Part shown: positions 1 through 64,000 of the stretch, in pieces
Numbering within the stretch: the stretch's first letter is position 1
Layout of the letters: each line of letters begins with the position of its first letter
Assembly: GCF_019039255.1 (NCBI RefSeq)
Contig: NZ_CP077062.1
Coordinates: 744,001 to 808,000 of the forward strand
Direction: 5' to 3'
DNA length: 64,000 bases
From: Nocardioides panacis
GTDB lineage: Bacteria; Actinomycetota; Actinomycetes; Propionibacteriales; Nocardioidaceae
Made by a program: the position numbers and the translations under genes
Notes under the pieces: model-generated
Told to the model about the DNA's origin: nothing
The model's input: only the letters and a program-made list of their open reading frames with translations
Databases searched by the model: none

Positions 1-924
1 GTGGTGCTGAGCGCCGGGACGAGCGGGCTGCGCCTGCAGCTCTACCTCGGCCGGCTTCCGGACGCGGACGGGGCGCAGAGCGCCCAGGTCAGCGGCTTCG
101 CCCGGATCACCCCCGTGGGCACGCCCGACGTCGTGCCGGCGCTGGTCACCCGGGACACCCGCACCACGTCCGCGGCGCAGCGCGGGTCCGGGATCGCGCT
201 GGCCTACCCGGCGTCCACGGTCGCCGGCGTCTCCCTGAACGGCCAGCCGGTGCCGATGCGGGTCGTCGACCGGGTCAGCACGCTCCCGCTCGTCGGCACC
301 GAGGGCTCCCTGGCGGACCTGCCGACCGCGCTCGTGGAGTTCGAGCCGCCGTCGGGCGCGGTGGTCACCACCCAGCTGCTCGTCGCCGCGGGCACGCCCG
401 CCGCGGTGCTCGACCGGGTGCGCGCGGCCGGCGTCCCGCTGACCGATCCGCGCAGCCTCGCGGCCACCCTGCACGACCTGCGGACCGACGCGTTCAGCCT
501 GGGCCTGCGGCTGTTCCTGGTGGTCGGTGCGGCCACCCTGCTGATCGCGGTCTTCGGCGTCTTCGCCTCGGCGGTGCTGCAGTCCCGCTGGCGGTCCTAC
601 GAGGTGGCCGCCCTGCGGGTGGTCGGTGTCTCCCGCCGGGTGCTCGTGCGGGCCTCCGTCCTGGAGTACGTCGTCCTGCTCGGCGTGGCGGTGCTGCTCG
701 GCGTGCTGTCGGCGTACCTCTCCCTGCTGCTCGTGCTGCCGTCGATCTCCCTGGGCACCGCCGGCGTGCACGAGCCCGCGCCGGTGTACGCGACGCCGTG
801 GGCAGTGGTCGCCGGGGTGGCGGCCGCGCTGTTCGTGCTGGCCACGCTGATCGCGCTGCTGGTGTCGCGGCGGACCACGCGGCGGGGCCGTCCGAGCACG
901 CTGCGCTGGGCCGAGCAGGGCTGA
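1..924 (+). CDS. FtsX-like ABC transporter permease, C-terminal part (cut by window edge)
   Basis: The last 307 residues of what looks like a large MacB/FtsX-type ABC permease. Roughly residues 1-160 are an extracytoplasmic-looking stretch without membrane segments. Three hydrophobic segments follow, near 168-190, 220-245 and 265-290, with a basic cytoplasmic loop (SRWRSYEVAALRVVG) between the first two. This is the usual C-terminal FtsX arrangement, and the R-x-x-E-x-A-x-L-R-x-x-G pattern is typical of the family. The GTG at base 1 is almost certainly internal, because the protein would otherwise lack its N-terminal half. Such permeases work with a MacB/LolD-type ATPase that would lie upstream, outside the window. 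The substrate cannot be inferred. Confidence 0.8.
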   Translation: MVLSAGTSGLRLQLYLGRLPDADGAQSAQVSGFARITPVGTPDVVPALVTRDTRTTSAAQRGSGIALAYPASTVAGVSLNGQPVPMRVVDRVSTLPLVGTEGSLADLPTALVEFEPPSGAVVTTQLLVAAGTPAAVLDRVRAAGVPLTDPRSLAATLHDLRTDAFSLGLRLFLVVGAATLLIAVFGVFASAVLQSRWRSYEVAALRVVGVSRRVLVRASVLEYVVLLGVAVLLGVLSAYLSLLLVLPSISLGTAGVHEPAPVYATPWAVVAGVAAALFVLATLIALLVSRRTTRRGRPSTLRWAEQG

Positions 925-932
925 GCCGGCAC

Positions 933-938
933 TAGGGT
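933..938 (+). promoter_or_regulatory. -10 element TAGGGT of a probably leaderless marR transcript
   Basis: TAGGGT matches the actinobacterial TAnnnT -10 consensus and ends 6 nt before the ATG at 945. That would place transcription initiation at or near the start codon. No Shine-Dalgarno sequence is present. The same spacing recurs before at least eight other starts in this window. Confidence 0.5.
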
Positions 939-944
939 GCGCAC

Positions 945-1442
945 ATGAGCCGCAAGAAGCTGGCGTTCGACCCGATCGACGAGGCTGCTCGCCAGTGGGG
1001 GCTGCGCTGGGAGGCCGTCGACCAGATGCACGCCGTCACGTCCCTGATGCGCGTGCAGCAGCTGGTGCTCGCGCAGCTCGACGAGATCCTGCGCCCCCAC
1101 GGACTGTCGTTCGCGCGCTACGAGGCGCTGGTGCTGCTGACGTTCTCCCGGGCCGGGTCGCTGCCGCTGGGCAAGATGGGCGAGCGGCTCCAGGTGCACC
1201 CGACCTCCGTGACCTCCATCGTCGACCGGCTCGAGGCGGCCGGCCACGTCGTACGTCGCCGGCACCCGCAGGACGGCCGGGCGGTGCTCGCGGAGATCAC
1301 CGATGCGGGGCGGGCGGTCGTCGAGGCCGCCACCGCCGACCTGGTCACCGCCCGGTTCGCCCTGGCCGACGTGCCGGCCGACGACCTGCGGCAGCTCTCG
1401 GCCCTGCTGCGGCCGGTGCGCGAGGCGGCCGGCGACTTCTAG
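945..1442 (+). CDS. MarR-family transcriptional regulator
   Basis: A 165-residue protein with a central winged helix-turn-helix. The recognition region is around residues 75-100 (LQVHPTSVTSIVDRLEAAG) and is followed by a wing with the family D-x-R (HPQDGRA). Helices at both ends would form the dimer interface. MarR proteins are dimeric repressors, often relieved by small aromatic or acyl ligands. It lies directly upstream of, and on the same strand as, an acyl-CoA mutase. An 18-bp imperfect palindrome lies between the two genes, so it may regulate the mutase, but this is inference. The ATG at 945 is preceded by a -10 element with no ribosome site, suggesting a leaderless mRNA. Confidence 0.88.
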   Translation: MSRKKLAFDPIDEAARQWGLRWEAVDQMHAVTSLMRVQQLVLAQLDEILRPHGLSFARYEALVLLTFSRAGSLPLGKMGERLQVHPTSVTSIVDRLEAAGHVVRRRHPQDGRAVLAEITDAGRAVVEAATADLVTARFALADVPADDLRQLSALLRPVREAAGDF

Positions 1443-1448
1443 TCCGGC

Positions 1449-1477
1449 TCGACCAACTTAGTTGGACGTCCTACTAT
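1449..1477 (+). promoter_or_regulatory. Putative promoter with operator-like palindrome upstream of the mutase gene
   Basis: TCGACC (1449-1454) and TACTAT (1472-1477), 17 bp apart, make a plausible -35/-10 pair. The spacer is almost filled by an imperfect 18-bp palindrome at 1459-1476 with a perfect GGACGTCC core and TAGT/ACTA ends. A protein bound there would block RNA polymerase. A second short inverted repeat, GAAGT-cc-ACTTC, lies at 1484-1495. GGGAGG at 1497-1502 is the ribosome site for the ATG at 1507. The binding regulator is unknown; the adjacent MarR protein is the obvious candidate. Confidence 0.4.
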
Positions 1478-1506
1478 CTAGGGGAAGTCCACTTCTGGGA
1501 GGTTCC

Positions 1507-3237
1507 ATGTCCGACACCACCGCGTCCGCCCGTGAGCGCTGGGAGCAGCGCTACGCGAAGTCGCGGGTCCGGGAGGCGGACTTCACGACCGTCTCCGGGC
1601 TCGAGGTCGAGCCCGCCTACGGACCGGCCGACGGCTCGGGGGAGTGGCCGGGCGAGTTCCCGTTCACCCGCGGCCTCTACGCCACCGGCTACCGCGGCCG
1701 CACCTGGACGATCCGCCAGTTCGCGGGCTTCGGGAACGCCCAGCAGACCAACGAGCGCTACAAGATGATCCTGAACCGCGGCGGCGGCGGGCTCTCGGTG
1801 GCGTTCGACATGCCCACGCTGATGGGCCGCGACTCCGACGACCCCAAGGCGCTCGGCGAGGTCGGCCACTGCGGCGTCGCGATCGACACCGCCGCCGACA
1901 TGGACATCCTGTTCGGCGGCATCCCGCTGGCCGACGTGACCACGTCGATGACGATCAGCGGCCCCGCCGTACCCGTGTTCTGCATGATGCTCGTGTCCGC
2001 CGAGCGGCAGGGCATCGACACCGGCGCGCTCAACGGCACCCTGCAGACCGACATCTTCAAGGAGTACATCGCCCAGAAGGAGTGGCTGTTCGGCCCCGAG
2101 CCGCACCTGCGCCTGATCGGCGACCTGATGGAGTACTGCGCCGAGAAGATCCCGGCCTACAAGCCGCTCTCCGTCTCGGGCTACCACATCCGCGAGGCCG
2201 GCTCCACGGCCGCGCAGGAGCTCGCCTTCACGCTCGCCGACGGCTTCGGGTACGTCGAGCTCGGGCTGTCGCGCGGCATGGACGTCGACGACTTCGCACC
2301 GGGCCTGTCGTTCTTCTTCGACAGCCACGTGGACTTCTTCGAAGAGATCGCGAAGTTCCGCGCGGCCCGCCGGATCTGGGCGACCTGGATGCGCGACGTC
2401 TACGGCGCGAAGACCGACAAGGCGCAGTGGCTGCGCTTCCACACCCAGACGGCCGGCGTCTCGCTGACCGCCCAGCAGCCCTACAACAACGTGGTCCGCA
2501 CCGGCATCGAGGCGCTCGCCGCGGTGCTCGGCGGCACCAACTCGCTGCACACCAACGCCCTCGACGAGACCCTCGCGCTGCCGTCGGAGCAGGCCGCCGA
2601 GATCGCGCTGCGCACCCAGCAGGTGATCATGGAGGAGACCGGCGTCGTCAACGTCGCGGACCCGCTCGGCGGCTCCTGGTACGTCGAGGCGCTGACCGAC
2701 AAGATCGAGGCCGAGGCCTACGAGATCTTCGACAAGATCCTCTCGATGGGCGGCTCGACCACGTCGGCGAAGGACCACGCGACGCTCGCCGAGCAGGTCC
2801 GGGAGAGCGCCACCCACCAGGCCCGCACCGCCAGCGCCTGGCCGATGACCAAGGGCATCCTGCGCGGCATCGAGGACGGCTGGTTCATGTCGGAGACGGC
2901 CGAGGCCGCCTTCGCCTACCAGGTCGCGCTGGAGAAGGGCGAGAAGCGGATCGTCGGCGTGAACTGCCACAAGGAGTCGGTCACCCACGACCTCGAGATC
3001 CTCCGGGTCTCCCACGAGGTCGAGATCGACCAGGTCCGCGAGCTGGCGGCCCGCAAGGGCGACCGCGACCAGGCCGTCATCGACGCCGCGATCGCCAAGA
3101 TGCTGGAGGTCTCGCGCACCGAGGAGAACATGATCCCGGCGATGCTCGAGGCCTGCCGCGTCGAGGCGACGCTCGGCGAGATCTGCGACGCGCTGCGCGC
3201 CGAGTGGGGCGAGTACCGCGAGCCGGCCCGCTTCTAG
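1507..3237 (+). CDS. Cobalamin-dependent acyl-CoA mutase large subunit, isobutyryl-CoA-mutase type
   Basis: A 576-residue TIM-barrel large subunit of the methylmalonyl-CoA mutase family, without the C-terminal B12-binding domain. A separate small subunit must supply that domain, and none is in the window. The B12-contacting Y226-H227 pair (SGYH) is present. With a constant 17-residue offset to Propionibacterium MCM, the substrate-carboxylate residues Tyr89 and Arg207 become Phe72 (RQFAG) and Gln190 (YIAQ). This is the substitution pair known for IcmA, so the likely reaction is isobutyryl-CoA/n-butyryl-CoA interconversion, not methylmalonyl-CoA. The ATG at 1507 has GGGAGG 4 nt upstream; an in-frame ATG-like start further 5' lies inside the promoter region. 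The gene links valine and butyrate metabolism. Confidence 0.88.
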   Translation: MSDTTASARERWEQRYAKSRVREADFTTVSGLEVEPAYGPADGSGEWPGEFPFTRGLYATGYRGRTWTIRQFAGFGNAQQTNERYKMILNRGGGGLSVAFDMPTLMGRDSDDPKALGEVGHCGVAIDTAADMDILFGGIPLADVTTSMTISGPAVPVFCMMLVSAERQGIDTGALNGTLQTDIFKEYIAQKEWLFGPEPHLRLIGDLMEYCAEKIPAYKPLSVSGYHIREAGSTAAQELAFTLADGFGYVELGLSRGMDVDDFAPGLSFFFDSHVDFFEEIAKFRAARRIWATWMRDVYGAKTDKAQWLRFHTQTAGVSLTAQQPYNNVVRTGIEALAAVLGGTNSLHTNALDETLALPSEQAAEIALRTQQVIMEETGVVNVADPLGGSWYVEALTDKIEAEAYEIFDKILSMGGSTTSAKDHATLAEQVRESATHQARTASAWPMTKGILRGIEDGWFMSETAEAAFAYQVALEKGEKRIVGVNCHKESVTHDLEILRVSHEVEIDQVRELAARKGDRDQAVIDAAIAKMLEVSRTEENMIPAMLEACRVEATLGEICDALRAEWGEYREPARF

Positions 3238-3243
3238 CAAGAT
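3238..3243 (+). promoter_or_regulatory. -10-like element CAAGAT, leaderless start of the YbbN gene
   Basis: CAAGAT ends 7 nt before the ATG at 3251. The 13-mer GCAAGATAGGCGT is repeated exactly in front of ligA (41511-41523), again directly at the start codon. This suggests a shared promoter motif. Confidence 0.4.
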
Positions 3244-3250
3244 AGGCGTC

Positions 3251-4199
3251 ATGACACAGCAGCCGTTCTCACGTCCCGGTGCCGTCGACCTCTCCGCGCT
3301 GAAGCGTCCCGCGCAGCCGCCGGCCGGTGCGCCGGGGGCCGGGGGCCGTCCCGCGGCCGGCGGGGCGGTCGGGTCCTACTCGGTCGACCTCGACGAGCAG
3401 AACATCCAGGCCCAGCTCGAGTCGTCGATGACGGCGCCGGTGATGCTCGCGGTGTACTCCGCGGCGCAGGCTCCCGAGAGCGTCCAGATGGTCCGCGACC
3501 TCGAGGTGCTGGCCGACGAGTTCGAGGGCCGGTTCCTGCTCGGCAAGGTGGACGTCGACACCTCCCCGCAGCTCGCGCAGGCGCTGCAGGTCCCCTCCAT
3601 CCCGCTGGTCGCGCTGGTCGTGCAGGGCCGGATGATGCCGCTGCTGCAGGACGCGCCGCCGCTCGAGGAGCTCCGGGCGCTGATCACCCAGGTGCTCGAG
3701 CAGATGGCCACCCAGGGCGTCACCGGCCGGCACCAGCCGCAGTCCGCCCCGGTCGACCCGGCCGTCGCCGAGGACGAGGAGTACGTCGACCCGCGCTACC
3801 TCCCGGCCCAGGACGCGCTCGCCGCCGGTGACCTCGACGGCGCCGTCGCGGAGTACCAGAAGCTCGTCGACGCCAACCCCGCCGACACCGAGGCCGCCGG
3901 TGGGCTGTCGATGGCGAAGCTGCTCCAGCGCACCCAGGACGTCGACCCTGCCACCGCCCGGGCGGCCGCCGCCGAGCGCCGCGACGACGTCGACGCCCAG
4001 ACGCTGGTCGCCGACCTGGACATGCTCGGGGGGGCACGTCGAGGACGCCTTCGTGCGGCTGATCGACCTGGTGCGTCGTACCTCCGGGGACGAGCGCGAC
4101 CTGGCCCGCCAGCACCTGCTGGGGCTGTTCGCCGCCGTCGGCAACGACGACCCCCGTGTCCTCAAGGGCCGGCAGGGACTCGCGTCCGCGCTGTTCTGA
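3251..4199 (+). CDS. YbbN-like thioredoxin-fold/TPR co-chaperone (frameshifted as written)
   Basis: Residues about 45-155 resemble a thioredoxin fold (VMLAVYSAAQAPESVQMVRDL, then VDVDTSPQLAQALQV-PSIPLV). The CxxC motif is missing, as in YbbN/CnoX relatives. Residues 185-315 form TPR-like helices (DALAAGDLDGAVAEYQKLV). The reading frame is lost in a run of seven Gs at 4028-4034. With six Gs it continues as DMLGGHVEDAFVRLIDLVRRT and ends naturally at 4199 with a 315-residue product. The remainder matches the C-terminal TPR pattern (GDERDLARQHLLGLFAAVG). I treat the extra G as a likely sequence error. The family binds unfolded proteins and works with chaperonin or elongation factors. Confidence 0.82.
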
Positions 4200-4369
4200 C
4201 GCTGCCACGACCCCGCCGGGTCCCCCCGCGGATCGTCCTGTCGCTCGCGCTGGAGCTCGGCGACGTCGCGAAGATGCTGCTCAACGTGCGCGACCGTGCC
4301 GAGGCGACCGTCCGGATGGGTTAGATTCTCGCCAACTGACAGGCGCTCCCCCCGTGACGAGGTGTTCCG

Positions 4370-4960
4370 ATGACCGGCCGTGACCCCGCCACGACGCTGC
4401 AGGACTGCCACCGGATCCTGATCCTCGGTCGGACGGGTTCGGGCAAGACCACCCTCGCGCGCGAGCTGGCCGGCCGGGTCGACGTACCGCACGTGGAGCT
4501 GGACTCGCTGTACTTCGGGCCGGGCTTCAGCACCGCGCCGCTCCCGCTGCTGCGCGAGCGGACCAGCGCGGCGATCGCGGGGGAGCGGTGGGTGACCGAC
4601 GGCAACAAGAAGGCGGTGCGGGACCTCGTCTGGCCGCGTGCCGACACGGTCGTCTGGCTCGACTACCCGGTGGTCGTGTCGCTGTGGCGGCTCGGCAAGC
4701 GGGCGCTGTGGCGGACCTCGAAGATCAAGGCCGAGGCGGCGAGCGGCGACGCCGTCTCCCCGTCCGGTGATGCTGCCCGGTCGGTGCCGCGGCAGATGCT
4801 CTCCGCCGCCAAGGGCGTGCTCACCGCGCTGCGCTCGCACCGGGGGCAGCGGCGCGAGTACCCGCTCCTGTTCGCCCGGCCGGAGAACCAGCACCTCGCG
4901 GTCGTCCGGCTCCGCTCGCCCCGCGCGACCCGTCGCTGGCTCGCCCGCATCACCCCCTGA
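4370..4960 (+). CDS. P-loop NTPase, adenylate-kinase/topology-modulation-like
   Basis: A 196-residue protein with a Walker A motif at residues 20-27 (GRTGSGKTT) and a central strand DTVVWLDYPVVVSLWRLGKRAL. It resembles the small DNA topology-modulation/FlaR-type kinases, in which an Arg-rich lid follows the WLDYP strand. Substrate and role are unknown. The ATG at 4370 has GAGGTG about 8 nt upstream. The 170 bp before it (4200-4369) hold no convincing gene: only an extension of the shifted YbbN frame and a few random ORFs. Confidence 0.7.
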   Translation: MTGRDPATTLQDCHRILILGRTGSGKTTLARELAGRVDVPHVELDSLYFGPGFSTAPLPLLRERTSAAIAGERWVTDGNKKAVRDLVWPRADTVVWLDYPVVVSLWRLGKRALWRTSKIKAEAASGDAVSPSGDAARSVPRQMLSAAKGVLTALRSHRGQRREYPLLFARPENQHLAVVRLRSPRATRRWLARITP

Positions 4961-5001
4961 CTCTGACCAGCCCCGGCCGGTCCAGCCCACTCGTCCACGG
5001 T

Positions 5002-5024
5002 GGTTGGTCGAGCCTGCCGAGACC
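5002..5024. repeat. 23-bp repeat-like element upstream of the DUF222-HNH gene
   Basis: GGTTGGTCGAGCCTGCCGAG plus ACC. A related copy in opposite orientation lies inside the next gene at 5986-6008, with about four mismatches in 23 positions. Elements of the form GGTTGGTCGAGC...GAGACC are, to my knowledge, common intergenic repeats in Nocardioides genomes, but this was not checked here. The surrounding intergenic stretch 4961-5124 shows nothing else clear. Confidence 0.4.
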
Positions 5025-5124
5025 ACTCCGTCCCGGCAGACGGGTCGAGAATTGTTTGTCCACATGCTGTCGCCGGGCCCTGTTTCGAGCCGAAGCTGTC
5101 GGTGCTGCCTGGGAGAGTTTCCTC

Positions 5125-6729
5125 ATGCAGGCAACGGCAATCTCCCCCGAGGGTGTTCTCGACACCCTCGATGCGGTGTCGCGTCTGCACGCGGTCCGGG
5201 CGGACGCGGAGGCCGGCCTGTTCGAGCTGGCCGCGGCATTCGCCGACCAGCACGCCGGTGACGCGTTGCCGGTCAGTCGTCGGGTGCTCGCGGGGATGGA
5301 GCGTGCGGTGCAGGTCGGTGGGGCGGGCACCCCGCGGGTCGCGGAGTTCGCCTACGTCGAGCTCGGTGCGCGGATGCAGATGGGTCCCTGGTCGGCGCGA
5401 CGGTACGTCGCGGACGCCCTCGACGTGCGGCACCGGCTGCCGGCGATCTGGGCCCGGGTGGTGGCCCGCGAGGCGAGGGTCGGGAACGCCCGGCTGGTCG
5501 CGGCCCGCACCCGGCACCTCTCGGTGCAGGCCGCCGCGGTGGTGGACGCGGCGATGGCCCCGTTCGTGGACGGGTCGCTGCCCTGGGGCCGGTTCGAGAC
5601 CCGGCTGGCCGGGAAGGTCGTGGCCGCCGACCCCGAGGCTGCCGCGGCCCGGGAGGCCGAGCGGGCCGCTCATCAGTTCGCGAAGCGCACCCGGTCCAGC
5701 GAGCACGGCACCGCCGGTTACTACGTCCGCTCCACGGTCGGGGTGATCGCCCGGCTGGAGGCGACCGTGGCGTTCCTGGCGGACGCGCTGGCCGCGTTCG
5801 GGGACCGCGACCCCGAGGACCCGCGCCGGGTCAAGGCGCTGGTGCTGATGGCCAACCCGGTCCGCGCCGTGGAGCTGCTCGCCGCCTTCGCCGCGCTGCG
5901 CGCGCGGTGTGGCGACATAGAGCTGGACGTAGAGCTGGACGTAGAGCTGCCCGAACCGCCCGACCATGGTGGCGGGTCCGGGAGTGTTCTCGACGGGCTC
6001 GACCAGCCGGAGGACGGGGTGCTGGATCGGATGGACGCGTTCGCGCGGCGGGTCGGGTTCGAGCCGCGGCGGCTGCCGCCTTGGCTCACCTCTCGCACCG
6101 ATGACCCACCGGTGCCGCGGTTCGGGTTCGACTGGTCGCAGCTGCTGCCGTCGTTGACGATGTACCTGCACCTGTCCGTCGAGGACCTCACCGCCGGACG
6201 GGACGGGGTGGTGCGCTGGGAGGGCGAGGGACCGGTCACCTACGCCTTCGTGCACGAGCACCTGAGACCCCCGCACGCCTACGACCTGCGCCCGGTCATC
6301 GACCTGGCCCACCAGGCACCCGCCGACGCCTACGAGCTCCCCGACCGGCTCCGCGAGGCGGTCCGGCTGCGCAGCCCGGCCGACGGCTTCCCCTACTCCT
6401 CCACCACCAGCCGCCGCGTGGACGCCGACCACACCCGGGCCTGGACGGCGTCCGAGGGTCCCGGCGCGACCCGGACCGGGAACCTCGCCCCCCTGGGCCG
6501 GTTCGCGCACCGGGTCAAGACGCACGGCAGGTGGGTGCTGCGCCAGCCCTTCGACGGGATCCTGCTCTGGCGCGACCCCCACGGCCAGGTCTACCTCGTC
6601 GACCACACCGGCACCCGGCAGGTCACCACACCCGGTCACCCCGCCGGCAGCGCCACCGCCTCCGACCCGGAGATCGAGGTCTACCCCAGCGACACCGTCA
6701 TCCACGCCGACTTCGGGCACGCCGGCTGA
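5125..6729 (+). CDS. DUF222 domain protein with C-terminal HNH endonuclease motif
   Basis: A 534-residue actinobacterial 13E12/DUF222-type protein. The N-terminal half is alpha-helical (LDTLDAVSRLHAVRADAEAGLFELA). The C-terminal part carries the HNH pattern: DADHTRAW, then about 15 residues later GNLAPLGRFAHRVKTHGRW. The usual CRRHH is reduced to GRFAH, so nuclease activity is uncertain. These proteins are multicopy in many actinobacteria and of unproven function. The start at 5125 is chosen over an ATG 69 bases upstream because GGAGAG stands about 8 nt before it. The central linker (near residues 265-300) holds three 12-bp tandem units and an inverted copy of the upstream repeat. Confidence 0.8.
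   Translation: MQATAISPEGVLDTLDAVSRLHAVRADAEAGLFELAAAFADQHAGDALPVSRRVLAGMERAVQVGGAGTPRVAEFAYVELGARMQMGPWSARRYVADALDVRHRLPAIWARVVAREARVGNARLVAARTRHLSVQAAAVVDAAMAPFVDGSLPWGRFETRLAGKVVAADPEAAAAREAERAAHQFAKRTRSSEHGTAGYYVRSTVGVIARLEATVAFLADALAAFGDRDPEDPRRVKALVLMANPVRAVELLAAFAALRARCGDIELDVELDVELPEPPDHGGGSGSVLDGLDQPEDGVLDRMDAFARRVGFEPRRLPPWLTSRTDDPPVPRFGFDWSQLLPSLTMYLHLSVEDLTAGRDGVVRWEGEGPVTYAFVHEHLRPPHAYDLRPVIDLAHQAPADAYELPDRLREAVRLRSPADGFPYSSTTSRRVDADHTRAWTASEGPGATRTGNLAPLGRFAHRVKTHGRWVLRQPFDGILLWRDPHGQVYLVDHTGTRQVTTPGHPAGSATASDPEIEVYPSDTVIHADFGHAG
5919..5950 (+). repeat. 12-bp tandem repeat inside the DUF222-HNH gene
   Basis: The unit AGAGCTGGACGT occurs twice exactly (5919-5930, 5931-5942), followed by a partial third copy. 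It encodes ELDV repeats in a linker. Because the unit length is a multiple of three, changes in copy number would keep the frame. Confidence 0.75.
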
Positions 6730-6741
6730 GCGGTTCTCGGG

Positions 6742-7773
6742 TCAGGACCGGCCGGACTCGGTGTACGCCGTGCCGCCACCGTCGAGGGTGCGCAGTGCGG
6801 CCTCGATGCGGCGGGCCGTGAAGTCGGCGCACTGCTCGCGGATCTCCTCGAGCGTGCAGAACTGCGCGGACCGGATCTCCCGGGCCTGGTAGACCGCGTC
6901 GTCGAGCACCGAGGCGTCGGTTACGCCGCCGTCGAACACGAGGCAGAGCGCGTCGTCCCAGCCACCCCAGGGCGGCAGCCAGTCGGTCAGCAGCAGGGGA
7001 CCGGCCTTCAGCTGCAGACCGAGCTCCTCCTCGACCTCGCGGGAGACCGCCTCCTGCGGCGACTCCGCCACCTCGACGACCCCGCCGGGGAGGTCCCAGT
7101 CGTTCTTGTAGGTCAGCCGGCACAGCAGCACCCGGCCGTCGGTGTCCCGCACCAGCATCTGGGCGATCGCCCGCTTGCGGGGGAGGAAGGAGTTCAGCAG
7201 GGCCCGAAACCCGGTCGGCTCGGTGGTCGGCGGGTCGGACGCGAGCCGGGCCAGCACCACCACGGCGGTGGCGTCGGCGCGGTCGGCCATCCCCGGGGCG
7301 ATCCGCTTGACGCCCTCGCGCCGCAGGCCGGCCCGGGTCGCGACGCGCAGCGACCTCTCGTTGCGGGGGTCGACCTCGGCCTCGACGCGCTGCAGCCCGA
7401 GCGCCTCGACGGCGTAGTCGACGAGCAGCCGGACGGCCCGGGTCGCGAAGCCCTGGCCGCGCGCACCGGCGTACAGCGTCCAGGACAGCGAGCCGACGCC
7501 GTCGGCGACCCGGCGCACCTCGACGCTGCCGACCACCGTGCCGGCGTGCTCGACGACGAAGCTCACCCGGGTGCGCCCGGCGTCGTACGCCGCCCGCCAG
7601 GCCTCGACGGCCTGCCGGTGCCGCTCGTGGGTGATCGCGTCGACCGGCCAGCCGAACCAGCGCGCGATCTCCTCGTCGTGGCCGGCGACCGCGGTCGCGA
7701 CGTCCTCGTCGCGCCACGGTCGGAGCACCACGACGCCGTCGGTCAGCGTCGGCTGTGGCCCGTGCTCACTCAT
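6742..7773 (-). CDS. GNAT acetyltransferase-Nudix hydrolase fusion protein
   Basis: A 343-residue two-domain protein. Residues about 8-180 are a GNAT domain of the RimJ/RimL type, with the acetyl-CoA loop ARGQGFATRAVRLL and the downstream NERSLRVATRAGLRREG signature. Residues about 195-335 are a Nudix domain with an intact box (GGVVEVAESPQEAVSREVEEELG) matching Gx5Ex7REUxEExG. The two activities in one chain suggest acetylation and hydrolysis of related nucleotide-linked or small substrates, but neither substrate can be read from sequence. It lies 15 bp downstream of glgB on the same strand complement order, so it is not part of the glg operon's start region. Confidence 0.85.
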   Translation of the reverse strand: MSEHGPQPTLTDGVVVLRPWRDEDVATAVAGHDEEIARWFGWPVDAITHERHRQAVEAWRAAYDAGRTRVSFVVEHAGTVVGSVEVRRVADGVGSLSWTLYAGARGQGFATRAVRLLVDYAVEALGLQRVEAEVDPRNERSLRVATRAGLRREGVKRIAPGMADRADATAVVVLARLASDPPTTEPTGFRALLNSFLPRKRAIAQMLVRDTDGRVLLCRLTYKNDWDLPGGVVEVAESPQEAVSREVEEELGLQLKAGPLLLTDWLPPWGGWDDALCLVFDGGVTDASVLDDAVYQAREIRSAQFCTLEEIREQCADFTARRIEAALRTLDGGGTAYTESGRS

Positions 7774-7788
7774 CCGTCCAGCCTACGG

Positions 7789-9966
7789 TCAGGAGGGTCG
7801 CAGCCAGAGCGTGGCCAGCGGCGGCAGGGTGACCGATGCCGACGCGGGCTGGCCGTGGTGCTCGCCCTGGTCGGCCTTGACCACGCCGAGGTTCCCGACG
7901 CCCGACCCGGCGTACGCGTCCGCGTCGGTGTTCAGCAGCTCGGTCCACGTGCCGCCGGCGGGGAGCCCGAGCCGGTAGTCGTGGTGGGGTACGGCGGAGA
8001 AGTTCGCGACGCACACCAGCGGGGAGTCGGCCGGGTCCTTGGGGAACCGGATGAAGCTCAGCACGTTGTTGCTGGAGTCGTTGGCGTCGATCCAGGAGAA
8101 CCCGGAGCCCTCGGTGTCCAGCGACCAGAGCGCCGAGCTGTCCTTGTAGATCTGGTTCATGTCGCGCACCAGGGAGTGCACGCCGCGGTGGTCGGCGTTG
8201 TCGAGCAGCCACCAGTCCAGCTCGCGGCTCTCGGCCCACTCCGACTCCTGGCCGAACTCGCTGCCCATGAACAGCAGCTGCTTGCCCGGGTGCGCCCACA
8301 TGTAGGCGAGGTAGGTGCGCAGGTTGGCGAGCTGCTGCCACCGGTCGCCCGGCATCTTGCGCAGCAGCGAGCCCTTGCCGTGCACGACCTCGTCGTGGCT
8401 GATCGGCAGCACGTAGTTCTCGGAGTAGGCGTAGACCAGGGAGAACGTCAGCTGGCCGTGGTGGTACTGCCGGTGGATCGGGTCGTTCTGCACGTAGCCG
8501 AGGCTGTCGTGCATCCAGCCCATGTTCCACTTGAAGCCGAAGCCGAGCCCGCCGAGGTGGGTCGCGCGGGTGACGCCCGGCCAGGACGTGGACTCCTCCG
8601 CGATGGTGATGGCGCCGGGCACGCGCTTGTAGGCGGTGGCGTTCATCTCCTGCAGGAACGCGACTGCCTCGAGGTTCTCGCGGCCGCCGTACACGTTGGG
8701 CGTCCACTGGCCCGGCTCGCGGGAGTAGTCGAGGTAGAGCATCGAGGCCACGCCGTCGACCCGCAGGCCGTCCGCGTGGAACTCCTCGAGCCAGTAGAGC
8801 GCGTTGGCGACCAGGAAGTTGCGGACCTCCTTGCGGCCGAAGTTGAAGATGTGGGAGCCCCACTCCTTGTGCCAGCCGCGCTGCGGGTTCGGGTCCTCGT
8901 AGAGCGGGGTGCCGTCGAAGCGGGCCAGCGCCCACTCGTCGGTGGCGAAGTGCCCGGGCACCCAGTCGAGGATGACGCCGATGCCGGCCTGGTGCAGCCG
9001 GTCGATCAGCAGCCGCAGCCCGTCGGGGTCGCCGAAGCGGGAGTCCGCGGCGAAGTAGGACGTGACGTGGTAGCCCCAGGACCCGCCGAACGGGTGCTGC
9101 ATCACCGGCATCAGCTCGACGTGGGTGAAGCCGGTCTCCTGGAGGTACGGGACCAGCTCGTCGGCGAGCTCGGCGTAGGACCGGCCGCGCCGCCACGAGG
9201 CCAGGTGCACCTCGTAGGTGGACATCGGCTTCTCGTGGGCGCCGCCCTCGGTGCGGGCGGTCATCCAGTCGTCGTCGCCCCACGTGTAGGACGAGTCGAA
9301 GACGACCGAGGAGGTGGCCGGCGGGACCTCGGCGTGGAACGCCATGGGGTCGGCCTTCTCGCGCCACTGGTCGTCGGCGCCGAGGACGACGTACTTGTAG
9401 TGCGTGCCGGAGCCGACGTCGGGGACGAACAGCTCCCACACGCCGGAGATGCCGAGCTGCCGCATCGGGTGCTCGCGGCCGTCCCAGCTGTTGAAGTCGC
9501 CCTTGATGCGGACGCCCTTCGCGTGCGGCGCCCACACCGCGAACGAGGTGCCGGTGACCGGTCCCGTCGGGCCGTCGTAGGTGCGCACGTGCGAGCCGAG
9601 CACGTCCCACAGCTGCTCGTGGCGACCCTCGTTGATCAGGTGCAGGTCGACCTCGCCGAGCGTGGGGAGGTAGCGGTAGGCGTCGTCGGTGGTGTGCGCC
9701 GCGGCGCCGGCGTAGGAGACCTCGAGCCGGTAGTCCGGGACCTCGGGTACGTCGACCACGCCGGCCCAGATCCCGCCGTACTCGTGGGTCAGGGGGGTGC
9801 GGGAGCTGCCGTGCACGACGACCACGGACTCGGCCAGCGGCCGGAACGCGCGGATCGTGACCGCCCCGTCGTGCGGGTGCGCGCCGAGGACCTGGTGCGG
9901 GTTGCCGTGACGTCCCTCGACCACCTGGTCGAGGATCGTGCGGTCGAGCGGGAGGACCGTGCTCAT
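7789..9966 (-). CDS. glgB: 1,4-alpha-glucan branching enzyme
   Basis: A 725-residue GH13 branching enzyme, the usual length for actinobacterial GlgB. N-terminal beta-sandwich modules (residues about 1-220) precede the catalytic barrel. Catalytic Asp is in [18 protein letters not shown], Glu in [15 protein letters not shown], and the transition-state Asp in [14 protein letters not shown]. It introduces alpha-1,6 branches into the glucan made by GlgE. It is the last gene of the glgE-treS-mak-glgB operon. Its ATG overlaps the mak stop codon by 4 nt (ATGA), indicating translational coupling. Confidence 0.96.
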
Positions 9967-11426
9967 GCGTCGTTCGCCTCCTGGGTCTGGGTGATCCTGG
10001 CGATGGCCCCGAGAGGGATGGGGAGCCAGGTGGGGCGGTTGCGCGCTTCGTAGACCGCCTCGTAGACGGCCTTGTCGGCGATGTACGCCCGCAGGATCAG
10101 GTCCTGCTCGGGGGAGAGCCGGCCGTCTGAGGTGCGCCCGCTGTTCTCGACGTACCCCCGCAGGAACGCGGCGGTGTTGCGGTCGGCCCACTCGGTGGCG
10201 CGGAACGCGATCTGGTTGGCCTCCGCGCTGTCGGCCTGGACGTCGGCCTCCACGGCGTGCGCCGCGTAGTCGAAGGACCGGAGCATCCCGGCCACGTCGC
10301 GCCACACCAGGTCGGGACGGATCCGCTCGGCGAGCGACTTGGCCGGCTCGCCCTCGAAGTCCACGATCTTCCAGCCCCTGACGGTGCGCAGCGTCTGGCC
10401 GAGGTGGAAGTCGCCGTGCACCCGCTGGGCGGTGGCGGTCTGCCCCGACGTGCCGAGGGTCGCGACGTCGGCGAAGGTGCGCCGGAGCGCGTCGGCGTGC
10501 TGGGCGAGCTCCGGGACGATCGCCAGCGCCACCTCGAGGCGGGTCAGCATCGCGTCCGAGAGCGCGGTCAGGTCGTCGGCGCCCCACCGCTCGGTGGGGA
10601 ACTGCTCGGCCAGCACGTCGTGGACCTGCGCGGTGGCCAGGCCGAGCCGGGCGGCCTCGCCCGCGAAGTCGCCGCCGACCTCGTCGGCGTGCAGGTCGGC
10701 CTCGGCGAACAGGTCGCGCACGCTGGCCAGCGCCAGGTCCCAGCCGTCGCTCGCGGTCCGCAGGAACTGCTGCAGCATCGCGAGCTGGACCGGGTCGGCG
10801 TCCGGGTCGGCGTCCGGGCTGGTCAGCTCGAGCCAGCCGTAGAGGGCGGCCACGTGGTCGCTGCCCTGCTCGGTGAGGGCGCGGTGAATGACGATGTCGG
10901 GGTTGCGGCCGGTGTTGACCTTGCGGAACACCTTCATCAGCGAGTCCTCGCCGAAGGCGACCGAGGAGTTGCTCTGCTCGCCGGAGAACAGCGTCGAGTG
11001 CGTCTCCAGGTCCAGGTCGTGCCCGGGCAGCCGGTGGAACGTCAGCTGGCCGTACGTCGCCTCGCCGCCCCCGGCCGCGTCGAAGGCCCGCAGGTAGAGC
11101 CCGGTGGCCTGCCGGTCGTGCACCGCGTCGTACACCACGACGCGCCCGAGGTCCGGGTCGGTCCAGGTGCCGACGAGCGCGTGCTCGATGCGCTGCTGCG
11201 GCTCGTCGTAGTAGGCGAGCGGGACCTGGTAGGTCTCGCGCTCGTGCGGCTCGGCACCGCCGTACTCCACGTCGACGAGCTCGATGCGGACGACCGGGAA
11301 CGTGCCCAGCTCACCGAGGCTGCCGACCCGGGTCGCGCCGAGCACGGTCAGGTCGCGACCCTTGCCGGCGAACCAGCGGGCGGTCGCGAGGTAGTCGGCC
11401 ACTGCGGTCAGGGCATCGGGCGTCAC
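9963..11426 (-). CDS. mak: Maltokinase
   Basis: A 487-residue protein that phosphorylates maltose to maltose-1-phosphate with ATP, feeding GlgE. It has an aminoglycoside-phosphotransferase-like fold, with the catalytic loop [13 protein letters not shown] and the metal-binding [16 protein letters not shown] near residues 310-345. The N-terminal cap ([15 protein letters not shown]) is typical of Mak. The GTG start at 11426 overlaps the treS stop by 4 nt and the stop overlaps the glgB ATG. Longer in-frame extension upstream would run through treS, so the GTG is the likely start. Confidence 0.93.
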
Positions 11427-13165
11427 GCGCGCTCCATCTCCGTCGGGGGTGCGGTCACGTTCGGCACCTCGCGGTGCGGGAGGCGGAACCAGTAGAAGCC
11501 GTAGGCCCCCAGGGTCAGGAGGTACGGCAGCTCGCCGATCTCCGGGAACCGGACCCCGCCGAGCAGCTCGATGGGGGCCACCCCCTCGAAGCGGCGCAGG
11601 TCCAGCTCGACCGGCTGCGGGAAGCGCGAGAGGTTGTTGATGCACAGCACGGTGTCCGTGCTGCCGTCCTCGGCGACGTACTCGCGCACGTAGCTCAGCA
11701 CGCTCGGGTTGGAGCCGCCGAGGTCGGTGAACGTGCCGAGGCCGAAGGCCGGGTGCTTCTTGCGCGTGTGGATCATCCGGCGCGTCCAGTGCAGCAACGA
11801 CGACGCGTTCTCGAGCTCGGTCTCCACATTGACGCGCTGGTACCCGAAGACCGGGTCCTGAATCGGGGGCAGGTGCAGGCGGCCCGGGGTGGCGACCGAG
11901 AAGCCGGCGTTGCGGTCCGGCGTCCACTGCATCGGGGTGCGCACGCCGTCGCGGTCGCCGAGCCAGATGTTGTCGCCCATCCCGATCTCGTCGCCGTAGT
12001 AGAGCACGGGCGAGCCGGGCAGCGAGAGCAGCAGCGCGGTGAACAGCTCCATCGTGTTGACGTCGTTGTCCAGCAGCGGGGCCAGCCGGCGGCGGATGCC
12101 GATGTTGGCCTTCATCCGCGGGTCCTTGGCGTACTCGCCCCACATGTAGTCGCGGTCCTCGTCGGCGACCATCTCGAGCGTCAGCTCGTCGTGGTTGCGC
12201 AGGAAGATGCCCCACTGGCAGCCGGACGGGATCGCCGGGGTCTGCTCGAGGATCTCCGAGATCGGGAAGCGCGACTCGCGGCGGACCGCCATGAAGATGC
12301 GCGGCATGACGGGGAAGTGGAAGCACATGTGGCACTCGTCGCCACCCGACTCGAACTCCCCGAAGTAGTCCACCACGTCGCTGGGCCACTGGTTGGCCTC
12401 GGCCAGCAGGATCTTGCCCGGGTACTTCTCGTCGACGAAGCGGCGCACCTTCTTGAGGAAGTCGTGCGTCTCCTTGAGGTTCTCGCCGTTGGTGCCCTCG
12501 CGCTCGTAGAGGTAGGGCACCGCGTCGAGCCGGAAGCCGTCCAGGCCCATGTCGAACCAGAACGACACCGCCTCGATGATCGCGTCGTGCACGGCCGGGT
12601 TGTCGAAGTTCAGGTCCGGCTGGTGGGAGAAGAACCGGTGCCAGAAGTACTGCTGGCGGACCGGGTCCCAGGTCCAGTTCGAGGGCTCGGTGTCCACGAA
12701 GATGATCCGGGCGTCCTCGTACTTGTCGTCGGTGTCGGACCAGACGTAGAAGTCGCCGTAGGGACCCTCGGGGTCCTCGCGGCTGGCCTGGAACCACGGG
12801 TGCGCGTCCGAGGTGTGGTTCATGACGAAGTCGATGATCACCCGGATGCCGCGCGAGTGCGCGGCGTCGAGGAAGGTGTGGAAGTCCTCGACGGTGCCGA
12901 TCTCGGGAAGGATGTTGGTGTAGTCCGAGACGTCGTAACCGCCGTCGCGCAGCGGCGAGGAGAAGAACGGCGGGATCCAGAGGCAGTCGACGCCCAGCCA
13001 CTCGAGGTAGTCGAGCTTCTCGATCAGGCCCTTGAAGTCGCCGACCCCGTCGCCGTTGCTGTCCTTGAAGGAGCGGACCAGCACCTCGTAGAAGACCGCC
13101 GTCTTGAACCAGTCGGGCTGGTTCTCGGGCAGGCCGCTGGGCTCGGTCGAGTACTGCTGGGTCAC
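11423..13165 (-). CDS. treS: Trehalose synthase (maltose alpha-D-glucosyltransferase)
   Basis: A 580-residue GH13_16 enzyme that interconverts trehalose and maltose. Motifs: DFVMNHTS, the nucleophile region [20 protein letters not shown], the acid/base region [19 protein letters not shown] and [13 protein letters not shown]. It lacks the fused C-terminal maltokinase domain of some TreS proteins, consistent with a separate mak gene directly downstream. The GTG start at 13165 overlaps the glgE stop by 4 nt. In the GlgE pathway TreS supplies maltose for Mak. Confidence 0.95.
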
Positions 13166-15136
13166 TGGTGGTGCCTCCGGACGATCAGGACGTGGGCGGG
13201 TTCGACGTAGGGATCGAGCCGGACGTAGTTGCGTTCTCCCCAGGTCCAGGACTCCCCGGTGATCTCGTCGTGCACGACGAACTGGTCGTTCCAGTCCATC
13301 CCGAGAGCCGGCATGTCCAGGTGCACCGTGGTCTCGCGGGTGCCGTGCGGGTCGACGTTGACGACCACGATGACGGTGTCGTCGCCGGCGGTCTTGCTGA
13401 ACACGACGGTGGAGTCGTCGTCGGCGGAGTGGACGGTCAGGTCCCGCAGCTGCTGGAGGGCGGGGTGCGCCCGGCGGATCTCGTTGAGCCGGGTGAGGTA
13501 CGGCTTGAGGGTGTGCCCGGTGCGGTCGGCGGCGTCCCAGTCCCGGATCCGGATCTGGAACTTCTCCGAGTCGAGGTACTCCTCCTTGCCCGGCTGCAGC
13601 GCGACGTGCTCGAAGAGCTCGAAGCCGGCGTAGACGCCCCAGCTCGGGGAGCCGGTCGCGGCGAGGACCGCGCGGATCTTGAACGCCGCGGGCCCGCCGT
13701 ACTGCAGGAAGAAGGGCAGGATGTCGGGGGTGTTCACCCAGAAGCTCGGGCGGAGCACGTGGCTGGTCTCGTGGGAGACCTCCTTGAAGTACTCCTCGAT
13801 CTCCCACTTCGTGTTGCGCCAGGTGAAGTAGCAGTAGGACTGGTGGAAGCCCACCGTGCCGAGCGCCTCCATCATCGCGGGCTTGGTGAACGCCTCGGCC
13901 AGGAACAGCACGTCGGGGTCGGTGGCGCGGACCTGGCTCATCAGCCACTCCCAGAACTGCACCGGCTTGGTGTGCGGGTTGTCCACCCGGAACACCCGGA
14001 CGCCGTGCGACATCCACAGCCGGACGATGCGCAGCACCTCGGCGTAGATGCCCTCGGGGTCGTTGTCGAAGTTGACCGGGTAGATGTCCTGGTACTTCTT
14101 CGGCGGGTTCTCGGCGTAGGCGATCGAGCCGTCGGCCCGGGTGGTGAACCACTCGGGGTGCTTGCTGACCCACGGGTGGTCCGGGGCCGCCTGGAGCGCG
14201 AGGTCGAGCGCGACCTCGAGGCCGAGCTCGTGGGCCCGCGCGACGAACGCGTCGAGGTCCTCGAAGGTGCCGAGCTCGGGGTGGATGGTGTCGTGGCCGC
14301 CCTCGGCGGAGCCGATCGCCCAGGGTGAGCCCGGGTCGTCGGGTCCGGGCGTGAGCGTGTTGTTCGCGCCCTTGCGGTTCAGCCGGCCGATCGGGTGGAT
14401 CGGGGGCAGGTAGATGATGTCGAAGCCCATCTCGGCGACCGCGTCCAGCCGCTTGGCTGCGGTGCGCAGCGTGCCGGGGACGGTCTTGCCGGTCGTCGCG
14501 TCGACGTAGGCGCCCTCCGAGCGGGGGAAGAACTCGTACCAGGCGCTGAACAGCGCCCGCTCCCGGTCGGCGAAGAACGGGTAGGGGCCCTCGGTGGTGA
14601 CCAGGTCGCGCAGCGGGAAGTCGGCGAGCAGCGCGTCGATCGCGGGGGAGACGGCCGCGGCGTACCGGACCGGGTCGGGACGGCTGGTGTCCGTGACGGC
14701 CTTGACCGCGTCCGCGACCGTACGGCGGCCGGGGGAGCGCTTAGGGAGCGACTTCTCCAGCCGCTCCAGCAGCAGCACGCCCTCGGTGAACATCAGCTCG
14801 ACGTCGATGCCGGCCGGGATCTTGATCTCGGAGTTGTGCCGCCAGGTGGCGACCGGGTCGCTCCAGGACTCGATGACGAAGGTCCAGGGGCCCATCTCGT
14901 CGGGCGTGGAAGGAGCCGTGCCACAGGTCCGGCTTCTCGGGGTCCCGGTGCATCCGCACCTCGGGGCGCCGTCGGCCCGCCGGGTCGGTGACGACGAGAT
15001 CGGCGTTCAGCTCGTCGTGCCCCTCCCGGAAGATGACCGCGCTGACGGGCAGCGGCTCGCCGACGGCAGCCTTCACCGGGTAGCGGCCGCCTTCGACGAC
15101 GGGTGTCACGTGCATGACGGGGATACGTCCGACCAT
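13162..15136 (-). CDS. glgE: Alpha-1,4-glucan:maltose-1-phosphate maltosyltransferase (frameshifted as written)
   Basis: Extends alpha-1,4-glucan with maltose from maltose-1-phosphate. The N-terminal beta domain starts at the ATG at 15136 ([20 protein letters not shown]). The frame is lost near 14906-14913 (plus strand GTGGAAGG). Removing one G gives [20 protein letters not shown], which joins the rest and yields about 657 residues, the usual GlgE length. Catalytic Asp is in [13 protein letters not shown] and Glu in [14 protein letters not shown]. It is first in the glgE-treS-mak-glgB operon and divergent from glgP, with about 100 bp between the starts. The shift is most likely a sequence error, because everything downstream is intact and conserved. 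Confidence 0.9.
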
Positions 15137-15200
15137 GGCCCGAACATACCGTGCATACGACCTGCCGAAACCCACGCGCGTCGTCACGAACACGCGAATA

Positions 15201-15231
15201 TTGGATCGTTCAAGTCCTTCTGCATTAGGGT
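15201..15231 (+). promoter_or_regulatory. glgP promoter, probably leaderless
   Basis: TTGGAT (15201-15206) and TAGGGT (15226-15231) form a -35/-10 pair with a long 19-bp spacer. The -10 ends 7 nt before the GTG at 15239. The same intergenic region must hold the divergent glgE promoter, which I could not locate with confidence. Confidence 0.45.
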
Positions 15232-15238
15232 GCTCCGC

Positions 15239-17833
15239 GTGAGAGCAATCCGTCGGTTCACCGTCCGTCCTGTCCTGCCCCAGCCGCTCGAGGCGCTCGG
15301 TGAGCTCGCAGGCAACCTGCGCTGGTCCTGGCACCCCGAGACCCAGGATCTCTTCGCGTCCGTCGACGCCTCGGCGTGGGAGGCCTCGGGTCACGACCCG
15401 GTGCGCTTCCTGGGCGCCGTACCCCTGGCCCGTCTGGACCAGTTGGCCGGCGACGCGGAGTTCCTCGGGCAGCTCGCGGCGGCCCGGTCCGACCTCGAGC
15501 GGTACATGACCGGTGAGCGGTGGTACCAGCGCAGCGCCTCGAGCGAGACGCCGCTGCCGGCCTCCATCGGCTACTTCTCCCCGGAGTTCGGCATCACCGC
15601 GGTGCTGCCGCAGTACTCCGGCGGTCTCGGCATCCTGGCCGGCGACCACCTCAAGACCGCGAGCGACCTCGGCGTCCCGATCATCGGCGTCGGTCTGCTC
15701 TACCGGCACGGCTACTTCCGCCAGTCGCTGTCCCGCGACGGCTGGCAGCAGGAGACCTACCCGGTCCTCGACCCCGACGGCCTGCCGCTGTCGCTGCTGC
15801 GCGAGGAGGACGGCTCGGTCGCGAAGATCGAGATCGGCCTGCCCTCGGAGGAGTCGCTGACCGCCCGCATCTGGGTGGCCCAGGTCGGCCGCGTCCCGCT
15901 GCTGCTGCTCGACTCCGACGTGGAGGAGAACAGCGAGGTCATCCGCACCGTCACCGACCGCCTGTACGGCGGCAACACCGAGCACCGCCTGCGCCAGGAG
16001 ATGCTGCTCGGCATCGGCGGCGTGCGCGCGATCCGCGCCTTCTCCCGGATCACCGGCGCCACCGCCCCCGAGGTCTTCCACACCAACGAGGGCCACGCCG
16101 GCTTCCTCGGCCTCGAGCGGATCCGCGAGCTCACCGAGGACGCCGGCCTGTCCTTCGACGCCGCCCTCGAGGTCTCCCGCGCCGGCACGGTGTTCACCAC
16201 GCACACGCCGGTCCCGGCCGGCATCGACCGCTTCCCGCTCGACCTGGTCGCGCAGTACTTCGGCGGCGACAACGCCTGCCCGGGCGTCCCGGTCGACCGG
16301 ATCCTGGCCCTCGGCGCCGAGCAGTACGACGGTGGCGACCCGGCCATGTTCAACATGGCGGTGATGGGGTTCCGGCTCTCGCAGCGCGCCAACGGCGTCT
16401 CCCAGCTGCACGGGGTGGTCAGCCGCGGCATGTTCGGCGGGCTCTGGCCGCAGTTCGACGCCGAGGAGCGCCCGATCACCTCGATCACCAACGGCGTGCA
16501 CGCGCCCACCTGGGTGGCCCGCGAGATCTTCGACCTGGCGCGCAGCCACGGCGTGCGGCCCGGCCCGGACCCCGACGCGGACGACCCGCACCTGGTCTTC
16601 GACGTCGTGGACAAGGTCCCCGGCAAGGAGATCTGGGACACCAAGCGGATCCTCCGCCAGCGGCTCGTCGACGACGCGCGCTCCCGGATGCGGAAGTCCT
16701 GGAAGCAGCGCGGCGCCGCGCCGGCCGAGGTCAAGTGGATCGACTCGGCGCTCGACGCGAACGTCCTCACCATCGGGTTCGCCCGTCGCGTGCCGTCGTA
16801 CAAGCGGCTCACGCTGATGCTGCGCGACCCCGACCGGCTCAAGCGTCTGCTGCTGCACCCGGAGCGCCCGGTGCAGCTGGTCATCGCCGGCAAGTCGCAC
16901 CCGGCCGACGAGGGCGGCAAGAAGCTGATCCAGGAGATGGTGCGCTTCGCCGACGACCCCGAGGTCCGGCACCGCATCGTGTTCCTGCCGAACTACGACA
17001 TCGCGATGGCGCAGCCGCTGTACCCGGGCTGCGACGTCTGGCTGAACAACCCGCTGCGCCCCTACGAGGCCTGCGGCACGTCCGGCATGAAGGCGGCCCT
17101 GAACGGCGGCCTGAACCTCTCCATCCTCGACGGGTGGTGGGACGAGTGGTACGACGGCAACAACGGCTGGTCGATCCCGTCCGCCGACGGCGTCGACGAC
17201 CCCGACCACCGCGACGACATCGAGGCCACCGCGCTCTACGACCTGATCGAGAACGAGGTCGCGCCGCGGTTCTACGACGAGGACGAGGAGGGTACGCCGG
17301 TCCGCTGGATCGAGATGGTCCGGCACACGCTGAAGTCCCTCGGCCCCAAGGTGCTCGCCGACCGGATGGTGCGCGACTACGTCATGAAGCTCTACAGCCC
17401 CTCGGCGCAGAGCTCCCGGACGCTGAACGGCGACTACGCCGGTGCGCAGCAGCTCGCGGACTGGAAGCACCACGTCCGCACCGGCTGGTCCGGCGTGGGC
17501 ATCGACCACGTCGAGAGCAGCGGGATCTCCGACGCCCCGGAGATCGGCGACAAGCTCGAGGTGCGCGCCTTCGTGTCCCTCGGGTCGCTCTCGCCGGACG
17601 ACGTCGACGTCCAGGTGATCCACGGCCGGATCCGGCACGAGGACGACCTGGTCGACACGACCGTCTCGTCGCTCGCGCTGGGGGAGACCTACGAGGCCGG
17701 CCGGCACCGCTTCGAGGGCACCGTGTCGCTGGCGACCTCCGGCCCGTTCGGCTACACCGTGCGGGTGCTCCCGAAGAACCCGCACCTCGCCTCGGCCGCC
17801 GAGCTGGGCTTCGTCACCCTGCCGCACTACTGA
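15239..17833 (+). CDS. glgP: Alpha-glucan phosphorylase
   Basis: An 864-residue glycogen/maltodextrin phosphorylase of the DUF3417-containing type found in actinobacteria. It releases glucose-1-phosphate from alpha-1,4-glucans. The N-terminal domain (LPQPLEALGELAGNLRWSWH) is characteristic. The PLP-binding region is EACGTSGMKAALNGGLNLS, with the Schiff-base Lys in SGMK. The GTG start at 15239 begins immediately after a -10 element without a ribosome site. It is transcribed divergently from the glgE operon, so synthesis and breakdown genes share one control region. Confidence 0.95.
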   Translation: MRAIRRFTVRPVLPQPLEALGELAGNLRWSWHPETQDLFASVDASAWEASGHDPVRFLGAVPLARLDQLAGDAEFLGQLAAARSDLERYMTGERWYQRSASSETPLPASIGYFSPEFGITAVLPQYSGGLGILAGDHLKTASDLGVPIIGVGLLYRHGYFRQSLSRDGWQQETYPVLDPDGLPLSLLREEDGSVAKIEIGLPSEESLTARIWVAQVGRVPLLLLDSDVEENSEVIRTVTDRLYGGNTEHRLRQEMLLGIGGVRAIRAFSRITGATAPEVFHTNEGHAGFLGLERIRELTEDAGLSFDAALEVSRAGTVFTTHTPVPAGIDRFPLDLVAQYFGGDNACPGVPVDRILALGAEQYDGGDPAMFNMAVMGFRLSQRANGVSQLHGVVSRGMFGGLWPQFDAEERPITSITNGVHAPTWVAREIFDLARSHGVRPGPDPDADDPHLVFDVVDKVPGKEIWDTKRILRQRLVDDARSRMRKSWKQRGAAPAEVKWIDSALDANVLTIGFARRVPSYKRLTLMLRDPDRLKRLLLHPERPVQLVIAGKSHPADEGGKKLIQEMVRFADDPEVRHRIVFLPNYDIAMAQPLYPGCDVWLNNPLRPYEACGTSGMKAALNGGLNLSILDGWWDEWYDGNNGWSIPSADGVDDPDHRDDIEATALYDLIENEVAPRFYDEDEEGTPVRWIEMVRHTLKSLGPKVLADRMVRDYVMKLYSPSAQSSRTLNGDYAGAQQLADWKHHVRTGWSGVGIDHVESSGISDAPEIGDKLEVRAFVSLGSLSPDDVDVQVIHGRIRHEDDLVDTTVSSLALGETYEAGRHRFEGTVSLATSGPFGYTVRVLPKNPHLASAAELGFVTLPHY

Positions 17834-17839
17834 CCGACC

Positions 17840-17884
17840 GTGTGACGACCCCCCGCCCCTCCGGGTCGGGGGGTCGTCTCACAC
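17840..17884. terminator. Bidirectional terminator between glgP and glgX
   Basis: GTGTGACGACCCCCCG pairs with CGGGGGGTCGTCTCACAC across an 11-nt loop, giving about 16 paired bases with a 2-nt bulge. There is no long T run, as is common in high-GC actinobacteria. It lies between convergent genes and its right arm includes the glgX stop codon. Confidence 0.8.
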
Positions 17885-20038
17885 CTGGCGCAGCACGATC
17901 AGCGAGCGGGGCTCGATGTCGATGACCTCGCCGGCCGACAGCACCTCGCCGAGGGGGTGGCCGGAGTCGGTGCTCAGCACCACCTCGCCGGCGACCACCC
18001 ACTGGTTGGCCGGCAGCTTGGCCTTGCCCGGCTCGGAGTGCGCGTGGAACCACATCAGGAACGACGAGTCGTGCTGCTCCTCGCCGTGGGGCCCCGGTGC
18101 CCGCAGCGGCTGGCCGGAGACGAACATCCCGAGGGTGTGCAGCCGCTCGTCGTACCAGTCCGCCTCGGTCATCTCCCGGCCCTCGGGGTGCACCCAGGCG
18201 AGGTCCTTCGGGCCGCCGCGCCGGGTCGGCCGGCCCTCCAGGAAGTGCCGCTGCCGCAGCGCCGGGTGCTCGCGCCGGAGCCGGAGCGCGGTCTTCGCCA
18301 CGTCGTACAGGTCCAGCCAGGCGTCGTCGGGCCGCCAGTCCAGCCAGGACGTCTCGTTGTCCTGGCCGTAGGCGTTGTTGTTGCCGCGCTGGGTGCGGCC
18401 CCGCTCGTCACCGGCGGTGATCATCGGGACGCCGGCCGACAGCAGCAGGGTGGCCAGCAGGTTCGCGGCCTGCTTGTGCCGCAGCGCGGTGACGACCGGG
18501 TCGTCGGTGTCACCCTCGACCCCGCAGTTCCAGGACCGGTTGTTGTCGGTGCCGTCGCGGTTGTGCTCGCCGTTGGCCTCGTTGTGCTTGTGGTCGTAGG
18601 AGACCAGGTCGCGCAGCGTGAAGCCGTCGTGCGCGGTGACGAAGTTGACCGAGGCGTACGGCGAGCGGCCGTCGTCGGCGTACAGGTCGGAGGAGCCGGA
18701 CAGCCGGGAGGCCACGTCGCGGATGCCGCCGGAGCGCAGCCGCCAGAAGTCCCGCAGGGTGTCGCGGTACTTGTCGTTCCACTCGCACCACGGCGGCGGG
18801 AACCGGCCCACCTGGTAGCCGTCCATGCTCGCGTCCCACGGCTCGGCGATCAGCTTCACGTGCCGCAGCACCGGGTCCTGCCCGATCGTGGTGATGAAGT
18901 GCCCGCTGAGGTCGACCCGGTGCCCGGTGCGGGTCAGCGCCGGCGTCAGGTCGAACCGGAACCCGTCCACGTGCATCTCGGTGACCCAGTAGCGCAGCGA
19001 GTCCAGGATCAGCCGCAGCGCCGGCGGGTACGCCGCGTCGACCGTGTTGCCGCAGCCGGTGACGTCGAAGTAGGTGCCGCCGTCGTTCACCCAGTCGACG
19101 TGCTTGTAGTAGCCGATGTCGTCGAGGCCCCGGAAGCTGAGCACCGGCCCGAGCGGGCTGCCCTCGGCGGTGTGGTTGTAGACGACGTCGAGGATCACCT
19201 CGAGCCCGGCCTGGTGCAGCGCCTTGACCATCGCCTTGAACTCGCGGACCTGCTCGCCGCGGTCGCCGGCCGAGCTGTACCCGTTGTGCGGCGCGAAGTA
19301 GCCGATCGAGTTGTAGCCCCAGTAGTTGGTCAGCCCCGACTCGGCGAGGTCCGGCTCGGAGACGAACTGGTGCACCGGCAGCAGCTCGACGGTGGTGACC
19401 CCGAGGTCCTTGAGGTAGTGCACGGCGGCGTTCGTGGTCAGCCCGGCGTAGGTGCCGCGGATCGCCTCGGGCACCTCCTCGTGCAGCGCGGTGAACCCCT
19501 TCACGTGCATCTCGTAGACGATCGTGTCGGTCCACCGGTGCCGGGGCCGGACCTGCTCGTCGTCGCCCCAGTCGAAGTCGTCGTGCACGACGACCGAGCG
19601 AGGGACGTACGGCGCGGAGTCGACGTCGCTGCGGGGCCCGCGCTGCGCGGCTCGCACGTCGTCGAGGTCGCGGGACGCCGGCCGGGGGTAGCCGTAGATC
19701 GGGCCGTCCGGCACCACGGTGCCGCTGACCGCCCGGGCGTAGGGGTCCAGCAGCAGCTTGGCCGGGTTGAACATCCGGCCGCGGGTCGGCTCCCACGGAC
19801 CGTCCGCGCGGAAGCCGTAGCGCTGACCGGGCGCGAGGCCGGGCAGTGCCCCGTGCCAGATGCCCAGCGTCTTCTCGGTCAGCCGCCAGCGGGTCTCCAC
19901 GTCGGCGCCGTCGACCTCGTCGAACAGGCAGAGCTCGACGGAGGTGGCCTCTGGGGCGAACACCGCGAAGTTGGTGCTCTCCTCGTCCCACGTCGCGCCC
20001 AGGGGCTGATGGCTTCCGGGCCACGCGGACTTCGTCAC
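17879..20038 (-). CDS. glgX: Glycogen debranching enzyme
   Basis: A 719-residue GH13_11 debranching enzyme/isoamylase. An N-terminal CBM48-like domain (PLGATWDEESTNFAVFAPEATSVELCLFD) is followed by the barrel with VVYNHTAEG, the nucleophile region GFRFDLTPALTRTG, the acid/base region KLIAEPWDAS and FVTAHDGFTLRDLVSYDHKHNEANG. It hydrolyses the alpha-1,6 branches left after GlgP. It is convergent with glgP and ends inside the shared terminator. No glycogen synthase GlgA/GlgC pair is in the window, consistent with use of the GlgE route. Confidence 0.95.
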   Translation of the reverse strand: MTKSAWPGSHQPLGATWDEESTNFAVFAPEATSVELCLFDEVDGADVETRWRLTEKTLGIWHGALPGLAPGQRYGFRADGPWEPTRGRMFNPAKLLLDPYARAVSGTVVPDGPIYGYPRPASRDLDDVRAAQRGPRSDVDSAPYVPRSVVVHDDFDWGDDEQVRPRHRWTDTIVYEMHVKGFTALHEEVPEAIRGTYAGLTTNAAVHYLKDLGVTTVELLPVHQFVSEPDLAESGLTNYWGYNSIGYFAPHNGYSSAGDRGEQVREFKAMVKALHQAGLEVILDVVYNHTAEGSPLGPVLSFRGLDDIGYYKHVDWVNDGGTYFDVTGCGNTVDAAYPPALRLILDSLRYWVTEMHVDGFRFDLTPALTRTGHRVDLSGHFITTIGQDPVLRHVKLIAEPWDASMDGYQVGRFPPPWCEWNDKYRDTLRDFWRLRSGGIRDVASRLSGSSDLYADDGRSPYASVNFVTAHDGFTLRDLVSYDHKHNEANGEHNRDGTDNNRSWNCGVEGDTDDPVVTALRHKQAANLLATLLLSAGVPMITAGDERGRTQRGNNNAYGQDNETSWLDWRPDDAWLDLYDVAKTALRLRREHPALRQRHFLEGRPTRRGGPKDLAWVHPEGREMTEADWYDERLHTLGMFVSGQPLRAPGPHGEEQHDSSFLMWFHAHSEPGKAKLPANQWVVAGEVVLSTDSGHPLGEVLSAGEVIDIEPRSLIVLRQV

Positions 20039-20106
20039 CCGGACATTGTGCCGGACGACCTGGCTAGGCTCGGCGCGACAGCGACAGCGACGTGAGGAGA
20101 ACGACG

Positions 20107-20886
20107 ATGGGCGAGTTCGTACGGCTCGAGGTCGAGGACGGCGTGGGCACGATCCGGATCGACCGACCGAAGATGAACGCGCTCAACGTCCAGGTGCAGG
20201 AGGAGATCCGCGCGTGTGCCGCCGAGGCGGCCGAGCGGAACGACGTACGCGCCGTGATCGTGTACGGCGGCGAGCGGGTGTTCGCGGCCGGGGCCGACGT
20301 CAAGGAGATGGCGGAGATGTCCTACACCGACATGGTCGCCCGCTCGGGAGGTCTGCAGTCGGCGTTCACGGCGGTCGCGAAGATCCCCAAGCCCGTCGTC
20401 GCCGCGGTGACCGGCTACGCGCTGGGCGGCGGCTGCGAGCTCGCGATGTGCGCCGACGTGCGCATCGCGGGGGAGGGCGCCACGCTCGGCCAGCCGGAGA
20501 TCCTGCTCGGCGTCATCCCCGGCGCCGGCGGCACCCAGCGGCTCGCCCGGCTGGTCGGCCCGGCCAAGGCCAAGGACATCATCTTCACCGGCCGGTTCGT
20601 GAAGGCCGACGAGGCGTTGCGGATCGGCCTGGTCGACCAGGTCGTGGCCGACGACCAGGTCTACGCCGCCGCCCGGACCTGGGCCCGGCAGTTCTCGGCA
20701 GCCGCCTCGTTCGCGCTCCGGGCGGCCAAGGAGTCGGTGGACCGGGGCCTCGAGACCGACCTCGAGACGGGGCTGGAGATCGAGCGGGTCCAGTTCGCGG
20801 CGCTGTTCGCGACCGAGGACCGCACCACCGGGATGCGCTCGTTCGTCGACAACGGCCCCGGCAAGGCGGAGTTCCAGGGGCGCTGA
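20107..20886 (+). CDS. Enoyl-CoA hydratase/isomerase family protein
   Basis: A 259-residue crotonase-fold protein. The two hydratase glutamates are both present: GGGCELAMCADVRIA (first) and LGQPEILLGVIPGAGGTQRL (second). The oxyanion-hole region VFAAGADVKEM is also intact. Hydration of 2-enoyl-CoA is therefore likely, in fatty-acid or branched-chain acyl-CoA oxidation. The ATG at 20107 follows GTGAGGAGAACGACG, with GAGGAG about 7 nt upstream; an in-frame GTG 15 bases earlier overlaps that ribosome site and is less likely. A TAGGCT -10-like element is at 20065-20070. The etfBA genes downstream fit beta-oxidation. Confidence 0.9.
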   Translation: MGEFVRLEVEDGVGTIRIDRPKMNALNVQVQEEIRACAAEAAERNDVRAVIVYGGERVFAAGADVKEMAEMSYTDMVARSGGLQSAFTAVAKIPKPVVAAVTGYALGGGCELAMCADVRIAGEGATLGQPEILLGVIPGAGGTQRLARLVGPAKAKDIIFTGRFVKADEALRIGLVDQVVADDQVYAAARTWARQFSAAASFALRAAKESVDRGLETDLETGLEIERVQFAALFATEDRTTGMRSFVDNGPGKAEFQGR

Positions 20887-20927
20887 GGGTCGGCTAGGGT
20901 GCGGTCAACTCATCCCAAGGAGAACGC

Positions 20928-21305
20928 GTGACCGACACCGAGAAGCCCGTCGAGAAGACCGAGGAAGCCCCGGTGCAGCGGAAGAAGAAGGACCGCCAGG
21001 TCGGCCGCAAGGTCGTCGCGGGCACCAACGCGATCCGCGCACGCATCGCGTCGGTCGTCTGGCTCGTCGCCGTGGTGTGCGCGCTGTTCCTCGCGGTCGG
21101 TGCGCTGCTGGTCGCGCTCAAGATGAACCAGGACAACGCGATCGTCGCCTTCGTCCTCGACGGGGCTGCCAAGCTCGACTTCGGCTCGTTCAAGGACTTC
21201 ACCGGCAAGGGCGCCGCCACCAAGGAGGCGCTGACCAACTGGGGCATCGCCGCGGTGATCTACCTCGTCGTCGGCAAGGTGCTGGACCGGATCATCCGCC
21301 CCTGA
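20928..21305 (+). CDS. Small membrane protein of unknown function
   Basis: 125 residues. A charged Lys/Glu-rich N-terminus (KKKDRQVGRKV) is followed by a hydrophobic segment (IASVVWLVAVVCALFLAVG), a short loop and a second, weaker hydrophobic helix near the C-terminus (WGIAAVIYLVVGKVL). The topology suggests two membrane spans with a cytoplasmic basic tail. No family is recognised. The GTG at 20928 has AAGGAG at 20917-20922, 5 nt away. TAGGGT at 20895-20900 may be its -10 element. A hairpin terminator follows. Confidence 0.7.
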   Translation: MTDTEKPVEKTEEAPVQRKKKDRQVGRKVVAGTNAIRARIASVVWLVAVVCALFLAVGALLVALKMNQDNAIVAFVLDGAAKLDFGSFKDFTGKGAATKEALTNWGIAAVIYLVVGKVLDRIIRP

Positions 21306-21319
21306 CCAGGTGGCCGAGC

Positions 21320-21349
21320 GGGGTGGGGACGTGTGACTGACTCCACCCC
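21320..21349 (+). terminator. Hairpin terminator after the small membrane protein
   Basis: GGGGTGG (21320-21326) and CCACCCC (21343-21349) form a perfect 7-bp stem with a 16-nt loop, directly downstream of the stop codon at 21305. There is no T tract. Confidence 0.55.
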
Positions 21350-21357
21350 GGACCCGG

Positions 21358-21386
21358 TTTCCAGCGTTGCTACGCGCGGGTAACCT
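21358..21386 (+). promoter_or_regulatory. Putative etfBA promoter
   Basis: TTTCCA (21358-21363) and TAACCT (21381-21386) are separated by exactly 17 bp. The predicted start lies near 21393, giving a leader of about 40 nt that contains the ribosome site at 21406. Confidence 0.5.
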
Positions 21387-21405
21387 CAGGACCAACCGAC
21401 TCATC

Positions 21406-21436
21406 AGGAGGGGCCCTGCGGGGCCATGACGCCATG
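21406..21436 (+). promoter_or_regulatory. etfB translation start with hairpin between ribosome site and start codon
   Basis: The only strong ribosome site is AGGAGG at 21406-21411, 22 nt before the etfB ATG at 21434. That is too far for normal initiation. GGCCC (21412-21416) and GGGCC (21421-21425) form a perfect stem with a TGCG tetraloop in exactly that gap. If folded, the effective spacing becomes 8 nt. An ATG at 21426 opens only a three-codon frame (M-T-P-stop) whose TGA overlaps the etfB start. Confidence 0.5.
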
Positions 21437-22219
21437 AACATTGTCGTATGCGTGAAGTACGTTCCGGACGCCACCGCCGACCGGCACTTCGAGGATGACA
21501 ACACCGTCGACCGCGTCGGCGTGGACGGCCTGCTCTCCGAGCTCGACGAGTACGCCGTCGAGCAGGCCCTGCAGATCAAGGAGAAGCAGGGCGACGACAC
21601 CACCGTCACGGTGCTGACCGTCGGGCCCGACCAGGCCACCGACGCGATCCGCAAGGCCCTGCAGATGGGCGCCGACAAGGGCGTGCACGTGGTCGACGAC
21701 GCGATCGCCGGCTCCGACGCGCTGGCCACGTCGCTGGTGCTCGCCGAGGCGGTCAAGAAGACCGAGCACGACCTGGTCGTGTGCGGGATGGCCTCCACCG
21801 ACGGCTCGATGGGCGTGGTCCCGGCGATGCTCGCCGAGCGGCTCGGCGTCCCGGCCGTCACCCTCGGCTCCGAGATCAGCCTGGAGGGAAGCACCGTCAC
21901 CATCCGCCGCGACGGCGACACCGCCACCGAGACCATCGAGGGCACGCTGCCCCTGGTGCTGTCGGTGACCGACCAGTCCGGCGAGGCGCGCTACCCCTCC
22001 TTCAAGGGCATCATGGCCGCGAAGAAGAAGCCCCTGGAGACCTGGTCGCTGGCCGACCTCGGTCTCGAGCCGGCGCTGGTCGGCCTCTCCGCCGCCTGGA
22101 GCGCCGTCGAGGGCACCGAGGCCCGCCCGCCGCGCACGGCCGGCGAGGTCGTCACCGACGAGGACGGATCGGGCGCCACCGCGCTGGTCGAGTTCCTCGC
22201 GTCGAAGAAGTTCATCTGA
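21434..22219 (+). CDS. etfB: Electron transfer flavoprotein beta subunit
   Basis: A 261-residue EtfB (FixA family). It begins with the family start MNIVVCVKYVPD. It contains the AMP-binding region CGMASTDGSMGVVPAMLAERLGVP near residues 115-140 and the signature LPLVLSVTDQSGEARYPSFKGIMAAKKKPLE near 175-205. With EtfA it forms a heterodimer that accepts electrons from acyl-CoA dehydrogenases and passes them to ETF-quinone oxidoreductase. EtfA follows after 15 bp. Spacing to the ribosome site is unusual (see the hairpin entry). Confidence 0.95.
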   Translation: MNIVVCVKYVPDATADRHFEDDNTVDRVGVDGLLSELDEYAVEQALQIKEKQGDDTTVTVLTVGPDQATDAIRKALQMGADKGVHVVDDAIAGSDALATSLVLAEAVKKTEHDLVVCGMASTDGSMGVVPAMLAERLGVPAVTLGSEISLEGSTVTIRRDGDTATETIEGTLPLVLSVTDQSGEARYPSFKGIMAAKKKPLETWSLADLGLEPALVGLSAAWSAVEGTEARPPRTAGEVVTDEDGSGATALVEFLASKKFI

Positions 22220-22234
22220 GAGGGCTGATCAGCT

Positions 22235-23194
22235 ATGAGTGAAGTTCTGGTTCTCGTCGACCACGTCGACGGCAAGGTCACCAAGCCCACCACCGAGCTG
22301 CTGACGATCGCCCGCCGCCTGGGCGAGCCGTCCGCGGTGCTGATCGGCGGGGACGCCGGCACCGCGGCGGAGACGCTGACGAAGTTCGGCGCCGAGAAGA
22401 TCTACGTCGTCGACGATGCCGACGTGAAGGACTACCTGGTCGCACCGAAGGCCGAGATCCTCGCGCAGCTGGTGGAGAAGACCTCGCCGGCCGCCGTGCT
22501 GGTCCCGTCCGGCGGCGAGGGCAAGGAGATCGCCGGCCGCCTGGCGGTCAAGATCGACTCCGGCCTGATCACGGACGCGGTCGACGTCCGGGCCGGTGAC
22601 GGGGGAGCGCCGGTGACCACGCAGTCGGTGTTCGCCGGCAACTTCACCGTCCAGGCGAAGGTCACCAAGGGCGTCCCGGTCATCACCGTCAAGCCCAACT
22701 CCACGACCCCGGAGGCCGTCGACGGCGCCGGGACGCAGGAGCCGTTCGCGGCGACGATCAGCGACACCGCCAAGGGTGCGCGGATCACCAAGTCCGAGCC
22801 CCGCAAGGCCTCCGGCCGCCCCGAGCTGACCGAGGCCGCGATCGTGGTCTCCGGCGGCCGCGGCACCGGCGGCAACTTCGAGCCGGTCGAGGGCTTCGCC
22901 GACTCGCTCGGTGCCGCGGTCGGCGCCTCGCGCGCGGCCGTGGACTCCGGCTGGATGCCGCACGCGTTCCAGGTCGGCCAGACCGGCAAGACGGTCTCCC
23001 CGCAGCTGTACGTCGCGAACGGCATCTCCGGGGCCATCCAGCACCGGGCCGGCATGCAGACCTCCAAGACCATCGTCGCGGTCAACAAGGACGAGGAGGC
23101 GCCGATCTTCGAGCTCGTCGACTTCGGCGTCGTCGGGGACCTGCACGCGGTGCTGCCGAAGGCGACCGAGCAGATCGTCGCGCGCAAGGGCTGA
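22235..23194 (+). CDS. etfA: Electron transfer flavoprotein alpha subunit
   Basis: A 319-residue EtfA (FixB family). The C-terminal FAD domain is clear: [34 protein letters not shown] near residues 208-240, [26 protein letters not shown] near 248-275, and [22 protein letters not shown] near 282-305. The N-terminal domain pairs with EtfB. The ATG at 22235 follows AGAGGG (22217 region) by a short spacer. It ends before a strong hairpin. Confidence 0.95.
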
Positions 23195-23213
23195 CGCCCG
23201 CCGCTGCACCGAG

Positions 23214-23236
23214 CCCCTGGACCTACGGGTCCGGGG
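23214..23236. terminator. Bidirectional terminator after etfA
   Basis: CCCCTGGACC and GGTCCGGGGG pair over a 3-4 nt loop with one wobble pair. It lies between convergent etfA and the kinase-like gene. Confidence 0.75.
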
Positions 23237-23255
23237 GCCCGTGGCATCCTGCCGC

Positions 23256-24608
23256 TCAGGCGTGCTGGCCCACGCCGTCCCAGCGCGGCACGATGACCTC
23301 GGCGCGCTGGTCCGCGGCGGCCGGCAGGACGAGCACGAACGTGGTGCCGCCGATCCGGTTGCGCAGCTCGAGGCTGCCGCCGTTGCGGACCATCAGCGAC
23401 CGTGCCCCGTGCAGCCCGCCGACCGCCCGGGCGGCGTCGAGCGCCGACATGCCCGGCCCGCGGTCGGTCACCGAGATCTCGATGCGTGCGTCGATCGCGA
23501 CCACGTGCACCGTGACCGGGCTGCGCGGCGCATGGGTGGCCGCGTTGGCGAGCAGCCGCTCGACGGCGGCGGCCAGGTCACCGGATCGGGCGTGCGCGAC
23601 GCCGACGCCGCCCCGGAGCCGGATCTCCTGGCCGGCCTCGAGACGCGGGCGTACGACGGCGGCGACCACCTCGGTGACGTCGAAGTCAGTGACCTGCTCG
23701 GTTCCGGGCCCGACGGCAGCGGTGTGCGGGTCGCCGGACAGCTGCCGGGTGCGGTGCTCGACGGCCGCCACCAGCCGGGTGGACTCCAGCAGGTCGACGT
23801 ACGCGCTGTGCGCGGTGATCATCGCGACCGAGGCGAGCAGCGCGGAGGACGGCAGGGCCCAGGTGCCGGGACGCAGCTGGTCCAGCGCGTTGAGCAGCTC
23901 GACGACGCCGAGCGAGGCGTACAGCGGGGCGACCCGGCCGGCCCAGGGCTGGACGGCGTCGCGGACGGAGGCGGCCAGGCCGATGGCCACCCAGGCACCG
24001 GCCAGCGCCACCTCGACCACCACGCCGAGCAGCACCGGCCCGGAGACCCGGTCCGGCGTGACGGCGACCAGCCCGGCGAGGCCGGCCAGACCGAGCAGCG
24101 CGGTGACGACGGAGACCCGGAGGGTGCGCACCCAGTCCGTCGGCCGGCCCTCGTCGGTGACCGTCATCGCCCGCAGGGCGAGCGCCAGGCAGCCGGCCGT
24201 CCCGAGGGCGCGGGCGCCGAGGGCGGGGCCGGGCTGCACGTCGTGGCGCAGCACCTGGCCGACGAGGTTGCCCACGGGCAGGCTGATCAGGCAGAGCGCG
24301 ACCATCGCGGCCGCGAGCAGACCGCTGTGCGGGTCGGTGGTGACCCGCCAGCGGGCCAGCCGCAGCACCGCCGCGGCCAGGAAGAGGGCGGCGGCGCCGA
24401 GCGCGAACGCGTCGCGGGCCAGCGCGTCGGGGGAGAGGCTCTCGACGTTGAGCAGCGCGACCAGGGAGACCAGCGCGGTGCCCACCGAGACGGCCAGCAC
24501 GCAGGGGCCCAGCACGCTGCCCGGCCCGGGGATCTGGAGCTCCCCGGGCTCGCGGTCTGCTCGTTCCCCGGCCATACCAGGAGTCTGCGTGGCGGACCGG
24601 GCAGCCAC
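23256..24608 (-). CDS. Histidine-kinase-like membrane protein lacking the phosphoacceptor domain
   Basis: 450 residues. The N-terminal half has about seven to eight hydrophobic segments (residues 30-265) and contains [14 protein letters not shown], matching [14 protein letters not shown] in the kinase at 27051-28572, so the two are paralogs. The C-terminus has an HATPase-like N box ([13 protein letters not shown]) and G1 box (VTDRGPGMS). The DHp helix with its histidine is absent, and the G2 position reads [10 protein letters not shown] instead of GxGLGL. It is probably a sensor or pseudokinase, perhaps modulating the neighbouring pair. The start is uncertain: GTG at 24608 or ATG at 24575. 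Confidence 0.7.
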
Positions 24609-24675
24609 GACCCCCGTTGGGCTCGGGTGCGCAGTCGAACAGGTCGGCTGAATAGCCCGTTCGGGCCATCCGCGA

Positions 24676-26277
<1,602 letters not shown>

Positions 26278-26280
26278 GAG

Positions 26281-26328
26281 GACACCGATCGGGGGGTGCG
26301 GACGGGGGGACCGGTGTCAGTGCTTCAT
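26281..26328 (-). promoter_or_regulatory. Candidate ribosome-mediated attenuator of the ABC-F gene
   Basis: Reading the minus strand, a three-codon ORF (ATG AAG CAC TGA, 26328-26317) runs directly into a hairpin. GACACCGGTC (26318-26309) pairs with GATCGGTGTC (26290-26281), with one G-U pair and a C-rich 18-nt loop. The stop codon overlaps the 5' arm and the 3' arm ends 3 nt before the ABC-F ATG. A ribosome stalled on the leader ORF would open the hairpin. Leader-peptide attenuation is established for several ABC-F genes such as vga(A) and vmlR; its operation here is inference. A -35-like TTGGCA lies upstream near 26362-26367. Confidence 0.55.
26317..26328 (-). CDS. Three-residue leader peptide M-K-H
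   Basis: ATG AAG CAC TGA, in the leader of the ABC-F gene. GGGA lies about 8 nt upstream within the short palindrome TGGGA-c-TCCCA (26328-26338). Too short to have a function other than regulation. Confidence 0.45.
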   Translation of the reverse strand: MKH

Positions 26329-26379
26329 GGGAGTCCCAGTGTGCCGTCCCGCAACCGGTCGTGCCAAACCGGACAGAGG

Positions 26380-27054
26380 TCAGTCCATGCGCCAGCGTGC
26401 CCGGTGGGCCAGCGCCACGGCCTCGAGCTGCGACGTGACCCCGAGCTTGGTCAGCACCCCGCGGACCTGGCTGCGCACGGTCGCCTCAGAGACGAAGGAC
26501 GCGGCGGCGAACGCCGCGACTCCCACGCCGTCGCAGAGAGCCTGCAGCACCTGCGTCTCGCGCTCCGTGAGCCGTGCGAACGTCGCTCGCTCCGACGCCC
26601 TGCGGGACCTGTGCGCCCGCAGGTCCGCGAGCATCCGATGTCGCTGGACGGGATCCATGACGCGCTCACCGCGGGCCACCGCGACAGCGGCCTCCAGGAG
26701 GTGCTCGAAGGCGACGCTCTTGGACACGACGTCCGACGCGCCGGCCTCCACCGCCCGCGCGACCAGCTCGCGGTCCGTCGAGGCACTCACGACCAGCACT
26801 CGGCAGCCGGCCTCCACGAACGGCTGCACGAGGTCGACCCCGTTCCCCAGCGTGTCGCCCAGCTCGAGGTCGAGGAGCACGAGGTCCGGTGCCGAGCGCC
26901 TCGCCTGCTCCACGAGGCTGTCCCGGTCGACCAGCTCGGCGACGATGCAGGCGACGCCTTCGAGGTCCAGGGCGAGAGCGAGGCTCTGGGCCAGCAACTG
27001 GTGGTCGTCGACCAGCAGGGCACGCAGGACGGGGCGCTCCTCAGCGAGCGTCAC
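26380..27054 (-). CDS. NarL/LuxR-family response regulator
   Basis: 224 residues. The receiver domain (1-125) has the acidic pair D16-D17, the phosphorylation site D62 (VLLDLELGD), S90 and K112 (VVSKS). The C-terminal LuxR-type helix-turn-helix spans about 160-215 (LTERETQVLQALCDG, then VSEATVRSQVRGVLTKLGV). It is the output partner of the kinase encoded immediately upstream. Its GTG start at 27054 overlaps the kinase stop by 4 nt. Targets are unknown; the ABC-F gene and the RTX/SipW/TasA cluster on either side are candidates. Confidence 0.92.
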   Translation of the reverse strand: MTLAEERPVLRALLVDDHQLLAQSLALALDLEGVACIVAELVDRDSLVEQARRSAPDLVLLDLELGDTLGNGVDLVQPFVEAGCRVLVVSASTDRELVARAVEAGASDVVSKSVAFEHLLEAAVAVARGERVMDPVQRHRMLADLRAHRSRRASERATFARLTERETQVLQALCDGVGVAAFAAASFVSEATVRSQVRGVLTKLGVTSQLEAVALAHRARWRMD

Positions 27055-28572
27055 GCTGACGCCCGCAGGCGGGAGTCGGACCGCTGCACCGGGAGCGGAG
27101 GCACGGCGTGCTCGGACGCGGGAAGCCTGAGGACGAAGGTGGCACCGCCCCGGCGCGTGAGGAGCTCGAGGTCACCGCCCTGCCTCCGCATCGCCTGCCG
27201 CGCGAGGTGGAGACCCAGTCCCGAGCCCGGGCTCGAGGACCCGCGCGTCCCCCCGCTCGAAGGCCCAGGCCACCTCGTCCGCGCTGAGTCCGGGTCCGCT
27301 GTCGGAGACGACGATCTCGACCCCGGACGGACCGCGGCTGACGTGCACGACCACCGGGCTGCCCGGGGCGTGTACCTCGGCGTTGACAAGGAGGTTCTGC
27401 AGGGCGGTTGCCAGGTCGTCGGGCCTGCCGTGGGTGTGCCCGTCGATGCCGCCCCAGACCTGGATCCTGGTGCCCAGGGCCCGCCGCGTCTCGACGACCG
27501 CGGCCACGACCTCGACGACGTCGAAGTCCCGGGTCCCCTCCTCTTCCGGCGCGACGATCAGGTGCTCGAGGTGACGTATCTCGGCGATCGCGGCCGTGCG
27601 TAGCCGACCGGCCGTGGATTCGTCGAGCCGGCCGTCGTACCGCTCGAGCGTCTGCAACGCCCCACGGAGGCCGGCCAACGCGTTGCACGCATCGTGCGTC
27701 ATCTCCTCGCGCCACTCCTCGTGCCCCGAGGCTCGGGTGTGGGCCCGCTGCAGGGCCTCGGCCAGCACGTCCACGTGGGAGCGCTCGTCGGTCATCGCCT
27801 GGTCGAGGTCGAGCATGGCCGAGTGAGCCGACAAGGCGGCCGCGCAGACGCACAGGGACAGGGCGGCCAACGTCCAGACCCCCGAGGCCGACGCGTCGAA
27901 CGAACGCAGCAGCTCGGCCACCCCGACAGCAGCGAGAAGCGGTGCCAGCCGGCCGGCCCACACCCACTCCTGCGAGCGGCGGGCTGCCAGCAGCCCCAGG
28001 CCGAACCAGCCGCAGGCGAGCAGTCCTGCGATCAGGACGTACGCCGCATCGGTGCCTGAGAGCATCTCCGGTGCCGTGAGCTGCGCCGCCGCGAGCCCGG
28101 CGGACACTCCCAGGACGAGGCACGCGGCCCGGAGCAGGACGCGCAGTGGTTGCGGGCCCGTGTGCTCGGTGGCGCGGGTCAGGGCGCGCAGCACGAGGGT
28201 CATGCACACCGCTGACGCCGTGCCACGGACGAGTGGGCTGAGCAGGGAGGCGACCGCGGGTTGGCTCAGTGCATGACCGAGGCCGGTCAGCGGGTAGCAG
28301 AGCCCGCCGAGGACGACGAGAGCGCACCCCATGTGGCCGCTTCGTGGCTCATGCGTGACACGCCATCGGGCCAGCCGCAGGCACCCGGACGTGAGGAAGA
28401 GCGCGGCCGCCGCGGAGCGGGTGACGCTCGTCATGCGAGCGACGCAACCGGTGGCGGTCGAGTCGACGTCCAGTGCCGACAGGACGATCGCGAGTGCGGT
28501 GCTCAGCAGCGCGGCGGCCACCACCACGTGCGTGACCGGCCGGGCGCCTGCCGGATGACGTCGACGAATCAT
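27051..28572 (-). CDS. Membrane sensor histidine kinase (frameshifted as written)
   Basis: About 506 residues after repair. Residues 1-255 hold seven to eight hydrophobic segments, with no classical extracellular sensor domain. The phosphoacceptor is H293 in EEMTHDACNALAGLRGAL. The ATPase domain has an N box (LQNLLVNAEVHAPG) and G1 (VSDSGPGLS). The frame breaks in six Cs at 27249-27254 (Gs on the coding strand). With one fewer base it continues as AFERGTRGSSSPGSGLGLHL, restoring the G2 box, and ends at 27051 overlapping the response regulator start. A likely sequence error. It is a paralog of the kinase-like gene at 23256-24608. Confidence 0.87.
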
Positions 28573-28586
28573 GAGTCCCCTGGTGC

Positions 28587-28622
28587 GATGTGCTCAGCGG
28601 CCCCCCGGCTGCTGAGCACATC
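28587..28622. repeat. Perfect 12-bp inverted repeat between the RTX and kinase genes
   Basis: GATGTGCTCAGC and GCTGAGCACATC are separated by 12 nt. It sits 15 bp before the kinase start. It could terminate the upstream sipW/RTX transcript or serve as an operator. No T tract follows on the minus strand. Confidence 0.65.
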
Positions 28623-28683
28623 CTGTGCCAGATATGACCGACATGGCAGACCCAATGGGGCGAATCCGTCTAGTTAGATCGGA

Positions 28684-29346
28684 CTAGTCCACCGCGCTCG
28701 ACGGAGCGGTCGTCACGGGCGCCGGCAGCTCGGGCACGGCGACGGAGGCTTCGGCCGCGGGAGTCGTCGCAGAGGCGGGCGGGGCCGGCGGGGCCTGCGT
28801 GGGCGACGGGGGAGAGGTCGCGGGCGGTGCCTCCGGCAGCCCGGTCGAGATCGGGGGCACGACGGTGGCCTTGGGCCTCGTCGCGACGAGGACCCGCTCG
28901 CAGCCGACGAAGGTGTCGTCGCCGTTGTCGCCCTCGCAGACGTCCCATCCGCGGCCGCCGTCGAGGACGTCCTTGCCGTTGCCGGCCGTGAGGTGGTCGT
29001 TGCCCGGGCCGCCGACCAGGCAGTCCGCCTGGTTGCCTCCCGCCAGCAGGTCGTCGCCGTCGTACCCCATCAGGACCTGAGGGTGGTTCCCGTGAGGAGG
29101 TCCGCTGCTCCCCAGCACGTCGTCCCCGAGGGTGCCGTAGCGCGTCGTGGAGAGGTGCGCGTGGAGCACCTCGGTGCAGATCTCCGGAGGGTCGGGAGCC
29201 CACACCCCCGCGCGTGCGGAACCGTCCAGCGAGCCGACGTCGGAGAGCGTCGCGTACGTCGTTCCGGTGTCGGCAACGGACATGCCCAGGCAGAATGCCG
29301 CCGCTGCACCCAGGACGGCTGCGGTCCCACGCCTAGCAGGTCGCAC
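28684..29346 (-). CDS. Secreted RTX-repeat (calcium-binding) protein with SipW-type signal
   Basis: 220 residues from the GTG at 29346, chosen because AAGGGA stands about 6 nt upstream and the start overlaps the signal-peptidase gene by 14 nt. The signal region (RPARRGTAAVLGAAAAFCLG) ends in TTYATLSDVG, resembling the T-x-A-x-x-SD pattern cut by SipW in TasA-like proteins. Residues about 105-160 form six nonapeptide-like RTX units (YDGDDLLAG, GPGNDHLTA, GNGKDVLDG and others). A Pro/Ala/Thr-rich tail of about 60 residues follows. Calcium-dependent folding outside the cell is likely. Secretion here would be Sec/SipW, not type I. Confidence 0.75.
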   Translation of the reverse strand: MRPARRGTAAVLGAAAAFCLGMSVADTGTTYATLSDVGSLDGSARAGVWAPDPPEICTEVLHAHLSTTRYGTLGDDVLGSSGPPHGNHPQVLMGYDGDDLLAGGNQADCLVGGPGNDHLTAGNGKDVLDGGRGWDVCEGDNGDDTFVGCERVLVATRPKATVVPPISTGLPEAPPATSPPSPTQAPPAPPASATTPAAEASVAVPELPAPVTTAPSSAVD

Positions 29347-30253
29347 GGCTTGTCCCTTGGCCCGGAGCAGGAGCAGGACCGGCGGGTGATTCGAGCAATG
29401 CACGGACCCCGGGGCTCGGAGAACGTCCCGCCAGCAGGGTCGGCGACTCCAGCACGTGGATCGAGACGGCTCCGAGGGACTGCAGGAGCTCTACGGTCGC
29501 GACCGAACCGTGCGCCGGCGGCACGATGAGCAGTCGGAACTCCTCGGCCCCCTCGTCGATCAGGGTCGCTCCCCACTGCCGAGCCGCCTGGTCAGGAGTG
29601 AGGGCGCACTCCTGGGCGACATGCTCGGTACCGAGCGTGGCGACGACCAGCGTGCGGTCGAGGGTCACCCGAGCGCGGTGATCCGGTTCGGCGGAGCCTT
29701 CCCCCTCCGGCGTCCGTCGTGCCCCACGCTCCCTCACAGCACCGGAGAGCTGCGAGACCGCGTACCCACCGCACACCAGCATCGCGACCAAGGCGATGCC
29801 GCCCCTTCCGTGCAGACCGTCCCGGACGGCTCCCAGGTACGCGACGTGGAACCACACCTTGCCCCGGACGGCACCCGACGGCACCGGCTCGAGGTCCGCG
29901 CCGCGGTTGGCGTCGCCCTTGAAGGTGAAGGCAGTGGGAGTCGTGGAGGTGTCGATCCTGGTGATGCGGTGGGTGATGTAGTCGGGCTTGCCGGGCTTCG
30001 GCTGGTACGTCGCGATGTCGCCGACCCGCAGCGTGCCGGGATCAACGGGACGGACGAGCACGACGGAGCCGACCGGGATCTCCGGGGCCATGCTTCCGGT
30101 GAGCACCGTGAGCGCGGTTCCATGGGTGGCCCTGGGCAGCACGATCACCACGGCCAGAGCCCCCGTGACGAGCAGAGCGAAAGCGAGCAGGACCAGCCGG
30201 GTCGACCAGCGGAGAAGCCGACGCAATGTCCGCTCTCCGGTGTCCCGTGCCAT
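29333..30253 (-). CDS. SipW-type (archaeal/ER-like) signal peptidase I
   Basis: About 306 residues from the ATG at 30253; an in-frame GTG at 30316 is possible. One N-terminal membrane helix (residues 18-39) is followed by the catalytic Ser54 in LTGSMAPEIPVGS. Histidine replaces the bacterial lysine (H95, DYITHRITRID), and there is a later Asp (FKGDANRGAD). This Ser-His(-Asp) set is the S26B type used for TasA-like substrates. A second membrane helix lies near 165-185. A cytoplasmic-looking extension of about 120 residues is unusual for SipW. It lies between the TasA-like and RTX genes, its presumed substrates. Confidence 0.88.
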   Translation of the reverse strand: MARDTGERTLRRLLRWSTRLVLLAFALLVTGALAVVIVLPRATHGTALTVLTGSMAPEIPVGSVVLVRPVDPGTLRVGDIATYQPKPGKPDYITHRITRIDTSTTPTAFTFKGDANRGADLEPVPSGAVRGKVWFHVAYLGAVRDGLHGRGGIALVAMLVCGGYAVSQLSGAVRERGARRTPEGEGSAEPDHRARVTLDRTLVVATLGTEHVAQECALTPDQAARQWGATLIDEGAEEFRLLIVPPAHGSVATVELLQSLGAVSIHVLESPTLLAGRSPSPGVRALLESPAGPAPAPGQGTSRATC

Positions 30254-30324
30254 GTCCTGCTCGCTTCCGTCTGGTCTGGGTGACGCGTCGATCTGAGGAG
30301 TCAGGGGGACTCCCACGCCCTGGA

Positions 30325-30987
30325 TCAGAGCTGGACCAGGTCGAACCTGAGGTTGAACTTCACGCCGTCGCTCTGCACCTGGTTGCCCGTGTCGCTGGGC
30401 AGGTACTGCTCGATCCGGACGCAGTAGCCCTGGCCACCATTGAGGACACCGATCTTCTTCGAGACGTCCTGCGTGCTCTTCAAGGGCGTCGAGTGCCAGA
30501 TGCTCGTGGTCCCGGAGTCACCGGCCCCGGGGAAGTTGGTGCAGACGCCGGGCGTGCCAGGACGCCAGGCGTACATGTCGGTGCCCAGCAGCGGCGAGAC
30601 CTCGCCGCCCAGGGTGCCGTCCCCGTCGTTGCTCGCGCTGCAGGTGCTGTCGACGGCCTGCTCGGAGCTGGCGCTCCCGCAGCCGTTCTCGAAGTCGCGG
30701 ATGTTCTCGACCTTGACGGAGAGCTGGGCGTCCGGCACGGAGGCGGAGTCGCTGCTCGCGACCCAGACGTTCTGGACGAAGCTGTGTCCCGGGTTGAAGT
30801 GCCCGAAGTCGAGCGGCGTGGCCGCTGATCCGTTCTGGTTGTTCAGGTTGAGCTTCAGGATCCCCGCCTGGACGGAGTTGTCCGCGATCGTGCCGAAGTC
30901 ACTGAAAGCCGCGAAGGTCGAGCCGCCGGCCGCGAGTGCGAGGCAGGCGACGCCGGCGAGGCTGCCCTTGACGAGCTTGCTGTTCAT
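30325..30987 (-). CDS. TasA/camelysin-like secreted protein
   Basis: 220 residues. A signal segment (SLAGVACLALAAGGS) is followed by TFAAFSDFGTIADNSVQAG, which closely follows the TasA/CalY N-terminal pattern after SipW cleavage. The mature part contains LKLNLNNQNGSAATPLDFGHFNPGH-like strands and a conserved-looking tail SDGVKFNLRFDLVQL. Paired cysteines (about 100, 113, 146, 185) are compatible with disulfides outside the cell. In Bacillus, TasA forms matrix fibres. A similar structural role is inferred from the sipW neighbour. AAAGGGG lies 6 nt before the ATG at 30987. Confidence 0.8.
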   Translation of the reverse strand: MNSKLVKGSLAGVACLALAAGGSTFAAFSDFGTIADNSVQAGILKLNLNNQNGSAATPLDFGHFNPGHSFVQNVWVASSDSASVPDAQLSVKVENIRDFENGCGSASSEQAVDSTCSASNDGDGTLGGEVSPLLGTDMYAWRPGTPGVCTNFPGAGDSGTTSIWHSTPLKSTQDVSKKIGVLNGGQGYCVRIEQYLPSDTGNQVQSDGVKFNLRFDLVQL

Positions 30988-31209
30988 GCTGATCCCCTTT
31001 GATGGTGTGGCCGAGGCCCCCCCTCGACACTGAGAACACCCTCGCTGGCGCCGGGGTGCGGGGGCATCCTCAAAGTTGATGAAAAGGGTTGCTACTCCTC
31101 AGACCTGCCGGGATCACCTGACAGCGGGACATTCAGCAATCTTGACGATGCGGCGCGGCCCGGCCCGGGGCCAGAGTGGGGCGCGAGAGGGCAGCCGAGC
31201 AGAGGAGCG
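30988..31209. other. Divergent intergenic region between TasA-like and surface-protein genes
   Basis: 222 bp of relatively AT-richer sequence around 31070-31150 (CAAAGTTGATGAAAAGGGTT). It must contain promoters for both directions, and TTGACG at 31143-31148 is a possible -35 for the rightward gene. No convincing -10 or palindrome was found. Confidence 0.4.
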
Positions 31210-31980
31210 ATGGTGTCGAGCAGAGCACGCCGGACCCGGCTGGCAGCGCTGTTGCTGCTGGTGATGGCGGCGGGCACGGCACCGGCGGCGAGCGCCGACG
31301 ACGGTCTGCTGCTCATCGACGTGCCCGGTGACGGGACGGGGTTCGTGCACGACACGGACTCGCCGCTCCTCCGGTTCGGCGAGCTGGCGCCGGGCTACTC
31401 GACGTCGGGCACGCTCGAGCTCCGCAACGACTCGACTCGGCGGGCCGGCCTGAGGCTTCGATCGTTCGACGTCGAGGAGAGCGAGAACGGGTGCGTCCGG
31501 CCGGAGCGGAACGACGGCGACGTGACCTGCACCGGGGAGGGCGGCGAGCTGGCGGACTGGCTCGAGGTCGAGGTCGGACAGGTCACCCCCGAGGGGGGCA
31601 GATCGCTCTGGCAGGGTTCCCTCACCGAGCTCGACGGACCGGGCGCCGGGGTCGCGCTCGCCAGTCTCGGGGCCGGAGAGGTCCTGCCCCTACGCGTGAC
31701 CGTGACGATGCGGCGCGACGCGGGCAACGACACCATGACCGACGCCGTGGGCTTCGGGTTGCGGTGGTCCGCCCAGACAGACAGCCGAGAGTCGCGCGCG
31801 GAGGTCCTCGGGGTGGCTGCCTACGCGCCGACGGGCGGGTCGCCCGCTCCGGCGACCGGGCTTCCGCTGGTCGGTAGGGCGATCCCCGTCTGGCTGGCCC
31901 TCGCCGACCTCGCGGTGCTGCTGGGCGGCGGCGTCGTGGTCCTTGCCGTGCGCCGTCGCCGCCCAGCAGCCCCCGCGTGA
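31210..31980 (+). CDS. Exported protein with C-terminal membrane anchor, LPxTG-like tail
   Basis: 256 residues. A signal peptide (residues 1-29, LAALLLLVMAAGTAPAASA) precedes a beta-rich domain of about 175 residues. The tail is TGLPLVG, then a hydrophobic helix (WLALADLAVLLGGGVVVLAV) and RRRR. This has the layout of a sortase signal, but the motif is LPLVG, not LPxTG, so simple membrane anchoring is equally possible. The domain contains GELAPGYSTSGTLELRNDS, like the Ig-like segments of surface adhesins. It is divergent from the TasA-like gene and probably belongs to the same surface system. AGGAG lies only 2 nt before the ATG; GTG at 31213 would give better spacing. Confidence 0.7.
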   Translation: MVSSRARRTRLAALLLLVMAAGTAPAASADDGLLLIDVPGDGTGFVHDTDSPLLRFGELAPGYSTSGTLELRNDSTRRAGLRLRSFDVEESENGCVRPERNDGDVTCTGEGGELADWLEVEVGQVTPEGGRSLWQGSLTELDGPGAGVALASLGAGEVLPLRVTVTMRRDAGNDTMTDAVGFGLRWSAQTDSRESRAEVLGVAAYAPTGGSPAPATGLPLVGRAIPVWLALADLAVLLGGGVVVLAVRRRRPAAPA

Positions 31981-31993
31981 GTCACGGGCCGGG

Positions 31994-33433
31994 TCAGCGA
32001 CCGCGGCGGGCCGAGGAGAACGACGATGCGCTGTGGGTGCCGCCCCCGGTGCCGCCGCTGCTGCGGCCAGCGCTGCTGCGGCCGGCGCCGGACTTGGCCG
32101 GCTGACGGCGACCGCCGCCACCGCCGGTGCTGCTCTTCGGGGCGCCGCCGCCACCGTTGCCACCGCGACGACGACCGCCGCCACCGCCACCGCCACCCGT
32201 GCTCGGCCGGGCCGGCTCGGCCTTGGGCCGGTCGGCCTCGGCGACGTAGGTGCGCTCGCCGGGCGCGATCTGGGTGAGCAGCGCGTCGCCGAGCTGGATG
32301 CGGGTGACGGTCGGCTTGATGCCGGCCTTGCGGGTGAGGTCGCGCACGTCGCTCACCTGCGCGTCCAGCATCAGCGTGACGACGGTGCCCTCGGCGCCGG
32401 CGCGGGCCGTGCGGCCCGAGCGGTGCAGGTAGGCCTTGTGCTCGACCGGCGGGTCGGCGTGCACGACCAGGCTGACGTCGTCCACGTGGATGCCGCGGGC
32501 GGCGATGTCGGTGGCGACGAGCACCCGGGCGGTGCCGGTGCCGAACTCGGTGAGGTTCCGGGTGCGGGCGTTCTGCGAGAGGTTGCCGTGCAGCTCCACG
32601 GCGGGGACGCCGCGCGCGTTGAGCTGGCGGGTGAGCGCCTTGGCGCCGTGCTTGGTGCGGGTGAACACGATCTTCTTGCCCGGCGCCGCGGTCAGGTCGG
32701 CCAGGACGGGCACGCGGCCCTCCTTGCTGACGTGCAGCACGTGGTGGGTCATGTTGCCGACCGGCGACTGGGCCGAGTCGACGCTGTGCGTGACCGGGTC
32801 GTGCAGGAAGCGCTTGACCAGGACGTCGACGCCGGCGTCCAGCGTGGCCGAGAACAGCAGCCGCTGGCTGTGGCTCGGCGTCTTGTCGAGCAGCCGGCGC
32901 ACGACCGGCAGGAAGCCCAGGTCGGCCATGTGGTCGGCCTCGTCGAGCACGGTGATCTCGATCGAGCCGAGGTCGCAGTGCCCGGACTGGACGTGGTCGG
33001 CGAGCCGGCCGGGGCAGGCGATGACGATGTCGACGCCGTTGCGCAGGCCCTGGATCTGCGGGTTGGGGCGGACCCCGCCGAAGATGGTGATCGTGCGCAG
33101 GTTCATGGCCTTGGCCAGCGGGGCCATCGCGGCCTCGATCTGGCTGGCCAGCTCCCGGGTCGGGGCGAGCACCAGCGCGCGGGGGCGGCCCGGCTGGCGC
33201 TTGCCGCGGCCCTCGGCCAGCCGCGCGAGCAGCGGCAGCACGAAGGCGTAGGTCTTGCCCGAACCGGTGCGGCCGCGGCCGAGGACGTCGCGGCCCTTCA
33301 GCGAGTCCGGCAGCGTGGCGGTCTGGATCGGGAAGGGCGCGGTGATGCCGGCCTCGGTGAGGACCGACACGAGCGCGGCGGGGACGCCGAGCTCGGAAAA
33401 GGACAGGGGCGTGCTGGGGCGGGTGTCCGCCAT
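31994..33433 (-). CDS. DEAD-box RNA helicase, RhlE-like
   Basis: 479 residues. Helicase motifs in order: Q motif (FPIQTATLPDSLKGRD), I (GRGRTGSGKT), Ia (APTRELASQI), Ib, II (VLDEADHM), III (LFSATLD), IV, V (VATDIAARGI) and VI (HRSGRTARAG). The tail of about 90 residues is very rich in Gly/Arg/Ser, typical of RNA-binding extensions of actinobacterial RhlE/DeaD proteins. It unwinds structured RNA in ribosome assembly or cold response. The 223 bp upstream to the divergent gene hold a leader of perhaps 130 nt (TACTGT near 33568-33573 as -10). No further feature was resolved there. Confidence 0.93.
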   Translation of the reverse strand: MADTRPSTPLSFSELGVPAALVSVLTEAGITAPFPIQTATLPDSLKGRDVLGRGRTGSGKTYAFVLPLLARLAEGRGKRQPGRPRALVLAPTRELASQIEAAMAPLAKAMNLRTITIFGGVRPNPQIQGLRNGVDIVIACPGRLADHVQSGHCDLGSIEITVLDEADHMADLGFLPVVRRLLDKTPSHSQRLLFSATLDAGVDVLVKRFLHDPVTHSVDSAQSPVGNMTHHVLHVSKEGRVPVLADLTAAPGKKIVFTRTKHGAKALTRQLNARGVPAVELHGNLSQNARTRNLTEFGTGTARVLVATDIAARGIHVDDVSLVVHADPPVEHKAYLHRSGRTARAGAEGTVVTLMLDAQVSDVRDLTRKAGIKPTVTRIQLGDALLTQIAPGERTYVAEADRPKAEPARPSTGGGGGGGGRRRGGNGGGGAPKSSTGGGGGRRQPAKSGAGRSSAGRSSGGTGGGTHSASSFSSARRGR

Positions 33434-33643
33434 GTGGGGTACTCCAGAGAAGCTAGAAGGGTCGTCCTGCCCGGCGCGACTCGGATCCCGTTCGGGTGCC
33501 CGGTCGCGGCGCTCGGTGGATGACGCGTGCCTGGCCCGAGGCAGAACTGATGGGGCCAGCGGGTCCAACAGTACCGGTCCAGGACACAGCGGCACGAATC
33601 GAACACTCCCTGTCAGGTGTGACGTGGGCGACCCGCGAGCCCC

Positions 33644-33649
33644 TAGCGT
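33644..33649 (+). promoter_or_regulatory. -10 element TAGCGT, leaderless start of the EEP gene
   Basis: TAGCGT ends 7 nt before the ATG at 33657, and no ribosome site is present. This is the same arrangement as at marR, glgP, gatC and ilvD. Confidence 0.45.
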
Positions 33650-33656
33650 GGTCCGC

Positions 33657-34647
33657 ATGAAGCTCCGGTGGCTGCTGCTCGGCCTGCTCGTGACGGTGTT
33701 CCTGGTCCCGGCCGGACTGCTGACGACCGCCCGCCTGCTCGACCTGCCCGGTGGGCCCTGGGTGCGGCTCGTCTCCTTCGCGCCGTACGCCGTGGTGCTG
33801 TACGCCGGGGCGTTGCTGCTCCTGCTGCCGGCCTGGTGGCGGGGCGGACGGTTCTGGCGCGGCACCGCGAAGCTGCTGGTCGTCGCCTCGCTGCTCGGCC
33901 TGCTGCTGCACGCGTTCTGGGCCAGCGGGCCCTACCTCGGGACGCCCGCCGCGGAGGCCGCCGGGAAGCACCGGCTGCACGTGATGACCACGAACCTGCG
34001 CATCGGGCAGGCGGACACCGCCCGGGTGGTCGAGGTCGCGCTCGCCGGCGACGTCGACGTGCTGGTGCTCGAGGAGGTCACCCCCCAGGCGCTCGCCGGC
34101 CTCGAGGGCGCCGGCCTCGGGCAGGCGTTCCGGCACCGCGTGGGGCAGCCCGCCGCCGGGCCCGCGGGCACGATGGTGTTCTCCCGCTACCGCGTCTCGC
34201 ACGTGGAAGCGGCTGCGCACCGAGTTCGCCGGCTACGGCCTCGACCTGGCCACCCCTGCCGGCCGGGTGCACCTGATCGCCGTGCACCCGCGCCCGCCGG
34301 TCGGGGACGTGTCCGGCTGGCGGATGGACCACGGCGTGATCCGGCACGCGGCCCGCGCCACCTCCGAGCGGACGCTGATCGTCGGGGACCTCAACGCGAC
34401 GATGGACCACGTGCCGATGCGGGCGCTGGTCGGCAGCGGCTTCGAGGACGCCGCCACCCAGGCCGACTCGCGCTGGCAGCCGACCTGGCCGGCCGCCGGC
34501 GAGGTGTCCCGGCTCGGCTTCCCGGTCCCGTCGATGGTGCCGATCGACCACGTGCTGGTCAGCTCCGGTCTGCGCGCACTGCGCACGGACACCGTCACCG
34601 TCGAGGGCACCGACCACCGCGCGCTGCTCGCGGTCGTCGGGCTGTGA
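33657..34647 (+). CDS. Membrane-anchored endonuclease/exonuclease/phosphatase family protein (frameshifted as written)
   Basis: About 329 residues after repair. Three hydrophobic segments occupy residues 1-100, then an EEP domain follows: LHVMTTNLRIGQAD (the metal-binding N-terminal strand), VLVLEEVTPQAL (catalytic Glu), LIAVHPRPPVGDVSGWRMDH, LIVGDLNATMDH (Asp/Asn) and PIDHVLVSS with TDHRALLAVV at the end. The frame shifts by +1 near 34203-34209 (GTGGAAG). Removing one G gives RVSHVKRLRTEFAGYGLDLA. The same GTGGAAG context carries the glgE shift. The substrate may be a phosphodiester or lipid phosphate; unknown. Confidence 0.82.
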
Positions 34648-34695
34648 CCCGCGAGGAGGCGGGCCTGGCGCCCGGACGCCGAGGACGTTCCACCT

Positions 34696-35010
34696 GTGGA
34701 GCAACGCCGGCTCGCTGCGGGTGATCGACGACCGGACCCGACCCCGCTCGAGCCGCTCAGCCAGATCTGGATGCGCGAGGACGCGCGCTCGCCGTGGCGG
34801 GACGAGGTGACCTGGGTCGCCGACGACGGGGTCCGCTACCAGCGGCCCGAGGTGTCGCTGCTGTTCAAGACCAAGCAGCACCGTGTCAAGGACCGCATCG
34901 ACCTCGACGGCGTCTGGCCGCTGCTCGACGACGAGCGCCGGGCCTGGCTGCGCGAGTCGCTGCGCCGGCTGCACCCGGAACACCCCTGGCAGGCCCGGCT
35001 CGACGCCTGA
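34696..35010 (+). CDS. Small ORF, possible remnant of a nucleotidyltransferase-like protein
   Basis: 104 residues from a GTG without a clear ribosome site. The segment RYQRPEVSLLFKTKQHRVKD with DDERRAWLRESLRRLHPEHPW resembles the C-terminal end of actinobacterial ANT/nucleotidyltransferase-like proteins of about 190 residues. Those have PE-x-x-LL-x-K-x-K, KD and HPW in the same order. The N-terminal catalytic half is missing here. Neighbouring frames (FHLWSNAGSLRVIDD at 34688-34732) also look protein-like, so the 5' end may be frame-damaged or this may be a degraded gene. Confidence 0.35.
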   Translation: MEQRRLAAGDRRPDPTPLEPLSQIWMREDARSPWRDEVTWVADDGVRYQRPEVSLLFKTKQHRVKDRIDLDGVWPLLDDERRAWLRESLRRLHPEHPWQARLDA

Positions 35011-35050
35011 GGTGAGGGGTGCCCCGGCACGCCGTACGCTGGTGAGTGCA

Positions 35051-36268
35051 ATGACCGAAGACACCGTCTACCTCGACCACGCCGCCTCGACGCCGATGTA
35101 CCCCGAGGCCGTCGCGGCGATGACCGAGCAGCTCACCCGGATCGGCAACCCCTCCTCGCTGCACGCGTCGGGACGGGCCGCGCGCCGGGTGGTCGAGGAG
35201 TCCCGCGAGACCATCGCGCGGGCGCTGGGCTGCCGGCCGGGCGAGGTGGTGTTCACCTCCGGCGGCACCGAGTCGGACAACCTGGCGCTCAAGGGCCTGT
35301 TCTGGGCCCGCCGGGCGCAGGACCCCCGCCGCACCCGGATCCTGACCTCCTCCGTCGAGCACCATGCGGTCCTCGACCCCCTGCACTGGCTCGCCGAGCA
35401 CGAGGGGGCCGACGTCGAGCTGCTGCCGGTCGACGCGCTCGGCCGCCTCGACGTCGCCGCGCTGCGCGACTCGCTCGAGCGCGACCCCGGCGGGGTGGCG
35501 CTGGTCTCGCTGATGTGGGCCAACAACGAGGTCGGCACGGTCCAGCCCGTCGGCGAGGCCGTCGCGCTCGCGCACGCCCACGGGGTGCCGGTGCACACCG
35601 ACGCCGTGCAGGCCGTGGGCCAGGTGCCGGTGGACTTCGCGGCCTCCGGCGTGGACGCGCTGACGCTCACCGCCCACAAGGTCGGCGGCCCGTACGGCGT
35701 CGGCGCGCTCGTCGTGCGCCGGGACCTGGACGTGACCCCGCAGCTGCACGGCGGGGGACAGGAGCGCGACATCCGCTCCGGCACGATCGACACCCCGGCC
35801 ATCGCCGGGTTCGCCCGCGCCGTCGAGCTGGCCGTCGCCCGGCAGGCCGAGCACGCCGTGCGGGTCCGCGCGCTGCGCGACGAGCTGGTCGCCCGGCTGC
35901 AGGAGCAGGTGCCGGACGCCCAGCTCAACGGCGACCCCGACACCGACCTCGACCACCGGCTGCCCGGCAACGCGCACCTGACGTTCCCCGGCTGCGAGGG
36001 CGACTCGCTGCTGATGCTGCTCGACGCGCGCGGCATCGCCTGCTCGACGGGCTCGGCCTGCTCGGCCGGGGTGCCCCAGCCGTCCCACGTCCTGCTCGCG
36101 ATGGGCCGCGACGCGGAGCAGGCCCGCAGCTCGCTGCGCTTCTCGCTGGGCCACACCAGCACCGAGGCCGACGTCGAGGCGTTGGTCGGCGCGATCGCGC
36201 CGGTCGTGGAGCGGGCCCGTGCCGCGGGTGTCGCGGCCGGCTTCGGGACCTCGAAGAAGGCCGGCTGA
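35051..36268 (+). CDS. Cysteine desulfurase, IscS/NifS-type
   Basis: A 405-residue PLP enzyme that removes sulfur from cysteine as persulfide. It has the N-terminal [18 protein letters not shown], the PLP lysine in [15 protein letters not shown] (residues about 207-221) and the active-site loop [20 protein letters not shown] carrying the catalytic cysteine. The ATG at 35051 follows GGTGAG. mnmA lies 2 bp downstream, so this enzyme most likely donates sulfur for tRNA 2-thiouridine; Fe-S supply is an alternative. Confidence 0.93.
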
Positions 36269-36270
36269 CC

Positions 36271-37380
36271 GTGCGCGTTCTCGCTGCGATGAGCGGCGGA
36301 GTGGACTCCGCCGTGGCCGCCGCCCGGGCCGTCGACGCGGGCCACGACGTCACCGGGATCCACCTCGCGCTGTCCCGCAACCCGCAGTCCTACCGGACCG
36401 GGGCGCGGGGCTGCTGCACGATCGAGGACTCCAACGACGCGCGGAGGGCCGCCGACGCGATCGGGATCCCGTTCTACGTCTGGGACCTGAGCGACCGGTT
36501 CCACGAAGACGTCGTCGAGGACTTCCTGGCGGAGTACTCCTCGGGTCGCACCCCGAACCCCTGCCTGCGCTGCAACGAGAAGATCAAGTTCGCCGCGGTG
36601 CTCGACCGGGCGCTCGCACTCGGCTTCGACGCCGTCGCGACCGGTCACTACGCCCAGTTGGTCACCGGGGACGACGGGCTGATCGCGATGCACCGGGCCG
36701 TGGACCCGGGCAAGGACCAGTCCTACGTGCTCGGCGTGCTCACCCAGGAGCAGCTCGCACACTCGCTGTTCCCGCTGGGCGACTCCCCGAAGGCCGAGGT
36801 GCGGGCCGAGGCGGAGCGCCGCGGCCTGCAGGTCGCCCAGAAGCCGGACAGCCACGACATCTGCTTCATCTCCGACGGCGACACCGCCGGCTGGCTGCGC
36901 GAGAAGCTCGGCCCGGACACGCTGACGTCGGGGGAGCTCGTCGACCACGCCAGCGGCGAGGTGCTCGGCAGCCACGACGGCGCGTTCGGGTTCACCATCG
37001 GGCAGCGCAAGGGCCTGCGGATCGGCCGGCCCGCCGACGACGGCCGCCCGCGCTACGTCCTGGACATCGAGCCGGTCTCCGGCACGGTGACCGTCGGCCC
37101 CCGTGAGGAGCTCACCGTCGACCACATCGAGGGCATCCGGCCGCGCTGGTGCGGCCAAGTCCCCGCCGCGCCGCTGCACGGCACCGTCCAGCTCCGCGCG
37201 CACGGCGACGAGCACCGCGCCGTCGTCACCGTCTCGCCCGGCGGCGACGAGGTCGTCGTCGAGCTGCTCGACCCGGCCCAGGGCATCGCCCCCGGCCAGG
37301 CCGCCGTCGTCTACGACGGCACCCGCGTCGTGGGCTCCTGCACGATCTCCTCCGCCTCCCGGACGCGGGTCGGCGCGTGA
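36271..37380 (+). CDS. mnmA: tRNA-specific 2-thiouridylase
   Basis: 369 residues. The ATP pyrophosphatase PP-loop is at residues 8-15 (SGGVDSAV). Catalytic Cys is in [14 protein letters not shown] and the second in [12 protein letters not shown]. The C-terminal beta domain (GQRKGLRIG, ending in [22 protein letters not shown]) is intact. It thiolates U34 of the Lys, Glu and Gln tRNAs using sulfur from the upstream desulfurase. The GTG at 36271 follows the desulfurase stop, and its own stop overlaps the next gene by 4 nt, so the three genes form an operon. Confidence 0.94.
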
Positions 37381-38363
37381 CCCGCGCCACCGGCGTCGGG
37401 TCGATGCCCGGCACCGACGCGACGGACTACGACCTGGCGGTCAAGGTGGTGCTCGACGAGCTGCCCGACCTGCCGCACGTCCCGGAGCTGCCCGGCCGCG
37501 GACCGCACGCCGACCTGACCGGCCGCACGCTGGCCCTCGTCTCCGAGCTCGGTGCCGACCTGCAGCCGGCCGGGTGGCGGCTGACCGACGCCCCGGGCAT
37601 CGACCAGCGTCGGGCCCGATCGTTGCTGGCGCAGGACCTCGACGCCGTGGAGGAGCAGAGCCAGGGCTACACCGGCACCTTCAAGATCCAGGTGGCCGGC
37701 CCGTGGACGCTGGCGGCCACCGTCGAGCGCCCGCGCGGCGACCGGGTGCTGGCCGACCACGGTGCCCGCCGGGAGCTGGCCGAGGCGCTCGCCGAGGGCC
37801 TGCGCGACCACGTCGCCGACGTGCGCCGCCGGATCCCTGGCGCCGACCTCCTGGTGCAGGTCGACGAGCCCGCGCTGCCTGCGGTGATGGCCGGGCGCAT
37901 CCCGACCGCCTCGGGCTTCCACCGGCACCGCTCGGTCGACCCGCCGCGCGCCAGCCCCGCGCTGGAGTGGGTGTTCGCGGCCGTGACCGAGTCGGGGGGC
38001 ACGCCCGTGGCGCACTGCTGCGCGCCCGACGTGCCGATCTCGCTGCTGACCGGAGCCGGTGCCGCAGGCGTCTCGGTGGACCTCGACGTGCTGCCCACCT
38101 CGTCGTACGACGACCTCGCGGTCCTCCTCGAGCAGGGCCGGCCGGTGCACCTCGGGGTGGTCCCGACCACCGCGCCGGCGCGACCGCTCTCCGACGGCAC
38201 CGTCACCGAGCGGGTGCTCCGGCTGCTCGACATGCTCGGCCTCGACCCGCAGTCCGCCGCGTCCCTGGTGGTCACCCCGGGCTGCGGCCTGGCGGGTGCG
38301 GACCCGGAGTGGGCGCGCCGGGCCCTCCACCTGTGCCGGCAGGTCGCCTCCGCCCTGGCATGA
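37377..38363 (+). CDS. Short MetE-like (cobalamin-independent methionine synthase catalytic-domain) protein
   Basis: 328 residues, less than half of classical MetE (about 750). It corresponds to the C-terminal barrel only. Zinc ligands are visible as His-Cys in [11 protein letters not shown] and Cys in [14 protein letters not shown]; a [12 protein letters not shown] strand matches the family core. Like archaeal core-MetE forms, it may use a methyl donor other than folate-triglutamate, or have another thiol-methylation role. Its place after mnmA is common in actinobacteria. The GTG overlaps the mnmA stop (GTGA). Confidence 0.85.
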
Positions 38364-38366
38364 CGA

Positions 38367-38396
38367 GAGCCCCGCCGCCCGGAGGCAGCGGGGCTC
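38367..38396. terminator. Hairpin terminator between the MetE-like and MFS genes
   Basis: GAGCCCCGC and GCGGGGCTC form a perfect 9-bp stem with a 12-nt loop, starting 3 bp after the stop at 38363. It lies between convergent genes and probably serves both. Confidence 0.8.
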
Positions 38397-38424
38397 ACGC
38401 GCGAGCGGTGCGGAGCAGGGCGGC

Positions 38425-40023
38425 TCAGTGGACCGCGACGCCCTCGGGTGCCTCGTCGGTGGCCAGGTCCTCGTGACGCGCGTTGAGGAAGACCAGCGCG
38501 ATCACGGTGCCGAGCCAGATCATCCCGGCGCCGGTGAGGAACGCGTGCGTCGCGCCCTCGGTGAACGCCACCTGCCCGATGAGGGTCTGCATCTGCTGCG
38601 CCTTGTCCGGGTCGACGGCGCCGTTCGCCGCGGACTGGGCCGAGGCGGAGAGCGAGGCGACCTTGTCGGAGGTGAAGTGCACCGCGACCGTGGACAGCGT
38701 GGCCAGGCCGAGCGCACCGCCGACCTGCTGCATGGTGTTCAGCACGCCGGAGCCGATGCCCGAGTCCCGCGCCCCCACGCCGTGCACGGCGGTCAGGGTG
38801 AGCGGCACGAACGTCATGCCCATGCCGAGCGACATCATGATGATGAACGGCAGGATGTCGCTGGCGTAGTGCGCGTCGACCGACAGGGTCGCCAGCGAGT
38901 CGTCGTAGGGCAGCCGGGAGAAGCCGAACAGCGCGGTGCCGGCCAGCGCGGTGCCGAAGCCGGCGAGCCAGCGCGGGTCGACCTTCTCGATGAGCTTCGA
39001 GGAGACCGTGGCCGCCACGATGATGCCGGCGCTGAACGGCAGGAACGCGACGCCGGTCTTCAGCGGCGAGAAGCCCATCACGTTCTGCACGAACTGGGAC
39101 AGGAAGTAGAACATCGCGAACATCGCCGCCGGGACCAGCATCATCACCACGAAGCTCGTGGCGCGGGTGCGGTTGGCGAGGATCCGGAACGGCAGCAGCG
39201 GGTGCTCGACGCTGCGCTCGATGAGCACGAACGCGGCGAGCAGCAGCACGCCGGCGGCCAGCGAGGCCAGGGTCCAGCCGTCGCCCCAGCCGTAGCGGGG
39301 GTCGCCGGCGCGGGTCAGGCCGTAGACGATGCCGACCAGGCCGAGCGTCCCGGACAGGGCGCCGGGCAGGTCGAGCTCACCGGGGTGCGACTCGCTCTCG
39401 GCGAGCAGCCGCGGCGCGGCGAACGCGGCGGCCAGGCCGATCGGCACGTTGATCAGGAACGTGAGGCGCCAGCCGTCGACGACGTGGCCGAAGAAGGTCG
39501 GCTCGAGGCCGGTCAGCCAGCCGCCGAGCACGAGACCGACGGCGGCGCCCGCCCCGGACATGGCGGCGTAGATGGAGAACGCGCGGTTGCGCTCCGGTCC
39601 GGCCGGGAACGTCGTGGTGATCAGCGCGAGGGCGGCGGGCGAGGCGATCGCCGCACCGAGGCCCTGCAGGCCCCGGGCGCCGAGGAGCAGGCCCTCGTTG
39701 GTGGCCAGGCCGCCGAGCAGCGACGCGACGGCGAAGACCACGACGCCGACCATCAGCATCCGGCGGCGCCCGTAGAGGTCGCCGAGCCGGCCGCCGAGCA
39801 GCAGCAGGCCGCCGAAGGCCAGCGAGTAGCCGGTGACGATCCAGGAGAGGTTCGCCTGGGAGATGTCGAGGTCGTTCTTGATGAACGGGAGGGCGATGTT
39901 GGCGATGGTCGCGTCGAGCACGACCATCAGCTGGGCCACCGAGATGAGCACGAGGGCCCATCCCAGGTGGCGGTGGCCGTGGCCGGAGACGGACTCGGCC
40001 TCGGGAGTGGTTGCGGTCGTCAT
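38425..40023 (-). CDS. MFS drug:proton antiporter, DHA2 (14-helix) family
   Basis: 532 residues with about 14 hydrophobic segments. It contains motif A (GRLGDLYGRRRMLMVG) after helix 2 and the DHA2-type opening VVLDATIANIALPFIKNDLDIS. It is an exporter in the cytoplasmic membrane for lipophilic or cationic drugs; the substrate is unknown. Its ATG overlaps the stop of the TetR regulator gene (ATGA), forming a regulator-pump operon controlled by the palindrome at 40696-40722. Confidence 0.92.
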   Translation of the reverse strand: MTTATTPEAESVSGHGHRHLGWALVLISVAQLMVVLDATIANIALPFIKNDLDISQANLSWIVTGYSLAFGGLLLLGGRLGDLYGRRRMLMVGVVVFAVASLLGGLATNEGLLLGARGLQGLGAAIASPAALALITTTFPAGPERNRAFSIYAAMSGAGAAVGLVLGGWLTGLEPTFFGHVVDGWRLTFLINVPIGLAAAFAAPRLLAESESHPGELDLPGALSGTLGLVGIVYGLTRAGDPRYGWGDGWTLASLAAGVLLLAAFVLIERSVEHPLLPFRILANRTRATSFVVMMLVPAAMFAMFYFLSQFVQNVMGFSPLKTGVAFLPFSAGIIVAATVSSKLIEKVDPRWLAGFGTALAGTALFGFSRLPYDDSLATLSVDAHYASDILPFIIMMSLGMGMTFVPLTLTAVHGVGARDSGIGSGVLNTMQQVGGALGLATLSTVAVHFTSDKVASLSASAQSAANGAVDPDKAQQMQTLIGQVAFTEGATHAFLTGAGMIWLGTVIALVFLNARHEDLATDEAPEGVAVH

Positions 40024-40655
40024 GCGGTTCCTTCTTCGGGGGTGCGGGGCGTGGGGGAGTGGCGGGTCGCGGCGGGCAGGATGATCTGGTCCACGACCTG
40101 GGCCACGGTCTTCTCGTCGGCGGGCAGTCCCAGCACGAAGCTGCGGTGCAGGACGATCCCCGCCAGGGCAGGGGCCAGCAGGTCGAGGTCCAGGTCGGCG
40201 GTGATCTCGCCGCGGTCCCGGGCGCGCTCGAAGACGGCGCGGGTGGTCTCGATCTTGGGGCCGAGGACGCGGGTGCGGAACTCCTCGGCGAAGTCGGGGT
40301 CGTGGTGCAGGGCGGTGATGACACCCGCCATCACCTGGGCGGAGCGCTGGTCGGTGAGACCGCCGTGGCTGCAGGACATCTGCACCAGGTCGTCGCGGAG
40401 GTTCCCGGTGTCCGGGTCGGGGGTCTGGAGGGCCTCCTTGGACCGCAGGATCGCGTCGACGACCAACGAGGGCTTGTCGGTCCAGCGCCGGTAGAGCGTG
40501 GCCTTGCTGGCCTTCGCCTGGCTGGCGACGGCGTCCATGGTCATCCGGTCGTAGCCGACCTCGGCGAGCAGGTGCAGCGCGGCGTCGAGGATCTCCGACT
40601 CGCGCTCGCCCTCGACCCGCGGTCGGGTGCCGCCGGTCTTCCTGGTCTGCGTCAT
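40020..40655 (-). CDS. TetR-family transcriptional regulator of the MFS pump
   Basis: 211 residues. The N-terminal helix-turn-helix spans about residues 20-65 (ILDAALHLLAEVGYDRMTMD, then QAKASKATLYRRWTDKPSLV). The C-terminal ligand domain is TetR_C-like (LDLLAPALAGIVLHRSFVLG). It is translationally coupled to the downstream MFS gene. A perfect 27-bp palindrome lies 41-67 bp before its start, the expected autoregulatory site. Pump substrates probably act as inducers. Confidence 0.92.
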   Translation of the reverse strand: MTQTRKTGGTRPRVEGERESEILDAALHLLAEVGYDRMTMDAVASQAKASKATLYRRWTDKPSLVVDAILRSKEALQTPDPDTGNLRDDLVQMSCSHGGLTDQRSAQVMAGVITALHHDPDFAEEFRTRVLGPKIETTRAVFERARDRGEITADLDLDLLAPALAGIVLHRSFVLGLPADEKTVAQVVDQIILPAATRHSPTPRTPEEGTA

Positions 40656-40695
40656 GGTCCCCGTCCCCTGGCTGCGTGGCCCGGCCGTTGACACG

Positions 40696-40722
40696 GATGA
40701 AACGAAACGGTTTCGTTTCATC
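40696..40722. promoter_or_regulatory. Perfect palindromic TetR operator
   Basis: Half-sites GATGAAACGAAAC and GTTTCGTTTCATC flank a single central G with no mismatch over 27 bp. The AT-rich content stands out from the surrounding sequence. On the minus strand TTGATG at the right end could be the -35 of the tetR promoter. On the plus strand TTGACA abuts the left end, but no gene follows closely in that direction. Confidence 0.8.
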
Positions 40723-40789
40723 AAGGAACCATAGACGTGCATGCGTGCTGCACGCAAATGAATTCTGGGTAACAGCCCGCGCCGGCCCG

Positions 40790-45071
<4,282 letters not shown>

Positions 45072-45170
45072 GGCGGGTCTCCCTGAGGACGGTGTTCCCC
45101 CCCCGGCGTATCGAGCCAACGCCGGTGCCCCGGTCACGGTCAATGGGTCAGACGGGCCCGCCCGTCCGGG

Positions 45171-46202
45171 TCAGCGCGGTGGCGGGACGCCGTCGAGCAG
45201 CCGGGTCGCGGCCGGCAGGTCGTGCAGCGCGTCGGCCAGGGCGTCGCGCAGCGCCGTACCGGTGCCGGCGGGGGCGTCGCGGTTCCCGAGCACCAGCTCG
45301 CCCCAGGCCAGGGCGTCGGAGACGACACGCGGGTCGTCGCAGACCAGCGCCCCCGCCACGCTGCCGACCAGGTGCGGCAGCTGGTCGTCCAGTACCCGCC
45401 GCCAGCCGTGCGCGTGCCCCTCGGCCGGGTCGGCGTCGAGCGACCGCAGCACCCTGCGGGACACCTCGTCGGCGAGCGACTCCCGGGCGGCGAAGACGAC
45501 GAAGGCCTCCTCGGCGCCGTCGTGGGTCAGCGGCGGGGCCGGGGGTACGGCGGTCGGCAGCCCGGCCAGCGCCTCGGCGACGTCGGTGGCGCCGGTGGCG
45601 AAGGCCGTCGCGCCGAGGACCCGGGCCCGGTGACCGCCGGCGTCGAACGCCGAGCCGCCCACCACCACTGGGGTGCCGGTCTCGCGCACCGCCTCGATCT
45701 CCCGCCGGGTGAGCGGCAGGAACGAGGAGAGCGCACAGCTCAGCAGCACCGCGCTCGGGCCGGTGTCGTGGATGTGCCGGACCAGCCCCTGGGAGGAGGA
45801 GTTCGCGCCGAGGTAGCTGACCGCGAAGCCGCTCGCACGCAGCTGCTCGGTGATCATCAGGGCGGGCAACGCGTGCCACTCCTGCTCCACGCAGGACACC
45901 ACCACCGAGGGGGCGTCCTCCGGGGCCCGCGCCTGCTCCTCGCGCTCGACGGCCAGCGTGGTCAGCACCGCCTCGCTGATCGCGGTGGCCGCGTGCTCCT
46001 GCGCCACGCTCCAGCTGTCGGAGACCCACAGCTCGCCGACCCGCAGCTGGGCCGGGGCGATGAGCCGCAGGATCAGCTCCAGCAGCTCGTGCCCCTCGGC
46101 GCGCAGCGCCCGGGCCTGCTGCAGGGCGCCGGAGCGGTCGCCCCGGTTCAGCGCCGAGAGGTACTCCTCCACCTGCTGCCCCCAGGCGACCTCGGTGGTC
46201 AC
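45171..46202 (-). CDS. Cobalamin-binding sensor protein with CarH-type light-sensor motif
   Basis: 343 residues. An N-terminal four-helix module contains the Wx9EH pattern (W59, E69-H70 in ELWVSDSWSVAQEH), which in CarH caps the adenosyl group of B12. A Rossmann-like B12-binding domain follows, with the lower-ligand histidine in QEWHALPALMI (H110, D/ExHxx motif) and VVVGGSAF. No MerR DNA-binding domain is present. A C-terminal domain of about 120 residues is unrecognised. The GTG start overlaps the stop of the PP2C phosphatase gene by 4 nt, so the two are co-translated and probably one signalling unit. Light sensing is inferred from the motif. Confidence 0.82.
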   Translation of the reverse strand: MTTEVAWGQQVEEYLSALNRGDRSGALQQARALRAEGHELLELILRLIAPAQLRVGELWVSDSWSVAQEHAATAISEAVLTTLAVEREEQARAPEDAPSVVVSCVEQEWHALPALMITEQLRASGFAVSYLGANSSSQGLVRHIHDTGPSAVLLSCALSSFLPLTRREIEAVRETGTPVVVGGSAFDAGGHRARVLGATAFATGATDVAEALAGLPTAVPPAPPLTHDGAEEAFVVFAARESLADEVSRRVLRSLDADPAEGHAHGWRRVLDDQLPHLVGSVAGALVCDDPRVVSDALAWGELVLGNRDAPAGTGTALRDALADALHDLPAATRLLDGVPPPR

Positions 46203-47531
46203 CGCTCGCCGATCGACTGCACCGCGAGGATCGCGATGTCGTCGTGCGCCCGGTCGCGCAGGTGCGTGGACAGCGCGACCGCGACACTCTCGACCTGGGC
46301 GGTCACGTGGCAGGCACCGGTCGCCAGCAGCACCTCGCGCATCCTGTCGTCGCCGAACCGGGTGCGGTGGCCCGGGGCCTCGGCGACCCCGTCGGTGTAG
46401 AACAGGCAGGTCTCGCCCTCGGCGAGCTCGATGCTGACCGAGGTGTAGGTCGAGCTCGGGAGCAGGCCGAGCACCGTGCCGGACACCGGCACCTGCTCCA
46501 CCGACCCGTCGCGCCGCACGACGAGGGGCTCGGGGTGGCCGGCGGAGGCGATGTCGAGGTGCAGCACGTCGCCGACCTTGCGGCCCCGCGCGCACACGGC
46601 GGTCACGAACGTCTCGTCGGAGTCGGACACCAGGGTGCGGTTGGCCAGGTCGAGGACCCGGCTCGGGTCCCGGTCCACGAGCGAGGCGGTGCGCACGGCC
46701 TGGCGCACCTTGCCGGTGAGCACCGCCGCCTCGACGCCCTTGCCGCAGACGTCGCCCACCACGGCGGTCCAGCCGTCGTCGTCCCCGTGCACGTCGTAGA
46801 AGTCGCCGCCGAGGGCCTCCTGCTCGTAGGCCACCCGGTAGTAGGTGCCGAACGCGACACCTGCGAGGTCGGGCAGGCTCGGCGGCACGAGCTCGCGGGA
46901 CAGCACGGTGGCGACGCGGCGCGACTCGGCCAGCGCCCGGGTGGTGTCCAGCGTGACCGCGACCCGGTGGGCGAAGTCCTCGAGGAACGCGACGGCCCGC
47001 TCGTCGAAGCCGTTGCCGCAGCGCTGGGCGATCGTCAGGGCGCCGTACGTCGTCCCGCGGGCCGACATCGCGATGGTCAGCAGATCCATCGGCCGGATCG
47101 ACGTGAGCGACCCGCGCAGCGTCTCGGAGGGCACCGCGGAGGCCAGCGTGGCGCTGTCGGTGTCGCCGCCGTCGGGGACCATCAGGAGGTCGGTGGCGCC
47201 GGTGAACAGCGCCCGTCCCAGGCTGGAGGACTCCGGCACGTCCTCGACCGGGAGCCGGCCGGTGAGCAGCCGGCCGTCCGGGCCGCGGGAGCGGAACCGG
47301 AGCTGGCTGCGGTCGACCAGGGTGATCTGCGCCCAGTCGACGACCGGGCCGACCAGCATCTCCAGCACCAGGTCGACGGCGCGGTCGGTGTGCAGGGCGC
47401 CGGACAGCCCCCGGGCCACCCGGGCGAGGTACGCCGCCCGGTCGGCGGCCTGCTGCAGCTGCTCCTGGACACGGGCGCCCTCGGCAGGGGCCAGCAGGCA
47501 CGGCTGCGTGCCGGGGGGAGCCGTCGCTCAC
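46199..47531 (-). CDS. GAF-PP2C (RsbU/SpoIIE-like) protein phosphatase (frameshifted as written)
   Basis: About 443 residues after repair. A short coiled helix ([20 protein letters not shown]) leads into a GAF-like domain (about 50-200). A PP2C_SIG domain follows: [41 protein letters not shown] and [10 protein letters not shown] are all present. The original start is GTG at 47531 with GGAAAGGA upstream. The frame is lost in six Gs at 47513-47518, and one fewer gives [20 protein letters not shown], which joins the rest. Such phosphatases act on anti-anti-sigma factors in stress partner switching; no such partner is in the window. It is coupled to the B12 sensor gene. Confidence 0.88.
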
Positions 47532-47632
47532 GGGTGGGTCCTTTCCAGGTCGTTGAAAACTCTACCTGCCCCGCGGACGGCGGCGGCGGGTCCGCGGCGG
47601 ACGCCGGGGAGCGGCCGCCGGGGGCCGTTCCC

Positions 47633-47638
47633 TAGGAT
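47633..47638 (+). promoter_or_regulatory. -10 element TAGGAT, leaderless start of gatC
   Basis: TAGGAT ends 7 nt before the ATG at 47646. GAGAGG in the gap is too close to the predicted transcript start to act as a normal ribosome site. Confidence 0.5.
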
Positions 47639-47645
47639 GAGAGGT

Positions 47646-47945
47646 ATGCCTGACATCAGCCGCGACGAGGTCTCGCACCTCGCCGATCTGGCGCGTATCG
47701 ACCTGTCCGCCGAGGAGCTCGACCACCTCGCCCCCCAGCTGGCCGTGATCCTGGAGTCCATCGCCTCGATCTCGGAGGTGGCCGCCGACGACGTCCCGCC
47801 GACGTCGCACGCGCTGCCCCTGACGAACGTCTTCCGCGAGGACGTGGCCCGGCCCGGGCTGACCGCCGAGCAGGCGCTCTCCGGCGCCCCCGAGGTCGAG
47901 CAGCAGCGGTTCAGCGTGCCGCGGATCCTGGAGGACGAGGCATGA
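47646..47945 (+). CDS. gatC: Asp-tRNA(Asn)/Glu-tRNA(Gln) amidotransferase subunit C
   Basis: 99 residues, typical GatC length. It has [22 protein letters not shown] at the N-terminus and [11 protein letters not shown] in the middle, the belt that wraps GatA and GatB. It stabilises the amidotransferase complex that makes Gln-tRNA(Gln) and Asn-tRNA(Asn). It is first gene of gatCAB, and its stop overlaps the gatA ATG by 4 nt. Confidence 0.95.
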
Positions 47946-49465
47946 GCGACCTGACCCGCCGCACCGCCGCCGAGCTCGCCGACGCGCTCGCCGCCGGCGA
48001 GACCACCTCGGTGGAGCTCACCCAGGCCCACCTCGACCGGATCGCCGCCGTCGACGGGGCCGTGCACGCGTTCCTGCACGTCGACCCCGAGGGGGCGCTG
48101 GCCGCGGCCCGCGCCGCCGACGAGCGCCGGGCGTCCGGTTCGGTCGCCTCCGCGCTGGACGGCGTCCCGATCGCGGTCAAGGACGTCCTGGCCACCGAGG
48201 GCCTGCCCACGACCTGCGGCTCACGGATCCTCGAGGGCTGGGTGCCGCCGTACGACGCCACCGTGGTCGCCCGGCTGCGCGCAGCCGGCCTGCCGATCCT
48301 CGGCAAGACCAACATGGACGAGTTCGCGATGGGCTCCTCCACCGAGCACTCGGCCTACGGCCCCACCCACAACCCGTGGGACCTCGACCGGATCCCCGGG
48401 GGCTCGGGCGGTGGCTCGGCCGCCGCGGTGGCCGCCTTCGAAGCGCCGCTCGCGCTCGGCACGGACACCGGCGGCTCGATCCGGCAGCCCGGCGCGGTCA
48501 CCGGCACCGTCGGGGTGAAGCCGACCTACGGCGGGGTCTCGCGCTACGGCCTCGTCGCGCTCGCCAACTCCCTGGACCAGGCCGGCCCGGTCACCCGGAC
48601 GGTCCTCGACGCGGCGCTGCTGCACGAGGTCATCGGCGGCCACGACCCCAGGGACTCCACCTCCATCGACCAGCCGCTCCCCAAGGTGGTCGAGGCCGCC
48701 CGGCAGGGCGCCAGCGGCGACATGCAGGGCGTGCGGCTCGGCGTGATCAAGGAGCTGCGCGGCGAGGGCTACCAGGCCGGCGTCCAGCAGCGCTTCGACG
48801 AGGCCGTGCAGCTACTCGTGGACGCCGGGGCCGAGGTCGTCGAGGTGTCCTGCCCGTCGTTCGTGCACGCCCTGGCCGCCTACTACCTGATCCTGCCGGC
48901 CGAGGCGTCCTCGAACCTCGCGAAGTTCGACGCGATGCGCTACGGCCTGCGGGTGCTGCCCGAGGGCGTCGACTCGCCGAGCGCCGAGGACGTGATGCGC
49001 GCCACCCGGGACCGCGGCTTCGGCGACGAGGTCAAGCGCCGGATCATCATCGGCACCTACGCCCTGTCCAGCGGCTACTACGACGCCTACTACGGGCAGG
49101 CCCAGAAGGTCCGCACGCTGATCAGCCGGGACTTCGAGGCGGCCTTCGGGTCGGCCGACGTGCTGCTCTCCCCGACGGCGCCGACGACCGCGTTCAAGCT
49201 GGGCGAGAAGCTCGACGACCCGGTGGCGATGTACCTCAACGACCTCGCCACCATCCCGGCGAACCTGGCCGGCGTCCCCGGCATCTCGGTGCCGAGCGGG
49301 CTCGCCGACGAGGACGGCCTGCCGACCGGCGTACAGGTGCTCGCCCCGGCGATGGCCGACGACCGGGTCTACCGGGTCGGTGCGGCCCTGGAGACCCTGC
49401 TGCACGCGAAGTGGGGCGGCCCGCTGCTCGACCGTGCCCCGACCCTCGAGGAAGTGTCTGCATGA
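47942..49465 (+). CDS. gatA: Glu-tRNA(Gln) amidotransferase subunit A
   Basis: A 507-residue amidase-signature enzyme. The catalytic Lys-Ser-Ser triad is visible: [11 protein letters not shown], the cis-Ser in [13 protein letters not shown] and the nucleophile Ser in [15 protein letters not shown]. It releases ammonia from glutamine and channels it to GatB. It overlaps gatC and gatB by 4 nt on each side, so the complex is made stoichiometrically. Confidence 0.97.
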
Positions 49466-50970
49466 GCACGACGACGCGCGAGGCGGTCCTCTCCTTCGAG
49501 GACGCCCTGGAGAAGTTCGACCCGACGTTGGGCCTGGAGGTGCACGTCGAGCTGAACACGAACTCGAAGATGTTCTGCCCGTGCCCCACGGAGTTCGGCG
49601 CCGAGCCGAACACCCAGGTCTGCCCGACCTGCCTGGGCCTGCCGGGCGCGATGCCGGTGGTGAACCGCACGGCGGTCGAGTCCGCGATGCGGATCGGCCT
49701 GGCGCTGAACTGCTCCATCGCCGAGTGGTGCCGGTTCGCCCGGAAGAACTACTTCTACCCGGACATGCCGAAGAACTTCCAGACCTCGCAGTACGACGAG
49801 CCGATCGCCTTCGACGGCTACCTCGACGTCGACGTGGACGGCGAGGTCGTCCGGGTCGAGATCGAGCGCGCGCACATGGAGGAGGACACCGGCAAGTCGC
49901 TGCACGTCGGCGGCGCCACCGGTCGCATCCACGGCGCCGACCACTCGCTGGTCGACTACAACCGGGCCGGCATCCCGCTGATCGAGATCGTCACCAAGAC
50001 GATCCCGGGCACCCGCGAGAAGGCCCCGCTCGTCGCCAAGGCGTACGTCGCCCAGCTGCGCGACGTGCTGCTCGGCCTCGGCGTGTCCGACGTACGCATG
50101 GAGCAGGGCTCGCTGCGCTGCGACGTGAACCTCTCGCTCGCCCCGGCCGGCTCGGGGTCCCTGGGCACCCGCACCGAGACCAAGAACGTCAACTCGCTGC
50201 GCTCGGTCGAGCGGGCGGTGCGCTACGAGATCGGGCGGCACGCCGCCGTGCTGAGCTCGGGCGGGTCGATCCTGCAGGAGACCCGGCACTGGCACGAGGA
50301 CACCGGGGTCACCACCTCGGGCCGCGAGAAGTCCGACGCCGAGGACTACCGCTACTTCCCCGAGCCCGACCTGGTGCCGGTGGCGCCGTCGCGCGAGTGG
50401 GTCGAGGAGCTGCGCGCCGCGCTGCCCGAGCCGCCGCGCGAGCGTCGCGCCCGGCTGCAGCAGGACTGGGGCTTCAGCGAGCTGGAGATGCGCGACACCG
50501 TCGGGGCCGGCGCGCTCGGCCTGGTCGAGGAGACCATCGCCGCGGGTGCCTCGCCGGCGACCGCGCGCAAGTGGTGGCTCTCGGAGCTGGCCCGTCGCGC
50601 CAACGAGCAGGGCGTGGACCTGGCCGGGCTGCCGGTGACCCCCGCGCAGGTCGCCCGCGTCCAGGCGTTGGTCGACGAGGGCAGGATCAACGACAAGCTG
50701 GCCCGCCAGGTGCTCGACGGCGTGCTCGCCGGCGAGGGCACGCCCGACGAGGTCGTGGAGTCCCGCGGCCTGGCCGTGGTCTCCGACGAGGGCGAGCTGT
50801 CCGCAGCGGTCGACCGGGCCATCGCGGCGAACCCGGACGTGGCCGACAAGATCCGCGACGGCAAGGTCGCGGCGGCGGGCGCGCTGATCGGCGCGGTGAT
50901 GAAGGAGATGCGCGGCCAGGCCGACGCCGGCCGGGTCCGCGAGCTGATCCTCGCCAAGCTCAGCGCATGA
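49462..50970 (+). CDS. gatB: Glu-tRNA(Gln) amidotransferase subunit B
   Basis: 502 residues. The cradle domain starts [19 protein letters not shown], and the zinc-binding cysteines lie in [24 protein letters not shown]. The signature [16 protein letters not shown] is present. The C-terminal helical and YqeY-like tail (residues about 350-502) binds tRNA. It phosphorylates the misacylated Glu-tRNA before amidation. The 3' end overlaps the convergent DUF1501 gene by 11 nt. Confidence 0.97.
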
Positions 50971-52262
50971 GGCCGAGCGGGGCGTAGCCGAGCCCGGGGA
51001 AGACGCCCGCGAGCGACCGCTCGGGGAAGCGGCGGGTGATCACCTCGGCGAGCACGTTGCGGTAGTCGGTGGTCACCTGGAGGTCCGCGTCGACCTGCGT
51101 GCCGGTGCCCAGGCCGGGCCAGCTGCCGTAGTACCTCCCGCCCCGCACGCCGGCGCCGGCCAGCAGCATCATGTTGCCCCAGCCGTGGTCGAGGCCGCGG
51201 TTGCCGTTCTCCTTGACGCGGCGGCCGAACTCGCTGATCGTCACCACGGTGACCCGGTCGCGCAACGGACCGAGGTCGCGCAGGAAGGCCGACAGCACCC
51301 GGGCCAGCGCGCCGGTCATGCTCCGCATGTTGCCCCACTCGGTGGTGCCGTAGTCCGAGTGCATGTCCCACGAGCCGAAGTCGATGGCGACCGCGCTGGT
51401 GCCGAGGTCCGCCTTGATCAGCTGGGCGGTGTCCTGGAGGGCGTCGGCGAGGTCGCGGTCCGGCCAGGTCGTCGGGTAGGTCACGCCGGGCGTCGGCACG
51501 TAGTCCGCGGCCGCGGTCGGCGCGAGCAGGTCGACGGTGCGGGTGGCCGAGGCGTAGGCGCCGGCCAGGGCCGGCGTGCTCGCCCCCGCCCACATGCGGT
51601 CGAGCTCGGTCCGGCGGCGCTGCCCCCAGACGTTGGCGTCGGCCCCGACCAAGGAGATGTCCGACAGCCGCCCGGCGGCGAGGGTGGGCGCCGCGCCGTA
51701 CAGCTCGGTGGGCACCACCGAGGTGCCGAGCTGGACGGCCTCGGACGGGTCGTCGGTGGCGTCCTGGCCGATCATCCGGTTGATCCAGCCGCGGCGCACC
51801 GACGAGCCGGGGTCGGCGTCCTCGATCTCCTCCATCGCCGAGAAGTGCGACCGGTTCGGCACCGGCAGCCCGACGGCGTGCACGGCCGCCAGCTCGCCGG
51901 CGTCCCAGAGCCAGGTCAGCGGCGCCATCTGCGGGTGCAGCCCGAACATCGCGTCGGCCGCGACCAGGCTGGCCTTGGGCAGCGCGATCGTCGGGCGGGC
52001 GGTGTAGTACGCCGGGTCGCCGTGCGGGACCACCATGCCGAGGCCGTCGATGCCGCCGCGCAGCGAGAGCACCACCAGCACGTTGCCCCCCGGGTGCGGC
52101 ACCGAAGGCGGTCTGCCGGAAGGCGTCCCCGAACGTGGTGGTCGCGACGGCGGCGGTGCTCGCCGCGGCCAGGCCGGCGAGGAAGCCGCGGCGGGACAGC
52201 CCGGTGGCCTGCTCGTACTCACGGCAGCACGCCTGCGGGGTCGGGCGGTTCTGTCGCGTCAT
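50960..52262 (-). CDS. Tat-exported DUF1501 protein (frameshifted as written)
   Basis: About 433 residues after repair. It has a Tat signal ([20 protein letters not shown]) near residues 21-40. Mature domain: [21 protein letters not shown] (sulfatase-like metal site), [12 protein letters not shown] and [27 protein letters not shown], typical of DUF1501/alkaline-phosphatase-like proteins. The frame breaks in six Cs at 52088-52093; one fewer gives [15 protein letters not shown]. The partner DUF1800 gene is 7 bp upstream. Pairs of this kind are widespread in exported form and of unknown role. Confidence 0.87.
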
Positions 52263-52269
52263 GGTGTCC

Positions 52270-54045
52270 TCATCGCCTCATGTGGTCGGGGGAGTCGAGC
52301 AGGACGCCCATCACGCGCACGTGCATCCAGCCGACGACCTGGTGGCTCGCGGTGATCACCGTGCTCGCGGGGTAGCCGGTGACGCCGGCGACCGCTGCGA
52401 CCGTGCGGGCGTCGGCGCGCCTGCCCAGCACCGAGGTGCACAGGTGGTCGACGTACTCGTCGAGCCGGAGGCTGGCCCGCGGGAGCCAGGCGGCGCCGCT
52501 CTTGCGGTAGGCCACGTCCTTGGTCGGCCACCACCCGGCCGCGAGGTTCCAGTGCATCCGGAAGGAGTTCAGCATCCGGGTGGCCGAGGCCCACGCGGCG
52601 TCGCCGAGCGGCAGCCCGTCGGGGCGCGGCCACTGGTAGAGCAGGGTGGTCTCGGGGAGCCAGATGCACGCCCGGGCGAAGGACTGGCCGTCCGTGGGCG
52701 CCGGCACCTGCACGCCCAGCACCCGGCAGGTGGCCACGAAGTCCTCGACCGGGTTGCGCACCAGCGTGCCGCGGCCGGTCAGGAAGTCGGGGTGGGCGAC
52801 CAGCGCCCGCAGCGTGGCCCTGATGTCGGTGCCGGAGTCGGTGAACGCCTGCGCCACGTGGGCGACCAGCGCGGCGGAGGGCTCGTCGGCGACGAAGTGC
52901 CGGCACAGCTTGGTGGCGATCCGGGTGGCGGTGGCGGGGTGGTGCGCGAGGTAGCGCAGGTAGGTCACGCTCAGGGCCGAGCCGTCGGCGGCGGCGTTGG
53001 CGTCGGAGAAGCCGAGCACCTGGACGGGGCCGGTGGTGTGCCGCTTGCTGTCGTACGACGGCGCCCAGGTCTTCCAGGCGTCGACGGTGTGGCCCGAGAG
53101 CAGCTTGGCGGAGTCCTTCACCATCTGCTCGGTGTAGCCGGCGCCCCGTCCGACGGTGTGCAGCTCGAGCAGCTCGCGGCCCTGGTTCTCGTTGGGGGCG
53201 TTCCTCACCGACGTCCAGTTGTCGAGGTACAGCAGCATCGACGGGTGCAGCGAGCAGGCCACGAGGAGGTCCGCGAAGGTCCCCAGGGCGTGGGCGCGGA
53301 TCGTGTCGTCGTAGGACTTGCGGTAGATCCACGCGCTGTCGTGGTTGGCGTTCACGTGCAGGTGGTTGGACCAGAAGCCGACCAGGTTCTCGAACACCTG
53401 CCGGGTCGAGTAGATCTGCCGCAGCATCGAGTAGCCCGCGAAGTCGGCGGCGTACTGCCAGCCGCCCTTGGTGCCCGCCTGGTTGGTCGCCCACTTCGCC
53501 GTCGCCGAGGCGTCCATGTCCGGGAAGTAGCCGGGCAGCGCCAGCGCGGCGTCCGACTCCGGCACCGAGGCCGGGTCGAGCTGGGCGTCGAGCCACCCTG
53601 CGGGGCCACCCGCGGCGGTCAGCTGCGCGAGGGACGCGGGCGAGAATCCGCAGCCCAGCCGGTTCAGGTAGTGCAGCTCCGCCTCGCCCGCGGGCGGCGT
53701 CGTCGCCATCGGCGGCGGCGGCACCGCAGGGGCGACAGCCGGGGTCGGGGTCGTCGGGACCGGTGCCGCCGGCCGGGGCGGCGTCGCGGTCGGCGTGGGG
53801 GAGGGCTTCGGCTGGGCGACCGGGGTGCGGGCCTTCGCCCGGGCCCGCGCCCTGGCCCGCGCCCGTGCCTTGGCGCGGGCTCTGGCCCTGGCCCTGGCCC
53901 GGGCCGTGCGCCGGCGGGGACGGGTGGCGGCCTCGGCCTCCTCGAGGCCGAGGACCTGCGAGGCCACGGGGCCGCCCACGACCGAGAGCAGCACCCCGGC
54001 GGCTCCGCTCAGCAGGCGGCGACGGGTGGGCGTGGGCGTGGACAC
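52270..54045 (-). CDS. Exported DUF1800 protein with Arg-Ala-rich N-terminal segment
   Basis: 591 residues. The signal region PTRRRLLSGAAGVLLSVVGG looks Tat-like. Residues about 42-75 are an almost pure alternation of Arg/Lys and Ala, and about 75-115 are Pro/Thr/Ala-rich. The DUF1800 domain (about 115-590) starts ELHYLNRLGCGFSPASLAQL. It includes NHLHVNANHDSAWIYRKSYD, NENQGRELLELHTVG and ARRLCRHFVADEPS-like motifs. The RA block would be strongly cationic outside the cell and could bind teichoic acid, polysaccharide or DNA. It is translated first in the DUF1800-DUF1501 pair. Confidence 0.88.
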   Translation of the reverse strand: MSTPTPTRRRLLSGAAGVLLSVVGGPVASQVLGLEEAEAATRPRRRTARARARARARAKARARARARARAKARTPVAQPKPSPTPTATPPRPAAPVPTTPTPAVAPAVPPPPMATTPPAGEAELHYLNRLGCGFSPASLAQLTAAGGPAGWLDAQLDPASVPESDAALALPGYFPDMDASATAKWATNQAGTKGGWQYAADFAGYSMLRQIYSTRQVFENLVGFWSNHLHVNANHDSAWIYRKSYDDTIRAHALGTFADLLVACSLHPSMLLYLDNWTSVRNAPNENQGRELLELHTVGRGAGYTEQMVKDSAKLLSGHTVDAWKTWAPSYDSKRHTTGPVQVLGFSDANAAADGSALSVTYLRYLAHHPATATRIATKLCRHFVADEPSAALVAHVAQAFTDSGTDIRATLRALVAHPDFLTGRGTLVRNPVEDFVATCRVLGVQVPAPTDGQSFARACIWLPETTLLYQWPRPDGLPLGDAAWASATRMLNSFRMHWNLAAGWWPTKDVAYRKSGAAWLPRASLRLDEYVDHLCTSVLGRRADARTVAAVAGVTGYPASTVITASHQVVGWMHVRVMGVLLDSPDHMRR

Positions 54046-54115
54046 GTCGTGACCATCGGGACCTGGCGGCCGGGTCTGAAGGGAAAGCGCCCGAAACTTC
54101 GCGCTTCGCCCGGGT

Positions 54116-55033
54116 TCAGCCGCTGACGAGCGCGAGCAGGAGCGCGTGCACCTCGGCGGCCCGCTCGATCTGCAGGAAGTGCGACCCCCGCATCTCGACG
54201 TACGTCGACCCGGGGATCCGCTCGGCGGCGGTGCGCATGTCCTGGGCGGAGGCGAGGATGTCGTAGCTCCCGGCCACGAACACCGTCGGCACGGTGACCC
54301 GGCTCAGCGACACCCGGTCGTGCCGGGCGGCGGCGCGGGCCAGGTGCATGTACCACTGCACCGGGGTGCTCAGGAACTCCCGGACCGCACGCTCGACCAC
54401 CGCGAGGTCGGCGTTGGGCATCATGAAGCCGCTGTGCCGCAGCAGGTTCGCGGCCCGTCGCCCGACCGGCAGCCGGGACGTCACCGGGGTCAGCGCCCAG
54501 CCGGTGCGGGCCAGCGTGGAGGCCACGCCGATGCTCAGCGGCCGGCGCGCCCAGCGGGGGATCTGCAGGGGCGCCCCCATCGAGGCGAACGTGCCGCCCG
54601 GCACGCCCGCGACGGCGAACAGCGCGGTGACCCGCGCGGGGTGCTCCACGGCGAGCTCGAAGGCGGTGTTCACCCCGATCGACCAGCCGATCACCGGGCA
54701 GGCGTCCACCTCGGCGTCCGCGAGCACCGCGAGGGCGTCCTCGACGAACGCGGACACGTCCACCCGGCGGCGGTCCGCGGGCCGCTCGGAGCCGCCGATG
54801 CCGCGGTGGTTCCAGGAGATCACCCGCACGCCGCAGTCCGAGCGCAGCAGCGCCGGCCACGCGTAGGGGCTGGTGCCCAGCCCGTTGCACAGCAGCACGG
54901 TCGGTCCGTCGGCGTCGTTGGTCCAGGCCCGGAGCCGGGTCCCGTCGGCGCTGACGACGTCGTAGAAGCGCAGCGACTCGTGCCCTCCCGGGACGGGGAG
55001 GGACACCACGCGCGGAGTGGCCGACATGCGCAC
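54116..55033 (-). CDS. Alpha/beta hydrolase
   Basis: 305 residues (303 from the second ATG at 55027). Catalytic triad: Ser in VIGWSIGVNTAF, Asp in VAGSYDILAS, His in MRGSHFLQIE. Oxyanion region: VLLCNGLGTSPYAWP. An WNHRGIGGSERP segment is typical of haloperoxidase/epoxide-hydrolase-like members. Substrate unknown. It is monocistronic between the DUF1800 gene and a small ORF. Confidence 0.88.
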   Translation of the reverse strand: MRMSATPRVVSLPVPGGHESLRFYDVVSADGTRLRAWTNDADGPTVLLCNGLGTSPYAWPALLRSDCGVRVISWNHRGIGGSERPADRRRVDVSAFVEDALAVLADAEVDACPVIGWSIGVNTAFELAVEHPARVTALFAVAGVPGGTFASMGAPLQIPRWARRPLSIGVASTLARTGWALTPVTSRLPVGRRAANLLRHSGFMMPNADLAVVERAVREFLSTPVQWYMHLARAAARHDRVSLSRVTVPTVFVAGSYDILASAQDMRTAAERIPGSTYVEMRGSHFLQIERAAEVHALLLALVSG

Positions 55034-55063
55034 AGTCTGCCCGAGGCGCCCCAGTCGGGCGGG

Positions 55064-55300
55064 TCAGGCCGAGCGGCTCGCCACCCGCTGGCCGGGCACG
55101 GCCACCGGCCCGCGCCGGGCGGCGTGCTGGGCGAGGAAGTCCTCCACCTCGAGGAGCTCCCGGCGGCGCTGCGTGAGCGCCGTGCTGGCCACCAATGCGT
55201 TGCGCCGCGCCTGCTGCTGGCTGGTCACGTGCCAGGCCGCCATCCGGCGGCCGGCCACCACGAGACGCCGGGGGGTGCGCTGGAGCTGCTGGAGCGTCAT
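55064..55300 (-). CDS. Small hypothetical protein
   Basis: 78 residues, rich in Arg, Gln and Ala, with no membrane segment and a predicted helical centre (TALTQRRRELLEVEDFLAQH). GGGAG stands about 6 nt before the ATG at 55300, which supports translation. No family recognised. Confidence 0.55.
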   Translation of the reverse strand: MTLQQLQRTPRRLVVAGRRMAAWHVTSQQQARRNALVASTALTQRRRELLEVEDFLAQHAARRGPVAVPGQRVASRSA

Positions 55301-55418
55301 GGGGACTCCCGAAGGCTGCTGGACCGGGCGGTGCGGGATGCTGCGAGTACGACGCTAGGACCGAGGTGCTTCTGCCCCGTCAACGCGATGTGACGATCAG
55401 GTGAACGTGCCCGGGACC

Positions 55419-55424
55419 TAGGGT
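55419..55424 (+). promoter_or_regulatory. -10 element TAGGGT, leaderless start of the 2-hydroxyacid dehydrogenase gene
   Basis: TAGGGT ends 6 nt before the ATG at 55431. The six bases between are C followed by five G. Confidence 0.5.
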
Positions 55425-55430
55425 CGGGGG

Positions 55431-56355
55431 ATGACCGACGACCGACCGCTGGTGTGGATCCCGTTCGACGTGCAGGACCTCGGGGGTGCGCCCGACGGGC
55501 TGCGCTACGAGACGGTCCGGCCGGAGGGGGACGACGTGCCCTCCTCGGTGGGCGAGGTGCAGTTCTACGTGCCGCCGTACGACCTCGGCGGCGAGCAGGG
55601 CGGTCTGCTGGCCCGGATGCCGCGGCTCAAGGTCGTCCAGACCCTGACCGCCGGCGTCGACCACATCCGCAGCCAGATCCCCGACGGCGTGCTGCTGTGC
55701 AACGGCCGCGGCATCCACAACGCGTCGACGGCCGAGCTGGCGCTGACCCTGACCCTGGCGTCGCTGCGCGGGATCCCGGGCTTCGTCGAGGACCAGAAGG
55801 CCCACCGGTGGAACCAGGGCTGGCGCCCGTCGCTGGCCGACTCGACGGTCCTGATCGTCGGGTACGGCGACATCGGGCACGACATCGAGCGCCGGCTGGA
55901 GCCCTTCGAGGTCGACGTGCTGCGGGTGGCCCGGACCGCCCGCGACGGCGTGCACACCCTCGCGGAGCTGCCCGAGCTGCTGCCGCAGGCGGACGTGGTG
56001 GTGCTGATCGTGCCGGGCACCAGCGAGACCCGCGGGCTGGTGGACGCCGCCTTCCTAGGCCGGATGAAGCGGGGGGGCGCTGCTGGTCAACGTCGCGCGG
56101 GGGCCGGTCGTGGTCACCGACGACCTGGTCGCCGCGCTGGAGTCCGGCCAGGTGCACGCCGCCCTCGACGTCACCGACCCCGAGCCGCTGCCGGCCGACC
56201 ACCCGCTGTGGTCCGCCCCGAACGTGCTGATCACCCCGCACGTGGGTGGCGCCACCCCGGCGATGTGGCCCCGCGCCCACCGCCTCGTCCGACGCCAGCT
56301 CGAGCGCTTCGCGGCGGGCGAGCCCGTCGAGAACGTGATGTCGGGGGAGTACTGA
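55431..56355 (+). CDS. D-isomer-specific 2-hydroxyacid dehydrogenase (frameshifted as written)
   Basis: About 307 residues after repair. The catalytic domain contains [12 protein letters not shown] and ELALTLTLA. The NAD-binding domain has [17 protein letters not shown] (GxGxxG). The catalytic region follows: [20 protein letters not shown] (Arg), [20 protein letters not shown] (Glu), [10 protein letters not shown] (His). The frame is lost in seven Gs at 56071-56077; with six it reads [13 protein letters not shown]. It reduces a 2-keto acid such as glyoxylate, hydroxypyruvate or a longer acid; substrate unknown. Confidence 0.87.
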
Positions 56356-56430
56356 GCGATGAGTTCTCGTCGGTGACCGGGTCTAGGTTGTGAGCAGTCA
56401 GCAACCCTGACGAGAGGCGAGGAGCGGCGG

Positions 56431-57534
56431 ATGGCACGAACCGTGCTGATGATCGGCACACGCAAGGGACTCTGGATCGCGAACAGCGACGGCGACGACC
56501 GGCGGACGTGGAAGGTGGAGGGCCCCGACGAGCTGCGCAGCGAGGTGCACGCCGTCGCGCTCGACACCGCGAACACCGCGGGCCGTGAGCAGCCCCGCCT
56601 GTTCATGGCCAGCAAGCACTGGCACTGGGGGCCGCAGGTGCTGCACAGCGACGACCTCGGCGCGACCTGGGAGAAGGGCGTGGACGGGGCGATCAAGTTC
56701 CCCGAGGACACCGGCCGGACGCTCGAGTCGGTCTGGGCGATCGCGCCCTCCCCGTGCGACCCGGACGTGGTCTGGGCCGGCACGGAGCCCTCGGCGCTGT
56801 TCAAGTCGACCGACGGCGGCGCCAGCTTCACGATGGTGCGCGCCCTGTGGGACCACCCGCACCGCGAGCAGTGGGGCGCCGGCTTCGGCGGCCAGGCCAT
56901 CCACACCGTGCTGCCGCACCCCACCGACCCGCAGCAGGTGACCGTCGCGATGTCGACCGGCGGCGTCTACCGCACCTTCGACGGCGGCGAGTCGTGGGCA
57001 CCGGCCAACCAGGGCATCCGGGCGATCTTCCTGCCGGAGGACGCCCAGTTCCCCGAGTTCGGCCAGTGCGTGCACAAGGTCGCCCGTGACCCGCAGAACC
57101 CGGACCGGCTCTACCTCCAGAACCACGGCGGGGTCTACCGCAGCGACGACGGCGCCGACGCGTGGACGTCGATCGCCGACGGCCTGCCCAGCGACTTCGG
57201 GTTCCCGGTGGTCGCCCACCCGCACAGGCCCGGCACCGTGTGGGTGTTCCCGCTCGAGGGAGCCGACGGCCGCTTCCCGGTGGAGGGGGCGTGCAGCGTG
57301 TGGCGCTCCCGCGACTCCGGCGACACGTGGGAGCCGCTGCGCTCGGGGCTGCCCGACGCGTTCTTCTCCGGCGTGATGCGCGACGCGATGTGCGTGGACG
57401 ACGCGGCCGAGACCGGCGTCTACTTCGGCAGCCGCGACGGCACGGTGTTCGGCAGCGACGACGAGGGGGACACCTGGCGCCCGGTGGCCGAGCACCTCCC
57501 GGACGTTCTCTGCGTGCGCGCGGCCGTCTGCTGA
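56431..57534 (+). CDS. BNR/Asp-box repeat beta-propeller protein
   Basis: 367 residues without a signal peptide, so cytoplasmic. Six Asp-box motifs occur at regular spacing: [48 protein letters not shown]. These shape a sialidase-like or VPS10-like propeller. Sialidase catalytic residues are not evident, so enzyme activity is doubtful. The promoter region has TAGGTT at 56384-56389, a small hairpin GTCAG/CTGAC (56397-56411), and GAGGAG at 56419-56424, 6 nt before the ATG. Confidence 0.85.
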
Positions 57535-57576
57535 CCGGAGGAGTGAGACGGCGCCGGGGCCGCCGTACGTCCGGCG

Positions 57577-57582
57577 TAGCAT
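57577..57582 (+). promoter_or_regulatory. -10 element TAGCAT, leaderless start of ilvD
   Basis: TAGCAT ends 7 nt before the ATG at 57590, with no ribosome site between. Unlike ilvBNC, no leader peptide or terminator is seen here. Confidence 0.45.
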
Positions 57583-57589
57583 CCGGACC

Positions 57590-59279
57590 ATGCCCGACGA
57601 CTCCACCATCGACATCAAGCCCCGCAGCCGCGACGTCACCGACGGACTGGAGAAGGCCGCAGCGCGCGGCATGCTCCGGGCCGTCGGGATGGGCGACGAC
57701 GACTGGGAGAAGCCCCAGATCGGCGTCGCCTCGTCGTGGAACGAGATCACCCCGTGCAACCTGTCGCTCGACCGGCTCGCGAAGGCCGTGAAGAACGGCG
57801 TGCACGCGGCCGGCGGCTACCCGCTCGAGTTCGGCACGATCTCGGTGTCCGACGGCATCTCGATGGGCCACGAGGGCATGCACTTCTCGCTGGTCTCCCG
57901 CGAGGTCATCGCCGACAGCGTCGAGACCGTGATGATGGCCGAGCGGCTCGACGGCTCGGTGCTGCTGGCCGGCTGCGACAAGTCGCTGCCCGGCATGATG
58001 ATGGCCGCCGCGCGCCTCGACCTGGCCTCGGTGTTCCTCTACGCCGGCTCGATCATGCCCGGCCAGGTCGACGGCAAGGACGTCACGATCATCGACGCCT
58101 TCGAGGCCGTCGGCGCCTGCCTCGCCGGCAGGATCAGCCGGGCCGAGGTGGACCGCATCGAGCGGGCCATCTGTCCCGGTGAGGGCGCCTGCGGGGGCAT
58201 GTACACCGCCAACACGATGGCCGCCGTCGGCGAGGCCCTCGGCATGTCGCTGCCCGGCTCGGCCGCCCCGCCCGCGGTGGACCGCCGCCGCGACGGGTTC
58301 GCGCACCGCTCCGGCGAGGCCGTCGTCGCGATGCTGCGCCAGGGCATCACCGCGCGGCAGATCATGACGGTGGAGGCGTTCGAGAACGCCATCGCCGTGG
58401 TGATGGCGCTCGGCGGGTCCACCAACGCGGTGCTGCACCTGCTGGCGATCGCCCGCGAGGCGGAGGTCGACCTGACCCTCGACGACTTCACCCGGATCGG
58501 CGACAAGGTCCCGCACCTCGGCGACCTGAAGCCGTTCGGCCGCTACGTGATGAACGACGTCGACAAGATCGGCGGCATCCCGGTGATCATGAAGGCGCTG
58601 CTCGACGCCGGCCTGATGCACGGCGACTGCCTGACCGTGACCGGCCGGACGATGGCCGAGAACCTCGCCGACATCGCGCCGCCGGACGTGGACGGCAACA
58701 TCATCCGCGAGCTCTCCAAGCCGATCCACGCGACCGGCGGCATCACCATCCTCAAGGGCTCGTTGGCTCCCGAGGGCGCGGTGGTGAAGTCCGCGGGCTT
58801 CGACGAGTCGGTGTTCGAGGGCACCGCACGCGTCTTCGACGGCGAGCGGGCGGCGATGGACGCCCTGGAGGCCGGGCGCATCGTCGCCGGCGACGTCGTG
58901 GTGATCCGCTACGAGGGCCCCAAGGGCGGTCCGGGGATGCGCGAGATGCTGGCGATCACCGGGGCGATCAAGGGCGCCGGGCTCGGCAAGGACGTGCTGC
59001 TGATGACCGACGGCCGCTTCTCCGGGGGGGACGACGGGCCTGTGCGTCGGCCACGTCGCCCCCGAGGCCGTCGACGGCGGACCGATCGCGTTCGTGCGGG
59101 ACGGCGACGCGATCACCCTCGACGTCGCCAACAAGCTGCTCGACGTCGCGGTCGACGCCGAGGAGCTGGCCGCCCGGCGCGAGGGCTGGACCCCCAAGGA
59201 GCCGAAGTTCACCCGCGGCGTGCTCGGGAAGTACGCCAAGGTCGTGCAGTCCGCCGCGCACGGCGCCGTCTGCGGCTGA
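57590..59279 (+). CDS. ilvD: Dihydroxy-acid dehydratase (frameshifted as written)
   Basis: 562 residues after repair, the normal IlvD length. It converts 2,3-dihydroxy acids to 2-keto acids in valine/isoleucine synthesis. Fe-S ligands: Cys in [26 protein letters not shown] and [14 protein letters not shown]. The frame is lost in seven Gs at 59024-59030. With six it reads [20 protein letters not shown], the conserved IlvD signature, and ends normally at 59279. This pathway is otherwise intact downstream, so an assembly error is by far the simplest reading. Confidence 0.93.
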
Positions 59280-59294
59280 GCGCCGGGGCCGAGG

Positions 59295-59855
59295 GTGAGC
59301 ACGGAGCACGAGGCGATCGACGGACGCCTGCGGGAGTTCGTCGAGGCCCAGCACGTCTTCTTCGTCGCGACGGCCCCGCTGGCGGGCGGCCGGGTGAACG
59401 TCTCGCCCAAGGGCATCGGCGGGACGTTCGTGGTGGTCGACGAGCACACGGTCGCCTACCTCGACGTCACCGCGAGCGGCGCCGAGACGATCGCGCACCT
59501 GCGCGAGCCGGGCAACGGCCGCATCACGCTGATGTTCTGCTCGTTCGGCCGGTCGCCGGACGTCGTACGCCTGCAGGGGACCGGGCGGGTGGTCAGCGTC
59601 TACGACGAGGAGTACGCCGGGTGGGCGGCCAGGTTCACCGAGACCCGGGGAGCGCGGGCGGTGATCGTGGTCGACGTCGAGCGGGTCTCCGACTCCTGCG
59701 GGTACGGCGTGCCGGTCATGGACTTCACCGCGGAGCGGGACCTGCTGCCGGCGCACATGGACCGCAAGGGTGCCGAGGGCCTGGTGGACTACCGGCGCGC
59801 GAAGAACCGCACGAGCGTCGACGGGCTGCCGGCGTTCGACGACGACCCGGTCTAG
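59295..59855 (+). CDS. Pyridoxamine 5'-phosphate oxidase family flavin-binding protein
   Basis: A 186-residue split-barrel protein. The N-terminal strand pair [29 protein letters not shown] and [24 protein letters not shown]-like C-terminal segment match the PNPOx/DUF1940-like group that reads F420 or FMN. True PNP oxidase residues are not obvious, so vitamin B6 synthesis should not be assumed. The GTG at 59295 follows GAGG with short spacing, 15 bp after ilvD. Confidence 0.75.
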
Positions 59856-59910
59856 CCGTGCCGAATGCTGGGACGGCGTTCCCACATTCCGAGACGCCTG
59901 TCACACTGGC

Positions 59911-59939
59911 TTGACGAGGAAAGCGGCACCGGAGACGGT
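59911..59939 (+). promoter_or_regulatory. Putative ilvBNC promoter
   Basis: TTGACG (59911-59916) and GACGGT (59934-59939) are separated by 17 bp. The -10 match is weak, but the first leader codon follows after 6 nt, the same geometry as the other leaderless starts in the window. Confidence 0.45.
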
Positions 59940-59945
59940 TACCTC

Positions 59946-59987
59946 ATGCGTTTCGACATTCTTGTACGCTCCCGACGCGGTTGCTGA
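59946..59987 (+). CDS. ilvBNC leader peptide (attenuator)
   Basis: A 13-residue [16 protein letters not shown]. It places Ile, Leu and Val side by side, the three end products of the pathway. Their codons ATT, CTT and GTA are rare in this genome's style. It precedes an intrinsic terminator 39 nt downstream and the ilvB gene. This is the classical design for attenuation by charged branched-chain tRNAs, known for ilvBNC in Corynebacterium. Confidence 0.85.
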
Positions 59988-60026
59988 GGACCGGTTCACC
60001 GAACCCCTCCCACGCACACGCGTCGC

Positions 60027-60060
60027 CCCCTCGTCTGCCCACCGGGCCGAGGGGTTTTTT
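60027..60060 (+). terminator. Intrinsic terminator of the ilvBNC attenuator
   Basis: CCCCTCG (60027-60033) pairs with CGAGGGG (60048-60054). An inner GCCC-acc-GGGC stem and six Ts (60055-60060) complete a strong Rho-independent terminator, rare in this window. An upstream hairpin GGTTC-acc-GAACC (59993-60005) overlaps the leader's 3' end. CCCCTC at 60004-60009 can alternatively pair with GAGGGG. The 244 bp from 59856 to 60099 are thus fully occupied by control elements. Confidence 0.88.
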
Positions 60061-60099
60061 GTTGGGCACGACAGTCGGCAGGACCAGAGGAAGGCGATC

Positions 60100-63511
<3,412 letters not shown>

Positions 63512-63512
63512 C

Positions 63513-64000
63513 GTGCTCGAACCCCGGCAGTGGCTCGGCTGGGTGGCGTCCGCCGCGGTCGTCGCGGTGGCCGTCGCCACAGCCGGCTGGGGCAACGACA
63601 CGACTGTGCGCCGCCACCAGCCTCCGCCGGCCGTACCCCCGACCTCCGTGTCGTCGGTGCGGCCGGTGGCGCTGGTGGCCCGCGCCGACCTGGCGCTGTC
63701 CGACCTGCCGGGCGGCTACCACGAGGTGCAGGCCCGCTCGGGCAACGACCTCGACCCGGGGGACCGGCTGCACCTGTGCGGGACGGCGGCCCCGCCCGCG
63801 AGCGGCCGGGTCGCCGGTCACCGCCGGGCCTTCCTGGCGCCCGACCGTCGTCGGGTGCGCACCGAGATCGCGGTCTACGCCGACGGCGGTGCGGACCGGG
63901 CGCTGGACGCCCTGCGCTCGCTGGCACCCCGGTGCTCGCGGCCGGTCCCTCCGGGTGGGGTCGAGCTGCCGTCGGTGCTCGCCCTGCACGTCGCGTTGAC
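63513..64000 (+). CDS. Exported protein of unknown function, N-terminal part (cut by window edge)
   Basis: Open through the window end (162 residues seen). The GTG at 63513 lies 1 nt after the ilvC stop. A hydrophobic segment (residues 8-25, LGWVASAAVVAVAVATAGW) suggests a signal anchor. It is followed by a Pro-rich linker and a domain with VALVARADLALSDLPGGYHEVQ and paired cysteines near residues 92 and 147, as expected for an extracytoplasmic domain. A PknH-like sensor domain is conceivable but not demonstrated. No family is recognised with confidence. Confidence 0.6.
   Translation, partial: MLEPRQWLGWVASAAVVAVAVATAGWGNDTTVRRHQPPPAVPPTSVSSVRPVALVARADLALSDLPGGYHEVQARSGNDLDPGDRLHLCGTAAPPASGRVAGHRRAFLAPDRRRVRTEIAVYADGGADRALDALRSLAPRCSRPVPPGGVELPSVLALHVAL

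Follow-up and report, generated by a model that had tools for sequence, protein, structure and literature searches.

A photocobilin gene overlapping a GAF-SpoIIE phosphatase gene in Nocardioides panacis, a candidate light-responsive pair

The window, a stretch of 64,000 nucleotides from Nocardioides panacis, encodes a 343-residue B12-binding protein that is, on sequence and predicted fold, a full-length photocobilin, a member of a recently described family (Zhang 2024, PMC10979010). This identity is secure, and the function of its pairing with the overlapping phosphatase gene is what we infer here. Many relatives keep the arrangement with the phosphatase, a hint that a stress response may be under the control of light.

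A photocobilin and its overlapping phosphatase

On the minus strand, the photocobilin coding part runs from its GTG at 46202 to 45174, with the stop codon extending to 45171. In a HMMER sequence search of solved structures, SasPcob (8j2w, 8j2x) gave the best matches, with E about 1.5e-44 over residues 12–337, and AbDPcob (8j2y) matched with E 6.9e-36; CarH lay far behind, with a best E of 2.6e-10 limited to residues 15–212. The alignment reaches residue 337 of 343 and takes in the globin that marks a photocobilin. The structure model, built from 42 sequences (mean pLDDT 94.9), predicts helices at 229–238, 240–254, 266–288, 292–306, 314–325 and 330–337 in this part, and Foldseek ranked 8j2w, 8j2y and 8j2x first (TM about 0.8), with MerR-type and CarH domains next, over about 200–230 columns. 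Since both sequence and fold match the solved photocobilins, we assign the C-terminal 120 residues, which the original prediction had left unassigned, to the known five-helix photoglobin (biliverdin) domain.

Table 1 Features of the gene pair in window coordinates.
Feature	Coordinates	Strand	Basis
Photocobilin gene, 343 aa, GTG start	45171..46202	minus	full-length match to SasPcob/AbDPcob (8j2w, 8j2x, 8j2y)
N-terminal helical bundle, B12-binding_2, residues 1-90	45933..46202	minus	PF02607 at 12-83; four model helices
Rossmann B12-binding domain	45567..45908	minus	PF02310
C-terminal photoglobin domain, residues 229-337	45192..45518	minus	model helices; SasPcob globin alignment
W59-x9-E69-H70 adenosyl-pocket signature	45993..46028	minus	aligned to SasPcob W61/E71/H72
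H110, lower axial ligand place (SasPcob H108)	45873..45875	minus	alignment
Q274 at place of SasPcob biliverdin-binding Asp270	45381..45383	minus	multiple alignment
W300, equivalent to SasPcob W296	45303..45305	minus	alignment
GAF-SpoIIE (PP2C) phosphatase gene, 406 aa or more	46199..47419	minus	Pfam and frame; true start probably further upstream
SpoIIE/PP2C catalytic domain	46217..46783	minus	Pfam and aligned relatives
GAF-like part	46949..47185	minus	PF01590 8.5e-05
GTGA overlap, phosphatase stop/photocobilin start	46199..46202	minus	4 bases, phosphatase TGA and photocobilin GTG
GTG behind GGAAAGGA ribosome-site-like stretch	47529..47531	minus	frame differs from phosphatase

Pfam placed B12-binding_2 at residues 12–83 (1.3e-11) and B12-binding at 99–212 (2.9e-16), and returned no DNA-binding family up to E 1. 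A MerR-type DNA-binding domain is defining for CarH/LitR; as Pfam detected none and the model begins with the B12 helical bundle, we rejected membership of that family. The CarH-type sensor domain of the original prediction is thus borne out in its B12 domain with the Wx9EH pattern, and the protein as a whole is instead a photocobilin matching SasPcob and AbDPcob over its full length. The residues named there (W59, E69-H70 and H110) were confirmed at their positions, as was the lack of a DNA-binding domain.

The predicted overlap of the GTG with the stop codon of a GAF-PP2C gene was also found, as GTGA at 46202–46199. The neighbouring protein matches SpoIIE (PF07228) at 8.2e-39 and GAF weakly (8.5e-05), PF01590 being detected in 21 of 34 aligned phosphatase members. 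D206, D223, D343, D393 and D394 of the catalytic domain, which we take to be the PP2C metal ligands, are invariant in 34/34. The top PDB match, in sequence and in structure, is Rv1364c (PDB 3KE6). The outer limit of 47531 originally given for the pair needs correction: the GTG there, with a good ribosome-site-like stretch ahead of it, shares its reading frame with the B12 protein and not with the phosphatase, and this coordinate is therefore unsure. The phosphatase frame is open to 47527, with its first ATG, GTG or TTG at 47419. Upstream of 47419 it encodes residues resembling the N-termini of the phosphatases in two near relatives (L038, L039), with a C homopolymer between, and the true start probably lies there.

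Just downstream of the photocobilin, on the same strand, is a FAD_binding_4/BBE oxidoreductase gene (43641–45143), whose protein gave an empty PHROGs search, and then ligA on the other strand; by eye, the pair stands back to back with a gatC-like gene. Promoter and terminator scans gave no match, and none was expected. At L038, a 734-aa opposite-strand gene, probably ligA, occupies the place of the FAD oxidoreductase, and ligase domains occur in 2 of 56 downstream neighbours.

Linkage among relatives

The class-wide sample comprised 394 genomes, 62 of which had a photocobilin match at E 1e-20, at 69 places including the window's. Sixty-six of the 68 other places were examined with their flanks, the remaining two being tandem second copies inside those stretches; with three further loci, the set came to 69 loci besides the window. 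With PP2C called by tblastn at E 1e-6, a PP2C gene lies directly upstream on the same strand in 57/69 loci, so that the two genes co-occur, across the sampled class and the added loci, as the original prediction had proposed to survey. Loci without an upstream PP2C are L037, L040, L050, L084, L094, L098–L103 and L105, of which L037 and L100 begin at a contig end. When starts were chosen nearest to the window's, the pair overlaps by four bases, as in the window, in 32 of the 57 pairs and is spaced within 30 bases in 47. The near relatives L037–L039 (53–67% identity) keep W, EH and H, and PP2C is present in L038 and L039; in L040, whose photocobilin is 45% identical to the window's, PP2C was not found. 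The earlier suggestion of a light- or B12-responsive switch acting on the phosphatase and not on DNA fits these sequence data and gains from the linkage across the sampled class, although the sensor is a photocobilin and not simply of CarH type.

The linked phosphatases appear to be a dedicated set. Their catalytic domains (57 plus the window's) form a single clade (support 0.77) without the 19 other SpoIIE domains of the window genome, which were the only paralogues in the tree. Among the window genome's 20 SpoIIE domains, 56/57 linked PP2Cs match the window's linked one best, a result favoured by the use of the window PP2C as the query that found them. Conversely, when the window PP2C was searched against the 51 genomes with the pair, its top match was the linked gene in all but two, G095 and G141 (49 of 51, manual count, among the best 30 candidates per genome at most). 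In the 10 genomes with a photocobilin lacking PP2C, no match to the window PP2C is better than 2e-41; the weakest linked genes do not surpass this value (G071, 5e-38). One SpoIIE domain of the window genome is split into two matches in different frames (G000:C1:3718357-3718906).

Outside the class, PP2C was seen in 0/14 photocobilin loci (11 genomes; flanks up to 1.5 kb, some contig-cut), so photocobilins in general are not tied to a PP2C output.

A STAS gene lies directly downstream of the photocobilin in 29/57 linked loci and 0/12 unlinked loci, which makes the order phosphatase-photoreceptor-antagonist a common one; 28/57 linked loci have no directly downstream STAS. In agreement, a simple gene finder called 112 downstream neighbours, and among the 56 of them scanned with Pfam, STAS was identified in 16. 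Partner switching would, though not strictly, place a STAS antagonist and an anti-sigma kinase beside the phosphatase, and the 15-kb stretch around the window pair (L106) has no match to STAS or HATPase_c_2. The target of the window pair is not encoded next to it. The window genome has 20 STAS and 35 HATPase_c_2 matches, and its STAS protein closest to the pair-linked ones is L136 (74 bits; the next about 60), a lead too small to single out a target.

Several loci differ in composition. L052 and L064 carry a tandem photocobilin pair behind a single PP2C. The L040 photocobilin adjoins apparent gatCAB genes (by eye), as the window's does. At L102, an unlinked family member, two genes, a separate GGDEF gene and one for GGDEF-EAL, immediately precede the photocobilin (L102:4953-8588), an unfused counterpart of AbDPcob with its fused cyclase. 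In L050 and L084, the photocobilin stands behind a gene for a zinc alcohol dehydrogenase, and in L050 behind a metallo-beta-lactamase-fold gene as well.

Cobalamin pocket, bilin site and cofactor supply

Across the window photocobilin and 71 aligned relatives, the W, EH and H residues are intact together in 69/72 sequences. The window protein carries the W-EH motif and, as E108-W-H110, the E/DxH lower-ligand motif. The signature is broken in L084, L094 and L104; in L084 and L094 it is the EH or H residues that are broken, and these two are perhaps a derived non-light group.

The bilin site is less uniform. The family is characterised by AdoCbl together with biliverdin as chromophores and by green- and red-light responses. 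SasPcob binds biliverdin in its globin, and its W296 contacts both bilin ring D and the corrin (PMC10979010). Asp is found at the place of SasPcob D270 in 50/72 sequences and absent in 22/72, the window protein having Q274, and His at the place of H137 in 48/72, the window protein having G139. For Q274, the multiple alignment and the HMMER pair alignment with AbDPcob agree; the HMMER pair alignment with SasPcob opened a gap and set a neighbouring Asp opposite D270, a one-residue shift that was not followed. The window photocobilin thus lacks the bilin-binding Asp, which makes red sensing by it doubtful. This residue is not strictly defining of photocobilins, because 22/72 lack it and AbDPcob, with His in its place, still answers red light (PMC10979010).

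SignatureFinder describes the light-responsive signature as GxxW, EH, GxxH and GxxxP (PMC11796333). GxxW and EH are present in the window protein, and the signature is incomplete in the other two elements, with Q107 in place of Gly in GxxH and S136 in place of Pro in GxxxP (SasPcob G105 and P134). This Gly and this Pro are kept in 47/72 and 57/72 sequences, respectively, window included. With two of the four elements changed, the published filter would probably miss the window photocobilin.

The window genome has six PF02310 matches, the window's included, and encodes a cob(I)alamin adenosyltransferase; given these other B12-binding proteins and the enzyme, AdoCbl is probably made and used. 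By eye, L001 resembles a corrinoid protein, L002 a mutase subunit and L006 an aminomutase, and no CarH was recognised among the PF02310 matches (L004 left out). A B12-binding/HATPase neighbourhood, L123, was considered as a second sensor and rejected, as by eye the protein is mutase-like and the ATPase lies one gene further.

Heme oxygenase PF01126 and phytochrome PHY were not found in the window genome, which has one heme-oxygenase-like PF14518 match. Over the 62 photocobilin genomes, heme oxygenase does not track the bilin Asp (PF01126 in 27/48 with D270 and 6/14 without, p 0.54), and that idea was rejected. PF01126 is present in 33/62 photocobilin genomes vs 126/332 others (p 0.03), an excess to which we give no weight because relatedness was ignored and weak matches (G169, G196) were counted. 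We tentatively raise, while leaning against it, the idea that in the window lineage the photocobilin gave up bilin sensing and became a B12-only green-light partner switch, with the globin as a cap or docking part for PP2C. Q274 and G139 at bilin-contact places and the lack of PF01126 and PHY matches support it; the missing association between D270 and PF01126, the PF14518 match and the red-light answer of AbDPcob without the Asp oppose it.

Possible signalling route and known systems

The reading we favour, and hold to be fairly probable, is that the photocobilin, altered by light through its adenosylcobalamin, adjusts the phosphatase and thereby acts, via a STAS antagonist, on a sigma factor. 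Co-translation would yield the two proteins as sensor and output. In the dark, the photocobilin would hold adenosylcobalamin against W59 and E69-H70 as a head-to-tail dimer, a state predicted for the window protein. Under green light the Co-C bond would break, the adenosyl group would leave and the dimer would fall apart into monomers, by analogy with SasPcob, whose AdoCbl-bound dimer becomes a monomer in light (Zhang 2024, PMC10979010). The changed photocobilin may then contact the phosphatase directly and alter its activity, as a diguanylate cyclase domain is altered in trans by SasPcob and AbPcob, and the phosphatase would dephosphorylate a STAS anti-sigma antagonist, freeing the sigma factor. 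A neighbouring PP2C is a plausible recipient because SasPcob monomerises in light and stand-alone photocobilins change the cyclase domain of another protein in trans; the sign of the SasPcob effect is reversed with biliverdin (PMC10979010). B12 binding and light response by the window protein, phosphatase contact, effect sign and target are all points that we infer.

The photocobilin might instead report AdoCbl availability (apo vs holo), the phosphatase then answering B12 status and not light. AdoCbl binding in the dark did lower AbDPcob cyclase activity relative to apo (PMC10979010), and the genome has an adenosyltransferase and other B12-binding proteins, mutase-like and corrinoid-protein-like by eye. 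We nevertheless consider this unlikely, as the change of more than 10-fold in AbDPcob came from illumination (PMC10979010) and the adenosyl-pocket W and EH are kept in 69/72 sequences. It is similarly improbable that the STAS protein is the photocobilin's point of action, or that the photocobilin scaffolds phosphatase and STAS substrate, with phosphatase activity itself unchanged. The PP2C-photocobilin-STAS order at 29/57 linked loci would suit such a role, as would the homology of the RsbR non-heme globin domain to photoglobins, for which it served as outgroup (PMC10151467); yet 28/57 linked loci and the window have no directly downstream STAS, whereas the phosphatase is upstream in 57/69.

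Least probable, in our view, is that the two genes share no more than their expression, the window photocobilin no longer signalling light. The exchange of SasPcob D270, H137, G105 and P134 for Q274, G139, Q107 and S136 points that way, as do the broken signatures of L084, L094 and L104, but W59, E69, H70, H110 and W300 are intact in the window protein, and L037–L039 keep W, EH and H, with PP2C also in L038 and L039.

Light-driven tuning of the phosphatase would have a bearing on stand-alone photocobilins, whose function has been called less clear (PMC10979010): the phosphatase, with its overlapping and co-inherited gene, offers a definite partner open to testing, and the STAS genes next to half of the pairs point to the pathway. 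Should this hold, bacterial stress sigma factors would receive light input through B12 as well as through flavin, as with YtvA (PMC4844311). STAS, SpoIIE and PP2C partners of SasPcob were already proposed from a STRING network in the main text of Zhang 2024 (PMC10979010). Searches of the open-licence literature for a link between cobalamin photoreceptors and PP2C, SpoIIE/STAS or RsbU turned up this paper, a flavin-photoreceptor review and an unrelated one. As far as we have seen, what is new is how widespread and how tight the linkage is, together with the phosphatase clade, the directly counted STAS third gene, the lack of linkage outside the class in our sample and this lineage's altered bilin site; the linkage itself may stand in the supplementary neighbourhood figures of that paper.

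Among known systems, SasPcob (Saccharothrix syringae, 8J2W/8J2X) shares with the window protein its full-length domains, W/EH/H, W296, stand-alone form and predicted STAS/SpoIIE/PP2C partners; the window protein differs in having Q where SasPcob has the bilin Asp270 and G where it has His137, and its phosphatase overlap is visible in the DNA, whereas the SasPcob partners come from the STRING network. AbDPcob (8J2Y) has the photocobilin fold and a replaced bilin Asp (His), but its GGDEF cyclase output is fused in one chain, in contrast to the separate PP2C of the window. CarH/LitR resembles the window protein in its B12 domain with Wx9EH and lower-ligand His, over residues 15–212 only; CarH is a DNA-binding repressor, whereas the window protein lacks a DNA-binding domain and includes a globin. 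The RsbU/SpoIIE phosphatases and Rv1364c (3KE6) share the PP2C domain with the window phosphatase; 3KE6 joins RsbU and RsbW domains in one chain, whereas the window phosphatase consists of GAF and PP2C only and has a photocobilin as its partner.
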